Shown: piece by piece, positions 1-64,000 of the stretch
Layout: every line of letters begins with the position of its first letter
Numbering within the stretch: the stretch's first letter is position 1
Assembly (NCBI RefSeq): GCF_014280035.1
Contig: NZ_CP047957.1
Location: 1,674,001-1,738,000, forward strand
From: Synechococcus sp. A18-25c
Lineage (GTDB): Bacteria; Cyanobacteriota; Cyanobacteriia; PCC-6307; Cyanobiaceae
Length of the DNA: 64,000 bases
Reading direction: 5' to 3'
Translations under genes and position numbers: made by a program
The notes under the pieces: generated by a model
The model's database searches: none
What the model saw: only the letters and a program-made list of their open reading frames with translations
Told to the model about the DNA's origin: nothing

Positions 1-168
1 CCAAATCGTCAGGCCAAGCTGTTTCTCAAGTTTTTTGATCGAGTGACTGAGCGCCGACTGCGTCAACGACAAAGCGTCAGCCGCAGCGGTCAATGATCCC
101 TGCCGCTCAACTTCAACAATGATTTGAAGGTGCACCCTTTGCAGGGCATGCTCATGAGCGACGTTCAT
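1..168 (-). CDS. LysR-family transcriptional regulator, N-terminal part (cut by window start)
   Basis: Reading the minus strand from an ATG at 168 gives 56 residues that run off the window. They form the winged helix-turn-helix of LysR regulators: residues 25-50 contain the pattern GSLTAAADALSLTQSALSHS followed by IKKLEKQLG. The TQSALSH recognition helix is closest to the MetR/CysB-like branch by eye. LysR proteins are DNA-binding activators or repressors that sense a small ligand through a C-terminal domain, which is not visible here. The gene is divergent from the hypothetical gene at 251; target genes and ligand cannot be inferred. Confidence 0.9.
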   Translation of the reverse strand, partial: MNVAHEHALQRVHLQIIVEVERQGSLTAAADALSLTQSALSHSIKKLEKQLGLTIW

Positions 169-250
169 CGATCAATGAAGATTGCACATTTTACTTTTCA
201 AACCTCAGCCTACAAACTGCTAACAACTCGCTCAGCTTGCATTCAGCACC

Positions 251-709
251 ATGACGCTGAACAGGTTTCCAAATCCAACGCTCACCGCTCGCCGACAACC
301 GACGCTTGACCGCGAATCCCGGTGGTTTCAAGAGCATCGACAACTTCTTGAGGCTTGGGCGTGGCAAGGGTTTCAATCCCAAGGGGCAGGGTTGGTTGTC
401 GTTCGTGCAACCACAAGCCAGTCTGGGCCCTGGCCTTGGAGCGATGAGCCCAGTCAACTCCGCCCTTCTTATCTCACCGGTTCCGATGCTGAAGCAGCGC
501 TGGGCTGCCTCGGAGACGACGCCAGCAAAACGAGAATTACACAGGCTCTGCAGTCCTACGATCCCAACCGCGAAGCCATTGCCATGGTGTTATTCGGCCA
601 ACGGCCCATGGTTGTGCAACTCATGCCAAGCCATCGACACCCCCAGGAGGCGTTGAATCAACTGGAGCGACGTCAGCAAGAGTTCCTACTGCTCGACACC
701 AACGCTTAG
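251..709 (+). CDS. conserved hypothetical protein, 152 aa
   Basis: A soluble-looking protein of 152 residues with no signal peptide or membrane segment. The N-terminal third (about 20-60) is rich in Trp, Arg and Gln and contains WFQEHRQLLEAWAWQGF; the C-terminal third ends in an amphipathic, Gln/Arg-rich helix. I recognise no catalytic motif and do not assign a function. It is followed after 2 nt by the small zinc-ribbon-like gene at 712, so the two are probably co-transcribed. The even composition and close packing with the next gene are why I call it real. Confidence 0.7.
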   Translation: MTLNRFPNPTLTARRQPTLDRESRWFQEHRQLLEAWAWQGFQSQGAGLVVVRATTSQSGPWPWSDEPSQLRPSYLTGSDAEAALGCLGDDASKTRITQALQSYDPNREAIAMVLFGQRPMVVQLMPSHRHPQEALNQLERRQQEFLLLDTNA

Positions 710-711
710 CC

Positions 712-912
712 ATGCCAAAGCATGACGTCAGCGATCAGACCATCGAATGTGAGATCTGCAGAACTGCAGGACCGTTGCACTACCGAGTTCGAACGCGCCT
801 GCTGAAGACATGGAGGTTGGTCTGCCCTACATGCTGGCCGACGCTGAAGTCACAGCCGGATTATCAATACGGTGGCACCCGTAAAGCCAACCGGCGAAGC
901 CGCAGGCGCTGA
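712..912 (+). CDS. small zinc-ribbon-like protein, 66 aa
   Basis: A 66-residue protein with two CxxC pairs: CEIC near residue 13 and CPTC near residue 39, the usual spacing for a single zinc-ribbon knuckle. The C-terminus is very basic (KANRRSRRR), which suggests contact with nucleic acid or ribosome, but that is inference. It starts 2 nt after the stop of the preceding hypothetical gene and probably shares its transcript. It converges on the DUF427 gene, whose stop lies 5 nt further on. Confidence 0.7.
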   Translation: MPKHDVSDQTIECEICRTAGPLHYRVRTRLLKTWRLVCPTCWPTLKSQPDYQYGGTRKANRRSRRR

Positions 913-916
913 AGCT

Positions 917-1201
917 TTAATGCACCTCAACACCCCTGCCACGGTAGAAAGCAAACCGCTCACGGATCTTCTCAGCATCCGGCTTCGGTGCGTCATAGCT
1001 CCAAACCACATTGCTGATCTCTTGACCGTCCACAACCACATCCCAGTAGCGGGCCTCTCCTTTCCAACCACAAACGGTGGTGTGCGTTGACGCGCGAAAA
1101 AAATCCGTACGCATGGCCTCGCGAGGAAAATACGGATTGCCATCCACGATCACGATGTCATCGCTCTCGGCAAGAACCGTTCCGTTGAAAATCGCCTGCA
1201 T
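917..1201 (-). CDS. DUF427 family protein, 94 aa
   Basis: The family start is the ATG at 1201, giving MQAIFNGTVLAESDD, which matches the canonical beginning of DUF427 proteins; a longer reading frame to 1285 adds residues unlike the family. Conserved features visible are the AIFNGTVLAESDD strand, NPYFPREA, CGWKGEARYWDVVVDG and the C-terminal KIRERFAFYRGRGVEV. The length is normal for the family, which forms a small beta-rich fold with a CGWKG cysteine. No enzymatic role has been firmly established to my knowledge. It overlaps nothing and is monocistronic or co-transcribed with the gene at 1310. Confidence 0.88.
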   Translation of the reverse strand: MQAIFNGTVLAESDDIVIVDGNPYFPREAMRTDFFRASTHTTVCGWKGEARYWDVVVDGQEISNVVWSYDAPKPDAEKIRERFAFYRGRGVEVH

Positions 1202-1309
1202 CATGCCTGTCAGAACTCGAATGATTGTGACGCAGGCATGTCCACTTTCAAACCATGAGCTCGACGGATCGAGGGCATCACCCATTTCGCGAGAGCTTGG
1301 ACAAACGAA

Positions 1310-1573
1310 TCAGCCGGCTTTGAGATAAATCTTTCGACCTTTGGAGTCGACTTTGTAGCGACCACCACGCGGACCGATGTGAATGACCTCGGACGGCGAA
1401 GCAGCAGGCTGGCTTGGTGCTTCAGGCTCAGGCTCCTCAGAGCTGTTTTGAGAGGGTGCAGGCACATTTTGCTCAAGAGGATGAGCACGCAAATTTGGAG
1501 CAGCTTTGTAGATATTGAGTCCGAACCTTCGATACAGGAAGTCAGCAATTCGCATGACCGATCGTGAAACCAT
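1310..1573 (-). CDS. small basic protein with C-terminal GPRGGRY motif
   Basis: Three possible ATGs lie close together; the one at 1573 has GGAGA nine bases upstream and is preferred over 1582 and 1555. The protein (about 87 aa) has a short amphipathic N-terminus (MRIADFLYRRFGLNIYK), a Pro/Glu/Ser-rich linker at about 35-65, and ends in IGPRGGRYKVDSKGRKIYLK. That ending resembles the short basic adaptor motif (RGGRYxVxxxGRKxY) found at the C-termini of large-DNA-virus and some bacterial proteins. The resemblance is by eye; the function is unknown. Confidence 0.6.
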   Translation of the reverse strand: MVSRSVMRIADFLYRRFGLNIYKAAPNLRAHPLEQNVPAPSQNSSEEPEPEAPSQPAASPSEVIHIGPRGGRYKVDSKGRKIYLKAG

Positions 1574-1727
1574 CAAACCCATTCTCCGGGGATGTCAAGG
1601 ACAACGTTGTGTTCAGCCGAAGGACAAAGGCTCTCTTAAGGCGTTGCGGGAGCGATGCATCTCCATCGCTCAGCGTCCACAGCCACGCGCATGCCACCTC
1701 AGAATGATTGAAGTCAACCAGCACCAC

Positions 1728-2255
1728 ATGCATCGACTGGTCACCCTGCTTTCGTTGTGCTGCCTTTTGCTGTGGCCTGGAACCGCCATGGCAAACAACA
1801 TCACGATCACGATGAACAGCATCAGTGATCAAGGCATCGGTGAGTCGATCGGAACCGTCAAGGCAGAGGACGGTCCCGACGGCTTGGTCATCAGACCCTC
1901 CGTTCAAGGGTTGCCTGAGGGCGAGCATGGTTTTCACCTTCATGAGGGTGAATCATGCGAAATCGCCCAGAATGGTGAAGGGATTGCTGTTGCAGGCCTC
2001 GCAGCCCTTGGACATTGGGATCCCGATCAGACCAACACGCACCAAGGGCCTTTCGGTCAAGGACATCGAGGTGATTTAAGTCGCTTGATTGTTGATGTGG
2101 ATGGCGTCACACGCACCGATGTCGTTGCACCTCGACTGAACACCGCTGACCTCCGCGGTCATGCTCTGATCGTGCATGCCGGAGGCGATACCTATGGCGA
2201 TACCCCTCCTCTTGGGGGTGGCGGTGCCCGAATCGCCTGCGGTGTGGCGAACTAG
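1728..2255 (+). CDS. sodC: Cu/Zn superoxide dismutase, exported
   Basis: Converts superoxide to hydrogen peroxide and oxygen outside the cytoplasm. The chosen ATG gives a 22-residue signal peptide ending in TAMA before NNITIT; an ATG at 1704 would add eight residues. Visible active-site elements are HGFHLHE (copper ligands), GHWDPDQ and HRGDL (zinc loop), and GHALIVHAGGDTYGD carrying the last copper histidine and the electrostatic-loop region. Two cysteines (in GESCE and ARIACGV) are placed to form the conserved disulfide. The length of 175 aa is normal for bacterial SodC. It converges on dcd. Confidence 0.92.
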   Translation: MHRLVTLLSLCCLLLWPGTAMANNITITMNSISDQGIGESIGTVKAEDGPDGLVIRPSVQGLPEGEHGFHLHEGESCEIAQNGEGIAVAGLAALGHWDPDQTNTHQGPFGQGHRGDLSRLIVDVDGVTRTDVVAPRLNTADLRGHALIVHAGGDTYGDTPPLGGGGARIACGVAN

Positions 2256-2267
2256 AACCACATCGGG

Positions 2268-2792
2268 TCAGAAGCTTTGTTGGCTCTGACCAGCGAAACG
2301 CCCTTGGTAGTGCTCCTCTCCGTCCAAAGTCTGAAAAATGAACTGACAGATTGCGGTGCCGGGATGCACAGCCAACGGGGCCGGCCCAAAATTACTCATC
2401 TCGAGCACTTGCTGACTATCAATGCCAGGGCCCATAAATGGTGCACTGATATGCACCATCAAGCCAAGCCGGGCAAACCGACTCCGTCCTTCAAGCCACC
2501 CACACAGTCCTGGGCTGAGGCGGAGGCGCTCCAAGGTGATTCCAAGAATCGTTTCGCCTGGCATGATCAGGATGTGATCGCCATCATTCACATCAATCTT
2601 GTCGGTGAATGAGCGGTAGTCGGTGTGTTCGTCCACATCGATCACTTCATGAACCTTGCGGAACACCCTGAAGCTGCTTGCCAAGGTGAGGTCCACCGAA
2701 GCGGGGCCAACCCTTGCAGGATCAAAAGGCGTGATGGTGATCTCACCACGGTCGATCGCTTCCAAAATGGCCTGTCGCCCCAGGACTGCCAT
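2268..2792 (-). CDS. dcd: dCTP deaminase
   Basis: Deaminates dCTP to dUTP, feeding dTMP synthesis. The protein begins MAVLGRQAILEAIDRGEI at an ATG at 2792, aligning with the usual Dcd start; a TTG at 2849 could add 19 residues. Family features are the N-terminal strand with VGPASVDLTLASSFRVF, the trimer/active-site segment GRSRFARLGLMVHISAP, and the region PGIDSQQVLEMSNFGP that contains the catalytic glutamate position. The C-terminal part, AICQFIFQTLDG, is also typical. It may be the terminal gene of a unit with the hypothetical gene upstream at 2900. Whether it is mono- or bifunctional (with dUTPase activity) cannot be told by eye. Confidence 0.9.
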   Translation of the reverse strand: MAVLGRQAILEAIDRGEITITPFDPARVGPASVDLTLASSFRVFRKVHEVIDVDEHTDYRSFTDKIDVNDGDHILIMPGETILGITLERLRLSPGLCGWLEGRSRFARLGLMVHISAPFMGPGIDSQQVLEMSNFGPAPLAVHPGTAICQFIFQTLDGEEHYQGRFAGQSQQSF

Positions 2793-2899
2793 ACGACACG
2801 ATGCAAGGGCACCCAGAGTATTGGGCTTCACAGCTGAGGGCGAGGTCAATCCAACGAGGCGTCCCTTGATCCACGCGGAACAATCTCGTTCGCAACTGA

Positions 2900-3187
2900 T
2901 CAGCGTTGCTGCGATTCCCGGAAAGCCTGGAGTTTGTCCATGTCTTTGTTCTCGTCGATGGCGTAATCAGTGAGGATTAACGCCTTGCCAATCGTTCCAA
3001 GCGCGTATTCGATCCGATCCAGATCAGCGCGACCCTTGGCATCCAATCGCGCTGCGCGGATCACAGCTGGTGTGAGCTGGTCAGACAAGTGCTCGATTCC
3101 ATCCGCAATGGAACCTGCTTGCAGAAGAGGATCAATGGAGTCCACGGAATCTCGCGACAGCGTCGCTGCATGCATGACAGCAATCAT
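2900..3187 (-). CDS. conserved hypothetical protein, about 95 aa
   Basis: A small, mostly helical, acidic protein. The start is uncertain: a GTG at 3202, an ATG at 3187 and an ATG at 3175 are in frame, and none has a good ribosome site. The central part (ADGIEHLSDQLTPAVIRAAR) and the helix around RIEYALGTIGKALILTDYA look like a compact helical bundle. No motif I recognise. It lies upstream of dcd on the same strand with a 107-nt gap and is divergent from the gene at 3242. Confidence 0.6.
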   Translation of the reverse strand: MIAVMHAATLSRDSVDSIDPLLQAGSIADGIEHLSDQLTPAVIRAARLDAKGRADLDRIEYALGTIGKALILTDYAIDENKDMDKLQAFRESQQR

Positions 3188-3241
3188 CCTGCAACGGATC
3201 ACCGACTCTGACCGAAGATCATCGGGTGGCTGCTTCTGCTC

Positions 3242-4315
3242 ATGTTCCTCAATGCCTTTGATCTGGAAACCAGCAACGGCGCTCGCAATCTGGAACTAAG
3301 GGCGGGCTTTTTCCCTGGGATGGGTCTGGATGTGGATCTGCTCGCGATCTCCGCCACTCGCCCAAACGAGGAGAACCATCACGGCATCCTGGCCATGGAG
3401 CTCCAAGACAGTTTTGGCTTCCAGCTTGAGAGAGTCCCCAAAGCGGTGGATCTCAGTGGCAGCCTGCTGAACAGCTGGGTCAGCCAACCGCTAGAGCTCC
3501 AGCCAGCTGCAACCAATCGAGGCGGTCGGAATCTCAACAGCCATTTCCAACGGGTGGCTGTCGTCGCCGCAGGCTTGAAAGCAGGTGCCCAAGCCAACGA
3601 ACCATGGGATGCCTTCAACCGCCTGTTTTCACTGCTGGCGATCCTGCCGATGCAAGGCATTCGTTGCCACACCGTTGCTGCTCCTTTGTTTGGCCTCCAC
3701 CCAACAAGCCGCGAGGAAACGCGCGACTACTCCAGGTTGCTGGAGCTCTGCCGCCAAGGCTTCCGACATCTGCCCGAGCTGCATCGCTTGATCCTGTTCG
3801 ACAGTGACGATGCCGTCATGCGACCCCTGGGGCAAACCATTGACCGTGCCATTCAAAGGCAGGACCCGCATCACACGCTGATTGAACGTCCAGGTGATTC
3901 AGCAAGCCTTGATCATCTCCGTCGGCTACTGCATGGACTTCTGGAAGACGAAAGCCTCAAACCACTGCGAATCACCTCTGATCTCAGCGAACTTCTGCGG
4001 TTGCTGGAAAGCGATGAGTTCTCGCCGATCTCACTTGGAATGCACGCACGACGACTGATGGAGCGACTGGTCAGACATAACCTGCGAAGCCAAGGTGATG
4101 ATGAACTGCGCGGGCTCAATCAAGGGATTCAGAAACTAAGGCTCTTAGGAATGGACCCATGGTTACTGAGTTGCATGCATCAGGTGAGAACCTTCGGGAA
4201 TTGGATGGGCCACCCGCAGGATGCGGGTAGCAATCGGAGAATCGGGCAGCACGATGTGATCGCCATGCTGTGTTCGCTTCGACGCGTGCTGTCGGAATAC
4301 CCATGGGTGAAATAG
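3242..4315 (+). CDS. macro-domain-like / DUF4145-like protein, 357 aa
   Basis: No signal peptide or membrane segment. Residues about 100-190 contain a conserved block GIRCHTVAAPLFGLHPTS followed by a helix and LHRLILFDSDD, a layout that recalls macro-domain-like folds seen in uncharacterised proteins. The C-terminal 110 residues contain LMERLVRHNL and MHQVRTFGNWMGHP, which resemble the helical DUF4145/HEPN-like domain in which an Arg-x4-6-His-type motif can act in RNA cleavage. Both assignments are from pattern resemblance. It stands alone on the plus strand and may act in stress or defence, but nothing beside it confirms this. Confidence 0.65.
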   Translation: MFLNAFDLETSNGARNLELRAGFFPGMGLDVDLLAISATRPNEENHHGILAMELQDSFGFQLERVPKAVDLSGSLLNSWVSQPLELQPAATNRGGRNLNSHFQRVAVVAAGLKAGAQANEPWDAFNRLFSLLAILPMQGIRCHTVAAPLFGLHPTSREETRDYSRLLELCRQGFRHLPELHRLILFDSDDAVMRPLGQTIDRAIQRQDPHHTLIERPGDSASLDHLRRLLHGLLEDESLKPLRITSDLSELLRLLESDEFSPISLGMHARRLMERLVRHNLRSQGDDELRGLNQGIQKLRLLGMDPWLLSCMHQVRTFGNWMGHPQDAGSNRRIGQHDVIAMLCSLRRVLSEYPWVK

Positions 4316-4443
4316 GGCAATCCTGCACTCTTCTATTGGACCCAACGGCTGCAAGCGTGACGGATCAGCATGGAAGCGAATTCTCAAAAATGTTGCCGGT
4401 CATGCAACAAATCAATGCTTCATTATTTCGATCGGTTCAATGC

Positions 4444-4689
4444 TCAAATATTTTGTTGCGCACAGGTTCCACAACCGACTGACCACCAGAAAGACCTGCC
4501 TCCAGCACCAGCCACCTCTTCAAGCTCCTCTTCGCGAAGCTGGCTGATCTTGTCAGAAGTGAAATCATGACCATGATCTTTCGCGATAGCTACAACTTCA
4601 TCGGGCGATTTAGCCGCTTTGAGTATCTCCTGAAGGCGAGAGTCGACTTTGACCTTTTCAAGGAAGGCCTTGAGTTGCTCTTCTGACAT
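4444..4689 (-). CDS. Nif11-type leader peptide precursor with Cys/Ser core (lanthipeptide-like)
   Basis: An 81-residue precursor. Residues 1-60 are a Nif11-type leader starting MSEEQLKAFLEKVKVD and ending EELEEVAGAGG. The part after the double glycine is RSFWWSVGCGTCAQQNI, with two Cys and three Ser/Thr, the composition of class II lanthipeptide cores such as prochlorosins. In that known system a single ProcM enzyme dehydrates Ser/Thr and couples them to Cys, and the leader is cut after the glycine pair. No such enzyme is in this window, so modification would be in trans. It is very close in leader sequence to the copies at 35.0-38.1 kb although 30 kb away. Confidence 0.85.
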   Translation of the reverse strand: MSEEQLKAFLEKVKVDSRLQEILKAAKSPDEVVAIAKDHGHDFTSDKISQLREEELEEVAGAGGRSFWWSVGCGTCAQQNI

Positions 4690-4863
4690 GGGAAGACAAG
4701 CAGGAACAACTCCCTCTTAGCGACAAACGGCCTACCCGACTCAAACGATCAGGGTTGACCTACCCAAGAGTCGCATCCGCGACCTCCTCAAATCCATGCC
4801 AACACTGCTCACAACAGCAATCTTGGTGATCCATTCGATCGCGCCGGTCGTTGAACCAACCAA

Positions 4864-5133
4864 TTAACGGTTGTGCCAGCGATTCCAGGCTCGCTGATGC
4901 CAGGGAGTGACATCACGCGGTGGTGGTGGATCTCCACGCTGACTGCGCTCCAACTGATCAATCTCCCGACGCATCTGCCGCAGAACAGGGATCAACAGAA
5001 CTGCAGCAATCAACCCCACCACCAGAAGAAGAGGGATCAAGGTGATCATCCAAATCGTCGCGATCACCAACACACCCATTCCAAGCAGCTGCTGAAGCCA
5101 CTGAGGCTGACTGCGGCCTGGAAGACGCTTCAT
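4864..5133 (-). CDS. small single-span membrane protein, 89 aa
   Basis: A short cytosolic N-terminus is followed by a strongly hydrophobic segment at about residues 17-50 (VLVIATIWMITLIPLLLVVG then AAVLLIPVL), long enough for one or two membrane passes. After it comes a charged helix (RQMRREIDQLERSQRG) and a Pro/Trp-rich tail with WHQRAWNRWHNR. No family I can name. It lies between two Nif11-like genes on the same strand but with gaps of 170 and 50 nt, so co-function is not implied. Confidence 0.65.
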   Translation of the reverse strand: MKRLPGRSQPQWLQQLLGMGVLVIATIWMITLIPLLLVVGLIAAVLLIPVLRQMRREIDQLERSQRGDPPPPRDVTPWHQRAWNRWHNR

Positions 5134-5185
5134 TCACTCAAAAACCGATGGGTCGTGCCTTCAGCAACGTTCAGACAACGAAGTA

Positions 5186-5401
5186 TTAATTGTATTCACC
5201 GGGCGTTTCCTGCTTGGAGACAGTGACACAACCCACTGTTTGCCTGGAGAAACGAGGCAACGCATCGCCTGCAAACTCGTAACCCAATTCAGCCGCGATC
5301 TTGGCAACATCATCGGCTGTCGCCGCAGCCAACACAAGAGCCTTGCGATTGGGATCGTCCTGCAGACGCACTAGAAATGTCCTCAGCTGTTCAAGCGCCA
5401 T
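5186..5401 (-). CDS. Nif11-like small protein with PGEY tail, 71 aa
   Basis: The ATG at 5401 gives MALEQLRTFLVRLQDD, the start of a Nif11-like helical domain, with DDVAKIAAELGYEFAGD as its second half. Unlike the double-glycine precursors it has no GG site. It ends VGCVTVSKQETPGEYN, and the same tail pattern (GVxVTxxxxPGEY) recurs in the protein at 6874. I therefore see these two as one subfamily that may not be a cleaved precursor. Role unknown. Confidence 0.75.
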   Translation of the reverse strand: MALEQLRTFLVRLQDDPNRKALVLAAATADDVAKIAAELGYEFAGDALPRFSRQTVGCVTVSKQETPGEYN

Positions 5402-5680
5402 GGTTGGTCGCCACTGCAGTCCATCCACGCCCAAGCAAGGATGACTTCAGTTCCTACCCGAGCAGGATGAGGTGAAGCAGGCGCACCCAATCAAAGGTTG
5501 AGCACAGTCCCTACGCATCAGACAGCCATCAAGCAACTCAGGATCGTCAGCTGCTGAACAAACACACCCACATTTGTAGGAAGAGCAATGATCGTGCTCG
5601 ATGATTCATTCCTGTAAAGCGCATTGAATTCACCTCATTAGCCATGGCAAAATCGGTGGGCAGATCATGACACTTAAATC

Positions 5681-5944
5681 ATGAGCACTGAAAAGCTCAG
5701 AGAGGAAGCCCTCGCTCGCCTCAAGCATCGAAAAGGCCTGAAAAAACAGTTTCAAACCTATGTGATCACGAACCTCACACTGATCGTGATCTGGGCACTG
5801 TCAGGCCAAGGAGATTTCTGGCCGGCCTGGCCGATTGCATTCTGGGGTCTAACCCTGCTTTACCAAGCATGGTCGTTTGAGCATCCTGACAAACCAATTA
5901 GCAGCCAAGACATTGAGCGTGAAATGAATCGAATGAAGTCTTGA
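5681..5944 (+). CDS. 2TM-domain membrane protein, 87 aa
   Basis: Begins with a basic amphipathic helix (EEALARLKHRKGLKKQF), then two hydrophobic segments at about 28-42 and 49-66 separated by a short GQGDFWPAW turn, and a charged tail. This order, a basic helix before two spans with a WP turn, matches the small 2TM domain family that also occurs at the start of some histidine kinases. As a stand-alone 87-residue protein its function is unknown. A region of about 245 nt without genes precedes it. Confidence 0.75.
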   Translation: MSTEKLREEALARLKHRKGLKKQFQTYVITNLTLIVIWALSGQGDFWPAWPIAFWGLTLLYQAWSFEHPDKPISSQDIEREMNRMKS

Positions 5945-6078
5945 AACAACCCTGGTGTCACCACATCGGCTTAATGCTGATGAATGGCGTTTGACACAAC
6001 ACGTCATCGCCAGGCTCAATTTAATGTGCGTTGAGTGTCACCTCAGGCAAGACAATTTGCATCTCGATGTCAGTCAAT

Positions 6079-6270
6079 TCACTGTTCTGATGCTGTCCGA
6101 GCAGCGTCAACAATGGAATACTCGATGCGTTCGTCCGAACAGCACAAACCTGCATAGAAGCGTTCTAATTCGTCATAAGCCTCGTTGTAATGGCTGTAGT
6201 GCCTGCGCGTGATTGCGTCCTGTTGGCCGTCATCCCGCACGATTCTGATCAACTGAATGGGCTCGGGCAT
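6079..6270 (-). CDS. small conserved hypothetical protein, 63 aa
   Basis: The ATG at 6270 gives MPEPIQLIRIVRDDGQ, a plausible N-terminal strand, followed by ITRRHYSHYNEAYDELERFY and a C-terminal region with two cysteines in GLCCSDE. The frame stays open upstream to 6438, but the extension is Arg/Cys/Ser-rich and looks noncoding. It resembles small accessory proteins of marine cyanobacteria only in size; I assign no function. Confidence 0.5.
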   Translation of the reverse strand: MPEPIQLIRIVRDDGQQDAITRRHYSHYNEAYDELERFYAGLCCSDERIEYSIVDAARTASEQ

Positions 6271-6507
6271 CACGGCATCCGAAGAGGAACGAACACAGAT
6301 TCTGGAGTCCAAAACATCTAGACGACGCTTCGGGTTCTGCTTCAGCAGGATCTTTGGCAACGATGGACTAGCGATGCAACCTCGCTGCGCGAGATCTTGG
6401 ATGTGGCAACGACGTGAGCACCCATCGCGTTCACGCATGTTATGGCCAAGACCTATTGCTGATCCAACCTCACATCCAGAGGGATCTCAAAGGGGAGTAA
6501 GTGGTGC

Positions 6508-6690
6508 ATGGTCCACAAGCTCGACGACGTCCGGATTGACACAGAAGGGGCGGATCTGGTGGTTGAACTGGAAGCCGAATCAGAACTCCACCTCCAGCAT
6601 CTGCTTGCAAGGGTCGCTGCGAATCTCGGAGAAAAACTTGGGATAGACACCATCCCAGCGGGAACCAAAAGGGCAAGCGACCCCGTCTGA
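6508..6690 (+). CDS. small acidic hypothetical protein, 60 aa
   Basis: ATG at 6508 is preceded by AGGGGAG about ten bases upstream, a good ribosome-binding site. The product has an acidic amphipathic middle (VVELEAESELHLQHLLARV) and no Cys. The opposite strand is also open in this region, with a Ser/Arg-rich frame of 161 codons, which I read as the shadow. Function unknown. Confidence 0.45.
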   Translation: MVHKLDDVRIDTEGADLVVELEAESELHLQHLLARVAANLGEKLGIDTIPAGTKRASDPV

Positions 6691-6873
6691 TTGACAGCGA
6701 TGAATCCACCCTGCTGGCCTGACCCTGCGATGCCGGCGACAACTCCCATCAGGTTCTCGATGATGGAAATCTCGATGAAATCTTCACCGGTTTGGCATGT
6801 CTGCTCGTCCTTCCTGGGGTGTCGACCAGCGTGGCCATGGCAGCACCTTGGCCATGGCCTCGATCTGTTGCGT

Positions 6874-7101
6874 TCAGTAGTAACGGCCTGGATATTCCCC
6901 AGGATGATCGACGCGAGTGACACGAACACCGGGTGCATGTCGACCCGACAGCATCAACAGATCACTACCCGAAACGGCGTAACCAAGCTCCTGAGCCAAC
7001 AAGGCCACCTCATCCGCGGTCACCGCAGCCTCAACCTTCACCTGGAGCACGGGGTCACGTCCCAAATGCTCCAGGAAACGTTGAACGGGCGTTTTGGTCA
7101 C
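6874..7101 (-). CDS. Nif11-like small protein with PGEY tail, 75 aa
   Basis: Begins with a GTG at 7101 (MTKTPVQRFLEHLGRD). The two-helix Nif11-like domain is followed by ADEVALLAQELGYAVSGSD and the tail GVRVTRVDHPGEYPGRYY. No GG cleavage site and no Cys, so it is not an obvious lanthipeptide precursor. It shares the GVxVT...PGEY ending with the protein at 5186, 1.5 kb away on the same strand; the two are probably paralogues. Their role is not known to me. Confidence 0.72.
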   Translation of the reverse strand: MTKTPVQRFLEHLGRDPVLQVKVEAAVTADEVALLAQELGYAVSGSDLLMLSGRHAPGVRVTRVDHPGEYPGRYY

Positions 7102-7197
7102 GAGGGCTAGTCGATCAGAGAATCTCTTTCATCTTCGCCTCTCAAAAAGAGCGGGATCAAACGGAGCCAAAATGGAGCTGCACGCGGTATCGCAGGC

Positions 7198-7605
7198 ATG
7201 ATCAGTTCGCTGCTCAACATCCTTTGGGTGGTCCTGGGCGGCCTGGTCATGGCACTGGGCTGGTGGCTCGCAGGTCTGCTCTGTGCCATCACCATCGTTG
7301 GACTGCCCTGGGCACGGTCATGCGTTGTGATCGGGCGTTTCTCGCTCTGGCCGTTCGGCTACGAAGCGGTCAACCGACTTGAACATTCCGGACGTCGCGA
7401 TCTGGGAACAGGTCCACTGGGATTGATCGGCAATGTCATTTGGTTCCTGGTGGCGGGATGGTGGCTTGCCATCGGCCACCTGTCTTCGGCACTGGCCTGC
7501 TTTCTCACCATTGTTGGGATCCCCTTCGGAATTCAACATCTCAAGCTCGCGTTGATCGCCCTGGCGCCAGTGGGAATGACCGTGATTCCCATCAAACGCG
7601 TGTGA
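7198..7605 (+). CDS. YccF-domain membrane protein, 135 aa
   Basis: Two copies of the YccF-type repeat are visible. Each has an N-terminal hydrophobic helix (LLNILWVVLGGLVMALGWW and LIGNVIWFLVAGWWLAIGHL) followed by a segment ending in the signature TIVGLPWA or TIVGIPFGIQHLKLA. This two-repeat layout and length are normal for YccF (DUF307) inner-membrane proteins. Their function is unknown. The start ATG at 7198 was chosen because the first membrane segment begins directly after it. Confidence 0.88.
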   Translation: MISSLLNILWVVLGGLVMALGWWLAGLLCAITIVGLPWARSCVVIGRFSLWPFGYEAVNRLEHSGRRDLGTGPLGLIGNVIWFLVAGWWLAIGHLSSALACFLTIVGIPFGIQHLKLALIALAPVGMTVIPIKRV

Positions 7606-7948
7606 ACCAAGAATCACAGTTGCCCATGGGACTCAAACCGAAAAAACAACATCGAGCGCAGCAACGTTCAGGCCATGAATGCATGGACTTGTTCGAACAG
7701 TCAGCTCTTCAGAGTCCACAGGGGCTGAAAGACATGGATGATGTCCACTCCATCCAAGCCATCGCATCGACCATGAGCCTTTGCCAGAACTGCGAATAGG
7801 CCGACGCCGAAATGATCGTGTTGGACGGCAAAGCCTTTTCTACGGTGATTCGTTTTTGCATGCCAAGCAGCTGACGCTACAAGACGCCCCTCCCAAAGAG
7901 CAGCACTCTTGCCGTCTTGCAACCGCATTCCGACAACACAGGGATTGA
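7606..7948. other. 343-nt stretch with no convincing gene
   Basis: Two short frames overlap here on opposite strands (7626-7799 plus, 7701-7928 minus). Neither has a ribosome site or a recognisable motif, and I cannot decide whether either is used. No clear terminator hairpin with a T tract was found. Confidence 0.4.
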
Positions 7949-8125
7949 CTATCCCCGCCGCTCTTCGTCAGTCAGATACTCCTCAACGATGGGAGAACAA
8001 GCGCCACTCTCAAGAGCCGAGATCTCTTTCTCAATGTTGTCGATGAACAGCTGATTGCCATTGCGGCGTGCCACTTCCAACACGATGCGCAATCGCTCCA
8101 GTTGAGACTGCTGATCTTGGTCCAC
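7949..8125 (-). CDS. small conserved helical protein with GTG start, 58 aa
   Basis: Translation from a GTG at 8125, the only start codon between the upstream in-frame stop and the conserved part, gives 58 residues. It is a helical, acidic protein beginning VDQDQQSQLERLRIVLEVAR and containing RNGNQLFIDNIEKEISALE, ending YLTDEERRG. The even helical periodicity and normal amino-acid content make it more credible than the longer frame overlapping it on the same strand, which is Ser/Cys-rich. It resembles small helical proteins common in picocyanobacteria; function unknown. Confidence 0.6.
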   Translation of the reverse strand: MDQDQQSQLERLRIVLEVARRNGNQLFIDNIEKEISALESGACSPIVEEYLTDEERRG

Positions 8126-8269
8126 TTCACTGACACGCCCTTGACTAAGCCAAGCATGGCGAACACAGCGTCAGCATCCACGAACACAAGAACGCCTGAA
8201 CGGTAGGCACCGCTGCACTGGATCAAGGTCAAGAGCTGTAAACATTGCTTGACTAATGAGGCGAAGAGC

Positions 8270-9118
8270 ATGCGGTTTGGAGTGATTGGTTGTGGCTATG
8301 TCGGCATGGACACGGCCATTCGTCTCAAGTACGCCAACCATCACGTCATTGCTACGACGCGTTCCAAGGCAAGGCTTGGAGAGTTGCAAGAACTTCTGCA
8401 TGGCGCCCACCTGCTCGACATCACTGAGCCCGACTTGGATCTGAGCTTTGCAGATTCGCTTGACGGGCTACTGATCAGCGTGGCACCCACCATGAAGGGT
8501 GAGGGATACAGCAGTGTGTTTGCTCGGGGAATTCGGAACCTTACCCACGCGTTGCGTCAACGACCAAGACAAAAATCCCTCCACATCACCTACATCAGCA
8601 GCGCCGGTCTTTACGGAGACCAAGGGGGTGCATCGGTGACAGAGGACTCAGCAGTGGACACCCACTCTCCTGTGAATGCATTGCTAGGAGCAGCTGAAGA
8701 GCTTGTGCTGGATCTCAGCAGCAACCAATTCAAAATTTGCATCCTGAGGCTCGGCGGCATTTATGGCCCTGGGCGAGACATGGTGTCCATTATTCGACAA
8801 GCGGCTGGTCAGCAAGTGCCGAAATATGGAAATGCAGTCACTGCCTGGAGCAACATTGTTGATATCACGCGAGGAATTTATTTTGCCTATGAGAACCAAT
8901 TGGAAGGGATTTACAATCTTGTAGATGACATGCAGCTGAGCCGCCGTGAACTCTCAACGATGATTTGCGATCTCGACGGCCTACCACCTGTGATCTGGAG
9001 TCATACCCCATCACCAAACGAAAGGAATATGAATGCACGCGTCTCCAATGCAAAACTGAAGAATGAAGGGTTTCAACTGATTTCACCGTCAATGCTGATC
9101 CCTACAACGGCTCCATAG
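8270..9118 (+). CDS. NAD-dependent epimerase/dehydratase family (extended SDR) protein
   Basis: The second ATG (8270) is preferred because a GAGG-containing ribosome site lies just upstream and because the protein then begins with the nucleotide-binding strand MRFGVIGCGYVGMDTAIRL, a Rossmann GxGxxG pattern. Later features typical of extended SDR enzymes are YISSAGLYGDQGG (Ser and Tyr at active-site spacing), LRLGGIYGPGRDMV and a C-terminal substrate domain. The catalytic YxxxK is not obvious: the expected place reads SPVNALLGAAEELV, so Tyr is replaced by Asn. It may act on a nucleotide sugar or be a binding or regulatory relative such as YeeZ-type proteins. Confidence 0.8.
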   Translation: MRFGVIGCGYVGMDTAIRLKYANHHVIATTRSKARLGELQELLHGAHLLDITEPDLDLSFADSLDGLLISVAPTMKGEGYSSVFARGIRNLTHALRQRPRQKSLHITYISSAGLYGDQGGASVTEDSAVDTHSPVNALLGAAEELVLDLSSNQFKICILRLGGIYGPGRDMVSIIRQAAGQQVPKYGNAVTAWSNIVDITRGIYFAYENQLEGIYNLVDDMQLSRRELSTMICDLDGLPPVIWSHTPSPNERNMNARVSNAKLKNEGFQLISPSMLIPTTAP

Positions 9119-9244
9119 CATTATCACCAATCAAGCCATCGATGATTCAATCATCAATTGCTCACAAATACAGCAATTCGTGACATCGCATACAGTACCC
9201 CAACAGGAAATATTGACATAATTTGTACATAAACGGTAGGGGCG

Positions 9245-9658
9245 ATGCAAGTTCAAAACATCGAAATTTTTCAATGCACCAGTCACGATTCAGGGACCGC
9301 TTTCTTCAGTGACCCTCTCCTTTGCGATGAAACGTTGATCGCTGAAGTCAAGCCAAGTCTCCATTCTGATCTTTACTGCCATCGCAATCAAACAGACCAG
9401 CTCATGGTTCTGCGTGGCAGTCTTGACTTAATGATTTTGCAAAACAAGACCTTCAAATGCATCCATCTCTGCGACTCTGAGCGTCTCTGGGTCAGGATTC
9501 CGCCCTTCATCCCCCATGCAGCGATCAACCGGACCAGTGAAAGCGTGATGTTGGTGAATGCCGTTCGACGCCATGGTCCAGTTGATTCACGCGATTACAA
9601 ACCCAGACCGATTCCCAATCTCCTCAAGCAAGAGTGGCAAAGGCTCCAAGCGTTGTAA
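9245..9658 (+). CDS. cupin-fold protein, 137 aa
   Basis: A single beta-barrel domain. Visible cupin features are SLHSDLYCHRNQTDQLMVLRGS (first motif region, written in part) and the second half WVRIPPFIPHAAINRT, where PxxxPHA is the usual second metal-binding motif. The layout resembles sugar-nucleotide 3,5-epimerase-like or FdtA-type cupins rather than oxidases. An AGGGGC ribosome site stands directly before the ATG at 9245. The neighbouring extended SDR at 8270 is on the same strand after 126 nt, so a shared role in sugar metabolism is possible but unproven. Confidence 0.7.
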   Translation: MQVQNIEIFQCTSHDSGTAFFSDPLLCDETLIAEVKPSLHSDLYCHRNQTDQLMVLRGSLDLMILQNKTFKCIHLCDSERLWVRIPPFIPHAAINRTSESVMLVNAVRRHGPVDSRDYKPRPIPNLLKQEWQRLQAL

Positions 9659-9711
9659 GTCACAACTGAAGGTGTTGTGACGAGCCCTGGAAACCGCATG
9701 GGGACGACGTC

Positions 9712-10239
9712 ATGATCAAATCCAGCAGATCGGAGTTGATCTCGATGCCAGCATCTCTCCATCAGCAGGATCGCGTTGTGTTGCGTCCGAATCGCCTCCA
9801 AGGCGTCTTGATCCTGCTATTAGCGATCGGGGTTGGCCTGATGTCGATGGCCTTGCTAATCGAGTTTCCCTTGGCCGGGCTCGGAGGCCTGGGCATCAGT
9901 GGCTTTGGCCTCAAATGCGCCCAGTCACGGTTAAGACGAGGTGCAACGTGGATAGAAATCGATTCCTTTGGGTTCAGATTATGCCGAAACTATCGGGTGC
10001 AAAACTTTGGCTGGGAGGAGGTGGATCATTTTGAAATCCGCTCCAATCAAAACGCCGAATGTTCGACGATTCCAATGCTTTGGATGATTCCCACGGATAA
10101 CGAAGAAGCAGTACACATCCCAAGTTGTTTCGGGAAACGTCTTGACGAAATGCTCGAACTCGTCAGCCATCATCACAACCGCAGCCAAGCGCTCATGGCC
10201 AATCTGAAGCGATTTGAGTCGACTCTCACAACCCATTAA
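9712..10239 (+). CDS. membrane protein with PH-like soluble domain, 175 aa
   Basis: Two membrane segments lie at about residues 29-50 and 52-70 (GVLILLLAIGVGLMSMALLI and the following Gly-rich span). After them comes a beta-rich domain with WIEIDSFGFRLCRNYRVQNF and GWEEVDHFEI, the pattern of small PH-like domains attached to membrane anchors. GGGGA eight bases before the ATG at 9712 supports this start. The 3' end overlaps the convergent SDR gene by 4 nt. Function unknown. Confidence 0.65.
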   Translation: MIKSSRSELISMPASLHQQDRVVLRPNRLQGVLILLLAIGVGLMSMALLIEFPLAGLGGLGISGFGLKCAQSRLRRGATWIEIDSFGFRLCRNYRVQNFGWEEVDHFEIRSNQNAECSTIPMLWMIPTDNEEAVHIPSCFGKRLDEMLELVSHHHNRSQALMANLKRFESTLTTH

Positions 10240-11057
10240 CCAATCATGCGTTTGCGCACCAAGGCATCCCAAAGCGTCGTTGGCATAAAGCGTTGTACCA
10301 ACACAGACTCCGACTCACGTCCGCATCGGTAGCGCGCTTTCGGATGGTCAGCTTCTAAAGCCGTCGCGATCGTGTTAGCCACAACATCCGGAGAGGACCC
10401 CTTTCGGAACCCCTCGGACCATCCTGCGGAAACCTTTCGCATCATTGATCCCCAGATCGGGTCGGCACAGTGCGTCTGCATAGAAGCATCAGCCACTGAT
10501 TCAAAGCCTGTCCGAATCAGACCGGGCTCCACCAGCACCACCTGAACGCCAAAACGATGCATTTCAAGTCTGAGCGCATCACTGATGCCTTCAAGTGCAT
10601 GCTTGCTTGCGCCATACCAACCCGCGCCAGGCGTAACAAACCGACCCGCAATGGATGACACGTTCACAATGCGCCCACAGTGTTTCTCCCGCATGGGTGG
10701 AAGCAACAGCTGCGTCAGACCCATCAGCCCGAACAGATTCACCTCAAACATCTCGCGAACCTGATCCAGCGGCATGGTCTCCACAGGCCCGACATCGCCG
10801 AAGCCCGCATTATTCACAAGCGCATCTAACCCTCCAACTCGGCTTTCAATGGCATCAGCCAATTGACGCCGGGAGGCTTCTGAGGCGATGTCCAATGGCA
10901 GAACTTCAGCACCACGCTGGCGCAGCGATTCCATTCTCTCGAGACGACGGGCAGCCGCAATCACCCGCCAACCACGATCAATAAGTCGATGCGCGCTTGA
11001 AAGACCAATGCCGCTGGATGCCCCAGTGATCAACGCAGTGCGACTGGAGCGCGTCAT
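10236..11057 (-). CDS. short-chain dehydrogenase/reductase
   Basis: A classical SDR oxidoreductase. From the ATG at 11057 the protein starts MTRSSRTALITGASSGIGLS, with the TGxxxGIG cofactor motif. Further signatures are VLPLDIAS, LVNNAGFGDVG (NNAG), IVNVSSIAGRF with the catalytic Ser, and GWYGASKHALEG, the YxxxK motif. The C-terminal third is variable. The substrate cannot be told; NADP preference is suggested by the arginines after strand 2 (AAARRLER). A longer start at 11096 is possible. It converges on the gene at 9712. Confidence 0.9.
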   Translation of the reverse strand: MTRSSRTALITGASSGIGLSSAHRLIDRGWRVIAAARRLERMESLRQRGAEVLPLDIASEASRRQLADAIESRVGGLDALVNNAGFGDVGPVETMPLDQVREMFEVNLFGLMGLTQLLLPPMREKHCGRIVNVSSIAGRFVTPGAGWYGASKHALEGISDALRLEMHRFGVQVVLVEPGLIRTGFESVADASMQTHCADPIWGSMMRKVSAGWSEGFRKGSSPDVVANTIATALEADHPKARYRCGRESESVLVQRFMPTTLWDALVRKRMIG

Positions 11058-11111
11058 GACATCAGTGGGTATTCCGTCAGTCTGACGCCGACCCAAACAG
11101 CAGCGCCGCGA

Positions 11112-11357
11112 TCAACGCTGACACGCCGCTTTGAAACGATCCGATTGATTGGTGCGTCCATGCTTGCTCTTTCGGCCAGACACACGCCGCCGCCAGGCTC
11201 GAAAGGATGCAGATTTGAGTTCCGTGCGCATGAGCGCGATCACCGCTGACTCAGACAGTCCAAATTGGAATTCAATCGCTTCAAACGGAGTGCGATCCTC
11301 CCAGGCCATTTCGATCACCCTGTCGATGTCCTGAAGCGATAAAAACTGGGAAGGCAT
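11112..11357 (-). CDS. DUF2805/TIGR03643 family protein, 81 aa
   Basis: The ATG at 11357 gives MPSQFLSLQDIDRVIEMAWE, then DRTPFEAIEFQFGLSESAVI, ALMRTELKSASFRAWRRRV and the conserved C-terminal GRKSKH. This order is characteristic of the DUF2805 family, a small helix-turn-helix-like protein of unknown function found in marine bacteria and cyanobacteria. The family is about 70-80 residues long. The frame is open upstream to 11549, but the extension is unlike the family. It may share a transcript with the SDR gene downstream. Confidence 0.85.
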   Translation of the reverse strand: MPSQFLSLQDIDRVIEMAWEDRTPFEAIEFQFGLSESAVIALMRTELKSASFRAWRRRVSGRKSKHGRTNQSDRFKAACQR

Positions 11358-11848
11358 CGATCTGGAATCAGGATGGATTCTGTGTTCGTGGCACTTGGAA
11401 GGCAGAGCTTGAAGGATCGGTTGCTGTTGAACCGGATCAAGGTTTCTTCGACGGCTGGTACCAGAGGCCGAAATCCGTTGCAAGGTAACGAAACTCTCGC
11501 GACGACGAGGCCTCGCTGGAGCAACGACACCAATCACGGCCAACGACACCGCTGCTATTGAGAACGAGTTGCACCAATCCAGAAATCATGCTTTATTGCA
11601 AGTGAATCTCAAGTGCAAAACCATGGTTCGACTGCATGGCGATCGCAGCTCTCTCCTCAGTGCATTGATATGGGCGACTGCGCGGCACAAGCACAGTCCA
11701 GAACCGATTCATCCATCTCCAGCGACCAACCGCAACCTTGACCCTTCAGACGCGAAAGGTCCGAAAAATTGACAAAGATGCAGCGTTCTTAAGGCAAGGC
11801 TCCTAGTGTCAGTTCAGCAGAAATTCGTTCTCTCGGAGGAATTGCGCA
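11358..11848. other. 491-nt stretch without a supported gene
   Basis: Short frames occur on both strands but have Arg/Ser-rich products and no ribosome site. It lies upstream of both the DUF2805 gene (minus) and the CP12-tail gene (plus), so it should carry their promoters. The ribosome site of the next gene, CGGAGG, is at about 11835. Confidence 0.4.
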
Positions 11849-12043
11849 ATGGCTGATGGCAAGCACAAGTTTGAGGAGTACGAACTCCCCTACAGCACCA
11901 ACGAGAAGCACTCTCCCGACGAATTCGACCCCAAAAAAGATGCGGGCGTCAACAACCCTGAGAGCCGTCACCGTGACAAGGTGCTCGATCAGATCTGTGA
12001 CACGCACCCTGGCTCCCCCGAGTGCAAGGTCTTCGACGAGTAA
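11849..12043 (+). CDS. small protein with CP12-like C-terminal motif, 64 aa
   Basis: A strong ribosome site (CGGAGG) stands about nine bases before the ATG. The 64-residue product is highly charged and probably disordered over its first 40 residues (EEYELPYSTNEKHSPDEFD). It ends VLDQICDTHPGSPECKVFDE. The spacing C-x8-C with Pro and Glu before the second Cys, and the final acidic-aromatic-acidic residues, match the C-terminal GAPDH-binding loop of CP12, the redox-controlled linker of GAPDH and phosphoribulokinase. The N-terminal CP12 cysteine pair and AWD-VEEL helix are missing. Inference: a truncated, CP12-related redox or binding peptide. Confidence 0.7.
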   Translation: MADGKHKFEEYELPYSTNEKHSPDEFDPKKDAGVNNPESRHRDKVLDQICDTHPGSPECKVFDE

Positions 12044-12061
12044 TCGGAGCCGGTCGATCAA

Positions 12062-12084
12062 ACCCCACTCCTGGAGTGGGCATC
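12062..12084 (+). terminator. hairpin after the CP12-like gene
   Basis: CCCACTCCTGGAGTGGG forms a GC-rich stem about 20 nt after the stop at 12043. There is no T tract after it, so it is a possible weak terminator or RNA-stabilising stem. Confidence 0.45.
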
Positions 12085-12423
12085 CTGGACTTCAGTGAGT
12101 CGTCAGTGACCTGTCGACGTGAGCTCTTGTTGATGTGTTCAGAGCTGCAAATCAAGAGCCGACATCGACCGCAACGGTTTCGATATGGCACCTTGGTTTG
12201 CAATCAGGTTCTGCACACCTCGCACACCACCCGTGATTCCCCTCGGGCCGATTGCTTGTCGTCAATCTCAACAGAATTCAGACATCCCTAAACGGATCCA
12301 CAGCATTAGATCCGATTTTCGCGGTGATGGGCGAACAGTCAACATCCTGCAACAGCCGTGATGATCGACGAAATCATCCAAAGCACACCTTGACCCTGGT
12401 CAATCAACGCACCCCAACGATTC

Positions 12424-12813
12424 ATGACCACGTTTAACGCTTCCACCCCGTTCTTGCTTTTGGCACGCATTCACATCAAGTCCGATTGCGTCGATGCCTA
12501 CCTCGAACTCGCCAAACAGACGGATGCAGCCGTGCAAGCCAGTGAACCGGGGATGCTTCATCACACCTTTGACCAGGATCCAAGTGACCCTCAATCATTC
12601 GTGTGGTCTGAGGTTTACGCCAACGATGCAGCCTTCGAAGCACACGTCAGCAATCCTCCAGTTCAGGAGTACCTCCAAAAGCATGCGGAATTGGGGGATG
12701 GATTCAGCATCGAGGTGTACGGAACGGTAGGGCCCGAATGCCGGGAGTTAATGCAATCCTTCGGATTGCCCCTCAAAATCTACGAAAGCCGATTGGGATA
12801 CAGCCGCGTTTAA
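12424..12813 (+). CDS. antibiotic biosynthesis monooxygenase (ABM)-domain protein
   Basis: A dimeric alpha+beta barrel domain of the ABM type. Visible features are the N-terminal strand FLLLARIHIKSDCVDAYLEL, the conserved EPGMLHHTFDQD, then VWSEVYANDAAFEAHVSNP, where the E-x-Y and A-x-H residues are typical. The C-terminal 35 residues (after IEVYGTVG) extend past the normal domain and end in a predicted strand. Family members act on small quinone- or aldehyde-like compounds or bind haem; the substrate is not evident. It stands alone with 380 nt of upstream sequence. Confidence 0.85.
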   Translation: MTTFNASTPFLLLARIHIKSDCVDAYLELAKQTDAAVQASEPGMLHHTFDQDPSDPQSFVWSEVYANDAAFEAHVSNPPVQEYLQKHAELGDGFSIEVYGTVGPECRELMQSFGLPLKIYESRLGYSRV

Positions 12814-13027
12814 AGAAAACAACGTTCCAAGGCGGCCCAAATCGGTTCAACCCTACGGCAACAGTCCTTACGGATCAGTGATAAAAATTCCAAGTCACAC
12901 CATCGCTTGAAACAAAATCAACGAAAAATCATCGAATCTTTACACACCAAGAGCTTTCGGATGAACTTCCATTGCCACTTGAGCAGATTGCAATGTCCAG
13001 ACATAACTTGAAGAAAAGGCTCGTCCG

Positions 13028-13795
13028 ATGCAACCAGCGCTCATTCCTAAGAACGAGCAGGAGCGCTTGAAAGCCCTCAGTGAATACAGGATTCTTGGAA
13101 CTCGACCTGAGCAGTCCTACGACGACATCACGCGAATGGCATCCTTGGTGTGTCGCACGCCGATTGCCTTGATGAGCCTTGTCGACTCCAACCGACAATG
13201 GTTCAAGTCAAAAGTGGGAATCACATCAGACGAAACACCACGCGATTGGTCGTTCTGCGCCCATGCCATCCATACGGACCAACCGTTGATTGTCAACGAT
13301 GCACTCAACGACGAACGATTTGTCGATAATCCTTTGGTTTGCGGGGATCCCAGAATCCGCTTTTATGCTGGATTTCCACTGAATAATGACCAAGCTCACC
13401 GCATCGGCACGCTATGCGTCATCGATCGAATGCCAAATCATCTCTCTGAAGATCAGCAGCAGATCATGGAAGCGTTAGCACGGCAAGTTGTGGTTTTTCT
13501 CGATCTGCGCAAGCGGTCGATCAAATTACTGGAATCTTTCTGCAGAGAAAATAAACCCCCAGGAATGATCTCCACTTGCAGCTACTGCCGCAAAGCCAAA
13601 GATGAACAAGGGCAGTGGATTTATCTTGATCAATTCCTCTCTCACCGCACCAATCTGAATTTCTCCCATGGAATTTGCGACTGCTGCATGGAAGAGCATT
13701 TTCCTGAGGTGATCGAAGCCTGGAATGCAGGACTCAACACCGCAGAGCACTTATCAGAATCCAACGAACGCATGCAACCAGGTCATGTCAGCTGA
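13028..13795 (+). CDS. GAF-domain protein with C-terminal Cys pairs, 255 aa
   Basis: Residues about 15-165 form a GAF domain of the type common in bacterial signalling proteins: ERLKALSEYRILGT, TRMASLVCRTPIALMSLVD, KSKVGITSDETPRDWSFC and PLIVNDALNDERFVDNPLV. These cysteine/histidine positions (SFCAHAI) resemble those in small redox- or ligand-sensing GAF proteins. The C-terminal part has CSYCRKAKDEQGQWIYLDQF and later GICDCCMEEH, the CxxC/CxxC signature often found at the end of such sensor proteins. No output domain is present. The last 13 nt overlap the convergent glycosyltransferase gene. Confidence 0.8.
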   Translation: MQPALIPKNEQERLKALSEYRILGTRPEQSYDDITRMASLVCRTPIALMSLVDSNRQWFKSKVGITSDETPRDWSFCAHAIHTDQPLIVNDALNDERFVDNPLVCGDPRIRFYAGFPLNNDQAHRIGTLCVIDRMPNHLSEDQQQIMEALARQVVVFLDLRKRSIKLLESFCRENKPPGMISTCSYCRKAKDEQGQWIYLDQFLSHRTNLNFSHGICDCCMEEHFPEVIEAWNAGLNTAEHLSESNERMQPGHVS

Positions 13796-14988
13796 CGTCC
13801 TTTCCAAGTCCAACCACGACCTGTGAGCGTGCGCCACACAGACACTGGGCCAATCGCACCAACCAGCAAGCCCCCGGCTCCCATCAGCCACCAATAGGTG
13901 ATCGGCATATCAAAACGCTGGCGGTTCCATCGTCGGATCAGGAATTGTTGAACAATCGCCGTCATCGAAAGACTCACAGCAACAAACCACCAGACAGCCT
14001 GGGAGGGCAACAACCCCAGTAGCACCACGGACGCGGGCAGCAGCAACCAAGGAAGGCTGAACATCAACACCACCACAGCGGAAGCACCAAGCGCCTTGAT
14101 TGGATCACCATCCAGTCCCAACAACCAGTTTTTGGTCCATCCCTCCCAAAGCGAAGCAAGGTCGAAATACATCCGCAGATCCACAGCATCAAGACCAAGC
14201 AGGTACCGCAATCGCAACCCCTGTCGCTTGATGAGGCGCGCTAACGCCAGATCCTCCACCACTTCAGCGGCTAGACCTTGGTGGCCGCCGATCTGCTCGT
14301 AAGCGCACCGCCGAAACAGCATGAAGGGGCCTGCTGCAAAGGCCACATCCGAATCAGGATCGTTCGCTGCTTCGATTGGAAAACCAAGCCCCAACAGACT
14401 GGCCATGATCGGTTGCACCATCCATTCAGCAAGGCAGTCACAACGCAACCGTGGAGCGAGGCTCAGCAAGTCAGCCTTGTCGCGAATGGCTTGACTCAAG
14501 GCGCGGTGCAGAGCCTGCGGTTTGAGCTGAACATCAGCATCGAGAAAGAGAATCCACTCATCCTGAACCTGCTGCATCGCACGAGCGCACGCCCAATTCT
14601 TGCCGACCCAACGCTCACCGACCGGACGCGGCCCAGCCTGCAAGAAATCAAACCTGGAGGCATTGGGATCCAGTGCTGAAGCTGTGGCTTGGGCTTGTTC
14701 AACCGTGTCATCGGTCGACGCATCATCGACCAGCAACACATGCCAATGGCGACAGGGAGTGGCGCTGCGCAGAACACTGCTCAGGCATGGCCCGACGTTC
14801 AGAGCCTCATTAAAAGCAGGAATGACAACGCAAAGCGATGTCTCGGGCACCTCTCTCTCAGACGCAGGTTGCAGTGACGGTGCTGAAGAAAAGACACGCA
14901 TCAAGCCAAGCTGCAGGATCAGAAGCCCGATGCAGCCAGCCAGCAACGCAGCAATCAACAGCAATGCAAGGGAATGCAGCGGAGTCAA
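13783..14988 (-). CDS. membrane glycosyltransferase family 2 protein (HpnB/CruG-like)
   Basis: Starts with a membrane helix (residues 5-30), followed by a GT-A catalytic domain: VVIPAFNEALN, LLVDDASTDDT, GKNWACARAM and ILFLDADVQL, the last giving the DxD metal site. The acceptor half has GPFMLFRRCAYEQIGG and EVVEDLALARL (the ED motif). Three or four hydrophobic segments lie at about 295-385. The architecture matches glycosyltransferases called HpnB and the carotenoid glycosyltransferase CruG of cyanobacteria; the acceptor cannot be decided by eye. Length about 400 is normal. It is transcribed toward the GAF gene. Confidence 0.82.
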   Translation of the reverse strand: MTPLHSLALLLIAALLAGCIGLLILQLGLMRVFSSAPSLQPASEREVPETSLCVVIPAFNEALNVGPCLSSVLRSATPCRHWHVLLVDDASTDDTVEQAQATASALDPNASRFDFLQAGPRPVGERWVGKNWACARAMQQVQDEWILFLDADVQLKPQALHRALSQAIRDKADLLSLAPRLRCDCLAEWMVQPIMASLLGLGFPIEAANDPDSDVAFAAGPFMLFRRCAYEQIGGHQGLAAEVVEDLALARLIKRQGLRLRYLLGLDAVDLRMYFDLASLWEGWTKNWLLGLDGDPIKALGASAVVVLMFSLPWLLLPASVVLLGLLPSQAVWWFVAVSLSMTAIVQQFLIRRWNRQRFDMPITYWWLMGAGGLLVGAIGPVSVWRTLTGRGWTWKGRQLT

Positions 14989-15471
14989 GTGATCGGCGGC
15001 AACAACTATCCCAGCAAATCACCAGGTGGATGTTGGCTTGCACTGGCCCTGGCAGATCGAGGCATTGATTCCTTCAGTTGAGCAGCACAGCTCCCGTCGC
15101 CAAGAGGTCTTGCCGGCAGCGGCGCAACCCCTCCCGGCTGACATGAGCCACCTGGGCACAACCATTCATCCAAAACGGAACCGCAACCAAATCGACGGAG
15201 TTTGCAATCAGCTGAACATCAGCACTGGAGCGCTGATGACGCAATGAGGCGGGCATGCAAGGGTTGCGAATGCAGGCATGACACCGCAGCGTTCATCAAG
15301 CAGGTGTGTGATTAGCGACCGATTGAACAGACCATCAAAACGATGGACGATGAACGGTAACCATGGCAACGGTTCTCAGACTGAATTGGAAAGAATCAGC
15401 CGAATCACCACGCAAGGTGGGTGTGGAGGTAGAACACCATTGTTAGGTTCTGCCGAGGTCCTGACAGTGTT
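14989..15471. other. 483-nt intergenic region, no firm gene
   Basis: The glycosyltransferase (minus) and the lipocalin-like gene (plus) diverge from here, so their promoters are expected. One minus-strand ATG frame (15074-15256, 60 aa) has reasonable composition but no ribosome site or motif, and I do not call it. Confidence 0.4.
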
Positions 15472-15942
15472 TTGAGCCAATCCTCGACGCAACAGCGACA
15501 ACTCGTCCCGGGCTTATCGATCCACGGAGCCTGGCAGCTGGTGAGCTACGAAGTGGAAGTTAAATCCAGCGGTTTGATGTTCAATCCAATGGGTCAAAAA
15601 CCGAGTGGCTACGTTATTTTTACCCCCGAAGGTCGTGTTTCATTCACGCTGACAGCAGAAAATCGGCAAGCGCCTGAGAGCGTCCAAGACAATGCCGATT
15701 TATTCAACAGCATGATCGCTTACACAGGCACCTTTCGACTCAGTGGCAATCAATGGGTGACCCACGTGGATGCTGCATGGAACCCTCAATGGGTCGGCAC
15801 GGAACAAACCCGATATTTTTTAATTGAAGGTGACAAACTTGTTGTTCAAACACCCTGGCGTGTGATGCCGAACTGGCCCGACAAAGGTTTAACGCGCAGC
15901 ATCGTCTGCTTCCAACGCTGTCAGAGTAACTTCAAGAGTTAA
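15472..15942 (+). CDS. lipocalin-like domain protein, 156 aa
   Basis: The product resembles the small lipocalin-like family (PF13924-type): SIHGAWQLVSYEVEVKSSG, then GYVIFTPEGRVSFTLTAENR, IAYTGTFRLSGNQWVTHVD and NPQWVGTEQTRYFLIEGD. These strands with the initial G-x-W form a calycin barrel that may bind a small hydrophobic compound. The start is a TTG (SQSS follows) at 15472 with GAGGT about twelve bases upstream; no ATG is available before the first conserved strand. The 3' end overlaps the convergent membrane gene by 11 nt. Confidence 0.75.
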   Translation: MSQSSTQQRQLVPGLSIHGAWQLVSYEVEVKSSGLMFNPMGQKPSGYVIFTPEGRVSFTLTAENRQAPESVQDNADLFNSMIAYTGTFRLSGNQWVTHVDAAWNPQWVGTEQTRYFLIEGDKLVVQTPWRVMPNWPDKGLTRSIVCFQRCQSNFKS

Positions 15943-16192
15943 CGGAAGGGCTTGTGGTGCCCCCGCAATCATGGCGGGGCTGATACCCCTGAGATTCCGC
16001 CAAATAGCGCAGGTACACGATCTGACGCCGATCGGGCAGACCTGCAGCAGCAATAAGACCTAACCAACCAAAGATCAGACCAGCCCAAAACCACTTCGTG
16101 CTGCTGCGGGCTTTCTGAGCAGCAATTGTTTTGGCAAAACAAGCGCTGACCACATGGGTCACAACAACAACGACAGGAAGCAACCAGTCCAT
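15932..16192 (-). CDS. small two-span membrane protein, 86 aa
   Basis: ATG at 16192 begins directly with a hydrophobic helix (MDWLLPVVVVVTHVVSACF), then a basic loop KTIAAQKARSSTKWFW and a second helix WAGLIFGWLGLIAAAGLPD. The tail is polar. This is the layout of small superinfection-immunity/Imm-like membrane proteins, but the similarity is only general. Function unknown. Confidence 0.55.
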   Translation of the reverse strand: MDWLLPVVVVVTHVVSACFAKTIAAQKARSSTKWFWAGLIFGWLGLIAAAGLPDRRQIVYLRYLAESQGYQPRHDCGGTTSPSVNS

Positions 16193-16297
16193 CCAGCACA
16201 CAACAACACGCCTCAAAGGGGATAGCCATCCAAATCGCGGTTGTCAGCCTTCATGCAATCTGATTGCACAAGAAGGCAAGCTCAAAGGTCCTGCTGA

Positions 16298-17107
16298 TCA
16301 CGACGGGGGCAGCAAAGGCTCGTACATCATCAATGCATGATTCTCAACCAGCATGTGCTCTGAGATCACCCCGTGTTGATCGTGCTCAATGCGATGAATC
16401 TGGTTGTGCCTTGAATAGCCACCCCATATCTGTTGCTTAATCTCATGGAAGCGCTCTTCAACGGAAAACGTCGACTGGTAATCGAAATCGCAGTAGAGCG
16501 AACCATTCAAAAATGATGAATCCAGCCAAAGGCGGAAAGAAAACCGATAAGGAGTGTTGTTAGTGATCTGAAAATCGATGTAGTTGTAGGCGAGTGTCGC
16601 TCCGGCACCAAACGGGACTGATCGATTGAGATCTGGGAATACATCGTAACCATGACGCCATCTCTCAGTGATTGTCAAAGGACTGTGGGCTGCCATCCAA
16701 AACAGAAGATTGCCGAGCTGACAAAGACCACCGCCAATCCCTTCAGAGATCAGCCCGTGGCGCAACACCAATCCCTTTAAATATCCCTTTCTCCGCGTCG
16801 GGCGTCCCACTAGCTTCCAAAAAGAGAATGTCTCGCCTGGTTGGATCACGATCTGATCGATGCGAGCCGTCGCCAGCTCTAAATTTCGACGCTTATTCAG
16901 TTGCAATGTGGGGTCAACACCAGGCAAAGGCCTCAAAACCACTGAGCGATGCTGAAATTTAAGGAATGCAGGACATAACTCACCCCGCTGATCAGACCAA
17001 ATCTTTCGAGATCGATACCAGCGCAATTTGCGTCTGAGAATAAAGAATTCCCGACCCATCAATTGTCGATACCACCGGCGATGAACGGGGACAGGAATTT
17101 CAAACAT
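16298..17107 (-). CDS. VanW family protein, 269 aa
   Basis: VanW-type proteins are cell-envelope associated, often near peptidoglycan genes, with no settled reaction. The signature is present: NLELATARIDQIVIQPGETF, then SFWKLVGRPTRRKGYLKG, and GGGLCQLGNLLFWMA, followed by HGYDVFPDLNRSVPFGAGAT and YIDFQITNNTPYRFSFRLW. No signal peptide or membrane segment is seen. The start at 17107 gives a basic N-terminus (RRWYRQLMG) usual for the family, and the length is close to that of the short VanW group. It stands alone; the regulatory region is between 17108 and 17190. Confidence 0.9.
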   Translation of the reverse strand: MFEIPVPVHRRWYRQLMGREFFILRRKLRWYRSRKIWSDQRGELCPAFLKFQHRSVVLRPLPGVDPTLQLNKRRNLELATARIDQIVIQPGETFSFWKLVGRPTRRKGYLKGLVLRHGLISEGIGGGLCQLGNLLFWMAAHSPLTITERWRHGYDVFPDLNRSVPFGAGATLAYNYIDFQITNNTPYRFSFRLWLDSSFLNGSLYCDFDYQSTFSVEERFHEIKQQIWGGYSRHNQIHRIEHDQHGVISEHMLVENHALMMYEPLLPPS

Positions 17108-17190
17108 GCTGAAATCCTGAGCGCAACGATCGCCTCAACAGCTTACTGAGCTCAGCAAACCCATCCATCCAACGTGTCATCCAGTTCAAC

Positions 17191-17397
17191 TCAATGAAAA
17201 CCACGATCGTGGTAGGGCATCAGTCTTCTTTGTGAAAACAGAAGTCTCCTACGACGACGCTCAAAATGAGATTTGAATCCCCGACGCGACTTTTCACAAG
17301 CCGCCAGGAGGTTGACCATCATTTCAGTGTCATGGGCTGATAGCTCTCCGTCGTCGCCCCACTTCAGGCACGACAGAGGTGCTGCAGACTGTTTCAT
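17191..17397 (-). CDS. small hypothetical basic protein, 68 aa
   Basis: The ATG at 17397 gives MKQSAAPLSCLKWGDDGELS, then an acidic helix EMMVNLLAACEKSRRGF and a very basic C-terminus (HFERRRRRLLFSQRRLMPYH). The Arg-rich end suggests nucleic-acid or ribosome binding; this is inference. The frame extends upstream to 17505 without a better start. It lies 84 nt before the VanW gene on the same strand. Confidence 0.45.
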   Translation of the reverse strand: MKQSAAPLSCLKWGDDGELSAHDTEMMVNLLAACEKSRRGFKSHFERRRRRLLFSQRRLMPYHDRGFH

Positions 17398-17546
17398 GCC
17401 GACACCTGTTCGATCGCGTGTTTGGCACGATAAAGTCAGCGGTCTCACACAATTAGACAGAAAGTCTGAAAATTTGGGGCGCTGATAAGCATTTATACAC
17501 AACAACTCTGGGGGATTTACTGCTGAATGTCAGCACTGGGGTTGGA

Positions 17547-17975
17547 TCATTCCACACGAATCAGATTCGGCATGCCCTCAACACTGGCGAACGTCACCAG
17601 GCTGACCACAGGCTCATCTCCGCGATTGATCACGTAATGCGGTTCGCCGGGGTGCCCCTCCAGGAAGCCATCTCCAGCTTTCACCACACTGGTCTCTTCA
17701 ACACCATCAACAATCCGCACGTTCGTCAGGGCACCTTGCTCCACTAACACCACAACGGGAGACGGATGGGTATGCAACGGGATCTTGGCCCCCGAAGGAA
17801 TTGTGATCCGAAAGATCCTCATTTCCGGCGTGCCGGCCGGATAGGCCACCACCCGGTTACCAAGGGTGCGGCTTGAACGGAACAGTTCTTCCATCACTGG
17901 CCCTGGAGTGGCCTGGACAGCACCAGCAGCCAGCACCAGCAGAGAGGCTGTGAAACCCAAACAACGGAAGACCAT
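17547..17975 (-). CDS. exported cupin-domain protein, 142 aa
   Basis: A signal peptide is visible at residues 1-22 (hydrophobic LGFTASLLVLAAGAVQA, likely cut before TPGPVM). The mature part is one cupin barrel: PSGAKIPLHTHPSPVVVLVE gives the first metal motif (HTHP with a Glu further on), and KAGDGFLEGHPGEPHYVINR the second (HPGEPH). Such proteins can be metal-dependent enzymes or binding proteins in the periplasm; the ligand is unknown. Expression is not linked to the neighbours, which are both more than 100 nt away. Confidence 0.8.
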   Translation of the reverse strand: MVFRCLGFTASLLVLAAGAVQATPGPVMEELFRSSRTLGNRVVAYPAGTPEMRIFRITIPSGAKIPLHTHPSPVVVLVEQGALTNVRIVDGVEETSVVKAGDGFLEGHPGEPHYVINRGDEPVVSLVTFASVEGMPNLIRVE

Positions 17976-18125
17976 GGAGAATCAAAGCCAATCTGATCGT
18001 CCATCCAGCCTGACACCAGGGAGTGGATCGCGGGTGTCATCGATGAATGCGTCCCGGCAGAGCCACAAGTCGATGGCTTAGGCAGCCGCGAGACCATCAC
18101 AGGCACGACCTCACAAACGAGTGGC

Positions 18126-18407
18126 CTAGAAGGCTTTTTGATTCAACGTCTTGAGAAAAGCCTGTGGTCCACTCTCGATGGGCGGCAGATCAAAGGAGGC
18201 CTCACGCCCCTCAAGAGCCGCGTTGAGCGATTCGATCATCTGAGTATTGCCACTGTCTTGAATGGCATTGAGCGCCATCTTCAGCCTTTCGTCACGGCTC
18301 CCTTGAAGCGGAGCGGCGGCAGGGGAAGCCCAAGCGCTGTAGTCAAACCCACCACCTGCACGCACGCTCTCCAGCTGTTTCGCGAGATTGTCCCAAAGCA
18401 AAGGCAT
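18126..18407 (-). CDS. conserved hypothetical protein, 93 aa
   Basis: A mostly helical, acidic protein. The N-terminal helix MPLLWDNLAKQLESVRAGGG, a Pro/Ala linker and the helix-rich C-terminal half (MALNAIQDSGNTQMIESLNA) suggest a small protein-interaction domain. No signal peptide, no known motif. Composition is typical of chromosomal genes in this window. Confidence 0.6.
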   Translation of the reverse strand: MPLLWDNLAKQLESVRAGGGFDYSAWASPAAAPLQGSRDERLKMALNAIQDSGNTQMIESLNAALEGREASFDLPPIESGPQAFLKTLNQKAF

Positions 18408-18764
18408 CAGGTGTGCATCGATGATCGATTTTGATTGTCGGCTTCATCCCGATTGATGACTGATGAACGAGATCATTCCTTACACTCTCTTTGATTCATC
18501 AAGAAGCGTCTCAAATCCGAATCCAAAGAACGGTTCGTGTTTCATCCATTCGATCAAGAAACTGGGGCATCAAATTCTTAACAATGAAGTCAGTGACATG
18601 CAAAAGATATTCACTTCAACATTTCAACAATAAACCGAGATCATCCTTGACTCAGAACAGATAAAACCCGTCTTGTCAAGCGTTTAACGCAAAGTGATTG
18701 TGCTCACCTCACCCCTCCGAGGGAAGCACATCACTCGCAGGGGGGAAGCGTTGAAGCCAGTGAT
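18408..18764. other. 357-nt intergenic region, AT-rich, no gene seen
   Basis: The stretch is noticeably AT-rich and lies between the starts of a minus-strand hypothetical gene and a plus-strand sigma-factor gene. I see no open frame with a ribosome site; promoters of both neighbours are expected here. GGGGGGAAG at about 18740 could be the ribosome site for an alternative start of the sigma gene. Confidence 0.4.
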
Positions 18765-19658
18765 TTGGGGAGCTTGAAGGCCGTTCCATTCCCAAATCCC
18801 ATGATCTCCCGATCACCATCACCATCACCATCGTGCAAATGCCAATCCAACCGTCATCGCCGTCGCGAAGCTCGTCGAGCTCTTCCGCAGCCAATTCTTG
18901 AACGCAACGATGCTGTTCTGAAGCATCTCGGTCTCGCCCACCTCGGTGCCCAGCGTCAACTCCATCGAGGCGATGGCGAGCGGGACGACCTCGTCCAAGA
19001 AGGGCGCATGGGACTGATTCGCGCCCTTGATCGCTTCGAGCCGGCGCGAGGTCATCGCCTCAGCAGCTACGCCATGCCACGCATCACGGGCGAAATCCTC
19101 CACTACAGGCGTGACCGCCTGCGCACCCTGCGCATTCCATGGCGCTTGAACGACCTCCATGCCAAAGGCATGAAAATCCAGACCGATCGACAGCATCGTG
19201 GTCAGCCAGCCTTGGATGCATCAGGCCTGGCCCACGCACTTGGGGTCACTCGCCAACGTTGGCAACAGGCCTGCATGGCTCACCAGCATCGTCATCTGCT
19301 GTCTTTGCAGGCACCGCAACAGGCAACGGCCACAACCTCCCAGCCAGTCACCACGCATCTCGAGTCACTCCCAGCCCGGTCTAAGCATCACAGCGACCCT
19401 CAGCTGACTTGGCTGAGAACAGCTCTGAAAAGCCTGGACCCTGAGCGCAGACGCTGGCTTTGTGCGCATTGGATCGAGGGACTGTCCATCACTGCGATCG
19501 CACGCCACGAACGCATCGATCGACGCACGCTGCAACGGCTCCTGAACGACACCCTCCGCGACCTGCGCCTGCAAGCGGTCGCGGCTACGACAGAAGACCA
19601 AGCGGCCAGGCCAAAAGCATGGCCAAACCCGCAGCCCAGGCTGTCTGCAGCCCATTAA
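18765..19658 (+). CDS. alternative sigma-70-family factor (group 3-like)
   Basis: Directs RNA polymerase to a subset of promoters. Region 2 is clear at about residues 75-115: RDDLVQEGRMGLIRALDRFE followed by RLSSYAMPRITGEILHYRRD. Region 4 near 225-270 reads LDPERRRWLCAHWIEGLSIT then AIARHERIDRRTLQRLLN, a helix-turn-helix. Region 1 is absent and the stretch between is short, as in group 3 (SigF-like) factors. The start is uncertain: TTG at 18765 or ATG at 18801. The first 25 residues are Ser/Pro-rich from a CATCAC repeat and may not be translated. The 3' end overlaps the convergent DUF92 gene by 74 nt. The stress or signal it answers is unknown. Confidence 0.8.
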   Translation: MGSLKAVPFPNPMISRSPSPSPSCKCQSNRHRRREARRALPQPILERNDAVLKHLGLAHLGAQRQLHRGDGERDDLVQEGRMGLIRALDRFEPARGHRLSSYAMPRITGEILHYRRDRLRTLRIPWRLNDLHAKGMKIQTDRQHRGQPALDASGLAHALGVTRQRWQQACMAHQHRHLLSLQAPQQATATTSQPVTTHLESLPARSKHHSDPQLTWLRTALKSLDPERRRWLCAHWIEGLSITAIARHERIDRRTLQRLLNDTLRDLRLQAVAATTEDQAARPKAWPNPQPRLSAAH

Positions 19659-20397
19659 CAAGCTCATTGCTGAGCCAGGGCCAACGGCCCTGGCCAGTAG
19701 CACCTAGGAGGCTCTCCAACAGGGTGGCAATGAACCCCACCACCACCACCACGCCGGCAACTTCAACGGAATGAAGCAGTCCCAAACCAACCATCACCAG
19801 CGTCATTAACAGGCTGCCGAAGGCACTGGCAGCCGTCCCCTCCAAACTCACCGCACCCTCCGTCCCGGGCGGCACCGGTCGCAAGCTAGTGATCAGCAGC
19901 GTGGTGCGCCCCCACCGCTTACCAATCTCACTGCCAAAGGTGTCAGCCAGCTTGGCGGCAAAACTGGCGGTGAAACCCATCAAAAGCCACTGGGTTGGCC
20001 CCACGCGGATCGCAATGAAGAGGGCCAACACCAATCCGGTCAAAGCCGACCCCCACACATTTTCTGGCCCTCGACGACCGCCGCGGGCTTCCGCCAGTCC
20101 GAGATCCTGCTTGCGAGCAAAACCCAGCTTGGTCACGAGCGAGCCCAAGGCCAGATACGCCACCACCGCCAGCCAACCTCGCCAACCGAGGGCTCCCCAG
20201 AGGATGGTTCCGAGGATGCCGGCGTGGCACCAACCCGCTGGCGTCAGCAATGGAAGACGCTGAGCCAAGCCAATCAGAACGGCATTGAGCAGCAACGCCG
20301 TGATCCAGATCGAAATGCTCTGAGGGGGAATTGCCGCAGACGCGGAAAGCATCAGGCTGTGTTGCACTGCTCTAAGCATCCACGCTGAAGGGGGCAT
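19585..20397 (-). CDS. DUF92 membrane protein, phytyl-phosphate kinase (VTE6)-like
   Basis: A polytopic membrane protein of 270 residues with about six hydrophobic segments. The DUF92/TIGR00297 signature is seen in VTKLGFARKQDLGLAEARGG and in ASFAAKLADTFGSEIGKRWG, then LRPVPPGTEGAVSLEGTAAS. In plants and cyanobacteria this family includes VTE6, which phosphorylates phytyl phosphate to phytyl diphosphate during chlorophyll-phytol salvage and tocopherol/phylloquinone synthesis. That role is established for relatives, and inferred here. The start may be any of the Met codons at 20397, 20379 or 20352. Confidence 0.85.
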   Translation of the reverse strand: MPPSAWMLRAVQHSLMLSASAAIPPQSISIWITALLLNAVLIGLAQRLPLLTPAGWCHAGILGTILWGALGWRGWLAVVAYLALGSLVTKLGFARKQDLGLAEARGGRRGPENVWGSALTGLVLALFIAIRVGPTQWLLMGFTASFAAKLADTFGSEIGKRWGRTTLLITSLRPVPPGTEGAVSLEGTAASAFGSLLMTLVMVGLGLLHSVEVAGVVVVVGFIATLLESLLGATGQGRWPWLSNELVNGLQTAWAAGLAMLLAWPLGLLS

Positions 20398-20437
20398 CCA
20401 CGCGGATAATCAGCTCAGGTGATTTCCCCTCTCCGGC

Positions 20438-20836
20438 ATGGTGCTGAACCGCAAGGGCTTCTTCCTCGAGCTTGGAGACCCGGACCCCGCTGTCGCGGCC
20501 AAGTACGCCGAAGCCAACGCTGCTAGAGCCAAACTCGCAGCGAAGGAAAGCAAAAAGCCATCGGCTGCGGCCACGACTGCGGCGCCCGCTCATGCCGACA
20601 AAGCTCAACCGGCACCAGACCCAAGCAGCACCGAGACCAAGCCATCGCTGACAACGGCGGAAGCCATTGCTGCAGAGCTCGCGGCGGCCGAGGCTGCAAA
20701 GCCCACAGTGGAGCTGGTCAATTTCGCACCCGAGGCCCTCAAGCCTGGCAACGCTGTACGACCTGGGAAGCGCCGGCCTGGAAGCAACCTGTCGGGTTTC
20801 CGCTCCATGGCCACCGAGCTCTTTAAGACCAAGTAG
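20438..20836 (+). CDS. Ala/Lys-rich conserved hypothetical protein, 132 aa
   Basis: Starts with MVLNRKGFFLELGDPDPAVA, then a low-complexity Ala, Lys, Pro and Thr-rich middle (about 25-85) and a more ordered C-terminal half TVELVNFAPEALKPGNAVRP ending SGFRSMATELFKTK. The ordered ends with a disordered linker suggest a binding protein with two short interaction sites. No family I can name. It converges on the 2OG oxygenase gene, 12 nt apart. Confidence 0.65.
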   Translation: MVLNRKGFFLELGDPDPAVAAKYAEANAARAKLAAKESKKPSAAATTAAPAHADKAQPAPDPSSTETKPSLTTAEAIAAELAAAEAAKPTVELVNFAPEALKPGNAVRPGKRRPGSNLSGFRSMATELFKTK

Positions 20837-20848
20837 GGCTGACAAACC

Positions 20849-21574
20849 TCAAAACCCTTTCGGCGACGGTCGTTGACTAGACAGTGAAACATTGCCCATC
20901 GGGGTAGCGGCACTGGAAGGGCTAGCGGCCACCGCTCGATTTGCAGCGGCTTGCTGATTCGGGATCGCCATGGCGTTGAAGGCCAATGACCACCTCTCGC
21001 CCTCACCCCGGAAGGGCATCACGGAATGGGGCTGCCATGCCGGAAAGACGTAAAAATCCCCAGGCACAGGAAGCATGTATTGGGACATCCCGGTGCGAAA
21101 CGATTGAATATGCCAATCCTCAGGGCCATGAAAACAAAGCTGGCCATCAAAACTATTGGCATTGATCTGGGGGGGCACCTTCAGAAAAATCACCCCTGAA
21201 AAACTGCCGCCATGGGTGTGGATCGGGTTGTAGTCCCCAGCGCGTTGGCAGTTCAACCACAGATCCACGGGCTGAAGCCTGTAGCGCCCTGGGACCCAAG
21301 GACCACGCCCTTGCGGTGGCTGTCGATCGATCACATGACGAATCCAGCGTTCGCATGCCGGTAGAAGCTGCTGATTCATCAGTTCCTGCACACCGGGCAA
21401 ATCCGGAGTCAACTCACGCTGCTCACTCAGCTGGCCGGCAAGCTTGGCGGATGCATCAGGACTGCGATGCGGCGCAGTCATCACCTGCTCACCGAGGGCG
21501 ATCAGTTGCTGAAGCAGAGGATCCGGGAGCTGGCCCTTGAGGATCGAACGCGGAAACAGATCAAGAACGTCCAC
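20849..21574 (-). CDS. 2OG-Fe(II) oxygenase family protein (TIGR02466-like)
   Basis: A double-stranded beta-helix oxygenase predicted to use iron and 2-oxoglutarate. The iron/2OG motifs visible are YNPIHTHGGSFSGVIFLKVP (HxH-like region at about 115-135) and GDFYVFPAWQPHSVMPFRGE with the distal His, then ERWSLAFNAMA with the arginine that holds 2OG. The N-terminal PRSILKGQLPD and length of 241 match the uncharacterised TIGR02466-type group. The C-terminal 30 residues are Ala/Ser-rich and probably disordered. Substrate unknown. Confidence 0.8.
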   Translation of the reverse strand: MDVLDLFPRSILKGQLPDPLLQQLIALGEQVMTAPHRSPDASAKLAGQLSEQRELTPDLPGVQELMNQQLLPACERWIRHVIDRQPPQGRGPWVPGRYRLQPVDLWLNCQRAGDYNPIHTHGGSFSGVIFLKVPPQINANSFDGQLCFHGPEDWHIQSFRTGMSQYMLPVPGDFYVFPAWQPHSVMPFRGEGERWSLAFNAMAIPNQQAAANRAVAASPSSAATPMGNVSLSSQRPSPKGF

Positions 21575-21938
21575 AGCTGTCTCTGGTGCTGCAGGTCATC
21601 GTGCCAGCGACTGAGCAGCACAACCGTTCAAGTTGATCGAGCCAACCCACGCAAAGCAGAGCTCGCGCGCAAAGTGACAGGATTGGTCGGCCGCCACACC
21701 AAGTCCAGGAGGGTTGCCTTGAACGGTCCAAAGAGCCTGTTGAGCCGGATTGGACGCCGCTTGCGCAAGGCATCCGCATCGATCGAACCATCAGCGTCGA
21801 TCCAGCAAAGACCAGCAGGCCTGTTTCGCCCCCGCTCCAAAGCGTCGAATCAACCGACCATCAGTGTGCAAACAACTCTGTTGCGACGCATGCACGTCAA
21901 GGGTCGTCCACTGATGAACGCATTTCGCCGCGACAGCA
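21575..21938. other. 364-nt stretch without a supported gene
   Basis: It separates rsmE from the 2OG oxygenase gene, both minus strand. A minus-strand frame at 21628-21840 could give 70 residues (Arg-rich) and a second frame upstream gives GRLIRRFGAGAKQACWSLLD before a stop, so a decayed gene is possible. I cannot decide between them and do not call either. Confidence 0.35.
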
Positions 21939-22700
21939 TCAAGCGCTGAGCGTTCGCCAGGAGCAAAGGGCGCTGATGCCAGCGACCGCCGCAGTCGAGC
22001 TGCGCAAAATGGTGTCCCCGAGCGTGACCCCTATCCAACCGGAGGCGAGAGCCCAAGCCACTTCACGTTCACTCCAACCGCCCTCAGGCCCGATCGCCAA
22101 CCAAATGCGCGGGGCTGGCCCCGCAGCCTGATGGAGCCATGTTTCCAAGTGCGGACAGCCAGCATCCCGTGTGACGGCGATCAGCCGCAAGTCCTCCGCA
22201 GCGAGAGCCATCCACCACTGCTCGCTCTGAATGCAAGGCTGCAGGTCTGGCCTCCAAAGCCTCTCGCTCTGCTCGACAGCCTCCTGAAGAATCACACCCC
22301 AGCGCTCAGGGCGATCCTCCGCTTGCGGAACACTGCGATCAGCCTGGATGGGCTGGACGTGATCCACACCTAGTTCACAAGCCATGCGCATCACATCGTC
22401 CATACCGCGACGAACCAGCGCCATGGCCAAGCCCAGTTGAGGCATGGGCTTCGATCCCGTTTCAAGGGGTTGTGCACGATCGGTGGTCAGCTCCAACTGA
22501 TCACCGGGTATCAGCCGCGCAGTCCAGAGATGTCCGCCGCCATCCACCACATCCACCTGAGAACCGGGCTTCAGCCGCAGCACTTTGCGCAGATAGCGCG
22601 CTTCTTGGTCATTCAGATGGACGCAGCGATGCTCCCCTGTAGGGGGAAGCCTGCTGGCATCAATGAGCAGGCGGCGTCGTTCAGCCACAGCTGCGGTCAA
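21939..22700 (-). CDS. rsmE: 16S rRNA (uridine-1498 N3)-methyltransferase
   Basis: Methylates N3 of U1498 in 16S rRNA with S-adenosylmethionine. The N-terminal PUA-like domain is at about 20-85 (HLNDQEARYLRKVLRLKPGS). The C-terminal knotted SPOUT domain has GVDHVQPIQADRSV, the helix LQEAVEQSERLWRP and the cofactor loop WLAIGPEGGWSEREVAWA, followed by LGDTILRSSTAAVAGISALC. Length 253 is normal. The start is TTG at 22700 and overlaps the stop of the DUF3531 gene by four bases (TTGA), so the two are translationally coupled. Confidence 0.95.
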   Translation of the reverse strand: MTAAVAERRRLLIDASRLPPTGEHRCVHLNDQEARYLRKVLRLKPGSQVDVVDGGGHLWTARLIPGDQLELTTDRAQPLETGSKPMPQLGLAMALVRRGMDDVMRMACELGVDHVQPIQADRSVPQAEDRPERWGVILQEAVEQSERLWRPDLQPCIQSEQWWMALAAEDLRLIAVTRDAGCPHLETWLHQAAGPAPRIWLAIGPEGGWSEREVAWALASGWIGVTLGDTILRSSTAAVAGISALCSWRTLSA

Positions 22701-23146
22701 CCCATTCCCGGGAAAACACTGTCGGGGTGCTCCTCCACAGGCCAGTCTTCGTTGGCACCACCAATCAACAGTTCTTCTAGTTGAACCAGGTCTGAATCCA
22801 GCTGCCGCAACGCATTGATCAACACATCCAGCGCGATCCCATCACTGGTCCCCAGGTCGATCCAGCACCGTGCCCACTCTTGCTGGTATTCAAGCTGCCC
22901 CATGTTGTGCATCAAAGCGGGCATGACCGAGCCAGCATCGTCGTTCTCGTAGCTCATCCAACTGAGCTGATCGCCTTCCTCGTGCACCTGAAGGTTTTCA
23001 GCGTTAAAGCCCCCTAGACGCCCAAGCACGTACCAGCTGTCGAAGATGCCATCGACGTAATTTCGCTCTCCCTGACTAGGGACCTCACCAAAGCGCAGCC
23101 AAATCCAGCAATTGAAGGGATCAATCTCTCGAAAACGAACCTGCAT
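22697..23146 (-). CDS. DUF3531 family protein, 149 aa
   Basis: A protein found in cyanobacteria and plastids. The N-terminal MQVRFREIDPFNCWIWLRFG, the middle YVDGIFDSWYVLGRLGGFNA, and SYENDDAGSVMPALMHNMGQ (residues with a Met at the end) are typical of the family. The C-terminal half carries the helix LEYQQEWARCWIDLGTSDGI and an acidic tail. The fold and function are not established. The stop overlaps the start of rsmE by four bases, so it is the first gene of that two-gene operon. Confidence 0.85.
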   Translation of the reverse strand: MQVRFREIDPFNCWIWLRFGEVPSQGERNYVDGIFDSWYVLGRLGGFNAENLQVHEEGDQLSWMSYENDDAGSVMPALMHNMGQLEYQQEWARCWIDLGTSDGIALDVLINALRQLDSDLVQLEELLIGGANEDWPVEEHPDSVFPGMG

Positions 23147-23239
23147 GACCCACCGGCATCTTTGACATCATCGCCGCCGAAGGAACGATCGACCATGCTG
23201 GAGCGCCATGGCAGCCCCCATCGAGGGCATTCGATTGGA

Positions 23240-23872
23240 ATGCTGGAACTGCACGATGTTCATTACAGGCCGGCTACCGCAGAAGAGCTGGTGCTCAACG
23301 GCATTCAGCTCAAAGCGTCCCGTGGACGACCCTTATTGATCTCTGGTGACAGCGGCAGCGGCAAAACCAGCCTGCTGGATGTGATCAGCGGGATGGCCGG
23401 AGCCAACAAGGGCCGCATCTGCTGGCAGGGACAAGTGATGAACCAGCGACAACGGCGATGGTTATGCGGGGTGGTGTTTCAGTTCCCAGAGCGCCACTTT
23501 CTGGGCTTGACCGTGAGCCAGGAACTCAAACTGGGGCATCGTCGTCTGAGCAGCGAAGACCAGGCCGAAGCCCTACGTCAGGTGGGGCTCAGTGGGGTGG
23601 ACGGACGCCAAGCTCCCGAACGTCTTAGCGGCGGACAGCAGCGACGCCTGGCTCTTGCGGTTCAACTGCTGCGCAAACCGGATGTGCTGCTACTCGATGA
23701 ACCAACGGCGGGTCTTGATTGGTCCGTTCGCAGCGAAGTGCTCGAACTGCTGGACCAGCTCAGTCGCGACCGATTGCTGATTGTGGTGACCCATGAACCG
23801 GAACTGTTTCATGGCTGGAACTGCGATCAACAACGACTGCACAACGGCCGCCTGCACGCTCTGTCACCATGA
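23240..23872 (+). CDS. ABC transporter ATP-binding protein
   Basis: A single nucleotide-binding domain. MLELHDVHYRPATAEELVLN starts the domain at the ATG at 23240, which I prefer over in-frame starts at 23162 and 23195 because residues before it are unlike ABC domains. Motifs are SGDSGSGKTSL (Walker A), VVFQFPERHF (Q-loop), LSGGQQRRLALAVQLL (signature), VLLLDEPTAGLD (Walker B) and the H-loop VVTHEP. The Q-loop FQFPE and overall sequence resemble the CbiO/EcfA group, which serves metal or vitamin uptake. No membrane partner is adjacent. The next gene is hslO, 21 nt downstream. Confidence 0.9.
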   Translation: MLELHDVHYRPATAEELVLNGIQLKASRGRPLLISGDSGSGKTSLLDVISGMAGANKGRICWQGQVMNQRQRRWLCGVVFQFPERHFLGLTVSQELKLGHRRLSSEDQAEALRQVGLSGVDGRQAPERLSGGQQRRLALAVQLLRKPDVLLLDEPTAGLDWSVRSEVLELLDQLSRDRLLIVVTHEPELFHGWNCDQQRLHNGRLHALSP

Positions 23873-23893
23873 CGCCTGGAATGTTGAAGCGTC

Positions 23894-24817
23894 ATGGCTG
23901 ATCGCCTTGTGCGAGCCACCGCTGCAGGTGGGGGAATCAGACTGGTGGCAGTCACAACCAGCGACACCACCCGCACAGCTCGAACACGCCACGGCCTTTC
24001 GTATCTCACCACCGTGATGCTGGGACGTGCCATGAGCGCAGGATTGCTGCTGGCAAGCTCCATGAAGGTTCGCCACGGACGCGTCAATCTGCGTCTCGGC
24101 TCCGATGGCCCGATCGATGGGTTGAGTGTCGACGCTGGTCGTGATGGCCGCGTCCGGGGGTACGTCGGCAACCCATCACTAGAGCTGGACCCCGTCGTGG
24201 CAGCCGATGGCCAAGCGAGCTTCGACTTCGGCGCTGCAGCAGGCACGGGTTACCTGCACGTCGTCCGTGACGACGGAAAAGGAGAACCTTTCAGCAGCAC
24301 GGTCGAGCTCGTCAGCGGAGGCATCGGTGAAGACGTGGCGTCGTATCTGTTGCACTCAGAACAAACACCGTCCGCTGTGTTTGTTGGGGAAACAATCAAC
24401 AGCGAAGGGCTACAAAGCAGCGGCGGATTGTTGGTGCAGGTGCTGCCAAAGGCGGCGGAAGAGCCCGCCCTGGTGGCCCTGCTTGAGGAACGCTGCCGCG
24501 AGATTCAGAACTTCAGCCAACAGCTGCATGCCTGCGGCGACCATCCCGAACGATTGCTGCAGGAGGTGTTCCCAGACCTCGATCCACAGCCGATTCCGAG
24601 CAGCGAACCCATGCAGCCAGTGCAGTTTTACTGTCCCTGCAGTCGCGAACGCAGCCTTGGAGCCCTCACCCTGCTGGGACCTGAGGAGCTCCAAACGATG
24701 CTGGAGGAAGACAAAGGTGCTGAGTTGACCTGCCACTTCTGCAATGAGGTGTACCAAGTCACCGAGGCAGAACTGAGAGATCTGATCAGTGAGCTATCAG
24801 GGTCAAGCCAGAAATAA
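23894..24817 (+). CDS. hslO: Hsp33 redox-regulated chaperone
   Basis: Holds unfolding proteins during oxidative stress. The N-terminal domain shows [35 protein letters not shown] and [20 protein letters not shown]; the linker carries [20 protein letters not shown]. At the C-terminus the zinc-binding redox switch is present as YCPCSRER and [10 protein letters not shown], CxC followed by CxxC, the four cysteines that form disulfides when the protein is activated. The length, 307, is slightly longer than E. coli (292). It follows the ABC ATPase gene by 21 nt and its 3' end overlaps the convergent CPP1-like gene by 15 nt. Confidence 0.95.
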
Positions 24818-25516
24818 CGCTCCAATTAAAAGCACCACCAAAGCGGGCAGTGCTTGCCATTGCTCCACAGACAATGGCAACGCCATCGGCGCCATCACCA
24901 TGCTGAGCAGTGCACCGAGACTTAAGCCAGCGATGAGCAACAACAATGTCCAACCCAATGAACCGAGTGGACGACGGCCGCGTTTGACCTGACTGATAAA
25001 GACGCCAATGGTTGAAAGAGCGAGAAGCAGCTCCACGGTCAACGGAGCGACCAAAAGAAGCAGCAATGCAGCCGCTCCTGCGAGACAACGCACCGTGAAT
25101 CCCTGACCTTCCACCAATTGGAAATCAGGCATCACGCCTGAACCACTTAGAGAAGGAGTTGGCAAAGAGAAACTGCGAAGACGGGTGAGCAGCGCAGCCG
25201 GACCGCTGGAAGAGGGGAGGAATTCCGTCGATCCCTGTTGACGCTCAATTCGTGATGCCGTTGCAGCATCAGAGCTCACCCGTCCCGACTGACGGTCGCG
25301 AAGACGTGCCATCAAGACAGCGTCGTAGGCCGCTTCTGCGCGCGCCCTGGCGATCGCGTCATCGCCGCAGCCGGCCACAACACGGTCGCGGGCTTGTTGG
25401 ACATCTTCAAAACTTGCATCAGCACTGATGCCGAGCAGAGAATAAGGATCCTGAGAATCCGAATCCGGTCCTGGATTCATCCCTGCAGCCATTGAAGAGT
25501 CTGTGTTCTTGTTCAA
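24803..25516 (-). CDS. CPP1-like J-domain-like membrane protein
   Basis: The N-terminal part has [20 protein letters not shown] and later [20 protein letters not shown], a J-like domain without the HPD motif. This is the pattern of the CPP1 family (DUF3353), which in plants stabilises protochlorophyllide oxidoreductase. Three to four membrane helices occupy the C-terminal half, at about residues 140-237. The Ser/Pro-rich linker separates the two parts. Role in the cyanobacterium: inferred chaperone-like function at the thylakoid. The start may be at an internal Met. Confidence 0.82.
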
Positions 25517-25595
25517 GCGTATCGACAGAGTCCTTGAAGTGAGCCTTCAAGAGGGATTATCAAACGAAACGCACGGTGCGTGATCTCAACGGTGA

Positions 25596-25937
25596 CTAAA
25601 AGAGCGGCGGGCCATGCCGAAAGCCCTGCTGACGCTCAAAGCGATGACGACAGCGCGGTACATCAGAGCTAAGCAACAGTTGACGATGTTTGATCAATGG
25701 CATCTGAGGGGGCAAGTGATAGCCCTCCAAAACCTCCACATGATCCCGGTGATCACGGAAGCAAATGTAATCCGTCCCTCCATCAGCGCAGGGGCGAAGC
25801 AGCCAGAGAGTGTCCATGGCAGACCGCTTGAGGACGACAGTCTGGCGATTGCAATCTCGAGGTGCGAACCGATGCCAGTCGGCATCTGAGATTTCAAGTT
25901 CGATCGCGGCATAACGCTCCGCAAACGGAAGGCTCAC
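25596..25937 (-). CDS. conserved hypothetical protein, 113 aa
   Basis: A GTG at 25937 begins MSLPFAERYAAIELEISDAD, followed by WHRFAPRDCNRQTVVLKRSA and LWLLRPCADGGTDYICFRDH. The second half is rich in His, Arg and Pro. No signal peptide or membrane segment. It could be a small enzyme-like domain, but I recognise none. It stands alone on the minus strand. Confidence 0.55.
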   Translation of the reverse strand: MSLPFAERYAAIELEISDADWHRFAPRDCNRQTVVLKRSAMDTLWLLRPCADGGTDYICFRDHRDHVEVLEGYHLPPQMPLIKHRQLLLSSDVPRCRHRFERQQGFRHGPPLF

Positions 25938-26853
25938 CCCAGGCGTGGGCAGTGCTGGAGCCGTGAAAAAAGGATGCCAACAACATCCTTAAGACTGATC
26001 AAAATCGCTGAGCGACGCCTCCTTGCTTGTGTTTTTGAGCATCCCAACAACCTCCGTCGCAGGTGCGACTCCGTAGTCCAAGGCCTCTCATGCCGATTCA
26101 TCGTCATTGAAACCCCAGGGAAGATCTCAAGGTCACCCAAACAGCATCCACGCGGATGGCCTTGTAGCCCTCGTTCACAACGTGTGGAGTGAAATCCTTG
26201 CTGAGGTTGATCGAACAAGTCCCCAATCCCCACCGAGCGCGATGGACGGCCTCATGATGCAGAGGCTGATCAACAAGGGCAGCGTTTCAAGCCTCTTGGG
26301 GCAAAGGATCAACTCAAGAGTCGGCCCGTCTTTGGTGACCTTGGCACCGTGATCCAACTTGCAATTGTCGATGATCAAATTACTGCCGTTCAATCGCGCT
26401 TCACCGCCTGAACGACAGGATGCAATTCCAACTGCCTCACAACTGAAAAGTCCATGCGAATACAAAGCAAGGAGAGACGTGAACACGTAGGGGTTCAGAA
26501 CAGCAAGCGAACGCTTGACTCCAGAGATGATCCCTTTGTGAAACGCTTGACTGAGGCCTGGCCGCCTTCAGCCGACAGCGAATCACCGAATGGGCTCCCA
26601 AACAGTAAAAAACTTTGGGTACCACACGCAATCCTGATCAGGGCAAGACGCTGAACACAACACTGCGAAGTGCAATGCAACGCTTCCCTGATTAGACGCG
26701 GATTGGACTCACCGTGATCAGAACAAAGGATGCTCAGCCTCTAAGCAACAAGACGCACAGCCTCGAAGAGAAGAATTGATCGAGAAAAGACGGATTGAAC
26801 AGTTGACGAACCGCCGGGCGTGATGCATAAATGAATTCAGATGGGGATTATCA
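25938..26853. other. 916-nt stretch without a convincing gene
   Basis: The largest gene-poor gap outside the peptide island. Several frames of 60-100 codons overlap on both strands, but products are Arg/Ser/Cys-rich and none has a ribosome site. One minus frame (26175-26486) starts with a hydrophobic run and contains NGSNLIIDNCKLDHG; a small exported protein is possible but I do not call it. The last 50 nt hold the abrB promoter. Confidence 0.4.
26803..26831 (+). promoter_or_regulatory. probable sigma-70 promoter of the AbrB-like gene
   Basis: TTGACG at 26803-26808 and CATAAA at 26826-26831 are separated by 17 nt, close to the consensus. The start codon is about 23 nt beyond the -10 box. Identification is by inspection only. 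Confidence 0.55.
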
Positions 26854-27225
26854 ATGCTCACCGGATCTGATCTTCTTGCCAAGGTTAAAGAGCTTGGCGA
26901 TGTGTCCAAAACTGATTTGGCTACGGCCTGTGGCTACGTCACCGATAAAAAGGATGGCGGCCAGCGAGTGAATTTCACTGCGTTCTACGAAGCTCTGCTG
27001 AGCGCCAAAGGCGTGGAACTTGGTGGCGGTTCTGCCGGTATTGGCAAAGGCGGCCGCAAACTCAGCTACACCGCAAAAGTGCAGGGCAATGGCAACCTCC
27101 TGGTTGGCAAGGCCTACACCGCCATGCTCGATCTCAATCCTGGTGATGAGTTTGAAATCAAGCTTGGACGGAAAGCCATCCGTTTGATTCCCGTTGGTGG
27201 CTCTGACGAAGAAGGCGAAGAGTGA
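26854..27225 (+). CDS. cyanobacterial AbrB-like (cyAbrB) transcriptional regulator
   Basis: A DNA-binding regulator of the cyAbrB group, which in model cyanobacteria acts on nitrogen and carbon metabolism genes. The N-terminal part (residues 1-60) is the cyanobacteria-specific helical region, MLTGSDLLAKVKELGDVSKT and FYEALLSAKGVEL. The AbrB swapped-hairpin domain is C-terminal rather than N-terminal: GRKLSYTAKVQGNGNLLVGK followed by YTAMLDLNPGDEFEIKLGRK and AIRLIPVG. The end is strongly acidic (DEEGEE). Length 123 fits the group. A promoter lies just upstream and a terminator at 27313. Confidence 0.92.
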   Translation: MLTGSDLLAKVKELGDVSKTDLATACGYVTDKKDGGQRVNFTAFYEALLSAKGVELGGGSAGIGKGGRKLSYTAKVQGNGNLLVGKAYTAMLDLNPGDEFEIKLGRKAIRLIPVGGSDEEGEE

Positions 27226-27312
27226 GAACTGACCAGCACTCAAGGGTGACCAGCTCTGGGCTGAGTCCTCTTGAGTCTGCAGTGCTTCTCGTCTGATCAA
27301 TTGCTAGCAATC

Positions 27313-27343
27313 AAAAGCCCCACTCCTTGAGTGGGGCTTTTTT
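27313..27343. terminator. bidirectional rho-independent terminator
   Basis: AAAAGCCCCACTC and GAGTGGGGCTTTTTT form a strong stem with a four-base loop. A-tract before and T-tract after allow it to end both the abrB transcript (plus) and the prfC transcript (minus), whose stops are 90 and 45 nt away. Confidence 0.85.
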
Positions 27344-27388
27344 CATCATGGTGACCACTCGACGCGATTGACCGTTACCGATGAGCTG

Positions 27389-29026
27389 TTAAAGACTGAT
27401 TGGCTCAACACCGCTGACCACCGGTGCAACAGCACTAAGCGCCAAATCGGGATGTTCTTCGTTGAGCTGGTTGAGGTTCCAATCGTTCTTGAACAGGAGT
27501 ACGGGTCGGTTCCAAGCGTCTCTCACGGTTTTGCAATTGAAAATTCTCCCCACCTGATCGAGTGCCGACCATCCACCGGTGACCCATCGCGCCACTTGAA
27601 ATCCCAGTGGCTCAAGCCGGGTTTCAACGCCATATTCGTTTTGAAGCCGATGTTGCACCACCTCAAGCTGCAACTGACCGACCGCCGCGAGAATTGGGTC
27701 GCGCTTGCTTTCATCGGTGTCGTACAGAATCTGCACAGCACCTTCCTCGCGCAGTTCGTTCACGCCTTTGCGGAAATTCTTGAAGGCGGAAGGATTGGGA
27801 TTGCGCAGCCAACTGAAGATCTCAGGACTGAAGCAGGGAATGCCCTCGTACTCAACTTTCGTTCCCGTGTAGAGGGTGTCGCCGATGGAGAACATGCCCG
27901 GATTGTTCAAACCAATCACGTCACCGGGATAGGCATCTTCCACAACGGCCCGGTCTTGACCAAACAGCTTCTGAGGACGTGACAAACGGATGGCCTTGCC
28001 GGTGCGGGCGTGGCGCACGGTCATGTCTTTTTCAAATCGCCCACTACAAACCCTGACAAAGGCGACACGATCTCGATGACGGGGATCCATGTTGGCCTGC
28101 AATTTGAACACAAACCCACTGAAATCTGGCCGTAAAGGATCCACCGGCCCGTCATGCCCATTGCGTGCAACAGGCTTCTGAGCCATTTCCATGAATGCAT
28201 TCAGAAAGGGGCGAACACCAAAATTGGTCATCGCAGATCCGAAGAACACCGGTGTGAGCTCACCGGCATGCACTAACTCCAGATCCAGTTCTGCACCTGC
28301 CGCCTCCAGCAAATCCAATTCCTCAACCGCCTGCTCCAACAGATCGACTTCAACAAGATCCAGCAACTCAGGATCATCGAGTGAGAGATGTCGTTCCTCC
28401 GATTGACGGCCTCGTTCCGCCCGAGAGAACAAAATCACCTCGCGCGTGCGGCGATCGATCACCCCACGGAACTGCTCACCACTCCCGATCGGCCAGTTCA
28501 CAGCCCATGGTGTGAGCTCAAGCTCTGACTCAATTTCATCCAGCAGTGAAAGAGGGTCACGACCGGGGCGATCCATCTTGTTGATGAACGTAAAAATAGG
28601 GATCTGCCGCATCCGACAGACCTCAAAGAGTTTTCGCGTTTGAGGCTCAAGTCCTTTGGCGGCATCCTCGAGCATCACAGCATTGTCAGCAGCCGCCAAC
28701 GTCCGATAGGTGTCCTCTGAAAAGTCCTGGTGACCAGGAGTGTCCAGCAGATTGATCGTGTTGCCGGTGTAATCGAACTGAAGAACGGTGGACGTGATGG
28801 AGATGCCGCGCTGTTTCTCCAGCTCCATCCAGTCAGAGGTGACTTTGCGTTGTTCGCCTCGGGCCTTCACAGCACCGGCCTGCTGAATGGCACCGCCGTA
28901 AAGCAACAACTTCTCTGTAAGAGTCGTTTTACCAGCATCAGGGTGAGAAATGATCGCGAAATTGCGACGACGTGCCACCGCCTCGAGCAGCTCACGTCCG
29001 TCTTGAAGTGCTGATTCCGTGCTCAT
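27389..29026 (-). CDS. prfC: peptide chain release factor 3
   Basis: A translational GTPase that removes RF1/RF2 from the ribosome. The G domain is clear: [16 protein letters not shown] (G1 P-loop), [14 protein letters not shown] (G3), [12 protein letters not shown] (G4). The insertion typical of RF3 ([18 protein letters not shown]) and domain II with [20 protein letters not shown], which differ from EF-G, follow. Length 545 fits. The ATG at 29026 overlaps the stop of the methyltransferase gene by ATGA, and the family start [20 protein letters not shown] is at this codon; a longer frame to 29068 is not needed. Confidence 0.95.
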
Positions 29027-29736
29027 GGGCTGCGCTGATCGACACCAGCCTGACAGCCCGTGATCCAACCACTCACTTCGAGATATCGGTCCTCAACCTC
29101 CATCACCTGAAGCTGAGGCAGGCCCGCAACAGCAAGCTGCGCTTTCACCTCGGCAGCAGTGAATGCCGCACGCAAGGAGGCGCGGTAATCACGTTGAAGC
29201 ACCTCAGGCGCGTTGGCCACATGCTGCTGGCAGAGACCATCAATGCTGGCCTCGCTGTCTGGGCGCTTGAGGTCACGGTGCAACACGAGGCAGCGTGATG
29301 AGGCCAGGGATTTCACCGATGACCAGAGATGCATCGGATCATGCAGATGATGCAACAGGCTGTTGCTCACCACCAGATCAGCCTCGAGTGAAGACGCCGG
29401 CAAGGGCAATGCGCGCCGTTGATAGCGCAAGCGCTCAGTCATCACTCCTGCATCATGACGCCGGGCCTCTGCCACGCGAAGCATGCGCTCAGCAGCATCC
29501 ACCCCCAGCACACAACAGTCCGTCCAGCGCTTTGCCAGCCGCAGACTGATGTTGCCGGGACCACAACCAAGATCGACAAGACAAGCCTGTTGGCGAAAAT
29601 GCACACCATCGACAGCAAGCAGTTGCTCAATTCGATCAACAACGGCCTGATCGGAAACGTTGAAATCCGCTGCCGCATAGGCATCAACCTGCAGCGGGTC
29701 GTTCATGACCTCAGGTTCAAGAACACGTGGAATCAT
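29023..29736 (-). CDS. class I SAM-dependent methyltransferase
   Basis: A Rossmann-like methyltransferase of about 237 residues. Motif I is [18 protein letters not shown] (GCGPGN), motif II contains [11 protein letters not shown], motif [23 protein letters not shown]. The 45 residues before motif I ([20 protein letters not shown]) are typical of small ubiquinone/menaquinone-type or uncharacterised methyltransferases; the substrate cannot be named. The first ATG overlaps the stop of mscS by one nt (TAATG), and its own stop overlaps prfC. Translational coupling is therefore likely. Confidence 0.85.
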
Positions 29737-31988
29737 TAGGTCGTGGGGTTGGATTGCAGTTCAAGTGTTTGTGTGGGGTAGGGAATCTGAATGTGATGAT
29801 CTGCCAGAACCTCAAGAATCCTGCAATTCAAGCGGTGAACACTGTCTTCAAAATCATCATGAACCAGATGCAGTGAGCGGATTTCCAATTCAAAGTCGTA
29901 GCTGAAAGCGGAAATCCGAACGAGTCGCGCTGCCTCAAACACAAGTTGCTCGTCTTCCCTCACCACGGCTTTGAGCAACTCAGGCATGAGCCTGAGCTGG
30001 TCGGGAGAGGTGCTGTAGGCCACTCCGACAACAATCTCGCAAAGAGTGATGCGTTCAAGCACTTCTTCTAGCGCCACTAAGAGGCTTTCACGCACCTTCA
30101 AAAACGCTTTCCATCCGTGCAATTCCACCATCACAAAAACGATCAGTTGACTGGTGCCGTCCTCCAGGGACTCCAAACTCACGACTTGCTCCTGCAGTTC
30201 GACCGCGTGATCAAGAAACGAAGGCGACTGCAAAATAAGCTTGGTGATTCGAACTAATTCCTCAAGCTGGAATGGAGACATTGGATTGCGTACAGGCAAC
30301 CTGAGCTCGAGCCCCTGCATTGGCTGACGTTCAACACTGAGACCACGCCTGGAATAGTTCACAATGGTGGCTTCATCTGCCACGGAATTGGGGATCGTCA
30401 CACGACTCTCCAAGGTCTGCAGCTCCATCGAGCGAAGGCCAATTTTGGTCACAAATCCGATTTTTCCGCCCACTTCGCAAAACTCGCCCACTCTCAAAGG
30501 GCGATCTGTCTGGATCGACAAGCCCGCGAAAAGATTGCCGATGAGCTTGGTAGCACCAAGACCAATCGCCAGGCCAGGCACCGCCGAAAAAGCGAGAACA
30601 GTGTTTGATGGCAGCCCCAGCAGCAATAACAGCCGGTAGATCAACACCACAGAAATCAGCATGCCAACGGCACGACTGGCAGGCATCACGAAGCTTGAAA
30701 TGCGACGAAGCTGAATGGGTGAACGATTACGGCGAATTTGAGACATAAACTCCGCAGCACTTCGACCCAACGCCTCAAACAGGAAGAAAACAAAAATGCT
30801 TGCGGAGACGTACCAAATCACATAAAAGATATAAATTGCGACAACCAATGGCGTACCAGTGAAATTAATCACATTGTCAACTAGCTGTTCAACAGCGTAG
30901 GTTATAGGCAATACAGGGGCAACGATCAGCACACGCCTCCACGCCAACGTATCAACTGTGAAAAGACGACGATTTGAGGACTCGTAATCATTCTCATCAT
31001 CACCAATTTCTCGATACGTCCGAAACAAAAGACGCATCAAGCGCAAGCTTATGTAGGCATAAACCAAAATCAGAACACATGCAGCAGCGAGCTGGAACAG
31101 CGTTTGGTCACCAACCGGCCACTCAAGCCAAACTCTCCATTCCAGTGGAAGCGACAGATACCAGTCGGGTGGAACAAGAAATCCAGGCGTATAGATAAAG
31201 TCCGAATAGAAATTTGGGGACGCATAAGGCTGCTTGATTGCCGGAAGATCACGGATCTCTTCATACATCGAACGAACCGAAGCAACGGTCGAAGCAGAAA
31301 AATAAAAATTTTCATTGTCCGGATCACCTTTGATATCAGAGGTCAGCGTGATGGCAGTGCCCGGGATACGCCACGAGGCCGTCGGGTTGGATCGCAAGTC
31401 GTTGCGATTTTTCATCCCTGCCTGAGAGGGGATATGAATTGGCTCTCGGCTATTCGCAAAGACGTAATCAAGAACGATCTTTAACTGAATCGCCGCCTCA
31501 TCGGCCATATCCTCTCGGACGCTTTCAGGAAAAGCACTTGCATCCAACGCATCGACCGCCAAACCGAACAGCAGATTCGTGTCATCAATGGCTTCGCGTC
31601 GCAGCGCTTGGCCGGTGGAGGATGAAAACCCGAGCAAATCGGCACGCAAGGCCACGTCTGACATCACGGCATAGAAGTTGAGCAACGTGGTTTTGGGGCT
31701 ATCCCCCACCACGTGATCAAGCACCACTTCATCCCAGGCTGCCGCTTTCTCGCTCAACGCCTCGTAGAACGGCTGTTGCTCGATGGGAATCACAGTGCGA
31801 GAAGAAGGTTGATACACCTCCTCATTGATCGATGAGCCCGCAAAAGCTGAGGGGTGGGGCCATGCCGTCGCAACACAGATCAGCAGCCCAACCGCAGCGA
31901 GCAAACAAGTCCGGAGGACTCGGCGAAACATCCCTCGTGTCAAAGCCCGGGGGCTGACCATGAATCGTGATCCAGACGTTGCGGGCAT
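29736..31988 (-). CDS. MscS-family mechanosensitive channel
   Basis: A large (750 aa) MscS-like channel, probably protecting against osmotic downshock. The N-terminal signal-like or membrane helix is at about residues 25-45. A periplasmic or soluble region of about 200 residues follows, then four to five membrane segments between 265 and 500. The MscS core is at about 465-580: LPSNTVLAFSAVPGLAIGLG, KLIGNLFAGLSIQTDRPLRV and GEFCEVGGKIGFVTKIGLRS, then LESRVTIPNSVADEATIVN. The C-terminal domain is long. In-frame starts at 31988, 31961 and 31931 are possible. It heads a three-gene unit with the methyltransferase and prfC. Confidence 0.9.
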   Translation of the reverse strand: MPATSGSRFMVSPRALTRGMFRRVLRTCLLAAVGLLICVATAWPHPSAFAGSSINEEVYQPSSRTVIPIEQQPFYEALSEKAAAWDEVVLDHVVGDSPKTTLLNFYAVMSDVALRADLLGFSSSTGQALRREAIDDTNLLFGLAVDALDASAFPESVREDMADEAAIQLKIVLDYVFANSREPIHIPSQAGMKNRNDLRSNPTASWRIPGTAITLTSDIKGDPDNENFYFSASTVASVRSMYEEIRDLPAIKQPYASPNFYSDFIYTPGFLVPPDWYLSLPLEWRVWLEWPVGDQTLFQLAAACVLILVYAYISLRLMRLLFRTYREIGDDENDYESSNRRLFTVDTLAWRRVLIVAPVLPITYAVEQLVDNVINFTGTPLVVAIYIFYVIWYVSASIFVFFLFEALGRSAAEFMSQIRRNRSPIQLRRISSFVMPASRAVGMLISVVLIYRLLLLLGLPSNTVLAFSAVPGLAIGLGATKLIGNLFAGLSIQTDRPLRVGEFCEVGGKIGFVTKIGLRSMELQTLESRVTIPNSVADEATIVNYSRRGLSVERQPMQGLELRLPVRNPMSPFQLEELVRITKLILQSPSFLDHAVELQEQVVSLESLEDGTSQLIVFVMVELHGWKAFLKVRESLLVALEEVLERITLCEIVVGVAYSTSPDQLRLMPELLKAVVREDEQLVFEAARLVRISAFSYDFELEIRSLHLVHDDFEDSVHRLNCRILEVLADHHIQIPYPTQTLELQSNPTT

Positions 31989-32096
31989 GGTGACAGCTGC
32001 AGAAGCTTGCGGGCAACGACACTGCGGATAGTGCCTTCAAGCACTTGCCACCCCCATTGCTGGCGTTAGGGTGCCATCACTGACCTGTCCGAACAC

Positions 32097-34433
32097 GTGA
32101 CCCTGTCCCCAACTCGCAGTGGCACCGAGGACACGCTTAAAGCCGTGTCCAGCAATGGTGATTTCCCTGCCACTGCACCTGCTGCCAACCCGGTTTTCTA
32201 CCGGACCTACAGCCGCCGCAGCAGCACGGGACGCGAGAGCTGGAGCGAAGTGGGACGTCGCAACCTGGGTGGCTTGGAGACGCTGGGACAACTCACCAGC
32301 GAAGAAGTCGCTCTTCTTGCCCGCATGCAAGCCGAAAAGAAAGCGCTGCCATCCGGACGCTGGCTCTGGATCGGAGGCACACCCTGGATTGAACGGCGAG
32401 ACAATTTCTCGGGTGCGTACAACTGCACCTCCACGAATCTTGTGGATTGGGAAGCCTTCGGTCTGATGATGGACCTGGCGATGATGGGTTGTGGAACCGG
32501 AGCCATCATCGAGCCCCATCTAATCGACCGTTTGCCAGTGGTCACCAATCCGATTGAGGTGCTTGATGTTTCTGAGATCGGTGTCACACCGGCAGGGCAA
32601 CGTCAGGACAAGACCACCTTCAACATTAGTGACGACACCGTTTCCATTCGTGTCGGCGATACCAGGCGAGGGTGGGTTGACAGCTACCAACTGATGCTCG
32701 AATTGAGCAGCGACGAACGCTTCGCTGGTCGCACCGTCAAGGTGCAGGTTGACCTCTCCGATGTCCGGCCTGTCGGCGAAACCCTCAAGGGATTCGGCGG
32801 CATGGCCAACCCAGTGAAACTGAAAGATCTTTATGCCAGGGTCGCTCGCCTGCTCGGTAAGGCTGTTGGGCGCAAGCTCACCTCAGTGGAATGCTGCCTT
32901 CTGATCGATGAAGCGGCTGTCACCATTGTGGCGGGCAACATCCGTCGCAGTGCCGGCATGCGTCAATTCGCTTCAGCTGACAGCAGCGCTGCAGGTGCGA
33001 AAGACAATCTCTGGCAGCAAGACGAACAAGGCAATTGGCGCATCGATCCTGAAAGGGACGCCTTGCGCATGGCCAACCACACTCGCGTGTATCACACACG
33101 GCCCAGCCGAGAGGTGTTGCACGAAGCTGTGACCCGTCAATTCCACAGCGGGGAAGGTGCGATTCAGTTTGCGCCTGAGGCCATCGCCCGCTCGAACGCG
33201 GATTTGCTCAGCACACCCGAACTGCGTCGCGAATTCATCGACATTTACTGCGATCAAGGCAAAGAAGAGGCCGGCCGCTGGCTGAACCTCAACCACGGCC
33301 CTATCGCGGAAGACGAGCTTGAGCATCGTCTCGGCCGCTATGGCCTCAACCCATGCGGCGAAATTCTCGGTGCAGATTTCCACTGCAACCTCGCCGAGGT
33401 GCACCTCAACCAAATCGATCCCAGTGACGAGGAGGGTCAACGTGATGCTTTCCGCGCTGGTGCCCTATCAGTGGCATGTCTCCTCAATCACGAGTTTGAA
33501 GTCAAGCGTTATCGCCAAAGCCGGGCCTGGGATCCGATCGTTGGTGTGAGCTTCACCGGACTGTTCGACTTCTTTGTGCATGCTTTCGGCACCCCCTGGC
33601 TGCAGTGGTGGGAGGCAGGACGGCCCAATACAGAAGAAGGCCAGGAGTTCAAGCGGCGTGAGGCGGAATACTTGAGTCGCTGGAAAGCGACCGTCAATGA
33701 AGCCGTCTGGGAATACTGCGATCGTCACGGCCTGCGTCGCCCGAACCGCTGCACCACAGTTCAGCCCGCGGGAACCAAGAGCCTGCTCACCGGTGCGGCT
33801 CCTGGCTGGCACCCCCCCAAGGCCCAGCGTTTCATCCGCCGAATCACCTTCCGCAAAAACGATCCGGTGGCCATGGCTTGCATGGACTACGGCTACACCG
33901 TGGTGCCTTCACAGTCAGACAAAGACGATCAGGGCCGCCTCCTGGACGATCCCTTTGATCCACGCTGCACGGAATGGCTGGTGGAAATCCCCACCGAAGT
34001 GAGCTGGGCCAATCTTCCCGGTGCAGACGCCGTCGACATCAATGCCTTCTCTGCGATGGCTCAGTTCGACTTCTACATGCAAGTGCAGACCCACTACACC
34101 GCCCACAACACTTCAGCCACGATCGAGTTCCGTGAGCACGAAATTGAGGCAATCACCGATGCGCTCCACGGAACCATCGCGCGAGGTGATGGCTACATCT
34201 CGGCCGCACTGCTGGCCCGCTTCGATGCCAACGCCACCTTCCCGCGTCTGCCCTTTGAACCGATCGATGCCGACACCTACGAGCAGATGCAATCCGACGT
34301 GATCCAACGTCGAGTGAGCTCCGACTTCTTTGAAGCTCTGCAGCGCTACGACTTGGGTGAGATCAGCGAGGCTGGACCGGCTGGCTGTGATTCCGATAAG
34401 TGCCTGCTGCCACTGGCAAAGCCGGAAAACTGA
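32097..34433 (+). CDS. nrdJ: adenosylcobalamin-dependent ribonucleoside-triphosphate reductase (class II, monomeric)
   Basis: Reduces ribonucleoside triphosphates to deoxy forms using a B12-generated thiyl radical; marine picocyanobacteria are known to depend on B12 for this. The start is a GTG at 32097 and the length, 778 aa, fits the Lactobacillus-type monomer. Key residues are GAYNCTSTN near residue 105 (redox Cys), LNPCGEILGADFHCNLAEVH near 417 (radical Cys with the following His), and the C-terminal CDSDKCLLP pair that re-reduces the active site. The first 45 residues (TFNISDDTVSIRVGD is further on) are variable. It is followed by a terminator at 34441 and the tRNA-Ser gene. Confidence 0.95.
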   Translation: MTLSPTRSGTEDTLKAVSSNGDFPATAPAANPVFYRTYSRRSSTGRESWSEVGRRNLGGLETLGQLTSEEVALLARMQAEKKALPSGRWLWIGGTPWIERRDNFSGAYNCTSTNLVDWEAFGLMMDLAMMGCGTGAIIEPHLIDRLPVVTNPIEVLDVSEIGVTPAGQRQDKTTFNISDDTVSIRVGDTRRGWVDSYQLMLELSSDERFAGRTVKVQVDLSDVRPVGETLKGFGGMANPVKLKDLYARVARLLGKAVGRKLTSVECCLLIDEAAVTIVAGNIRRSAGMRQFASADSSAAGAKDNLWQQDEQGNWRIDPERDALRMANHTRVYHTRPSREVLHEAVTRQFHSGEGAIQFAPEAIARSNADLLSTPELRREFIDIYCDQGKEEAGRWLNLNHGPIAEDELEHRLGRYGLNPCGEILGADFHCNLAEVHLNQIDPSDEEGQRDAFRAGALSVACLLNHEFEVKRYRQSRAWDPIVGVSFTGLFDFFVHAFGTPWLQWWEAGRPNTEEGQEFKRREAEYLSRWKATVNEAVWEYCDRHGLRRPNRCTTVQPAGTKSLLTGAAPGWHPPKAQRFIRRITFRKNDPVAMACMDYGYTVVPSQSDKDDQGRLLDDPFDPRCTEWLVEIPTEVSWANLPGADAVDINAFSAMAQFDFYMQVQTHYTAHNTSATIEFREHEIEAITDALHGTIARGDGYISAALLARFDANATFPRLPFEPIDADTYEQMQSDVIQRRVSSDFFEALQRYDLGEISEAGPAGCDSDKCLLPLAKPEN

Positions 34434-34440
34434 TCACCGT

Positions 34441-34467
34441 GGAGTCGCCCCAAGGGGCGGCTCCTTT
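34441..34467 (+). terminator. terminator after nrdJ
   Basis: GGAG-CGCCCC pairs with GGGGCG-CTCC in a near-perfect 11-bp stem directly after the stop, followed by TTT. The T run is short but the stem is strong. Confidence 0.75.
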
Positions 34468-34504
34468 AAAGTGATGGACGGACCGCAGAATCGCACCGAA
34501 ACCT

Positions 34505-34591
34505 GGAGAGGTGGTCGAGTGGTTTATGGCTCTGGTCTTGAAAACCAGCGTGTCTTCACGGGCACCGTGGGTTCGAATCCCACCCTCTCCG
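34505..34591 (+). tRNA. tRNA-Ser(TGA)
   Basis: The acceptor stem GGAGAGG (34505-34511) pairs with CCTCTCC (34584-34590), with discriminator G at 34591. The anticodon stem CTGGT/ACCAG encloses the loop with TGA at 34539-34541. A long variable arm of serine type follows, then the T-arm GTTCGAATCCC. CCA is not encoded. It is the intact copy of a sequence whose 3' part is repeated at 36031 and, decayed, near 40366, which marks it as an integration site. Confidence 0.95.
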
Positions 34592-34624
34592 CTCTGAAAG
34601 CCCAGTCAGTGACTGGGTTTTTTA
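34533..34624 (+). repeat. direct repeat copy 1: tRNA-Ser 3' part plus terminator
   Basis: Ninety-two bases from the anticodon stem through the tRNA terminator recur without change at 36031-36122 (offset 1498). A tRNA 3' end repeated downstream is the standard sign of site-specific integration or duplication at the tRNA. Confidence 0.9.
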
Positions 34625-34764
34625 TTGTTTTCAATCGTCTGACTAACCCCATCAATCAGCCTTCAATACCTGGCACCATCGCCCGCACTTCGTGGGCTTT
34701 TTTATTAGATACAGACATCGTTGCCGTCCGTTGCTATGACCAGGCTGTAGCTCCACGCCCTCCA
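34591..34764 (+). repeat. intergenic peptide cassette, copy a
   Basis: Order: terminator hairpin, TTTTTTATTG, CAATCGTCTGACTAACCCC, the phrase CAGCCTTCAATACCTGGCAC, CATCGCCCGCAC hairpin with T run, ATACAGACATCGTTGCCG, GTTGCTATGACC and a GCTGTAGCTCCACGCCCTCC leader ending at the ATG of the peptide gene. The same order recurs at 37697 and 40019, and in part at 35271, 36886, 37271, 38185 and 39005. Confidence 0.85.
34601..34623 (+). terminator. terminator of tRNA-Ser
   Basis: CCCAGTC and GACTGGG form a seven-bp stem around a short loop, followed by TTTTTT. It lies ten nt after the tRNA end and is part of the repeated block. Confidence 0.8.
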
Positions 34765-34944
34765 ATGTCTGAAGAGCAGACCAAGAAGCAGGAAATCAAG
34801 GAAGAGTCAGCTGAGGAAGAGCTGCTCAAGAATGAGTTGACAGAAGACGAGCTGAAGGATGTTAGTGGTGGTACAGGTATGACTGAGCAGTCAGTTAACA
34901 ACTGGATTGACGAAAGAATTCACTTTCTTGACCCATCAGCATAA
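34765..34944 (+). CDS. double-glycine leader peptide with short acidic leader, 59 aa
   Basis: ATG at 34765 is directly after the conserved cassette leader. The product begins MSEEQTKKQEIKEESAEEEL, a charged segment without the usual Nif11 helices, and continues NELTEDELKDVSGG before the core TGMTEQSVNNWIDERIHFLD. SGG is the likely cleavage site. The core has no Cys and is mixed acidic/aromatic, so a lanthipeptide is unlikely. It shares its first residues with true Nif11 precursors, suggesting a leader that lost its middle. First peptide gene after the tRNA. Confidence 0.75.
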   Translation: MSEEQTKKQEIKEESAEEELLKNELTEDELKDVSGGTGMTEQSVNNWIDERIHFLDPSA

Positions 34945-34997
34945 GAGGCAGAGGAGCAATAACACTCTTAGTTCTAAACCTGTATTCACTGTATTTT

Positions 34998-35249
34998 ATG
35001 TCAGAAGAGCAACTCAAAGCCTTCCTGGAGAAGGTCAAAGGCGACACCAGCTTTCAGGAAAAGCTCAATACAGAAGGAGCTGATTTTGTTGCTATTGTTG
35101 CTATTGCAAAGGCTGCAGGGTTTTCGATCACCACAGAAGACCTAAACTCTCATAGACAGGTGGAGCTTAGTGATGATGAGCTTGAGGCTGCGGCTGGGGG
35201 TTGGAATATGGATTGGTTTACTCATTACCATCCACCAGCATGCCGCTAA
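34998..35249 (+). CDS. Nif11-type leader peptide precursor, core with one Cys
   Basis: An 83-residue precursor. The leader MSEEQLKAFLEKVKGD and its later helices (VAIAKAAGFSITTEDL) are the Nif11 domain; the leader ends VELSDDELEAAAGG. The core is WNMDWFTHYHPPACR, with one Cys, one Thr and several aromatics, so at most one thioether could form. It lies 53 nt after the preceding peptide gene without a full cassette. A terminator follows at 35276. Confidence 0.85.
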   Translation: MSEEQLKAFLEKVKGDTSFQEKLNTEGADFVAIVAIAKAAGFSITTEDLNSHRQVELSDDELEAAAGGWNMDWFTHYHPPACR

Positions 35250-35275
35250 CCTCTCTGGTAGCCTAGCCCTCAAAG

Positions 35276-35299
35276 CCCCTGCATTGACAGGGGTTTTTT
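35276..35299 (+). terminator. terminator after the peptide gene at 34998
   Basis: CCCCTG and CAGGGG form a six-bp stem, followed by TTTTTT. It begins the partial cassette at 35271-35345 that has the TATTGCTTCAATAGTCTG motif. Confidence 0.8.
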
Positions 35300-35350
35300 A
35301 TTGCTTCAATAGTCTGAATAATCTAATGTTCAATCAGGCGCAACGCACCT

Positions 35351-35644
35351 TTGAAAGCTCTTCTGCTCGTAACAGCACTAATGGTGTCTGCTCTACCAGT
35401 TAAGGCACAAGACGACCCTACTCCCAGAGAAAAGGGTTACTACATTTATGGGAATGTTTTAGGCACGGGTAGCACTTTGTGTGAAGCAGTAGCAAATAAC
35501 CAGATGACAAGGGATTTTGCGAGACGTTATTTTTCTTCTGTAACCGCAGAACTAGCAAAAGCACCAGAGACCCAAGATTTTGTGTCTGCGATTCAACAAG
35601 CGTCAAGCGAAATAGCAAATAGCTGTGAAGACGTCTTTAAATAG
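35351..35644 (+). CDS. exported small protein within the peptide island, 97 aa
   Basis: Begins with a TTG at 35351, the only start before the signal peptide MKALLLVTALMVSALPVKAQ, cut likely after KAQ. The mature part of about 77 residues has two cysteines (TLCEAV near 43 and NSCEDV near 93), which could form a disulfide in the periplasm, and an amphipathic helix FVSAIQQASSEIANS. Signal and end are clear, function unknown. It sits between a Nif11 precursor and the second tRNA-Ser repeat, in the island. Confidence 0.65.
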   Translation: MKALLLVTALMVSALPVKAQDDPTPREKGYYIYGNVLGTGSTLCEAVANNQMTRDFARRYFSSVTAELAKAPETQDFVSAIQQASSEIANSCEDVFK

Positions 35645-36318
35645 AAAGGAGTAGCGAAACTGTGGAACTTATCTACTTTGACCCTTGGCGTCACCGGCTT
35701 CCGCGTGAGCTAATCAAGGTGACTTTTTGAACTCGTCAGACTGGGATAGAAGCAATCGCTCCATGGCTGACACCAGCACCAAATCCGCTCCAAAGAGCAA
35801 AACCCGGAATCCCTGGGATCCCATCCCCCCTCGATCGCTGCCGGTCAGCGAGAACTGCACCAGGACAACTGATCTGATCATCCCCTCCGTTCAGGAGCGA
35901 ACCACCGCCAGTTGATCGGCAGCCGCACCTCGCTGGTCTTTCAAACCAGCTGGAGAGGCATTTATGCCACGTTTTTATGCCACACCATCGCTTCAGGGAC
36001 CAAAACTCCTGCTGTGACTGACTTATCTTTTGGTCTTGAAAACCAGCGTGTCTTCACGGGCACCGTGGGTTCGAATCCCACCCTCTCCGCTCTGAAAGCC
36101 CAGTCAGTGACTGGGTTTTTTAATGCCTGACTGCATTCTCAGCGACTGGTGCTGGGGGTGTCGCCCTGGCATGCGACCGATGCGCAAGTGGCTCTTTAGT
36201 GGCTCAGCCCAGAGCGTTTGAGTCGTTGAAGCCGCTGCCAGCCAGACCCAAGCCCTTTAGCTGACAATCGGCTTCAGCAGTCATCCAACACTGTTATCAA
36301 ATCGCTATCGATTGCCTG
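35645..36318. other. gene-poor block with fragments and the second tRNA repeat
   Basis: It holds several short pieces. A GTG frame at about 35662-35730 follows AAAGGAG and reads like FDPWRHRLPRELI before a stop. A Ser/Pro-rich frame (35763 on: MADTSTKSAPKSKTRNPWDP) ends in a stop at 35915. From 35953 the block is homologous to 40289-40440. No intact gene is recognised. Confidence 0.5.
36031..36122 (+). repeat. direct repeat copy 2: tRNA-Ser 3' part plus terminator
   Basis: Exactly the same 92 bases as 34533-34624. The 5' half of the tRNA is missing and is replaced by unrelated sequence (TTATCTTTT before the repeat), so no tRNA is made. Upstream bases 35953-36030 match the block upstream of the decayed third copy. 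Confidence 0.9.
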
Positions 36319-36858
36319 TTGCCTGTTGTGGCAAATGCCAACTGGTACGACTACCTCGATTTGGATCGCTTTTGGGAGACGACGCCAGTAAAGAAACCAG
36401 AAGATTGTGATTGCGATAAGCCAGGGACCCTCACCGACTCTCTGATCGGGTCTCTTGAAAGCTTCGTTGGCAAAGAGGCAAAAGACGACGAGATCATAGG
36501 CGCCGAAAGCCTTCCGAGAACTCCTCAAGGATGGGGTGTGAGATGGCGCCCTGAATGGTTCCCAGATGGCGCAGAGAGAAATCTCGTTGATGCAAACCTG
36601 CGCTGGGCGGACCTGAGGGGAGCAGACCTGTGGCGTGCGGACCTGTGGCGTGCGGACCTTGTTCGTGCGGACCTGAGGGGTGCCGACCTGGATAGTGCGT
36701 TCCTGTGGGGTGCGAACCTGAGGGGTGCGGACCTGAGGGGTGCGCTCAATTTGGATCCTGCTGCAGATTTCGCGATTTGGTTCCAAACAACCTGCCCGGA
36801 CGGCAGTCTGAGTATCGGCAATTGGCCTTGTTTTGGAGATCAGCTAATTCCTTTCTGA
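36319..36858 (+). CDS. pentapeptide-repeat protein, 179 aa
   Basis: Residues 88-145 form about eleven tandem A(D/N)LxX repeats (RWADLRGADLWRADLWRADL and following), predicted to fold as a right-handed quadrilateral beta helix. The first 80 residues are ordered and contain CDCDKPG. The C-terminus TTCPDGSLSIGNWPCFG is typical of cyanobacterial pentapeptide proteins and has two Cys. The start is a TTG at 36319; a GTG at 36328 is the alternative. The repeated DNA (GTGCGGACCTG units) suggests recent expansion. Confidence 0.8.
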   Translation: MPVVANANWYDYLDLDRFWETTPVKKPEDCDCDKPGTLTDSLIGSLESFVGKEAKDDEIIGAESLPRTPQGWGVRWRPEWFPDGAERNLVDANLRWADLRGADLWRADLWRADLVRADLRGADLDSAFLWGANLRGADLRGALNLDPAADFAIWFQTTCPDGSLSIGNWPCFGDQLIPF

Positions 36859-36885
36859 GCATCGACGCACAAGGGCTGAATGCTG

Positions 36886-36929
36886 CTGCAGACCGTTGCT
36901 ATGACCAGGCTGTAGCTCCACGCCCTCCA
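36886..36929 (+). repeat. partial cassette (leader only)
   Basis: The leader GTTGCTATGACCAGGCTGTA plus GCTCCACGCCCTCC directly before the ATG at 36930 equals that before 34765. Terminator and linker parts of the cassette are absent; the pentapeptide gene lies directly upstream. Confidence 0.75.
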
Positions 36930-37271
36930 ATGTCCAAAGAGCAGCTCAATGCCTTTCTAGAAAAGGTCAAAGGCGACACCAGCCTTCAGGAAAAGCTCAA
37001 TGCACCAACCACTCCTGAAGCTGTTATTGAACTCGCCAAAGACGCAGGGTTTGCCATTACCGCAGAAGATATTCTGTCAATGCAATCGACAACGGAAGAA
37101 GTGTCAGATGACGAGCTTGAAGTTGCAACTGGCGGATTGGTGGAGGTCACTCTCGCTTCGCCTACTACGCCTACAACTTCGCCTACGGTTATAACTAGGG
37201 TTAGACACAACAGGACTCCGCTTACGCCGAGGACGCCCAGCTCTCCCGCGCCTGCACCGATCATTAAATAA
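36930..37271 (+). CDS. Nif11-type leader precursor with long Thr/Pro-rich core
   Basis: A 113-residue precursor, the longest in the island. The leader (MSKEQLNAFLEKVKGD, then VIELAKDAGFAITAEDI) ends EVSDDELEVATGG at residue 69. The core of 44 residues is LVEVTLASPTTPTTSPTVIT followed by repeats rich in Thr, Pro, Ser and Arg. With no Cys, lanthionine rings cannot form; dehydrated Thr/Ser, glycosylation or a different fate are possible. The leader identity to the Cys-containing precursors suggests the same processing enzyme. Followed by a terminator at 37298. Confidence 0.85.
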   Translation: MSKEQLNAFLEKVKGDTSLQEKLNAPTTPEAVIELAKDAGFAITAEDILSMQSTTEEVSDDELEVATGGLVEVTLASPTTPTTSPTVITRVRHNRTPLTPRTPSSPAPAPIIK

Positions 37272-37382
37272 GCCAGCCTTCAATACCTGGCACCATCGCC
37301 CGCACTTAGCGGGCTTTTTTGATTGCTTGCAGACATCGCTGCCGACCGTTGCTATGACCAGACTGTAGCTCCACGCCCCCCC
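37271..37382 (+). repeat. intergenic peptide cassette, copy c (without first hairpin)
   Basis: Contains the CAGCCTTCAATACCTGGCAC phrase, the CCCGCACTTAGCGGG hairpin with T run, CAGACATCGCTGCCGACCG, and the GTTGCTATGACC leader ending at the ATG of the gene at 37383. Confidence 0.85.
37298..37320 (+). terminator. cassette terminator after the gene at 36930
   Basis: GCCCGC and GCGGGC form a six-bp stem followed by six T. The same hairpin recurs in each complete cassette with small changes. Confidence 0.85.
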
Positions 37383-37625
37383 ATGTCAGAAGAGCAACTC
37401 AAAGCGTTCCTGGAGAAGGTGAAAGGCGACACCAGTCTTATGGAGAAGCTCCAAGCTGCAGCCTCCCCTGAAGCCGCTATTGAAATTGCTAAAGACGCAG
37501 GCTTTGCAATTACCGCAGAAGATATTCAATCAATGCAATCGGCAACGGTAGAAGTTTCAGACGAGGAGCTAGAGGGCGCAGCTGGCGGTAATCGGCGACG
37601 AGGGAGCTGGAGGTGCAAGAGGTAA
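37383..37625 (+). CDS. Nif11-type leader precursor with short Arg-rich core
   Basis: An 80-residue precursor with leader MSEEQLKAFLEKVKGD through EVSDEELEGAAGG. The core is NRRRGSWRCKR, only 11 residues with one Ser and one Cys, enough for a single thioether ring; the six basic residues are unusual. Leader and ATG context match its neighbours at 36930 and 37864. Stop at 37623. A terminator of the cassette follows at 37702. Confidence 0.85.
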   Translation: MSEEQLKAFLEKVKGDTSLMEKLQAAASPEAAIEIAKDAGFAITAEDIQSMQSATVEVSDEELEGAAGGNRRRGSWRCKR

Positions 37626-37696
37626 TGATAGGAGCGTGAGGGTGTAATGCAATGAGCTGGTGAGGATCCTTCAGGTAATGGATCCTAAAGCGCTCC

Positions 37697-37863
37697 CAAA
37701 GCCCCTGAATTGACAGGAGTTTTTTATTGCTTCAATCGTCTGACTAACCCCTTCAATCAGCCTTCAATACCTGGCACCATCGCCCACATTTAGCGCGCTG
37801 TTTTATAACTCACTGACACCGCTGCCGACCGTTGCTATCACCAAGCTGTAGCTCAGCCCTCCA
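37697..37863 (+). repeat. intergenic peptide cassette, copy d (complete)
   Basis: Terminator, TTTTATTGCTTCAATCGTCTG, the CAGCCTTCAATACCTGGCAC phrase, a degenerate second hairpin (TTTAGCGCGCTG), CCGCTGCCGACCG and the GTTGCTATCACC leader to the ATG at 37864. The leader has lost four bases (CACG), leaving GTAGCTCAGCCCTCC. Confidence 0.85.
37702..37725 (+). terminator. terminator after the gene at 37383
   Basis: CCCCTG and CAGGAG form a stem with one mismatch, followed by TTTTTT. Confidence 0.7.
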
Positions 37864-38124
37864 ATGTCAGAAGAGCAACTCAAAGCGTTCCTGGAGAAGA
37901 TCCAAGGCGACACCAGTCTGCAGGAAAAGCTCAAGGCAGCAACCTCCGCTGAAGCTACTGTTGAAATCGCCAAAGACGCAGGCTTTTCAATTAGCGCAGA
38001 AGATATTCAATTAATGCAATTGGCAACGGTAGAAGTGTCAGACGATGAGCTGGAAGGTGCGGCTGGTGGCAGGCGCCGGACTGGTAAGTTGTCGGTGGTG
38101 TGTTGTACAAATGTATGTGGTTAG
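37864..38124 (+). CDS. Nif11-type leader precursor with Cys-rich lanthipeptide-like core
   Basis: An 86-residue precursor. The leader is MSEEQLKAFLEKIQGD through EVSDDELEGAAGG. The core RRRTGKLSVVCCTNVCG has three Cys and three Ser/Thr, the best lanthipeptide-like core in the window: two or three thioether rings could form. Known prochlorosins have similar leaders and diverse short cores, all processed by one ProcM. The leader is nearly identical to those at 36930 and 37383, so the three arose by tandem duplication, with only the core diverging. Confidence 0.88.
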   Translation: MSEEQLKAFLEKIQGDTSLQEKLKAATSAEATVEIAKDAGFSISAEDIQLMQLATVEVSDDELEGAAGGRRRTGKLSVVCCTNVCG

Positions 38125-38297
38125 AATTCTTTCTGTCGCTAGGACCGTTGTCAGACCAGAGCAGGATTCAAGCCTACGCTCTCATCAAAGCCCCTACATT
38201 GACAGAGGCTTTTTATTGCTTCAATAGCCCAACCAACTCCTCCAATCAGCCTTCAATATCTAGCAGTAACACCCGTATTAAATTTCGACCTATACAC

Positions 38298-38315
38298 AAG
38301 TAATGCGCATTACTT
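38298..38315. other. 18-bp perfect palindrome
   Basis: AAGTAATGCGCATTACTT reads identically on both strands. It lies in a spacer with no gene, 170 nt after the peptide gene at 37864. It could bind a dimeric regulator; no T tract follows, so it is not a terminator. Confidence 0.6.
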
Positions 38316-38376
38316 AAACGGAGGCTGGTTCAAGCGCAGCGTCAATGCTCGTGATTGACGGTGTTCTGCTGTTCAC

Positions 38377-38553
38377 TCAGCCACCAGGCTTACGTCTGTT
38401 TCTAGGGATGATGAACTCATCTGCCAAAGCCAGAGCATCACTCCCACGCTGCTCTGCGATGAGCTGCTCAACCCGGTCATCCCACCAGCGGATGGTCTCA
38501 GGTTTCAGTCCCTTACTGTTCTCGTTGCTTGGCTTCTCCTCACCGCAGGCCAT
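38377..38553 (-). CDS. small hypothetical protein in the island, 58 aa
   Basis: ATG at 38553 gives MACGEEKPSNENSKGLKPET and the helix-like IRWWDDRVEQLIAEQRGSDA, ending in a basic PRNRRKPGG. It is the only minus-strand gene candidate inside the island. Composition is credible, but no ribosome site is seen and the function is unknown. Confidence 0.4.
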   Translation of the reverse strand: MACGEEKPSNENSKGLKPETIRWWDDRVEQLIAEQRGSDALALADEFIIPRNRRKPGG

Positions 38554-38918
38554 TGCCGCGCTGCAACAGCGTCCAGTCAAGTGTTTTTTAACCGTAGACC
38601 GTGGCTGATGTCGCCTGACCATGACGCAAGCGCTCCGGCTGTCACCAACTCAGGTGGTGAGGCTGTTCGGCTGTTGTGAGCGCCACTGCTCCTGCCGCGT
38701 AGTAAAGCAGCTATGGAAACAACGGACGAGACTGTTTTGAAGCAAAACTGAGACTGCGAAACCTGACAAAGACTGACAAGCTTCTGAAAGGGTAGATCCG
38801 TTCTAGGGTTCTCTAATGCGGCTGCGGACCTTCTTGATGTCGTGGCGCTTGCTGCGATTGCTGGTGGCACTAGAAGCAAAGCTGGCCGCTGCTGAAAAGA
38901 GGAAGCGCATGCCGATCA

Positions 38919-38987
38919 CTGGGGTCGTTGCCCTGGCATGCGTCCCATGCATAAGTGGCTTGTTTGGTAGCTCACCCCAGAGCATTT
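38919..38987 (+). repeat. repeat of the block at 36152-36219
   Basis: The block CCCTGGCATGCG with GCATAAGTGGCT and CCCCAGAGCATTT matches the block at 36152-36219 (CCCTGGCATGCGACC, GCAAGTGGCT, CCCAGAGCGTTT) with a few differences. In one frame both encode a similar short ending, RPGMRP(M)xKWL, so a decayed duplicated gene end is likely. Confidence 0.6.
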
Positions 38988-39004
38988 CAGCTGTTGGTGC
39001 TGTT

Positions 39005-39045
39005 ACCGACCGTTGCTATGCCAGGCTGTAGCTCCACGCTCTCCA
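39005..39045 (+). repeat. partial cassette (leader only), copy g
   Basis: TACCGACCGTTGCTATGCCAGG and GCTGTAGCTCCACGCTCTCC precede the ATG at 39046, with one base missing and one changed relative to copies a and e. Confidence 0.75.
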
Positions 39046-39204
39046 ATGTCAGAAGAACAGGTCAAGAAGCAGGAAGCCATAGAAGAGACAACTAAGGCAG
39101 AGCAGGTGAAGGAAGAGTTGAATGAGGAGGAATTAAAGGGTGTTGATGGAGGCGCCTATTATCCAAACTTTGACGGTAGCGACTGGCACTATGAGGATCA
39201 ATGA
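39046..39204 (+). CDS. double-glycine leader peptide with charged leader, 52 aa
   Basis: Begins MSEEQVKKQEAIEETTKAEQ, an acidic/basic segment without Nif11 helices, then NEEELKGVDGG and the core AYYPNFDGSDWHYEDQ. The core is acidic and aromatic with no Cys and a single Ser. The leader resembles that of the peptide at 34765 (both have MSEEQxKKQE and end in ELKxVxGG), so these two form one subgroup. Function unknown. Confidence 0.75.
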   Translation: MSEEQVKKQEAIEETTKAEQVKEELNEEELKGVDGGAYYPNFDGSDWHYEDQ

Positions 39205-39289
39205 CTGAGAGATGCCATAAACAAAAACCGTTCCTTTGTTGCATTTGCAACTTCGTTAATATGGTTTTAGCAACCCTCTGAACTCCACC

Positions 39290-39460
39290 ATGGAAGACCC
39301 AAAAAACATCAAGGACGACATTTCCGATAAAGAACTGGAAAGTACCAGCGGTGGTCTCCGGCATAGGGATAGAGAAATCCCTGAAAGGATTCGGCAAAGG
39401 AACAGGGAGATACAAGGAAGGTTTCGGGTAAGAATGAGAGAGATTCCAGGTGATGAATAA
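39290..39460 (+). CDS. short-leader double-glycine peptide with Arg-rich helical core, 56 aa
   Basis: A 56-codon gene, ATG at 39290, stop at 39458. The leader is only 22 residues, MEDPKNIKDDISDKELESTS then GG. The 34-residue core is rich in Arg, Glu and Ile with a repeating REI pattern (REIPERIRQRNREIQGRFRV and a final MREIPG), which fits an amphipathic, strongly basic helix. This is the pattern of a cationic bacteriocin-like or membrane-active peptide; activity is inference. The upstream leader GGTTTTAGCAACCCTCTGAAC matches that before 39506. Confidence 0.7.
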   Translation: MEDPKNIKDDISDKELESTSGGLRHRDREIPERIRQRNREIQGRFRVRMREIPGDE

Positions 39461-39505
39461 GAAAGGTTCGTTGCTATGGTTTCAGCAACCCTCTAAACAC
39501 CAATC

Positions 39506-39688
39506 ATGGAAGAGAAGAAAAGTATCAACGCAAACATTTCTGAAGAAGAATTAGAAAGTGTCACTGGTGGCAACGACTTGTCAGCAGAAGAGAGGCGAGT
39601 TGGACTCCCGGTGCGCGGGCAGCGAACCCGCACAAATGCGCAAACCCGTCGCGGACCTCGCGTGACGCAGGGCGGAATTATCAAGTGA
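39506..39688 (+). CDS. short-leader double-glycine peptide with basic core, 60 aa
   Basis: The leader [20 protein letters not shown] ends in GG at residues 21-22; it is the same kind as at 39290 (ISxxELESxxGG). The core of 38 residues is [20 protein letters not shown] followed by a run rich in Arg, Thr, Gly and Gln and ending GGIIK. No Cys. It lies 45 nt after the stop of 39290, with a repeated 5' leader of its own (GGTTTCAGCAACCCTCTAAAC). Confidence 0.75.
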
Positions 39689-39732
39689 AAACTTCAAAAC
39701 CTTTAGTGTCAGTAACCCTCTGAACTTCACAA

Positions 39733-40006
39733 ATGTCAGAAGACCGGTTGAAAGCCTCCTGGAAAAAGTTAAATCAAATACCGAATACTGGAAAAGCGCA
39801 AAGCAGCAACCACGCCTGGAGCTGCTCTTGAAATCGCCATTGAAGCTGGGTTTTTAATTACCGTAGAAGATGTTCGATCTATGAAATCGCAATTGAGAGA
39901 AGTGTCAGACGAGGAGCTGAAAGCTGATGCTGGCGGCGATCAACGGAGTCAGCGGAGCTGGGACTCCTGTTGGGGGAGGTGGGTATGTTGCACTGAGCTC
40001 GGCTGA
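39733..40006 (+). pseudogene. decayed Nif11 precursor with lanthipeptide-like core
   Basis: An ATG at 39733 starts MSEDRLKAS, but the leader is broken by at least two single-base deletions. In the restored frame from about 39790 the leader continues RKAATTPGAALEIAIEAGFL and ends REVSDEELKADAGG, with core SWDSCWGRWVCCTELG near the end (three Cys, several Ser/Thr). It has the short 5' leader seen at 39290/39506 rather than the GTTGCTATGACC leader, and lacks a normal stop position. Confidence 0.8.
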
Positions 40007-40018
40007 AAGATGCGCCCT

Positions 40019-40188
40019 CAAAGCCCCCTGCATTGACTGTGGTTTCTTATTGCTTCAATACTCTGACTAATCCCAACAATCAGCCTCCAATATCTGGCAC
40101 CATGACCTGCACTTAGCGGGCTTTTTTATTAGATACAGACATCGCAGCCGAACACTGCCATGACAAGGCTGCAGCTCCACGCCCTCCA
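40019..40188 (+). repeat. intergenic peptide cassette, copy h (complete, partly decayed)
   Basis: TCAAAGCCCCCTGCATTGAC, TTCTTATTGCTTCAATACTC, CAGCCTCCAATATCTGGCAC, the GCACTTAGCGGGC hairpin with T run, ATACAGACATCGCAGCCG and the leader ending GCCCTCC before an ATG at 40189. Confidence 0.8.
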
Positions 40189-40256
40189 ATGAAGAAGAGC
40201 AGCTCAAAGCGTTCTGGGAAGCCATTCAATCAAATCCTGAGCTTCAAAAAAGCTGA
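40189..40256 (+). pseudogene. truncated Nif11 leader remnant
   Basis: Directly after the cassette an ATG is followed by a shifted frame. In the frame starting at GAAGAGCAGCTC the product is EEQLKAFWEAIQSNPELQKS before a stop at 40254, clearly the first third of a Nif11 leader. Two bases (TC) of the normal MSEEQ start are missing. The remainder of the gene is lost. Confidence 0.8.
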
Positions 40257-40290
40257 GCGGCGTCACTGACCAGTCTTAATGATCAACGGG

Positions 40291-40445
40291 AGGCATTGAT
40301 ACTACGCCTTGATGCCACACCATCGTTTTAGGGGCCAAAACATGGCTGTAACGAGCTTTATCAGCGGTCTTGAAAACCAGCCTGTCTTCACGGGCACCGT
40401 GGACTTGAGTTCCAACCTCTCTATTTAAAATCCTGGTCAATGAGC
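40291..40445 (+). repeat. decayed third copy of the tRNA-Ser repeat and its upstream block
   Basis: TGATGCCACACCATCGTTTT and GGGGCCAAAAC match the block at 35953-36030. From 40366 GGTCTTGAAAACCAG and TGTCTTCACGGGCACCGTGG match the tRNA-Ser repeat, then it diverges (GACTTGAGTTCCAACCTCTC). The terminator stem is mutated. It is an old island boundary or an earlier duplication. Confidence 0.8.
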
Positions 40446-40561
40446 AGGTGATTAATTACTTTATAGAAATGATGGCTCTTGTCTCGACCAAAGATTGCAA
40501 AGGATGGTGCCTATTGACCCATTCCTTGCCCCATGAACCTAGCTGAATACGGAGACTGGGC

Positions 40562-41545
40562 ATGAAGCCAATCATTCCAGCGATTCAATTGCAGCAACTC
40601 CATGCCGACACACTGCCAGCATGGTTGCATCTCACATCACCATTGCTGCGCTCTTACGCGAATGCCGCACTGGGTATTAATGGGCCAGATAGCAACAACT
40701 TCATTGCGCTGGCTTTGGAAGGTGAATCACGTGAGCAGATTGGTCTGCTGCTCGCTGAGGTGATGGATTGGCCAACCAAGAACGAGGCTGCAGCCCAACG
40801 ACTCTGCATACACAGCCTGTGTGTTGCAAAGCCTTATCGTCGCCAAGGATTGGGGCGGCTGTTATTGACCCAATCCCAACAGTGGGCCATCGCACATCAC
40901 CTGTCAGGCCTGCACATGCCTGTGCCCCTTCAGTCTCAATCGAGTGAAGCTCTATTGACATTGACGGCAACAAAGGGTGGCTGGACATCAACACCCGGAA
41001 AAGTAGTTGTCAGGCTGTCCGTGAGTGCCACTGTTGAGACGTTGCTACAACGACTTGAGTTAGTGGTTGAGCGTCAATCTCGCAATGCTTCCTGGCAAAT
41101 AGCACCGTACCCAAAATCACCAACCACCGCGTTTCAGGAACGCATCACCAAAGCAGAGCAAGCAGACATTGCAACTCCCCTAGATTTGGATCAGGAGAGC
41201 CTGCCGTGGCAGCCTGCAGTGGACTACAGCCGGATCGTTCTCTCCGAAGGCCAGATCATTGGCTGGCTGATTACCCATTACGTGAGTGCTGATTGTCTTC
41301 GCTATGCCAAGTTTTGGGTGGATCCTGGCTGGGAACACACGGGAGCACCCCTGGCCATGCTGGCCTCTGTCATGCGATCAGCTCATTTCAGCGAAAGCAC
41401 GAACGTCATCCCCAAAGGATGCTTCATTTCCCACCCATCCAACCAGCCATTGCATCACTGGGTCGAGAAACAATTCAAGCCTGTCAGCGACAGCTGGTGT
41501 CAGATCGAGAATCGAGATTTATTGTTTCAACAGCCTCAAGAATGA
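40562..41545 (+). CDS. GNAT-family acetyltransferase-like protein, 327 aa
   Basis: The N-terminal half holds a GNAT domain with the acetyl-CoA motif HSLCVAKPYRRQGLGRLLLT (RRQGLG) at about 85-105. The C-terminal half (residues 200-327) resembles a second, divergent GNAT-like domain (VLSEGQIIGWLITHYVSADC). The substrate is unknown. A credible Met start at 40562 is preceded by GGAGACTGGGC. It begins just outside the third tRNA repeat, so it is probably part of the core chromosome rather than of the island. Confidence 0.8.
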   Translation: MKPIIPAIQLQQLHADTLPAWLHLTSPLLRSYANAALGINGPDSNNFIALALEGESREQIGLLLAEVMDWPTKNEAAAQRLCIHSLCVAKPYRRQGLGRLLLTQSQQWAIAHHLSGLHMPVPLQSQSSEALLTLTATKGGWTSTPGKVVVRLSVSATVETLLQRLELVVERQSRNASWQIAPYPKSPTTAFQERITKAEQADIATPLDLDQESLPWQPAVDYSRIVLSEGQIIGWLITHYVSADCLRYAKFWVDPGWEHTGAPLAMLASVMRSAHFSESTNVIPKGCFISHPSNQPLHHWVEKQFKPVSDSWCQIENRDLLFQQPQE

Positions 41546-41675
41546 GTCTTAGAAGCCAACTTCACCGGCCAAGAGTCATCACTCGGTGGTCATCGATGCA
41601 GAGACACTCGCTTAATGCAATGCCAGGATGACCCACGAATCTGAATCATCCTGGCCTATCCATCAACAGCATCAG

Positions 41676-41759
41676 CTAATGCATCAGCGGTAGCATCAGC
41701 CAGTAGCAGAAACTACTAACAACAAACGCAATCGCCAGTGAAGCGACGGTGTAAGTCAT
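41676..41759 (-). CDS. tiny single-span membrane peptide, 27 aa
   Basis: ATG at 41759 with a strong ribosome site GGAGG six to seven bases before it. The product MTYTVASLAIAFVVSSFC is mostly hydrophobic and ends YWLMLPLMH. Its ATG overlaps the stop of the upstream tiny gene (ATGA), so the two are translated together. Confidence 0.65.
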   Translation of the reverse strand: MTYTVASLAIAFVVSSFCYWLMLPLMH

Positions 41760-41851
41760 TGGCTTGCCTCCTTCTTCGGTGTAAGCCGATAGGCGACCAA
41801 TGACGAGGAACCCACCAGAAGCGAAAGAATGGCAACGGTCAAAATTTCCAT
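41756..41851 (-). CDS. tiny single-span membrane peptide, 31 aa, coupled to the next
   Basis: ATG at 41851 gives a hydrophobic segment MEILTVAILSLLVGSSSLVA followed by a basic tail YRLTPKKEASQ; the stop at 41756 overlaps the start at 41759. The positive-outside-hydrophobic layout is that of small subunits of membrane complexes. In another frame a longer, less likely product covers the same bases. Confidence 0.65.
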   Translation of the reverse strand: MEILTVAILSLLVGSSSLVAYRLTPKKEASQ

Positions 41852-42059
41852 CGACCAAGAAGCGAGGAAAGTTCTTGATAATCGATCAACTCGATCAAAA
41901 AATGCAGCAATCACAACCAAGAGCGTGGGTCGAGAATATCTACCTAGAACTTTTTAGCATTCATCAATACCATTTGAAGACGCATTTTCTGCCGCAAGCC
42001 AATGCCACAGCAGAAAACCGACTGGTGTGGGTTTACCAACATCAGTGGACATCATTGAC

Positions 42060-42230
42060 ATGACTGGGGCATCAAGAAGTCAGAGCAGGCTTGATCGGAT
42101 GGCACGAAAACTCCAGCTCCCTCTCTCGAAAAGCACCAGTTCGAGCACAGCCGCATGGGCTGCCCTGACCTTTGCTTGCATTACAGCGCTCGCAACCTGG
42201 GGACTGGCCAACGCTTACCCCACCATGTGA
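42060..42230 (+). CDS. small C-terminally anchored membrane protein, 56 aa
   Basis: ATG at 42060 begins MTGASRSQSRLDRMARKLQL, a basic region, and ends in a hydrophobic segment ALTFACITALATWGLANAYP with a short tail. This is the layout of small tail-anchored proteins of thylakoid or plasma membrane. A GTG at 42027 would add eleven residues. No other evidence. Confidence 0.45.
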   Translation: MTGASRSQSRLDRMARKLQLPLSKSTSSSTAAWAALTFACITALATWGLANAYPTM

Positions 42231-42288
42231 CCTACGATCCTCAGCGTTCATCTTCAGGCCTGAGGCCAGAAGCAAGCAGTTCAGCCCG

Positions 42289-42474
42289 TCAATGATTGGC
42301 GAGTGTGCAGGATGGTTGGCGAATCAGCTCGTGGATCCGTGTGCGCGTACAGTCCATCGGCTGAAGAATCGTGCTGAGCAACACCCCATCGCGTTCAGCT
42401 TCGAGAACCAAGAGGCTTCCGCAGAAGACCAGCTGAAACGTCCAGGACTCAAAACCAGCAAGTTGAAATTTCAT
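42289..42474 (-). CDS. small hypothetical protein, 61 aa
   Basis: ATG at 42474 gives MKFQLAGFESWTFQLVFCGS and LLVLEAERDGVLLSTILQPM, a plausible strand-rich small protein. Composition is better than that of the overlapping plus-strand frame. Function unknown. Confidence 0.4.
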   Translation of the reverse strand: MKFQLAGFESWTFQLVFCGSLLVLEAERDGVLLSTILQPMDCTRTRIHELIRQPSCTLANH

Positions 42475-42769
42475 TTTCTCTGTCCGTTCATAGCGAGCTG
42501 ATTACTCAACAAACGCCGGAACTGCATTGAACATGCAAAACAGCGGAGAAAAGCAATCAAATTGATGCTTTTAGCTTGCTGGAACAGAGAAGATGTTTCT
42601 CTAAAACAAAAGATTCTGATTGGGATCAGGTGTTTATATCAGCACTTATATCCAATGGAGATCAATGGTCAAACCACTGAGCTTGTCGATCTAACTGAGC
42701 TGAGGTAAGAAATCAATACCTCGACAGGAGAGGAGGCTTGAACGCTCTCCCCTCCTCTGACCCGACGAC

Positions 42770-42964
42770 TCAGTACTTGACCATGCGATAGGTCTTGGTC
42801 AAGTGTTGGCGAGCAGCCTCAATATTCTCTTGATACGTCTTGCGCTCAAAAGACAGCACTTGAGCCTTGGTGAGCGATTGCGCTGATTGATAGCGAACAC
42901 CGCGATACGTGCAGGTTGTCATCGGCTGAGGAGCGTGCGAAGGGAGAGTCAACGGCATCACCAT
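42770..42964 (-). CDS. DUF4278-like small protein, 64 aa
   Basis: The part from residue 15 (MTTCTYRGVRYQSAQSL) has the YRGVxY motif of small cyanobacterial DUF4278 proteins, followed by a helix with ERKTYQENIEAARQHL. The ATG at 42922 (MTTCTYRG) may be the true start. Function unknown. Confidence 0.6.
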   Translation of the reverse strand: MVMPLTLPSHAPQPMTTCTYRGVRYQSAQSLTKAQVLSFERKTYQENIEAARQHLTKTYRMVKY

Positions 42965-43199
42965 GACAGCGAGTCTTTAACTCGCAAGCGCTTGTGTATC
43001 AGCCAGTGCTTGAATTTGGAATCTTTTTGGCACTTTCGTATCTCGAGGATACGTTTTTGCTTCAGGTTCTTGAAGAAACGTGGTGACACAAAGAGTCGCC
43101 GTCAGTGGCCTGCAACAACCAAGCCAGGCGCACGACAAAACACACATGGCGTCATTCGCCAAGCCGCCAGCGGAGTCCAATGCCCAGAACACGTCCAAG

Positions 43200-43409
43200 A
43201 TGACAACAGAGCTGGAACAGCATCAATCACCCATTAGGGTCAAAGTCTTTGACGAAGGAACCATGACCGTCAATCGACTGGTTGTGCTGATCGGCAGCAT
43301 TCTTGGCCTGATTGGGATCGTCGCTTGGATCGGTGAGCTCGATCTTGGGCTTGAAGAATCTGTGCCCGCAACCGTCGAGCAGCCCAGTGATTCCCAGCGC
43401 AGCGACTAA
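43200..43409 (+). CDS. small single-span membrane protein, 69 aa
   Basis: ATG at 43200 gives MTTELEQHQSPIRVKVFDEG, then a hydrophobic segment LVVLIGSILGLIGIVAWIGE and an acidic tail. The frame extends to 43080, but the additional part is unlike coding sequence. Function unknown. Confidence 0.5.
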   Translation: MTTELEQHQSPIRVKVFDEGTMTVNRLVVLIGSILGLIGIVAWIGELDLGLEESVPATVEQPSDSQRSD

Positions 43410-43854
43410 GGCGAGTCCAGGGCACCCAGATCCGATCAACCAGCACTGGGCATACCCGCCGTGATTTGTTGTCTGTGCGGCAGGCAACCCATTGGTGAGT
43501 TGCATTGGGGTTGGTTCAACATCCATGTGGATTCAGCAGCTCATCAGCGCACCACGAAGGAAGCTGAAGCCAGCGATCCGGAAACAACAAGATCAGATTG
43601 AATCCAATGAAGGATGATCGAGATAGTGCAATTCTCCTATGGATGCCATAACAAAAACTCCCATCAGCAAGGGTTGCCGATGGGAGCCCATGGTCTCCAC
43701 CGCGAGCCAGATCACCAGAAACTACTCATGGGCAACATGCTGACATGCGTCACATGCGCACATCTGAAGCAACAATCAAAAAAATTATGGGCCTCTGCAA
43801 GGTGATGAAGCACTGAATAAAATCAACACAAGACCACCAACAATGCCCACAATC
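43410..43854. other. 445-nt region without a gene, contains a terminator
   Basis: Only short frames occur. It contains the minus-strand terminator at 43653 for the pentapeptide gene that ends at 43855. Confidence 0.5.
43653..43686 (-). terminator. terminator of the 445-aa pentapeptide gene
   Basis: CTCCCATC pairs with GATGGGAG and a GGC/GCC inner part, and a TTTTT run follows on the minus strand. It is about 170 nt after the stop of the gene at 43855. Confidence 0.75.
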
Positions 43855-45192
43855 TCAAATCGGGACTGGATCAAATACGAAGGTGGGCTGACCAGGACAA
43901 AGACCGTTGATGGGGTCCTCAACTGAGCCGTCAGGCATCACTGTGTTGCAGAAGATCGTCGACGCATCCGTCAAGGCACCACGAAGATCGGCGTCAGTTA
44001 AATCAAGGTTGGTCAGGTTCGCCCCACGTAAATCCGCGCCACGAAAATCACCATTGATGGCATTGGCGTCTGTGAGATTCGCACCTCTCAAATCCGCATT
44101 CCTGAAATCCGTGGCGAGTAAGTTGGTGAAGCGAAGATCAGCATTCAAAAAACTGGCATCCATGAGATCGGCGGTGGCCAGACTTGAGAAATTCCAGTTG
44201 GTGTCGTCAAAAACAGCGCCCTGAGCGGAAGAACCTGAGATCGACCCATTAACAAAGTCAGCACCAATAGCAATTAGGTCATCCAGCTGTGATGCGACAA
44301 ACGATGTTCCACCCAGATCAGCACCGGTGAGATCAGCATCACGGAAGTCGCTGCCATCAAGCGAAAGATCACTCAAGTTGAACCCAGAGAGATTGCGTCC
44401 TCGAGCATTGGTACCAGAGACCAACGCCAACCCCCTGCGAAGTTTGGTTCCATAGGCGAACCGGCCTGGTGTTTGCTCTTGCAGTGCTGCGGTGTAAATC
44501 ACACTATCAGGATCCACTTCAAGAACCGAGTCTTTCGCGCCAAACAACACCTGTTCCTGGGAATTCTTAGAAGAGCTAAGAACGATGCCATTGGGCATAA
44601 TTGTTTCATCCAAAATCGCGCCTTTGAACGTTTCTCGGTCAAACTTGGCACCGTAAAATGTGCATCCGCTGAGCACAACACCCTCAAAGTTGGTCCCGCG
44701 CAGGTCGGAGAACTGAAATCCAGTGTCTTGAATGATTGATTCAGTGAAATTGGCGTTCCTCAGATTACCGAAATCAAAGGTGCTTCCAACGATTTGGGCT
44801 CCACGGAGATCGGCGTCTTGAAGATCAACATTGGAGTTATCCATCAACACCATCTGAGCTTCCCGCAGATCAGCTCCAGCGAGATCCGCTTGCGCAAATG
44901 ACGTAATCGACAACAAGGCATTTCGAAAGGAGACATCACTGAAGTCTCCAAACGAAATCGAACCCGCCTGCAGATTCACATCATCAAGATTGCTCCCGGA
45001 GAAATCACTGAATGCAAGGAACGCTCCTTGAAAATAAGACCCCTTCAGATCAAGATTTTGTGCCTGTACGCCAGGACCAGCGGGTATGCCATCAACAACT
45101 TCTCCAGCCTGAACCTGCCTTCCAGAATAAATTTCAATCAGCTTGTAATAAGGATTGTTTGGCTTAACGCTTAATTCTTTGTGGCTAGACAT
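43855..45192 (-). CDS. large pentapeptide-repeat protein, 445 aa
   Basis: Two blocks of A(D/N)LxX/F repeats lie at about 45-190 (starting VQAQNLDLKGSYFQGAFLAF) and 265-410 (ARGRNLSGFNLSDLSLDGSD), split by a non-repeat segment at about 195-260 (MPNGIVLSSSKNSQEQVLFG). Each block is predicted to fold as a right-handed beta helix. The C-terminus has CNTVMPDGSVEDPINGLCPG, like the ending of the smaller protein at 36319. No signal peptide is seen. Function unknown; such proteins can inhibit gyrase or serve as scaffolds. Confidence 0.85.
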   Translation of the reverse strand: MSSHKELSVKPNNPYYKLIEIYSGRQVQAGEVVDGIPAGPGVQAQNLDLKGSYFQGAFLAFSDFSGSNLDDVNLQAGSISFGDFSDVSFRNALLSITSFAQADLAGADLREAQMVLMDNSNVDLQDADLRGAQIVGSTFDFGNLRNANFTESIIQDTGFQFSDLRGTNFEGVVLSGCTFYGAKFDRETFKGAILDETIMPNGIVLSSSKNSQEQVLFGAKDSVLEVDPDSVIYTAALQEQTPGRFAYGTKLRRGLALVSGTNARGRNLSGFNLSDLSLDGSDFRDADLTGADLGGTSFVASQLDDLIAIGADFVNGSISGSSAQGAVFDDTNWNFSSLATADLMDASFLNADLRFTNLLATDFRNADLRGANLTDANAINGDFRGADLRGANLTNLDLTDADLRGALTDASTIFCNTVMPDGSVEDPINGLCPGQPTFVFDPVPI

Positions 45193-45261
45193 TGGAGAGT
45201 TTCACAGTCGTCTTGACTATGACCATGAACGTGAAACGCGGCAATCGTGACCACCGATCGT

Positions 45262-45507
45262 TCAATTGCCAATGGTGACAAGCGCCTCCTTATTTTTCCA
45301 CCACACCCAATCGCGTATTGGTGGTGTGTTGCGCAGTTGTTCGCGCGTCAGGCCTAGCCCCAGCTTTTGAGACGCGCCCAGAAGCACATCCAGCATCTCT
45401 TCACCATCACTGCAGCGGGCCAAGGCCTCGTTTGTTTTTTTGGCACCATCGAGCGCTTGCACGAGCAGCTGAACCCGGCGGACCGGTGGCAGGGAACGAG
45501 GATCCAT
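45262..45507 (-). CDS. Nif11-like small protein, 81 aa
   Basis: ATG at 45507 gives a basic start (MDPRSLPPVRRVQLLVQALD) and a helical domain with NEALARCSDGEEMLDVLLGA and SQKLGLGLTREQLRN, resembling the second half of a Nif11 domain. There is no GG cleavage site and no Cys-rich core; it ends WVWWKNKEALVTIGN. It may be a leader-domain protein without a peptide core. It is divergent from the phosphatase-rec operon. Confidence 0.6.
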   Translation of the reverse strand: MDPRSLPPVRRVQLLVQALDGAKKTNEALARCSDGEEMLDVLLGASQKLGLGLTREQLRNTPPIRDWVWWKNKEALVTIGN

Positions 45508-45593
45508 AACTCGGCTAAGCGGCGTCTTAACGTAGTCAAAATCTCTGACAAGCCTCGCTCGGCGGGTCAGACTCTCTGTAGAGATGCATCACA

Positions 45594-46250
45594 ATGGCGT
45601 CCCCACACGGCCATCACTGGGTCATTGGAGACGTCCACGGCTGCGACGAGGCGTTGCAGCGTTTGTTGGCAGTGCTTCCCAAAACGGATCACCTGGTGTT
45701 CTGCGGTGATGTGATCAACAGAGGTCCAAACATCGCGGACTGCATCAATCGGGTCTGGGGTTTGGTGAGCTGCGGACGAGCCACCTGGCTGCGTGGCAAC
45801 CATGAACAGACCCTGATCGAAAGTCTCAAAGCAGCGCCAACAGCAAGCGGCGCCGATCTGTTCACCATCGAGACGTACCACCAGCTCGGAGAGCCCCAAA
45901 CGCGGGAATGGCTGCAACGACTCAGGACACTCCCACTGGTGTATCGCGGCCACGGGTGGGTCGCGACCCATGCCGGTTTCGACGAGCACGGGCAACCGGA
46001 TCTTGATGTCCGTGAGTCGTTTTGGGAGCGTTATGACGGCCGTTACGGCATGGTCGTTGTTGGGCACACCCCTCGACCGGCGGTTGAACAACGTGGCCAG
46101 ATCGTGATGATTGACACCGGTGCGGTTTACGGAGGGCCACTCACAGCGTTTTGCCCTGAAACCCATGCCGTTGTGCAGGTGATCGGACAGCCCGCAGAAC
46201 AAGCCGTCCATCGCCCGCAGCGGACTCTGACCGCTGGGGTGCCTTGCTGA
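45594..46250 (+). CDS. metallophosphoesterase (Ser/Thr protein phosphatase-like)
   Basis: Of the PPP-type (bacterial PrpA/PrpB-like or ApaH-like). The metal motifs are all present: GDVHGC at residues 12-17, GDVINRGP at 38-45, GNHE at 68-71, then THAGFDEHG and VVVGHTPRPAV with His residues. Target proteins or nucleotide (diadenosine tetraphosphate) cannot be told. The 3' end overlaps the TTG start of recC by 7 nt, so it is the first gene in the rec operon. Confidence 0.9.
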   Translation: MASPHGHHWVIGDVHGCDEALQRLLAVLPKTDHLVFCGDVINRGPNIADCINRVWGLVSCGRATWLRGNHEQTLIESLKAAPTASGADLFTIETYHQLGEPQTREWLQRLRTLPLVYRGHGWVATHAGFDEHGQPDLDVRESFWERYDGRYGMVVVGHTPRPAVEQRGQIVMIDTGAVYGGPLTAFCPETHAVVQVIGQPAEQAVHRPQRTLTAGVPC

Positions 46251-49200
46251 AGGTTTACCGCAGCAATCGCGCGGAGCTGCTGGCCCAGCTGCTAGCGCAT
46301 GCGTTAAGGCTTGACGCCCCCGGGCCCTTTGAACAGATCGAGGTGGTGGTGAACACCTGGCCCACCAGCCGCTGGCTGGGTGAACAGCTCGCCGCCATGA
46401 ATGGCATCAGTGCCTTGGTGCGCTTCCCATTCCCAGGCACCCGGCTGCGCCAACTGGTTCACGCAGTGCTCAGCGCCGACGAAGCCAGCGACGATCCATG
46501 GCGAGCGGAACGCCTGGTGTGGACAGTGCTGAAGGTGTTGCCAGACCTGCTGGACCATGACAGCGCCGCAAGCCTGCGTCAGTGGTGGGAGCGCCATCAC
46601 AGCGAGCCTGGACACCTGAACAGAGACCAATGGCAACTGGCGCGAGGCCTCGCCGATGCGATGGACGACTACGCGCTCTACAGACCGCAGGAGCTTGCTG
46701 AGTGGCTGGCTGGAGAGAGCAGCAAGACTCTCCCCGAAGGATTGCAATGGCAAGCTGTTCTGGCCCGCGCCCTGGCAAGGGAGTTGCCCTGCCAACCGTT
46801 TGGCCTCCAGGTGCAACAGGCGGTTCTGAAACTGCGCGATGGACAGGAGCCGGCTCAACCTCTGCCGCCCCGCCTGCGTCTTTTCGGCGTCAGCAATCTG
46901 GCTCCCGTTCAGGTGAATCTTTTGCAGGCCCTGGCCGGTTACATCAGCGTGGAACTTTTTCTGCTGACCCCCTGCCCGGATCTTTGGCAGCGCTCGCAAC
47001 GGCGCCGACGTCAACTTGGCGACAATTGGACGGACTCACCCAATGGTTCTTGGCTGATCGAAGCCCCACGCCTGGAGGGAATCCTGGGCCGGATGGGGGC
47101 TGAATTTCAGCTGCTGCTGGAGGGCAGCGGTGACTGCATGCTTGGCAGCTGGGAACAGGGCGATCTCTTCGCCGATCCCACTGCCATGAACAGCGGTGAT
47201 CCCGATGCTCCAACCCTGCTGGAGCAGCTGCAGCGCCAGCTGGCAGCTGGAGAGACTGAGCCAAGCCAATTGGTCTTGACGGATCAGGATCAATCGCTCC
47301 AATTCATGGGCTGTGCGGGGCCATGGCGGGAAGTGCAGCTGGTGCGCGACCGCATTCTTGGCTGGATGGCGGACGACCCGACCCTTCAGCCCCGCGACGT
47401 TCTGGTGATGACGCCCGATGTGGAGCGCTATGCACCGCTGCTGGCCTCGGTGTTCTCCGATCAAGATGCCACCGGGGTGGATCTCCCCTGGCGCTTAACC
47501 GACCGCAGCCAGCAGAGTTGCCCAGGACTGCAGCAGGCCTTCATGACCCTGCTGCGTCTCAGTGCAGATCGCCTCACCGCCAGTGGACTCGAAGCCCTGT
47601 TGGGCAATCCGGCGCTTCAGGCGCTCCAAACCATCACCTCCGATGATGCGATGGCCATCACCTCAGCCTTGCAGCGCACTGGCTTTCGCTGGGGGCTCGA
47701 TGCCAGCGAGCGCAGAGGAGACGACACCCATAGCCTGCGATGGTGCCTCGACCGCTGGCTGCTGGGCCTCACGCTTCCGGAAGACCCAGGCCTGGCCTTG
47801 GGTGATTGTGCACCGGCTCTAACCAATGTCAGCCTTCAGGAGCTGGCACTGTGGTGGCCCTTGCTAGACGGCCTGGCGAGCTGGATCAGCCGATTACGCG
47901 TCAGTGCACCTTGCCCGGTGTGGGTGGAACGTTTGCGGGACTTGCTCGAGGATCTCTTTCTCGATGGTGGCGATTGGGACTGGGAATGGCAGGCGATCCA
48001 GCAGAGCCTGGACACCTGGCAACAGCAGGCGGCTGATTGCTCCCTGCAACTGGATGTGGCAGTAGTCATCCAAGTGCTGCAGGAAGCGCTCTCTGCGGAT
48101 AGCGGCCGGTTTGGCCATCGCAGCGGAGCCCTAACCGTGAGCGCCTTGGAGCCGATGCGGGCCATCCCTCACCGGGCGATTGTGCTGATGGGCCTGGACG
48201 CCGCATCATTTCCACGCCATCAGGAGCGTGCAGGCTTTCATCTGCTGGAACTGCAACGGCGACTCGGCGATCCCAGCAGCACGGATCAAGACCGCTATGT
48301 GCTGCTGGAAGCATTGCTATCGGCGAGGCAACACCTACTGGTCAGTTGGACTAGCCGTGATGAACGCCACGGCGCAGCGCTACCCCCTTGTCCACCCGTG
48401 CAGCAATGGCTGAGCCTGCTTGAAGAGCAGCTCGGATCCCAGGCCATGGAGCAGCTGATGATCGAGCCACCGGCCAATCCGCTGGACGCTGGCAATTTTC
48501 AAACCTCAGCAGAAACGGGGGCGATCAGTCGCGACCGTCGCCTCTTGGATGCGCGCCGAAACCTTGAAGTGCAGCTGCAAGGTCAACCCCAACGTCCCAG
48601 CCTGGGCTTGGCGATGCCCTTGCAATGGCGACATCAGGAGATCCAGGACGTGGCTGTGCTCAATCCAGAAGCGATCCAAATCCTGAACCTTTGGCTTCAC
48701 GCACCCCAGAGCGACTGGCTCAAGCGGCAGGGCATCGAAGCAGGCGAATGGTGCGATGCCGTCGAAGACCTCTCACCCCTGTCGATGGACGAGCTGGATC
48801 GCCATCGGTTGATCAGGGAACGGTTGGCCGAACAACTGGATCATCTGGCCGAACATCCAGAGACGCGCTGGGATCACATCGACCACGTCGACTGGAGGGT
48901 GCGGTGCTGTGGCCAGGGCCTGATGCCTCCAGGAGCGGCGGCAGCACTGGATCAGGACAGGCTTGAACAACGCTGGCAAAACCTTCAGCACACCCTGTTC
49001 AGCCTTGGCCCCGTGCATCAGCTCCAATCGCACAGCAACACGCTGAACACCGGTCAACTAATGGCCGGGGAGCTTGCCGTGCACATCAGCACGTCGAAAC
49101 TGCGCGCCAGAACGCTCCTTCAGGCGTGGCTCCAACATCTCCTCGTGCAGTTGGGCAATGCTCCTTGCAGCAGCGCCGTGATTTGCCGACCTGAAGGGAG

Positions 49201-49561
49201 TGCCAAAGCGGATCAATTTCAGATCGCAATGCGTTGGCAGACGATGGCGCCGCAGGAAGCAGCGCATCAGATTGCACAGCTGCAGGGGCTCGCGGCACAG
49301 GGCGCGGAGCAGTGCTGGCCGGTTCCACCGGAGAGCGGCCTGGCTCGAGCCCTGGCGCTGGCCAAGGGACAAGACGCCGCGGACCGGGCCTTCACCAATC
49401 GCTGGCAAGGAGGATTCAGCCTCTGGGCGGAGCGAGACCAGGCCCAACTCAGCCTTTGTTTTGGCGACGGTTGTGACGCGCAACAGCTGCTGCAAGATCC
49501 AGGATTCAAAACAGCCTTTGCGTCGCTTTATCAACCCTTGCTCGAGGCTCGCTGCCAATGA
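46244..49561 (+). CDS. recC: exodeoxyribonuclease V subunit gamma (RecC)
   Basis: The RecC subunit reads Chi-like sequences and holds the DNA in RecBCD. The start is TTG at 46244, overlapping the preceding stop. The protein (1105 aa) begins MLKVYRSNRAELLAQLLAHA and contains VVVNTWPTSRWLGEQLA, the region RFPFPGTRLRQLVHAVL and, later, VLVMTPDVERYAPLLASVFS and ALTVSALEPMRAIPHRAIVL, all typical of RecC; the nuclease-like C-terminal part is degenerate as expected. Its stop overlaps the recB start (ATGA). Confidence 0.95.
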   Translation: MLKVYRSNRAELLAQLLAHALRLDAPGPFEQIEVVVNTWPTSRWLGEQLAAMNGISALVRFPFPGTRLRQLVHAVLSADEASDDPWRAERLVWTVLKVLPDLLDHDSAASLRQWWERHHSEPGHLNRDQWQLARGLADAMDDYALYRPQELAEWLAGESSKTLPEGLQWQAVLARALARELPCQPFGLQVQQAVLKLRDGQEPAQPLPPRLRLFGVSNLAPVQVNLLQALAGYISVELFLLTPCPDLWQRSQRRRRQLGDNWTDSPNGSWLIEAPRLEGILGRMGAEFQLLLEGSGDCMLGSWEQGDLFADPTAMNSGDPDAPTLLEQLQRQLAAGETEPSQLVLTDQDQSLQFMGCAGPWREVQLVRDRILGWMADDPTLQPRDVLVMTPDVERYAPLLASVFSDQDATGVDLPWRLTDRSQQSCPGLQQAFMTLLRLSADRLTASGLEALLGNPALQALQTITSDDAMAITSALQRTGFRWGLDASERRGDDTHSLRWCLDRWLLGLTLPEDPGLALGDCAPALTNVSLQELALWWPLLDGLASWISRLRVSAPCPVWVERLRDLLEDLFLDGGDWDWEWQAIQQSLDTWQQQAADCSLQLDVAVVIQVLQEALSADSGRFGHRSGALTVSALEPMRAIPHRAIVLMGLDAASFPRHQERAGFHLLELQRRLGDPSSTDQDRYVLLEALLSARQHLLVSWTSRDERHGAALPPCPPVQQWLSLLEEQLGSQAMEQLMIEPPANPLDAGNFQTSAETGAISRDRRLLDARRNLEVQLQGQPQRPSLGLAMPLQWRHQEIQDVAVLNPEAIQILNLWLHAPQSDWLKRQGIEAGEWCDAVEDLSPLSMDELDRHRLIRERLAEQLDHLAEHPETRWDHIDHVDWRVRCCGQGLMPPGAAAALDQDRLEQRWQNLQHTLFSLGPVHQLQSHSNTLNTGQLMAGELAVHISTSKLRARTLLQAWLQHLLVQLGNAPCSSAVICRPEGSAKADQFQIAMRWQTMAPQEAAHQIAQLQGLAAQGAEQCWPVPPESGLARALALAKGQDAADRAFTNRWQGGFSLWAERDQAQLSLCFGDGCDAQQLLQDPGFKTAFASLYQPLLEARCQ

Positions 49562-52500
49562 GTCCGATGGCAGCGGCGACCAACCGGCGCTTTGACCCGA
49601 ACAGGTATCCCCTGACACCAGGGGTGCGACTGCTGGAAGCGAGTGCAGGCACGGGAAAAACCTTCGCTCTCGCGCATCTTGTACTACGACTGGTGGTGGA
49701 ACAGCAGCTCACTCTGGACCAGCTGTTGGTGGTGACCTTCACCGAGGCCGCCGCGGCTGAACTGCGCGACCGAATTGGCCGCCGCCTGGATGGAGCACTG
49801 CAGGGCCTGATGCAACTGGAAAGCAATCAACCAGTGGACGACCGTGCGGATGCGGTGCTGGAGGAATGGCTGGAGCGGCACGGGCAAGACGCCTCTCAGC
49901 GCAGGATTTTGGCGAGCCGGTTGCTGGAAGCACTCGAAGCGCTGGAACGTGCAGACATCACCACCATCCATGGGTTTTGCCGGCGCACATTGCGCCGGCA
50001 GGCCTTGCAGAGCGGACAGGCCCTGGAACTAAACCTCGACGATGATCCCCAGACCATGGCCCAGGACGTGGCGCATGACCTCTGGCGGGAGCAAGTTCTC
50101 GGCCTAGCCCCCGCCGATCTGGCGGGATTGCTAGCCGCGGGGCTCAACGCGGATGCATTGACCGCGCAGCTGCAACGCCTTGATGGAGACTGCGCAGTGA
50201 GCATCGTCTCTGACGCAGAGCCGATTGAGCCAAGACAGCCCCTGGCCGTCGCCTTTGACGGGTGGATGCAAAGCCGCTGGATCCGGTTCTGCGAGCGCTG
50301 GAGAGACGGCGGCACCGCCTTGGAGCAAACCTTGCGATCCTGCGCTGCCGAATGGCGAGGCTACGGCTGCAAGGAGACCAAACCGTTCAGTCCGAAACCG
50401 AGAAAGGATCGCAGCCAGGAGCTCGATACCTGGCTGCGGCACGTGAACGCAACGGGACAGGAACGCCCGAGCTACGTCGACGTGCGCAACCAGGGGCTGC
50501 TGGGGAGTTATTTCCACCCCGGAAACTTCGAAAAAACGGCGCGTGCTTGCGGGGACATCAACCCCAGTCTCCCCGCACCAGAGCTGCAAGAGGCCATCGC
50601 CGATCTGTGGGATGGTCCCGCTGAGCAAACCTGGCGCCTGTTGCTCAGTCGCGGGCTGGAGCAGGTCAGAGAGCGACGCCGTCAACGGGGTGTGATCGGT
50701 TTTTCAGGCCTGCTGGATGCCTTGGACCCCGAACAGTCGGCCCATGCCGAATCCTGGATCCAACCGCTGCGAAAGCGCTATCGCGTCGCCTTGATCGACG
50801 AGTTTCAAGACACCGATCCACTGCAATGGAGGCTGATGCAGACCGCCTTCGGCACATCGGAACACCTGCTGCTGATGGTGGGTGACCCTAAGCAGGCGAT
50901 TTACCGCTTCAGGGGCGGAGATCTAAACACTTACAAGAGCGCCCGTCGTGCCGTGGAGTGCATCGATGACCTGCTCGACAATCGACGCACCACACCGCCC
51001 CTGATGAAGGGGATGAATGACCTGATGGCTCCGGGACTGCTGCACTCTGAGCTGCCAGTGCCAGCGGTGACGCCGCGTGCCTCCATCAGCCCACTTCCTC
51101 TCAACAAGGACTGTCAGTCCCTGCAGCTCCTGGACATCAATCCCGAGGGGGAAACAGAGCAGACCAGTCGAACGACGCTCGAGGAGCGCATCCCCGCCAT
51201 AACCTCCGAGCTGATTCTCACGACTTTGGCGGACGTACCGGAGCTCGACCCCTCGGACGTCTGCATTCTCGTCAGCCGTCACCGCCAAGCCGAAGCGATC
51301 CGCCGTCAGCTGGCGGCATCGGGATTGCCCAGTCGCCTGGTGAGCCAGGGCGATGTGTTGAGCAGCCAGGGTGCGGCAGATCTTCAGACGTTCCTGGATG
51401 CCCTGGCACGCCCGGCGCACTCCAGTGGACTGCGCGAGCTGGCCGTATCGCCCTTGCTGCAGTGGCGCCAGGTGGACCTGGAAATCGCAGAGACCAACGG
51501 TCGACTCGACCAACTGGCGGCCCAGATTCAGAACCTGGCGGAGGGGCTTCCCAAACTCGGCTTAATGGGGTGTCTGGCCCAGTTGATGGACGGACAAACC
51601 GTGGCCGATTTGTCCAGCCGCGGCCGGTTGCTCGGAGACCTGCAGCAATGCGCACGCCTGGTGCAAGACACCATGCATCGTCAGGGTCTCGATGCCGCCA
51701 GTGGCGCGGACTGGCTGAGGCGACAACGCCTGCATCCCCCAGATTCCATTCCCGAGGAAAGGCAGCCCTACAGCGATCTCGCCGAAAGCGCCATTGCCGT
51801 GGTCACGGTGCATCGCAGCAAAGGGCTGCAGTACCCCGTAGTGATTTGCCCCTACCTCTGGGAGGCACCCTCACCAGCCAAAGGACCGTTGTGGCGCAAC
51901 CCAGCAAACGAGTCCGCCTCCGGCTGGCGCATCGCACTCAACATGCACTGGGGACTGGGTCGCCGTCTGGCCCTGGATGACGCGCAGGAACAATACGCAG
52001 AGGCAGAACGCCTCGCCTACGTCGCCGTCACGCGCGCGGAACGCCATCTCGTGCTGTTCCTGGCCCAAGCAGCTCAACAGGACGGCAACCCACTCGCACC
52101 CTGGCTGTGTGGGCAGGCGGAATCACCATCGCCATGGATCAGTGTGCATGCTGCCCAGCCCTGTCTTCAACCGGGTCGTTGGCGTCCACGCTTCAGCACA
52201 AAGCAGCTGGGATGCGGCCCCATCCCCACCCATGGCTTCGACCGAAGCTGGGGCCGCAGCAGCTATTCCGCCTGGATTGCCAACCACGCGACTTCTCCCG
52301 TCAACCGTCAAGACCCGCGCAGTTTTGAAGAAGGGCGCGATGTGGATGCCCGCACCGGTGACGACCTCAGCAGCATGTCCACAGAAGCACCCAGCCCTGG
52401 TGGCGACAACGAAGACAGTCCTTTAGGCGCCTTCCCCCGGGGTGCCAATGCCGGAGATTGCCTGCATCGCATCCTGGAGCAGATCCCGTTTGACCAACCG

Positions 52501-53214
52501 GTCGCGCAAGCCGAGAACGAGGAGCTTGTGCAGCGCGAACTGAGTCGTTCGGGTCTTGACACCGACCTGACGGGTGTCGTTCTGAAGGGACTCACCACCC
52601 TGCTGCAGACACCGCTCGGCGGCCCCCTGGGAAAGCTCTGCCTCCGGGACTTGCATCCCGGCCGCCGCCTGCATGAAATGAGTTTCGATCTCCCCGTGGC
52701 ACACCATGGGCGAGCCGTTCGCCCTCAGCATCTCGCAACTGCCTTTCGGACCGAACCCAAGCAGCGTTTTGGAGTGGACTACGCCGATGCCCTGGAACAG
52801 CTTGAGTTCATTAGCCGCGGCTTTCTCACGGGATCCATTGATCTGGTGTTCACCGATGGCGAGGATCCCAAAACCGCGCGCTGGTGGGTTGCGGACTGGA
52901 AAAGCAACTGGATCGGCGAGCGCGACAGTGCCGGACGACCGCTGCACTGCGGTCCACGTCATTACACCCAGGCAGCAATGGAGGATCAGATGCGACTGCA
53001 TCACTACCCTCTCCAGGCCCATCTGTATCTCGTTGCCTTACACCGATTCCTGCAATGGCGTCTAGACGACTACCAGCCGGATCGCCATCTGGGTGGTTAC
53101 GCCTACGTGTTTCTCAGAGGAGTCTCCCCAGAGACCGGTGGCGGTGTCGTCCTCGAAAGGGCACCACTGAAACGGCTCCAAAAGCTCGACGATGTGTTGC
53201 GAGGTGACGGGTGA
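49558..53214 (+). CDS. recB: exodeoxyribonuclease V subunit beta (RecB)
   Basis: The helicase-nuclease subunit of RecBCD (1218 aa). SF1 motifs are ASAGTGKTFALAHLVL (residues 28-43), VTFTEAAAAELRDRIG, IHGFCRRTLRRQAL, LIDEFQDTDPLQWRL, MVGDPKQAIYRFRGGD, TVHRSKGLQYPVVICP and AYVAVTRAERHLVLF. The C-terminal nuclease carries GSIDLVFTDG, VADWKSNWIGE (the D-x-K core) and LQAHLYLVALHRFL. Overlap with recC by ATGA and with recD by GTGA (53211) indicates one operon. Presence of RecBCD is expected for marine picocyanobacteria but not for most other cyanobacteria. Confidence 0.97.
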   Translation: MSPMAAATNRRFDPNRYPLTPGVRLLEASAGTGKTFALAHLVLRLVVEQQLTLDQLLVVTFTEAAAAELRDRIGRRLDGALQGLMQLESNQPVDDRADAVLEEWLERHGQDASQRRILASRLLEALEALERADITTIHGFCRRTLRRQALQSGQALELNLDDDPQTMAQDVAHDLWREQVLGLAPADLAGLLAAGLNADALTAQLQRLDGDCAVSIVSDAEPIEPRQPLAVAFDGWMQSRWIRFCERWRDGGTALEQTLRSCAAEWRGYGCKETKPFSPKPRKDRSQELDTWLRHVNATGQERPSYVDVRNQGLLGSYFHPGNFEKTARACGDINPSLPAPELQEAIADLWDGPAEQTWRLLLSRGLEQVRERRRQRGVIGFSGLLDALDPEQSAHAESWIQPLRKRYRVALIDEFQDTDPLQWRLMQTAFGTSEHLLLMVGDPKQAIYRFRGGDLNTYKSARRAVECIDDLLDNRRTTPPLMKGMNDLMAPGLLHSELPVPAVTPRASISPLPLNKDCQSLQLLDINPEGETEQTSRTTLEERIPAITSELILTTLADVPELDPSDVCILVSRHRQAEAIRRQLAASGLPSRLVSQGDVLSSQGAADLQTFLDALARPAHSSGLRELAVSPLLQWRQVDLEIAETNGRLDQLAAQIQNLAEGLPKLGLMGCLAQLMDGQTVADLSSRGRLLGDLQQCARLVQDTMHRQGLDAASGADWLRRQRLHPPDSIPEERQPYSDLAESAIAVVTVHRSKGLQYPVVICPYLWEAPSPAKGPLWRNPANESASGWRIALNMHWGLGRRLALDDAQEQYAEAERLAYVAVTRAERHLVLFLAQAAQQDGNPLAPWLCGQAESPSPWISVHAAQPCLQPGRWRPRFSTKQLGCGPIPTHGFDRSWGRSSYSAWIANHATSPVNRQDPRSFEEGRDVDARTGDDLSSMSTEAPSPGGDNEDSPLGAFPRGANAGDCLHRILEQIPFDQPVAQAENEELVQRELSRSGLDTDLTGVVLKGLTTLLQTPLGGPLGKLCLRDLHPGRRLHEMSFDLPVAHHGRAVRPQHLATAFRTEPKQRFGVDYADALEQLEFISRGFLTGSIDLVFTDGEDPKTARWWVADWKSNWIGERDSAGRPLHCGPRHYTQAAMEDQMRLHHYPLQAHLYLVALHRFLQWRLDDYQPDRHLGGYAYVFLRGVSPETGGGVVLERAPLKRLQKLDDVLRGDG

Positions 53215-54920
53215 GCGAACAACCACTGGAGAACGCTGCACCACAGGCCCTCAGCCGGGGACTGATGGCAATGCTGACTCGACGCCGTCCCTTACCGAAG
53301 CAACTAACACCGCTGGAGCACAGAGCGATGCAGGATCTCGTGCAGGCACTCACCCACGCCCTGAGTCGCGGTGAGATGAGCGTGACCCTCGGCCATGGTG
53401 CGCCCGAGCCCGAGGGTCTCTCGGCCGCGGGATGGCCCGACACCCACCGCCAGGCCCTGGAACACAGCGGCTGGCTCAGCGAAGACCCCGCCTTGATGGT
53501 GTTAATCGACGACCAGCTGCTGTGGAGGCGCTGGCATCAGGGGATCACCGACCTAGAGGAGCGCCTGGTGCAGCGAAGCCGACTGACCCCCTTGGGACAG
53601 GTTTCCGCACAGCACCCGCCGCTTCACAGCTCCGGCAGCGGCGTTCATGAGCAGCACAATGCCGAACAAAAGGCAGCGGTAGAAGCCATCAGCCGTCACC
53701 AGCTGGTGTTGCTCAGCGGAGGTCCAGGCACGGGCAAGACCAGCACCGTGCAAGCCATGTTGCTTCGGGCGATTCACGACCGCGGAAACCTGCGCATCCA
53801 TCTCGCTGCACCAACGGGCAAGGCTGCCCGGCGCCTGCAGGACGCAGTCCGGTGCCATGCAACCACCGCCGCACTGCCTTGCACCACAGTGCACCGATTG
53901 CTCCAGGCCCGGCCGGGAGGATTCGCCCGCAACCGCAGAAACCCCTTAAGCATCGACCTGCTGGTGGTGGATGAGATGTCGATGGTGGATCTCAACCTGG
54001 CCCAGGCACTGCTGGACGCCCTGCCGGAGGGCGCACAACTGGTGCTGGTCGGCGATGAAAATCAATTGCCACCGATCGGGGTAGGCGCGGTGTGGCAGGC
54101 ACTGCAATCAGAGGGCCTGCGCCAGAGGTTCGGGCCGGCATCCATCCGTCTGCAGGTTGTGTACCGCAACCGTGGCGACCTGGCTCGCTTGAGCAACGGG
54201 CTTTGCAAAGACGGGCCGGAAGCCTTCTGGCAAGGCCTATCGGCACTGGATCACGCATCAAATATCAAGTCGATCCTCACACGCTCAACACGACTTCCCG
54301 ACCTCGTGCTGACGGCCATTCGTCATCGCATGGACGCAATGAGCAGAGCCTCTCAGGCGCTGAGCATCAACCCCGAAGGAGAGCCTGACCCGAGCCAGGC
54401 CCATGCGCTGCTGGAGCAACTCGACTCCCTGATGGTGTTGTGCCCGCGGCGTCGCGGACTTTGGGGTGTCGAGACGCTCCACCGACAGCTCGTGTCGGGC
54501 CAAAGTCCAGAGACCTGGCCGGAGGGTTTGCCGGTGCTGTGCAGCGACAACCAGACGGAACTGGGGCTCGCCAATGGTGATCTTGGGATCTGCATCGGCC
54601 ATGGATCCAGCCGAAGGCTGTTGTTCCGCTGCAGTGATGATGCAGGTGACAGCTGCTTTCGCCTGCTGCACCCGGCACGCATCAAACAGATTCAGCCGGC
54701 CCTGGCGCTGACGATCCACAAAGCACAAGGGAGCGAAGCCGATGCGGTGATCCTGCTCTGGCCACCCCAAGAGGAGCGGCCGACCACATCGCTGCTCTAC
54801 ACCGCGATGACTCGTGCGCGTCACCAACTGACCATCGTGCGACTGGCGGCCACGGTCACTGGCAGCCAGATTGAAGAGCGGCATCCTGGACACATCGGTC
54901 ACCAAGGGGGCAGGACGTGA
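53211..54920 (+). CDS. recD: exodeoxyribonuclease V subunit alpha (RecD)
   Basis: The 5'-3' helicase of RecBCD (569 aa). The GTG start overlaps the recB stop. Motifs are LLSGGPGTGKTSTVQAMLL (residues 168-186), APTGKAARRLQ, VVDEMSMVDLNLAQALLDAL, LVGDENQLPPIGVGAVW, ALTIHKAQGSEADAVILLW and LLYTAMTRARHQLTIVR. The N-terminal 140 residues are the RecB-binding part and are shorter than in E. coli. Its stop overlaps the GTG of the next gene. Confidence 0.95.
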   Translation: MSEQPLENAAPQALSRGLMAMLTRRRPLPKQLTPLEHRAMQDLVQALTHALSRGEMSVTLGHGAPEPEGLSAAGWPDTHRQALEHSGWLSEDPALMVLIDDQLLWRRWHQGITDLEERLVQRSRLTPLGQVSAQHPPLHSSGSGVHEQHNAEQKAAVEAISRHQLVLLSGGPGTGKTSTVQAMLLRAIHDRGNLRIHLAAPTGKAARRLQDAVRCHATTAALPCTTVHRLLQARPGGFARNRRNPLSIDLLVVDEMSMVDLNLAQALLDALPEGAQLVLVGDENQLPPIGVGAVWQALQSEGLRQRFGPASIRLQVVYRNRGDLARLSNGLCKDGPEAFWQGLSALDHASNIKSILTRSTRLPDLVLTAIRHRMDAMSRASQALSINPEGEPDPSQAHALLEQLDSLMVLCPRRRGLWGVETLHRQLVSGQSPETWPEGLPVLCSDNQTELGLANGDLGICIGHGSSRRLLFRCSDDAGDSCFRLLHPARIKQIQPALALTIHKAQGSEADAVILLWPPQEERPTTSLLYTAMTRARHQLTIVRLAATVTGSQIEERHPGHIGHQGGRT

Positions 54921-55264
54921 CAACACGGGTTGAGCGTCCCTGGGGCTGGTACGAAAACCTGACGGAGGGACCCGGCTACAAGGTCAAACGCTTGCTGGTG
55001 AAGGAGAACGCACGGCTGAGCCTGCAACGGCATCGTCATCGCAGCGAGCACTGGGTTGTGGCGGCTGGTCAGGGGTCGCTTTACTGCGACGGTCAATGGC
55101 TGGATGCAAGCGCTGGCACCACCTTTGAAATTCCGGTTGGTGCCCTTCATCGGGCCCGTGGAGGCGCGGGCGATCTGCTGATCATCGAGGTGCAACGCGG
55201 CACCGTTTTGCAGGAATCCGACATCGAACGGTTGGAAGATGACTTCGGGAGGGTGATACCTTGA
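54917..55264 (+). CDS. cupin domain of mannose-6-phosphate isomerase type (ManC C-terminal-like), 115 aa
   Basis: Starts with GTG at 54917 overlapping the recD stop. The sequence VERPWGWYENLTEGPGYKVK, RLLVKENARLSLQRHRHRSE, HWVVAAGQGSLYCDGQWLDA and the later EIPVGALHRARG is the cupin half of type II mannose-6-phosphate isomerase/GDP-mannose pyrophosphorylase. Only the isomerase domain is present. Predicted to interconvert fructose-6-phosphate and mannose-6-phosphate using a metal held by the HRHR, E and H residues. Its place in the rec operon looks incidental. Confidence 0.85.
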   Translation: MTTRVERPWGWYENLTEGPGYKVKRLLVKENARLSLQRHRHRSEHWVVAAGQGSLYCDGQWLDASAGTTFEIPVGALHRARGGAGDLLIIEVQRGTVLQESDIERLEDDFGRVIP

Positions 55265-55367
55265 GCCTTCACCTTTGAACAGAAGGCAAGCAATACAGCG
55301 CGGCATTTGCCGATTGGACGTTGCAGGCCTGATTTGAAGGATCAATCAGGCGGCAAGCCTTTACGTC

Positions 55368-57206
55368 ATGACCCAGATGCAATCGCAGGCCACTGAGCCC
55401 TGCGCCGTGGATCTCACTGTTTCTGAGCTCCCCGAGTCTCCCCAGGCCGAAAGCGAGTCGGACCTGTTCACCACCGTGATTGAACCCACGGTTGACACCA
55501 AGAGCGTCGAATCGAGCAGTTCTGACGCCAAGCAAGACGCTGCTGAAGGATCCGGCTTTGCCGGCTTTGGCTTCAGCGAAGCTCTGCTGAAAACACTCGA
55601 CGCCAAGGGATACAAGGAACCCTCACCGATTCAAAAGGCAGCCTTCCCCGAGTTGATGTTGGGCCGCGATCTGGTGGGACAGGCCCAGACCGGCACCGGC
55701 AAGACCGCCGCATTCGCACTGCCGCTGCTGGAACGGCTGGAAGGCCGCAGCCATGACCCACGGGTGCTGGTGCTAGCCCCGACCCGTGAGCTGGCCATGC
55801 AGGTGGCTGATTCCTTCAAGGCCTATGCCGCAGGACATCCTCATCTGAATGTGCTGGCGATCTACGGAGGCTCGGATTTCCGTTCCCAAATTCACGCCCT
55901 CAAACGGGGCGTCGACGTGGTGGTCGGCACCCCAGGTCGGGTGATGGACCACATGCGCCAGGGAACCCTCAACACCTCGGGACTGCGCAGCCTGGTGCTG
56001 GATGAAGCCGATGAAATGCTGCGCATGGGCTTCATCGACGATGTGGAGTGGATCCTCGATCAGTTGCCCGAAGAGCGTCAGGTGGTGCTGTTCTCGGCCA
56101 CCATGCCGAACGAAATCCGTCGGCTCTCTAAGCGCTACCTCAGTGAACCAGCTGAGATCACCATCAAAACCAAAGATCGTGAAGCCAGGCGGATTCGGCA
56201 ACGCTCGATCACGTTGCAGAACGCCCACAAGCTGGAGGCACTCAACCGCGTGCTCGAAGCCGTCACCGGTGAAGGCGTGATCATTTTTGCCCGCACCAAG
56301 GCGATCACACTCACCGTGGCGGAATCCTTAGAGGCCGCTGGCCACGACGTCGCGGTTTTGAACGGCGATGTGCCTCAGAACCAACGCGAACGGACCGTGG
56401 AACGCTTGCGCAAGGGAACGGTCAACATCCTGGTGGCCACCGACGTGGCAGCCCGTGGACTCGACGTTGATCGCATCGGGTTAGTGATCAACTACGACAT
56501 GCCCTTCGACAGCGAGGCCTATGTGCATCGCATCGGACGAACGGGGCGTGCCGGACGCACCGGCGAAGCCATCCTGTTCATCACGCCGCGTGAACGTCGC
56601 TTCGTCGGCAACCTCGAACGGGCTGTGGGGCAGGCCATCGAACCGATGGACATCCCCAACAACGCCGAAATCAACCAGAGCCGTCTGGACCGTCTGCGCG
56701 GTCGCCTCAGTGAGCAGGCCACAGCAGAAGGCAATGAAGAAATGGAGCTGCTCAGGGAATTGGTCCAGCGCGTGGGTCTCGAACATGAGCTGGGCATGGA
56801 ACAGCTAGCCGTCGCCGCGCTCAAGATGGCTTTGGGCGATCAGCCCCTGCTGGTGCAGGGAGATGAAAGCTGGCTGAAGATGCCGATTCGAGGCGATCGA
56901 CGCGACGACCGTCGTGGAGATCGTGGCCGTGATCGTCGCCGCATGGATCGTGAGTCCCGTCCTCCGGAAGAGAACATGACCCGCTATCGCGTTGAAGTCG
57001 GTCATCGCGACCGGGTCAAGCCCGGCAACCTCGTGGGTGCCATAGCCAACGAATCAGGGCTTCAGGGCCGGATGATCGGGCGCATCCAGATTTTCGACAA
57101 TCACAGCCTTGTAGACCTGCCCAAGGGAATGCCCGAGGATGTCTATAACTCTCTCCGGCGACTAAAGGTCATGAACCGGGAGCTCCAAATCACCCAAGCC
57201 TCCTGA
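55368..57206 (+). CDS. DEAD-box RNA helicase with C-terminal DbpA-type RNA-binding domain
   Basis: ATP-dependent RNA helicase (612 aa) of the CsdA/DeaD type, which in cyanobacteria is often cold-regulated. The N-terminal 60 residues are acidic. Motifs: GFGFSEALLKTLDAKGYKEP and SPIQKAAFPE (Q motif), AQTGTGKTAAF (I), APTRELAMQ (Ia), VLDEADEML (II), FSATMP (III), VATDVAARGLDVD (V), HRIGRTGRAGR (VI). A basic Arg/Asp-rich linker (about 525-555) is followed by RYRVEVGHRDRVKPGNLVGA, the DbpA domain. It lies 104 nt after the cupin gene, probably with its own promoter. Confidence 0.95.
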   Translation: MTQMQSQATEPCAVDLTVSELPESPQAESESDLFTTVIEPTVDTKSVESSSSDAKQDAAEGSGFAGFGFSEALLKTLDAKGYKEPSPIQKAAFPELMLGRDLVGQAQTGTGKTAAFALPLLERLEGRSHDPRVLVLAPTRELAMQVADSFKAYAAGHPHLNVLAIYGGSDFRSQIHALKRGVDVVVGTPGRVMDHMRQGTLNTSGLRSLVLDEADEMLRMGFIDDVEWILDQLPEERQVVLFSATMPNEIRRLSKRYLSEPAEITIKTKDREARRIRQRSITLQNAHKLEALNRVLEAVTGEGVIIFARTKAITLTVAESLEAAGHDVAVLNGDVPQNQRERTVERLRKGTVNILVATDVAARGLDVDRIGLVINYDMPFDSEAYVHRIGRTGRAGRTGEAILFITPRERRFVGNLERAVGQAIEPMDIPNNAEINQSRLDRLRGRLSEQATAEGNEEMELLRELVQRVGLEHELGMEQLAVAALKMALGDQPLLVQGDESWLKMPIRGDRRDDRRGDRGRDRRRMDRESRPPEENMTRYRVEVGHRDRVKPGNLVGAIANESGLQGRMIGRIQIFDNHSLVDLPKGMPEDVYNSLRRLKVMNRELQITQAS

Positions 57207-57211
57207 ACCCC

Positions 57212-57481
57212 ATGGTCGGCCGCCTTGCGTCGATCAGCGTGGCCCTTGGCCTGCTGATCACACCGTCTTTTCCTGCCAGGGCCACGGAAGGAGAAAATGC
57301 CATCACCCGCTTGTGTCTGGCTGGCTTCAATGCCGCCATGGCCCAGGCTGGCAAGACACCGCCGGACGGCATGGGTGATTTCACCTGTGATTGCTTTCTC
57401 ACACAAGTGAATGAGGGTCGTTCGATCCAAACGGCGCAGGAGACCTGCAAACAGAAAGCAGCTCAGCAATTCAAGATCTGA
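57212..57481 (+). CDS. exported small protein with four cysteines, 89 aa
   Basis: Only 5 nt after the helicase stop. The signal peptide occupies residues 1-24 (ASISVALGLLITPSFPARA). The mature part has cysteines in ITRLCLAGF, DFTCDCFLTQ and AQETCKQKA, enough for two disulfides, and an amphipathic helix NAAMAQAGKTPP. The family is unknown to me, but helical small proteins with CxxxC-like pairs are frequent in picocyanobacterial periplasm. Confidence 0.7.
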   Translation: MVGRLASISVALGLLITPSFPARATEGENAITRLCLAGFNAAMAQAGKTPPDGMGDFTCDCFLTQVNEGRSIQTAQETCKQKAAQQFKI

Positions 57482-57719
57482 TCCTCCCGAGGGCAAGATC
57501 TCTGTGCGAAAGGTCTCCGCGCCAACAGTCACTCGTCAGATCGCCCCCACCACCCCCCTATCGGGCTCCGACAGGGCTGTAGCTTGGATCGGTTCAGCTT
57601 CAACGTTCGGCTCTGATCGGCTCGCTCCCCCAGGCTTCAGCTTTTTGGCTTCAGCATCAAGGACTTTCCTTTTCGGACCACGGCTTCACTGATCACACCC
57701 CCCTCGGTCCCAATAGGAA
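57482..57719 (+). promoter_or_regulatory. 238-nt leader before the RNA-binding protein gene
   Basis: No open frame of quality is present. It contains two copies of CTTCAGC and GGCTTCAGC around CTTTTTGG. Genes for glycine-rich RRM proteins in cyanobacteria often have long cold-responsive leaders; this is the likely site, by analogy. Confidence 0.4.
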
Positions 57720-58058
57720 ATGACCATCTACATCGGCAACCTCTCCTTTCAGGCTGAGCAGGAAGACCTGCTTGACCTGTTCAGCCAGTACGGCGAAGTG
57801 AAGAGTGCCAGCCTCCCCCTCGACCGCGAAACCGGTCGCAAGCGTGGTTTCGGCTTCGTCGAAATGAACAGCGACGACGATGAGCAAAAGGCCATCGACG
57901 ACCTCCAAAACGTGGAGTGGATGGGCCGCATGATCCGCGTGAACAAAGCCACCCCCCGTGAGCGCACCGGTGGCGGTGGCGGCCGCGGTGGCTATGGCGG
58001 TGGCGGCGGTCGCGGTGGCGATGGCGGCTACGGCGGCGGTGGTGGAAACCGCTGGTGA
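57720..58058 (+). CDS. glycine-rich RRM RNA-binding protein
   Basis: The RRM is complete: MTIYIGNLSFQAEQEDLLDL with RNP2 (IYIGNL), then KRGFGFVEMNSDDDEQKAID with RNP1 (RGFGFVEM). After residue 82 a Gly-rich, RGG-like tail begins (GGGGGRGGYGGGGGRGG). Such Rbp proteins bind single-stranded RNA and often respond to cold. Length 112 is normal. Preceded by a long leader. Confidence 0.93.
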   Translation: MTIYIGNLSFQAEQEDLLDLFSQYGEVKSASLPLDRETGRKRGFGFVEMNSDDDEQKAIDDLQNVEWMGRMIRVNKATPRERTGGGGGRGGYGGGGGRGGDGGYGGGGGNRW

Positions 58059-58383
58059 TCTGATCACCAGGGGGAGTCAGTTCAAAGAGCTGGCTCCTCA
58101 TTCAACATCGTGTCCGATTGTTCATCACGGCAGAGGGCACGTTGAATCAATCACTCACTCCCGTCCAGAGGTTTGGACTCGACCCGTTCGGGATGTTGCG
58201 TGAGAAAAGTGCGACACCAAGCGCGGCGATGGCCTCAAGTCAGATCATGCTGCAAGCGATGCATTGCGTGTGATCGGGCCAACCAACCTCCTCAGCTCCT
58301 GATCCCGGCTGACCGCCTGTGACGGAACCAAACAGGGCATGGGCAACACAACGCTTGAATAAAGGCCTGGACAATCAGCGCGG
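58059..58383. other. 325-nt intergenic region between rbp and the ABC gene
   Basis: A hairpin (GAGTCAG with CTGGCTC, 58073-58097) lies soon after the rbp stop but lacks a T tract; it may be its terminator. No gene is recognised in the rest, which should hold the promoter of the ABC exporter. Confidence 0.45.
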
Positions 58384-60222
58384 ATGCCCCCAGCCAACGG
58401 TCAAGCCAAGCCTCCAACCAACGTTCATGCCGCGGGCGTCACAGCCTCACCGCTGAACCGCCTGATACAGCACCTGCGGCCTTACCGACGGCGGGTGTGG
58501 CTAGCAGCATCCTGTTCCGTGATCAACAAGGTGTTTGATTTAGCCCCACCGGTGCTGATTGGACTGGCTGTCGACGTGGTGGTGGAACAGGACACCTCCT
58601 GGCTCTCGAGACTGGGCGCCACCACGGTGACCAGCCAGCTGATCACACTGGCGGTTCTGTCTTTTCTGGTATGGACAGCGGAATCGCTGTTCGAATACCT
58701 CTATGGGATTCTCTGGCGCAATCTGGCCCAGAGCACGCAACACAGCCTGCGGCTGGAGGCCTATGACCATCTCCAGAAGCTGGAGATGGATTTTTTTGAA
58801 CGGGACAGCAGCGGTCGACTGCTCACGGTGTTGAACGATGACATCAACCAGCTGGAGCGGTTCCTCGATCATGGAGCCAACGAGCTGCTGCATCTGATCA
58901 CCACCGTGCTGCTGGTGGGCGGCGCTATGACCGTGCTGGCTCCGCAGGTGGCCGTTTTTGCCTTCCTGCCGATTCCGGTGATTCTCTGGGGGTCGCTTCG
59001 CTTTCAACGTCAGCTCGCACCGCGATACCGCGATGTACGGCAACGGGCCGGAGACATGGCCAGCCGACTCACCAACAATCTGGGAGGCATGCTCACGATC
59101 AAGAGCTTCGCTCGAGAATCCTGGGAGCTTGAACAGCTCAGGCGTGAAAGCGAGGCCTACAGGCAATCCAACCGTCAGGCGATTCGCGTGTCAGCTGCTT
59201 TCATTCCACTGATCCGTTTCGCAATTCTGTTTGCCTTCCTGGCGATTCTGCTGATCGGAGGATTGCAAGCCTTCAACGGTGTGATTGCTGTTGGCACCTA
59301 CAGCTTTTTGGTCTTCATCACCCAGCGTCTGCTCTGGCCGCTAACCACTCTTGGCCGCACCCTGAACGAATACCAGCGCTCCATGGCCTCCACCAATCGG
59401 GTGCTCGATCTGATTGACACCCCGGTGCAGATTGCCGGTGGAGATCGGCGCCTCAATCCTCGAGACATTCAGGGAGAGATCCGCTACGAGGCCGTCTGCT
59501 TCGCCTATCGAGACCGTCCAGAACTCCTGCAGAACTTCAATCTCAGCATCGCTGCCGGTCACACCATTGGCATCGTGGGCGCCACAGGCTCCGGTAAGAG
59601 CTCTTTGGTGAAGTTGCTGCTGAGGCTCTATCCCCTCAACCAAGGCAGAATTCTGTTGGATGGCATCGCCATCGACCAATTGCAGCTTGGCGATCTGCGT
59701 CGCGCCATTGCACTGGTGAGCCAAGACATCTACCTCTTCCACGGCAGCGTGGGAGACAACATCGCCTATGGCGCGCCGGATGCATCAGCATCAGCGGTAC
59801 GCGAAGCGGCACGCCAAGCCGAAGCGCTGGGGTTCATCGAGGCCTTGCCACAAGGATTCGACACGGTGGTGGGAGAACGCGGACAGCGCCTCTCTGGAGG
59901 CCAACGTCAGCGCATCGCTTTGGCCAGAGCGATCTTGAAGGATGCGCCAGTGCTGGTGCTCGACGAAGCCACTGCTGCCGTTGACAACGACACCGAGGCG
60001 GCCATCCAGCGCTCCTTGATGCACATCACGGAGAACCGCACCACAGTGGTCATTGCCCATCGCCTCAGCACGGTTCGCCACGCTGATCGGATCGTCGTGA
60101 TGGATCACGGAAGGATCGTCGAAGACGGCACCCATGACCAACTGCTGCATCAGGGCGGCGCCTATGCCGATCTCTGGCGCGTGCAGGCAGGGCTGCGCCG
60201 AGATGAAGCACTCACCCTTTGA
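58384..60222 (+). CDS. ABC exporter, fused membrane and ATPase domains
   Basis: A half-transporter of 612 residues in the MsbA/BmrA style. The first 45 residues are polar, followed by six membrane segments (about 40-325) with the coupling helix LEAYDHLQKLEMDFFERDSS. The ATPase contains GIVGATGSGKSSLVKLLLRL (Walker A), VSQDIYLFHGSVGDNIAYG (Q-loop region), LSGGQRQRIALARAILK (signature) and VLVLDEATAAVDN (Walker B), then VIAHRLSTVR. Substrate may be lipid or drug-like. Its stop overlaps the start of the antiporter gene by one nt. Confidence 0.93.
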   Translation: MPPANGQAKPPTNVHAAGVTASPLNRLIQHLRPYRRRVWLAASCSVINKVFDLAPPVLIGLAVDVVVEQDTSWLSRLGATTVTSQLITLAVLSFLVWTAESLFEYLYGILWRNLAQSTQHSLRLEAYDHLQKLEMDFFERDSSGRLLTVLNDDINQLERFLDHGANELLHLITTVLLVGGAMTVLAPQVAVFAFLPIPVILWGSLRFQRQLAPRYRDVRQRAGDMASRLTNNLGGMLTIKSFARESWELEQLRRESEAYRQSNRQAIRVSAAFIPLIRFAILFAFLAILLIGGLQAFNGVIAVGTYSFLVFITQRLLWPLTTLGRTLNEYQRSMASTNRVLDLIDTPVQIAGGDRRLNPRDIQGEIRYEAVCFAYRDRPELLQNFNLSIAAGHTIGIVGATGSGKSSLVKLLLRLYPLNQGRILLDGIAIDQLQLGDLRRAIALVSQDIYLFHGSVGDNIAYGAPDASASAVREAARQAEALGFIEALPQGFDTVVGERGQRLSGGQRQRIALARAILKDAPVLVLDEATAAVDNDTEAAIQRSLMHITENRTTVVIAHRLSTVRHADRIVVMDHGRIVEDGTHDQLLHQGGAYADLWRVQAGLRRDEALTL

Positions 60223-62348
60223 TGATCCAACCGTTGGCAGTGGCAGCACCAGGGCAGGCGTCGCTGGCGCAGCTGATCCATCAACCCCTGGGAACGTTTG
60301 CCCTGCTCGTGGCGCTCGCCATGCTGGTGCCCCCTCTCGTCCGGCGCACAGGACTGCCAGACCTGATTGGCCTGCTCTTGGCCGGGATCCTGATGGGACC
60401 GGATGTGCTGAACCTGCTGCAGCCTGATGGTGAAACGTTGCAGCTGGTGTCCGACATCGGAGCCATTTATCTGCTGTTCATCGTCGGACTGGAGATCGAC
60501 CTTGAGGAATTCAATCGCGTGCGCAGCCGATCGCTGACCATCGGCATCCTCCACTTCCTGTTCGGCATGACAACAGGCGGCCTCATCGGTTTTGTCTTTG
60601 GCTTCCCACTGGTTCCTTGCCTGCTGATCGGCACCTTGATCGCCTCCCACACACCGTTGGGCTACCCCATCGTTCGCAGTTATGGAGCCCAGCGGGATGA
60701 AGCCGTGGTGGTCAGCGTGGGGAGCACCATCCTTACGGACATTGCTTCACTGGTGGTGCTGGCCATTGCTATCGGCCTTGGCAAGCAGACATTTTCCTGG
60801 GGGAATCTGATCGGCTTAATCGCCAGCGTAGGGATCTTCGCGCTCACCATTGTCACCGTGATCCGCATCGTCGGACGACACATTTTCAGGCGAAGCATCA
60901 ATGACGAAAGTCGCATTTTTTTGACGATCCTGCTGATTCTTTTCATTGCCTCATTGGGTGCGGAAGTGGCTGGCGTTGAAAAGGTCGTGGGTGCATTTCT
61001 GGCTGGACTTGCCGTGAATTCGGTCTTACCGGAGGGCAAGTCGAAGCAGCAGGTAATCCTGGTTGGCGCGTCATTGTTCATCCCCATCTTTTTCATTCAC
61101 CTGGGGCTGCTGCTCGATCTGGGCAGCCTGAGCAGCTCGATCACTCACTTCCAGATGCCGCTGTTGATGGTGCTTGGCGTGATCGCCTGCAAGGGTTTGG
61201 TCAGCCTGATTGCAGGTCGTGCCTTTGATTACAACGGCAGCCAGACCGTGATGATGTGGTCCCTGGCCATGCCACAAGTTGCAGCAACTCTGGCCACAGC
61301 CTTCATCGGATACGAAGCGGGATTCCTCGATCGCACGGTGCTAAATGCCGTGCTCGCGATGATGGTGGTAACGGCAACCCTCGGCCCTCTGCTGACCGCA
61401 CGCTCCGTGCGACAGCTTGTGGAACCCAACCGTCAGCTGAAAGCAACGCCCCCGAGCGACGAATCATTCGCGATTGGCGATGACAGCTCACTCGCTGTTG
61501 TCCAGCGACCGCTGAATATCGTGGTGCCGATTGCCAATCCCACCACAGAGCGAGGACTACTGGATATCGCCTCGCGACTGCTCAGTGGCGGGGCCCAGTC
61601 GCAGGGACGCCTGCTGCCCTTGGCACTGGTTTGTCCGAGCCTCGAGGAAGCTCGAGGAGGTGTGAACCACGCCGTGTCATCCGCACGGGAGCGCCTCGCG
61701 CAGGCGGCAGTGATCGGTGACCAGCTCAACGTCAAGACTCGCTGTTTGTTGCGCCTGGATGAAGACATTGCCGGAGGCATGAGCCGGAGTGCGCGCGAAC
61801 AGAGCGCTGACCTGCTCGTGATCGGTGCAGGGCGTCCAGACAAATTCAGGCGCTGGTTCTTCGGCGACCTCGTGGATGGTGTCTGTCGAACAGCGCACTG
61901 TCCTGTCGTCGTGGTCAATCTCGCCAACCGCGAGGTTGAGGATCTTCAAAGGATCCTGGTTCCCATCAAAGACCTTTCCGCTAGTGCCCGAGAGCAGTTT
62001 GAACTGGCACAGCGTGTGCTGGCCAGCACCTCCCCTGATGCCGGCCTGATCACCTTGCTGCACATTGTTGACCCCCGGTTCAACCGCACGGATCGGGCAC
62101 GGATCGAGTGGGAACTGAGGCGCTGGCTACCGACCCAAGGCCAGACAACCAGCACCGTGGTCCAACTAGAGCGAGGACCGGGTGTGGAAACGAAGATCGA
62201 ACGCCGCAGCCGTGATCACGATCTGGTGATTCTGCGATCGCAGAGGCGTCAGGTGGCTGGACTGCCAATCCCGGCCAGTGATCGAACTAGCAACCTGGTT
62301 TCACTGCTGGATTGCGCTTCGATGGTGATCAGCGAACCGTTGACATGA
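60222..62348 (+). CDS. cation:proton antiporter (CPA2) with C-terminal universal-stress-like domains
   Basis: The ATG at 60222 is within the stop of the ABC gene (TGATG). About 12 membrane segments occupy residues 25-405, with the CPA2 features VRRTGLPDLIGLLLAGILMG, YLLFIVGLEIDLEEF and VVGAFLAGLAVNSVLPEGKS. The C-terminal 280 residues carry two Usp-like repeats, in which VIGAGRPDKFRRWFFGDLVD and ILVPIKDLSASAREQFELAQ are recognisable; these may sense nucleotide or coordinate signalling. Na+/H+ or K+/H+ exchange is predicted. Confidence 0.9.
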   Translation: MIQPLAVAAPGQASLAQLIHQPLGTFALLVALAMLVPPLVRRTGLPDLIGLLLAGILMGPDVLNLLQPDGETLQLVSDIGAIYLLFIVGLEIDLEEFNRVRSRSLTIGILHFLFGMTTGGLIGFVFGFPLVPCLLIGTLIASHTPLGYPIVRSYGAQRDEAVVVSVGSTILTDIASLVVLAIAIGLGKQTFSWGNLIGLIASVGIFALTIVTVIRIVGRHIFRRSINDESRIFLTILLILFIASLGAEVAGVEKVVGAFLAGLAVNSVLPEGKSKQQVILVGASLFIPIFFIHLGLLLDLGSLSSSITHFQMPLLMVLGVIACKGLVSLIAGRAFDYNGSQTVMMWSLAMPQVAATLATAFIGYEAGFLDRTVLNAVLAMMVVTATLGPLLTARSVRQLVEPNRQLKATPPSDESFAIGDDSSLAVVQRPLNIVVPIANPTTERGLLDIASRLLSGGAQSQGRLLPLALVCPSLEEARGGVNHAVSSARERLAQAAVIGDQLNVKTRCLLRLDEDIAGGMSRSAREQSADLLVIGAGRPDKFRRWFFGDLVDGVCRTAHCPVVVVNLANREVEDLQRILVPIKDLSASAREQFELAQRVLASTSPDAGLITLLHIVDPRFNRTDRARIEWELRRWLPTQGQTTSTVVQLERGPGVETKIERRSRDHDLVILRSQRRQVAGLPIPASDRTSNLVSLLDCASMVISEPLT

Positions 62349-62407
62349 CCGCAAAGCGGCGTAATCCAATGCTTAAGAAAACGCAAATACTGGGCTAACC
62401 TGATTAG

Positions 62408-63310
62408 ATGGACCAAGCGAAAAAAGTTCGCCCAGGAACCCTTCTTCTCTCAGCTGCCATTGGGCTGACTGGGGGGTTTCTGCTGGCCATTCCGCTGAGC
62501 CGGTCCTTGACGACAGACGCTGGTGCACCGCCGCTGCTGCCGGTGAGCAATCCTTTTTCCTCCTGGTCTGTATTTGATAGCCGCGAAATTCTCGTGCTCG
62601 GTGTCGACGAGGGAGGTGGCAATACCGACGCAATTTTCACCTTGCGTGTGGAAGGGGGGCGTACCTCCATCACGCAGATCCCCAGGGATAGTTACATCAA
62701 CTCCCAAAGCTTTGGTCCAGTCAAGGCCAATGCTCTCTATGCCTACGGCGGCTTGGACGCGGTCAAATCCGAGCTGTCTCGATTGATGGACCGTCCAATC
62801 AATCATCATATTTTGGTCAATCTCAATGGCATCCGAACCCTCAGCGATCTTGTCGGAGGTGTCGAAGTCGACGTGCCCAAACGGTTGTATTACCGCGATA
62901 GCAGCCAGGGGCTGCTGATTGATCTGCAGCCAGGGCCGCAGGTGCTTCAAGGTGAAGACCTGGAAGGATTTCTGCGCTGGCGCCACGACGGTGAAGGTGA
63001 CCTAGGGCGCTTGGCACGCCAGCAACTCGTGCTGAGAAGCCTGTTTGGCTCCATGACCCGACCGGAAAACCTGGTGCGCTTGCCTGCACTGATCCAAGCC
63101 GCAGGTCAGAACCTCGACACTGATCTGGGCGCGATGGAACTGGGTGGCCTGATCACCGCCATGGGCATCACAGAACTGGAAACTGAGCGCCTTCCGGCAC
63201 GCCCCTTCTACAAAGACGGCATCAGCTATCTCGATACGGAATGGCCGGTGTACCAAAACGGTCGCAACGCCAGCGATTCGAGCGGTCAGCGTTACCCGTT
63301 CCTGTATTGA
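62408..63310 (+). CDS. LytR-CpsA-Psr (LCP) family protein
   Basis: An extracytoplasmic enzyme that transfers lipid-linked polymers to the cell wall in Gram-positives; in cyanobacteria it probably handles surface polysaccharides. A single membrane helix lies at residues 9-29, followed by the LCP domain: EILVLGVDEGGGNTDAIFTL, TQIPRDSYINSQ (Arg/Asp pair), KANALYAYGGLDAVKSEL and LVGGVEVDVPKRLYYRD, then FLRWRHDGEGDLGRLARQQL. 300 aa is normal. It lies 59 nt after the antiporter. Confidence 0.92.
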   Translation: MDQAKKVRPGTLLLSAAIGLTGGFLLAIPLSRSLTTDAGAPPLLPVSNPFSSWSVFDSREILVLGVDEGGGNTDAIFTLRVEGGRTSITQIPRDSYINSQSFGPVKANALYAYGGLDAVKSELSRLMDRPINHHILVNLNGIRTLSDLVGGVEVDVPKRLYYRDSSQGLLIDLQPGPQVLQGEDLEGFLRWRHDGEGDLGRLARQQLVLRSLFGSMTRPENLVRLPALIQAAGQNLDTDLGAMELGGLITAMGITELETERLPARPFYKDGISYLDTEWPVYQNGRNASDSSGQRYPFLY

Positions 63311-63326
63311 TCCACCGCCTCGATCC

Positions 63327-64000
63327 GTGAACGGGAATCTGCTGAGACAGAGCCTCAGGCTTGGGTTGAGCATCCTGATCACCTGTGCGATCGCACAGCA
63401 CTTTGACCGCATCACCTTTGCCTGGTATCCGCTGCTAGCGGTCACCTTCGTCATCGATGACCAGGACGAGAACAGTTTGCGGGCAGCGCGTGGACGAATT
63501 CTGGGGACGATCACCGGCGGCTTGGTCACCTTTCTGGTGCACACGATCATGTCCGGTTGGATCGGCATTCTCGTGAGCCTGCTGATCACCATCCCCCTGC
63601 TGCGACGTCTGGGCTGGAGCAACGGACTGTCCACCGCAGTGGTGGTCACGGTGATGTTCCTGAGCATCGATGCGTACACCAAGCTCGATTGGGCCTACGT
63701 GTTCAATCGCAGCCTCGACACCCTGGTGGGCATTCTCGTGGCGCTGCTCGTCGGCCGTCTGCTCTGGCCCAAAAACAGGATGACGCGCTTGCAAGCTGTG
63801 CATGAGCAACTCCATGCCCTGCTGCACGCTCGCGTGAAGGCCCACAGTCTGGCTTTGCAGGGACAAGCAGCAGCGCCAACACCCATCGCACCAGCCTTGA
63901 TCACCCGGCTGGTGCTCGAAATGCAAAGCATCATCGCGGTGGAACAAAGTTTGGGGCCACGCCACGTCAGTCGGCTCAATCGACGTCGCTGGCTCCAATG
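63327..64000 (+). CDS. FUSC / aromatic acid exporter-like membrane protein (cut by window end)
   Basis: GTG at 63327 begins VNGNLLRQSLRLGLSILITC; no stop occurs before the window ends, so the gene continues. Membrane segments are at about 10-28, 55-75, 85-100, 105-118 and 130-150, with ITFAWYPLLAVTFVIDDQDE between the first two and RGRILGTITGGLVTFLVHTI in the second. This arrangement of short spans with a basic break (LLWPKNRMTRLQAVHEQLHA) followed by a soluble part is that of FUSC/ArAE exporters. Substrate unknown. Confidence 0.8.
   Translation, partial: MNGNLLRQSLRLGLSILITCAIAQHFDRITFAWYPLLAVTFVIDDQDENSLRAARGRILGTITGGLVTFLVHTIMSGWIGILVSLLITIPLLRRLGWSNGLSTAVVVTVMFLSIDAYTKLDWAYVFNRSLDTLVGILVALLVGRLLWPKNRMTRLQAVHEQLHALLHARVKAHSLALQGQAAAPTPIAPALITRLVLEMQSIIAVEQSLGPRHVSRLNRRRWLQ

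Follow-up and report, generated by a model that had tools for sequence, protein, structure and literature searches.

Tandem insertions at a tRNA-Ser gene of Synechococcus sp. A18-25c carry double-glycine leader peptide genes, one with a core piece traced to rpsM

Our analyses of a 64,000-nucleotide window of the Synechococcus sp. A18-25c genome (the whole stretch of DNA analyzed) revealed an array of peptide genes with leaders ending in double glycine (GG) carried as cargo by two insertions that lie in tandem, with copies of the 3′ half of a tRNA-Ser gene at their borders. Sequence comparison further identifies 57 bases in the core of one of these genes, 39506 to 39688, as being of rpsM origin. 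The explanation we favor, with moderate confidence, is that two tandem tRNA-Ser(TGA) elements brought in GG-leader cassettes with exchangeable cores, whose products would be exported, and in part modified, in trans. The elements would target the 3′ half of the tRNA and deliver a set of peptide genes, each of them a cassette of a conserved leader, often a conserved upstream block, and a short exchangeable core past the GG codons.

A GG-leader peptide array bounded by tRNA-Ser copies

The initial annotation had described at least seven intact and two broken genes with GG-ending leaders and wholly different cores. This description was confirmed for the array between tRNA-Ser(TGA) and window position 40421, where we count eight intact genes, all on the plus strand, and two broken ones. 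The features, in window coordinates, are as follows.

34505 to 34592, plus: tRNA-Ser(TGA), the insertion target (ARAGORN); its 3′ half, 34533 to 34592, is the repeated unit (copies located by BLAST)
34765 to 34944, plus: GG peptide, short leader (36 residues), Cys-free core TGMTEQSVNNWIDERIHFLDPSA; no family above cut-off
34998 to 35249, plus: GG peptide, Nif11 leader (Nif11 58.9 bits, TIGR03798 83.4 bits), core WNMDWFTHYHPPACR
35351 to 35644, plus: possible secreted ORF of 97 residues, TTG start, no family; candidate gene only
35955 to 36030, plus: right end of insertion A; ∼55 bp beside the tRNA piece are common to insertion B and the element of relative G024
36031 to 36125, plus: tRNA-Ser 3′-half copy with terminator, 94/95 bp identical, including all 60 tRNA bases (36031 to 36090)
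36319 to 36858, plus: pentapeptide-repeat ORF, TTG start (Pentapeptide 77.2 bits), cargo in insertion B
36930 to 37271, plus: GG peptide, Nif11 leader (66.8 bits), Thr/Pro-rich core without Cys
37383 to 37625, plus: GG peptide, Nif11 leader (64.8 bits), core NRRRGSWRCKR
37864 to 38124, plus: GG peptide, Nif11 leader (64.9 bits), core RRRTGKLSVVCCTNVCG
39046 to 39204, plus: GG peptide, short leader (36 residues), acidic-aromatic core AYYPNFDGSDWHYEDQ
39290 to 39460, plus: GG peptide, short leader (22 residues), Arg-rich core
39506 to 39688, plus: GG peptide, short leader (22 residues), S13 tail piece in core (TIGR03631, E 1.6e-7)
39605 to 39661, plus: rpsM-derived piece, 57 in-frame bases within the preceding gene; 53/57 to G024 rpsM, E 7.3e-18
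39733 to 40006, plus: frameshifted (broken) gene with Nif11 leader
40189 to 40258, plus: truncated Nif11 remnant (weak Nif11 match at genome positions 1714194 to 1714262)
40290 to 40365, plus: right end of insertion B, resembling that of insertion A
40366 to 40421, plus: diverged tRNA-Ser 3′-half copy (49/56; 87.5%), continuing into the native flank seen in relative G021

Two of these features go beyond the initial annotation: the S13 piece in a core that it had classed as Arg-rich, and the tRNA 3′-half copies that bound the array.

The arrangement is that of a tRNA-targeting element, in that the tRNA 3′ end recurs in direct repeat at the borders of the insert and the site is empty in a relative, G021, whose native flank is 83% identical to window positions 40366 to 40443. 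The element ends also resemble one another (A–B 74%, A–G024 71%, and B–G024 73%, the highest values among 300 shuffles per pair being 67%, 63%, and 65%). A DNA search for these ends in 151 family genomes, a sample that may not include G024, recovered the two own ends, one short match, and no clear further copy. The tRNA-Ser island contains no integrase, the only PF00589 matches of the genome being the tyrosine recombinases at 349613 and 932679, and the activity of an integrase at the island would have to be assumed. Instead of tRNA-targeting integration, insertion sequences, duplication, or homologous recombination might have distributed the tRNA copies, which seems to us quite improbable. Such a route would accord with the lack of a recombinase in the island and with PMC2784084, which attributes to insertion sequences the nif11 genes found in Prochlorococcus MIT9313 at its tRNA-Met island. 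However, the copies begin inside the tRNA, run through its 3′ end, and lie in a single orientation, element-specific ends adjoin them, none of ten island ORFs scanned matched a transposase, and a tRNA-Arg island of the same genome (see below) holds an integrase remnant.

Conserved leaders and a break at the GG codons

Four island genes (34998, 36930, 37383, and 37864) harbor Nif11 leaders, which score 58.9 to 66.8 bits with Pfam Nif11 (cut-off 23.8) and, in all four cases, 83.4 to 90.4 bits with TIGR03798, the family of Nif11-leader RiPP precursors (cut-off 32.3). For the four genes with leaders of 36 or 22 residues, no family reached its cut-off: TIGR03798 gave 13.1 bits for 34765, 13.3 bits for 39046, and no match for 39290 and 39506, and the class II GG bacteriocin families TIGR01847, TIGR03949, and PF10439 also fell short (e.g., 14.1 versus 15.7 and 16.7 versus 21.5). 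The leader classes differ in what follows them, Nif11 leaders mostly preceding Cys-containing cores and short leaders mostly Cys-free ones. Specifically, across the genome, Cys is present in 34 of 35 Nif11 cores compared to one of eight short-leader cores; in the island, three of the four intact Nif11 cores contain Cys, the exception being 36930. This split predicts two chemical classes of peptide from the same arrays. In relatives, an upstream motif precedes 63 of 135 Nif11 genes but only two of 33 short-leader genes. The co-occurrence of Nif11 and non-Nif11 leaders in one array, which the initial annotation had singled out as unusual, proved not to be so: both kinds are present in 11 of 24 relatives' loci, a count that excludes six "short" leaders resembling Nif11 fragments or lying in a doubtful frame (13 of 24 with these retained).

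Among the four Nif11 genes, leader DNA has a mean identity of 78% versus 52% when shuffled, whereas core DNA (52%) does not rise above its shuffled counterpart (56%), in agreement with the earlier view that leaders are conserved and cores vary freely. The proposal of recombining cassettes was likewise upheld by a paralogous sister module, L046, ∼260 kb away in the same genome, in which the leader is shared but the core is different. The two modules agree at 184 of 219 columns (84%) as far as the GG codons of one gene; past these, the cores are unrelated (47 of 118 columns). The break between leader and core thus falls at the GG codons in this pair. The core of 39290 to 39460 is 92% identical to a broken copy in L046. 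New cores would arise by replacement of DNA directly past the GG codons, which may be their usual route of origin.

A core containing a piece of rpsM

In gene 39506 to 39688, the incoming DNA would be a fragment of another Synechococcus-type rpsM. The piece shares 93% of its bases with the rpsM of G024 but only 45 of 57 with that of its own genome, and we therefore rejected the latter as donor. If this reading is correct, the cell would export as a new peptide the C-terminal piece of a ribosomal protein S13 that came from a different cell. The S13-containing core was seen in one genome only, that is, in one of 31 by profile and one of 400 by DNA (at most a few candidates being scored per genome), with weak S13 matches in G044, G010, and G045 (E 0.06 to 0.31). 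In a genome-contig scan with the S13 gene, none of the 80 loci listed of 240 confirmed lay recognizably in a near relative; most of those listed match residues 31 to 57 only, as an ordinary S13 would, and a few align from residue 1 to 4 onward with 37 to 49% identity. Occurrence in a single genome is compatible with convergence or an assembly artefact, yet we regard either as extremely unlikely, given 57 in-frame bases that are closer to another genome's rpsM than to the cell's own, and given that the gene lies in one contig, within a module that has a paralogue.

To place this core among others, we scanned 22 cores of the same genome, including the S13 core and leaving out those under 20 residues, and 90 of 94 relatives' cores of at least 20 residues (three near-duplicates and one doubtful frame being omitted). 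A convincing donor family was found for one of these 112 cores, the S13 core, and core capture may therefore be rare. The profile libraries gave no convincing donor for the remaining 111; the best matches, DUF1612 (E 0.0014) and BC1881 (E 0.0025), are taken as chance because 22 and 91 members were scanned. These 111 cores would be expected if point mutation and small indels, with selection relaxed or diversifying, were the main source of divergence and the S13 piece a single accident. This explanation, which we consider a serious if less probable competitor, also draws on the proposal in PMC10783134 of insertion–deletion events in the core with horizontal transfer. Against it stand the break at the GG codons between modules that are otherwise 84% identical and the in-frame foreign rpsM; moreover, the libraries used would miss short captures whose source DNA was poorly conserved or read in another frame. 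Extending DNA replacement to its limit, tRNA islands might be traveling libraries for core capture, in which tRNA-targeted elements bring export leaders ready for use and pieces of ordinary genes are caught by recombination at the GG codons and exported as new peptides, most other cores having arisen alike and lost their traces; we offer this as a speculative and rather doubtful generalization. The nameable donor gene and the GG-codon break make the origin of diverse prochlorosin-type cores testable on any complete genome set. The S13-core gene appears to be without precedent in the literature searched, a search that key papers fell outside.

Other tRNA islands and known systems

The tRNA-Arg island of the same genome contains three further copies of its tRNA 3′ half, two ends with 77.5% identity over a shared 120 bp, and a remnant of an integrase that matches the recombinase at 932679 with E 4e-13. 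Extra tRNA-Arg 3′-half copies with GG genes between them occur in five of 20 relatives' array stretches, which were chosen by array and not by tRNA, 12 of the 20 containing no tRNA. Thus, tRNA-Arg islands with GG genes and 3′-half repeats are present in this genome and in five relatives. Within the genome, five of 12 GG loci lie no more than 4 kb downstream of a tRNA or tmRNA (expected 0.79; matched or exceeded in 13 of 20,000 random placements) and seven lie away from one by this rule, a count that omits a tRNA-Ala array (1886 to 1891 kb, 2.0 kb downstream of the tRNA) because 10-kb clustering merged it with a gene past the tRNA. Four of the five multi-gene loci meet the rule, a figure we do not use as support. 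The peptides are not fixed across relatives: at nrdJ/tRNA-Ser loci, the pattern applied reveals no GG precursor in 16 of 20, and the other four have different ones. Such tRNA-bounded units would offer a route for peptide libraries to spread among picocyanobacteria. As phage cargo, the island genes were rejected for the collections searched: tblastn with the 36930 precursor against 50,697 phage records gave no match, and when viral contigs were scanned with the proteins of 39506 and 37383, none of the pattern matches was confirmed.

Prochlorosin arrays are already known. Prochlorosins and synechococsins (ProcA/SyncA, ProcM/SyncM) likewise have Nif11 leaders ending in (D/E)ELExxxGG, unrelated cores, and many precursors scattered over the genome with one LanM bearing a CCG motif. 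In contrast, the arrays described here also hold short-leader, mostly Cys-free GG peptides, and they feature tRNA-bounded tandem units, one rpsM-derived core, and one Cys-free Nif11 core. Tycheposons, attributed to Hackl et al. in 2023, are reportedly small picocyanobacterial elements at tRNA genes that carry cargo; they would resemble the tRNA-Ser island in being small, tRNA-adjoining cargo elements, but this island has no integrase. The MIT9313 island at tRNA-Met and ansA, described in 2009, likewise adjoins a tRNA and contains nif11-domain genes along with several pseudo-tRNA pieces, for which insertion sequences and a phage site were given as the explanation (PMC2784084). Here, by comparison, the islands are at tRNA-Ser and tRNA-Arg, their element ends are defined, an empty site is known, and more than one genome is involved. 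In the EbfG/PteB system of Synechococcus elongatus, a C39 peptidase transporter also assists the secretion of small GG-motif proteins (PMC4997328); the likeness is one of description, and the GG genes here differ in sitting in a mobile array.

Predicted modification and export

As the initial annotation had noted, the window holds neither a synthetase nor an exporter; the genome's one LANC match and four C39 matches all lie outside it. A genome-wide search recovered one LanM and three NHLM-like ABC systems with C39 peptidases. The LanM, present in a single copy, scores 737.9 bits with TIGR03897 (cut-off 304), and its translation carries the ProcM-type CCG motif. Acting in trans, it probably modifies the Nif11-leader precursors with Cys-containing cores. 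The suggestion of a trans-acting lanthionine synthetase for the array stands in part, since short-leader peptides are mostly Cys-free (seven of eight), which precludes lanthionines, and LanM could account for the Cys-containing cores only. Cleavage behind the GG and export by the C39-peptidase ABC transporters encoded elsewhere are probable for every GG precursor, and the short-leader Cys-free peptides would leave without lanthionine rings. We infer that the array peptides are expressed, modified, cleaved, and exported.

The island could instead be a decaying relic of old insertions whose peptides are no longer made, as its two broken precursors, its lack of an integrase, the diverged outer tRNA copy (87.5%), and the LRHRD gene, whose counterpart in L046 is broken, would suggest. 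We judge this unlikely: eight frames are intact, leader dN/dS is ∼0.15 to 0.27 in three pairs, the LanM and C39 genes are intact, and the inner tRNA copy is identical across 60 bases.

All three C39 proteins have NHLM_micro_ABC1 as their best NCBIfam match, although only one passes its cut-off of 853 (993 bits, versus 701 and 590 for the other two). The fourth C39 match lies at genome position 106973.

Tandem insertions behind tRNA-Ser

The island is a real, well-bounded pair of mobile double-glycine (GG) peptide arrays, the parts of which are of known kinds; new are a core derived from ribosomal protein S13, a clean break between leader and core, and recurring tRNA-bounded units that carry GG genes. 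It lies 3' of nrdJ (B12-dependent ribonucleotide reductase insertion domain) and tRNA-Ser(tga), on the single 2,511,360-base contig of this genome, of which the window covers 1674001-1738000. Gene content and the literature suggest that its relatives are marine picocyanobacteria of Synechococcus type. The features of the window are as follows.

4439-4689 and 5267-7095 (-), outside the island, further Nif11 genes: one GG precursor with the core RSFWWSVGCGTCAQQNI and two genes with a conserved GEYN/GEYPGRYY tail
34505-40445, island of GG-leader peptide genes
36031-36090, copy of the tRNA-Ser 3' half, 60/60 identical
36319-36858, inside insertion B, pentapeptide-repeat protein
39290-39460, LRHRD gene, 22-aa leader
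39506-39688, S13 gene, 22-aa leader
40366-40421, second copy of the tRNA-Ser 3' half, 87.5% identity
43855-45192, nearby flank, pentapeptide-repeat protein

The bases just inside the repeats are alike among insertion A, insertion B and a unit in the relative G024 (74%, 71% and 73%, against maxima of 67%, 63% and 65% in 300 shuffles). In G024, three pattern-called GG genes with differing cores lie between tRNA-Ser and a 3'-half copy. In the relative G021 the tRNA is intact and near-identical, and the flank found after the last repeat in the window comes immediately behind it. Among the nrdJ/tRNA-Ser loci of 20 relatives, three of them represented by stretches of only 4-10 kb, GG precursors were called by pattern at 4 and not at the other 16; a second tRNA copy was found at 1/4 and 0/16 of these, respectively.

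At the G010 locus (L062), tRNA-Ser(tga) was found over its first 42 bases only and ARAGORN called no tRNA; the gene was apparently interrupted by an insertion that did not rebuild its 3' half. In G024, the sequence after the tRNA (L063:1316-1705) and again that after the 3'-half copy (from ~4440) resembles, by eye, a small secreted nuclease-type gene, which would give each unit such a gene at its start.

Conserved leaders and a leader/core break

Of the island's ten GG-leader genes, eight are intact and two broken. Nif11 leaders (68-69 aa) occur in four of the intact genes; two others carry 36-aa leaders beginning MSEEQxKKQE and the remaining two 22-aa leaders beginning MEExKxI. Leader DNA of the four Nif11 genes is on average 78% identical, and their core DNA agrees at shuffle level. 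The Nif11 and 36-aa-leader genes share ~58 bp 5' of the start at 87-93% identity, and TTG[CA]TAT stands 32-35 bases 5' of the start in six of the eight genes. In relatives the motif precedes 63/135 Nif11-type genes versus 2/33 short-leader genes, over a background of ~2-3%. Because it is rare before the short-leader genes of relatives, the putative shared control of both classes is a trait of this island and may not be general.

A sister module at ~1451 kb of the same genome (L046) has the gene order of the window, namely a 36-aa-leader gene, the LRHRD gene (broken in L046) and a second 22-aa-leader gene. Aligned from the LRHRD core up to the GG codons of this last gene, the modules are identical in 184/219 columns (LRHRD core, 97/105; leader of the last gene, 54/69). 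Past the GG codons agreement is lost, with 47/118 columns identical in a forced alignment.

A core derived from ribosomal protein S13

The core of the gene at 39506-39688 matches NCBIfam uS13_bact (E 1.6e-7). Over 57 in-frame bases (39605-39661) it agrees with rpsM of G024 at 53/57 (E 7.3e-18), and with rpsM of G016, G003, G001 and its own genome at 52, 50, 49 and 45 bases. The S13 tail protein sequence is identical in all 28 rpsM genes found in the genus; the substitutions in the peptide thus arose after capture or came from a donor outside those 28. From the matched segment to the stop, peptide and S13 have equal numbers of codons; only 14-15 of the last 27 bases are identical, so the captured piece may have ended at the S13 stop or before it. 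Leader and S13 were found together in no other genome, among 31 searched by profile and 400 by DNA with a limited number of candidates scored per genome. G016 and G024, which have the rpsM genes closest to the captured piece, also have leaders resembling MEDPKNIKDD. This suggests, but does not prove, that the S13 gene arrived with a module bearing such a leader.

NCBIfam and Pfam were scanned with 112 cores of at least 20 aa (22 from this genome, S13 included, and 90 from relatives), and a convincing family emerged for the S13 core alone. These libraries would miss donors that are short, out of frame or poorly conserved, and the S13 capture therefore stands as one proven case and gives no rate.

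Two predicted chemical classes of core

Cysteine is absent from 12/135 long-leader cores of relatives versus 20/27 short-leader cores (Fisher p 6e-12), or 20/33 (p 1e-9) before six doubtful short leaders were dropped; in the own genome the split is 1/35 versus 7/8 (p 2e-6), these p-values being guides only because cores within one genome are non-independent. Both kinds of leader occur in 11/24 loci of relatives (13/24 before dropping).

tRNA-linked arrays elsewhere

The largest array in this genome comprises 14 precursors and follows tRNA-Arg(tct) on its 3' side. This island carries three further tRNA 3'-half copies (98%, 90% and 90% over 48, 61 and 48 bases), two ends alike over 120 bp (77.5%) and a recombinase remnant that resembles a protein at 932679 (E 4e-13) and has no Pfam match. 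Further arrays follow tmRNA, tRNA-Lys and tRNA-Ala on the 3' side, and tRNA-Val is followed by one gene only; no tRNA or tmRNA 3' copies were detectable at these four loci. Under a fixed rule of <=4 kb 3' of any of 44 tRNAs or the tmRNA, 5 of the 12 GG loci qualify versus 0.79 expected; a count of 5 was reached in 13 of 20,000 random placements.

Twenty stretches from seven relatives, chosen for their arrays, include a tRNA in 8 and extra tRNA-Arg 3'-half copies in 5 (G045, G016, G024, G010 and G018). These copies are 92-100% identical over 45-50 bases and are separated from the tRNA by 1 to 9 GG genes. The G016 island has a different arrangement, its gene-separated copy sitting 5' of the called tRNA.

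Integrases and transposases near some clusters are described along with prochlorosin diversity and the CCG LanM (PMC10783134, whose main text does not contain the word "tRNA"). In the literature searched, for the most part at the level of listings, neither a ribosomal-protein core nor tRNA-linked prochlorosin arrays were reported by any paper other than PMC2784084, which describes nif11 genes at a tRNA-Met island of Prochlorococcus MIT9313.

The tRNA-Arg island (L038) also encodes three 90-aa proteins (8994-9266, 15840-16112 and 16116-16388) ending in DDFELDAVALAAIAGG plus 6-8 residues, two with GSGC or KGSC and one with WNGC. They form a further short-core family of GG-leader proteins; the two of the three scanned are not Nif11 by Pfam. 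A solitary Nif11 gene (G000:345990-346212), in which no in-frame start codon was found, has a tyrosine recombinase (349613-350116) ~3.4 kb away.

Candidate modification and export machinery

With E values of 1 or less there are 56 Nif11 matches in the genome, and 49 exceed the Pfam cut-off. The genome also has 49 GG precursors, some broken, in 12 loci, the precursors being collected by sequence pattern and by hand. Many GG precursors outside the two named families are described in cyanobacteria (PMC3140520). A single LanM with the CCG motif (737.9 bits versus a cut-off of 304) adjoins HlyD, C39-ABC and ABC genes and a putative TolC-like gene. Two more C39 and ABC pairs lie at ~1122 and ~2302 kb, and only the C39 system at ~2302 kb passes the NHLM_micro_ABC1 cut-off; GG peptides and a C39 transporter are described as involved in biofilm formation (PMC4997328). 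Within the genus, LanM scored above its cut-off in 12/31 genomes.
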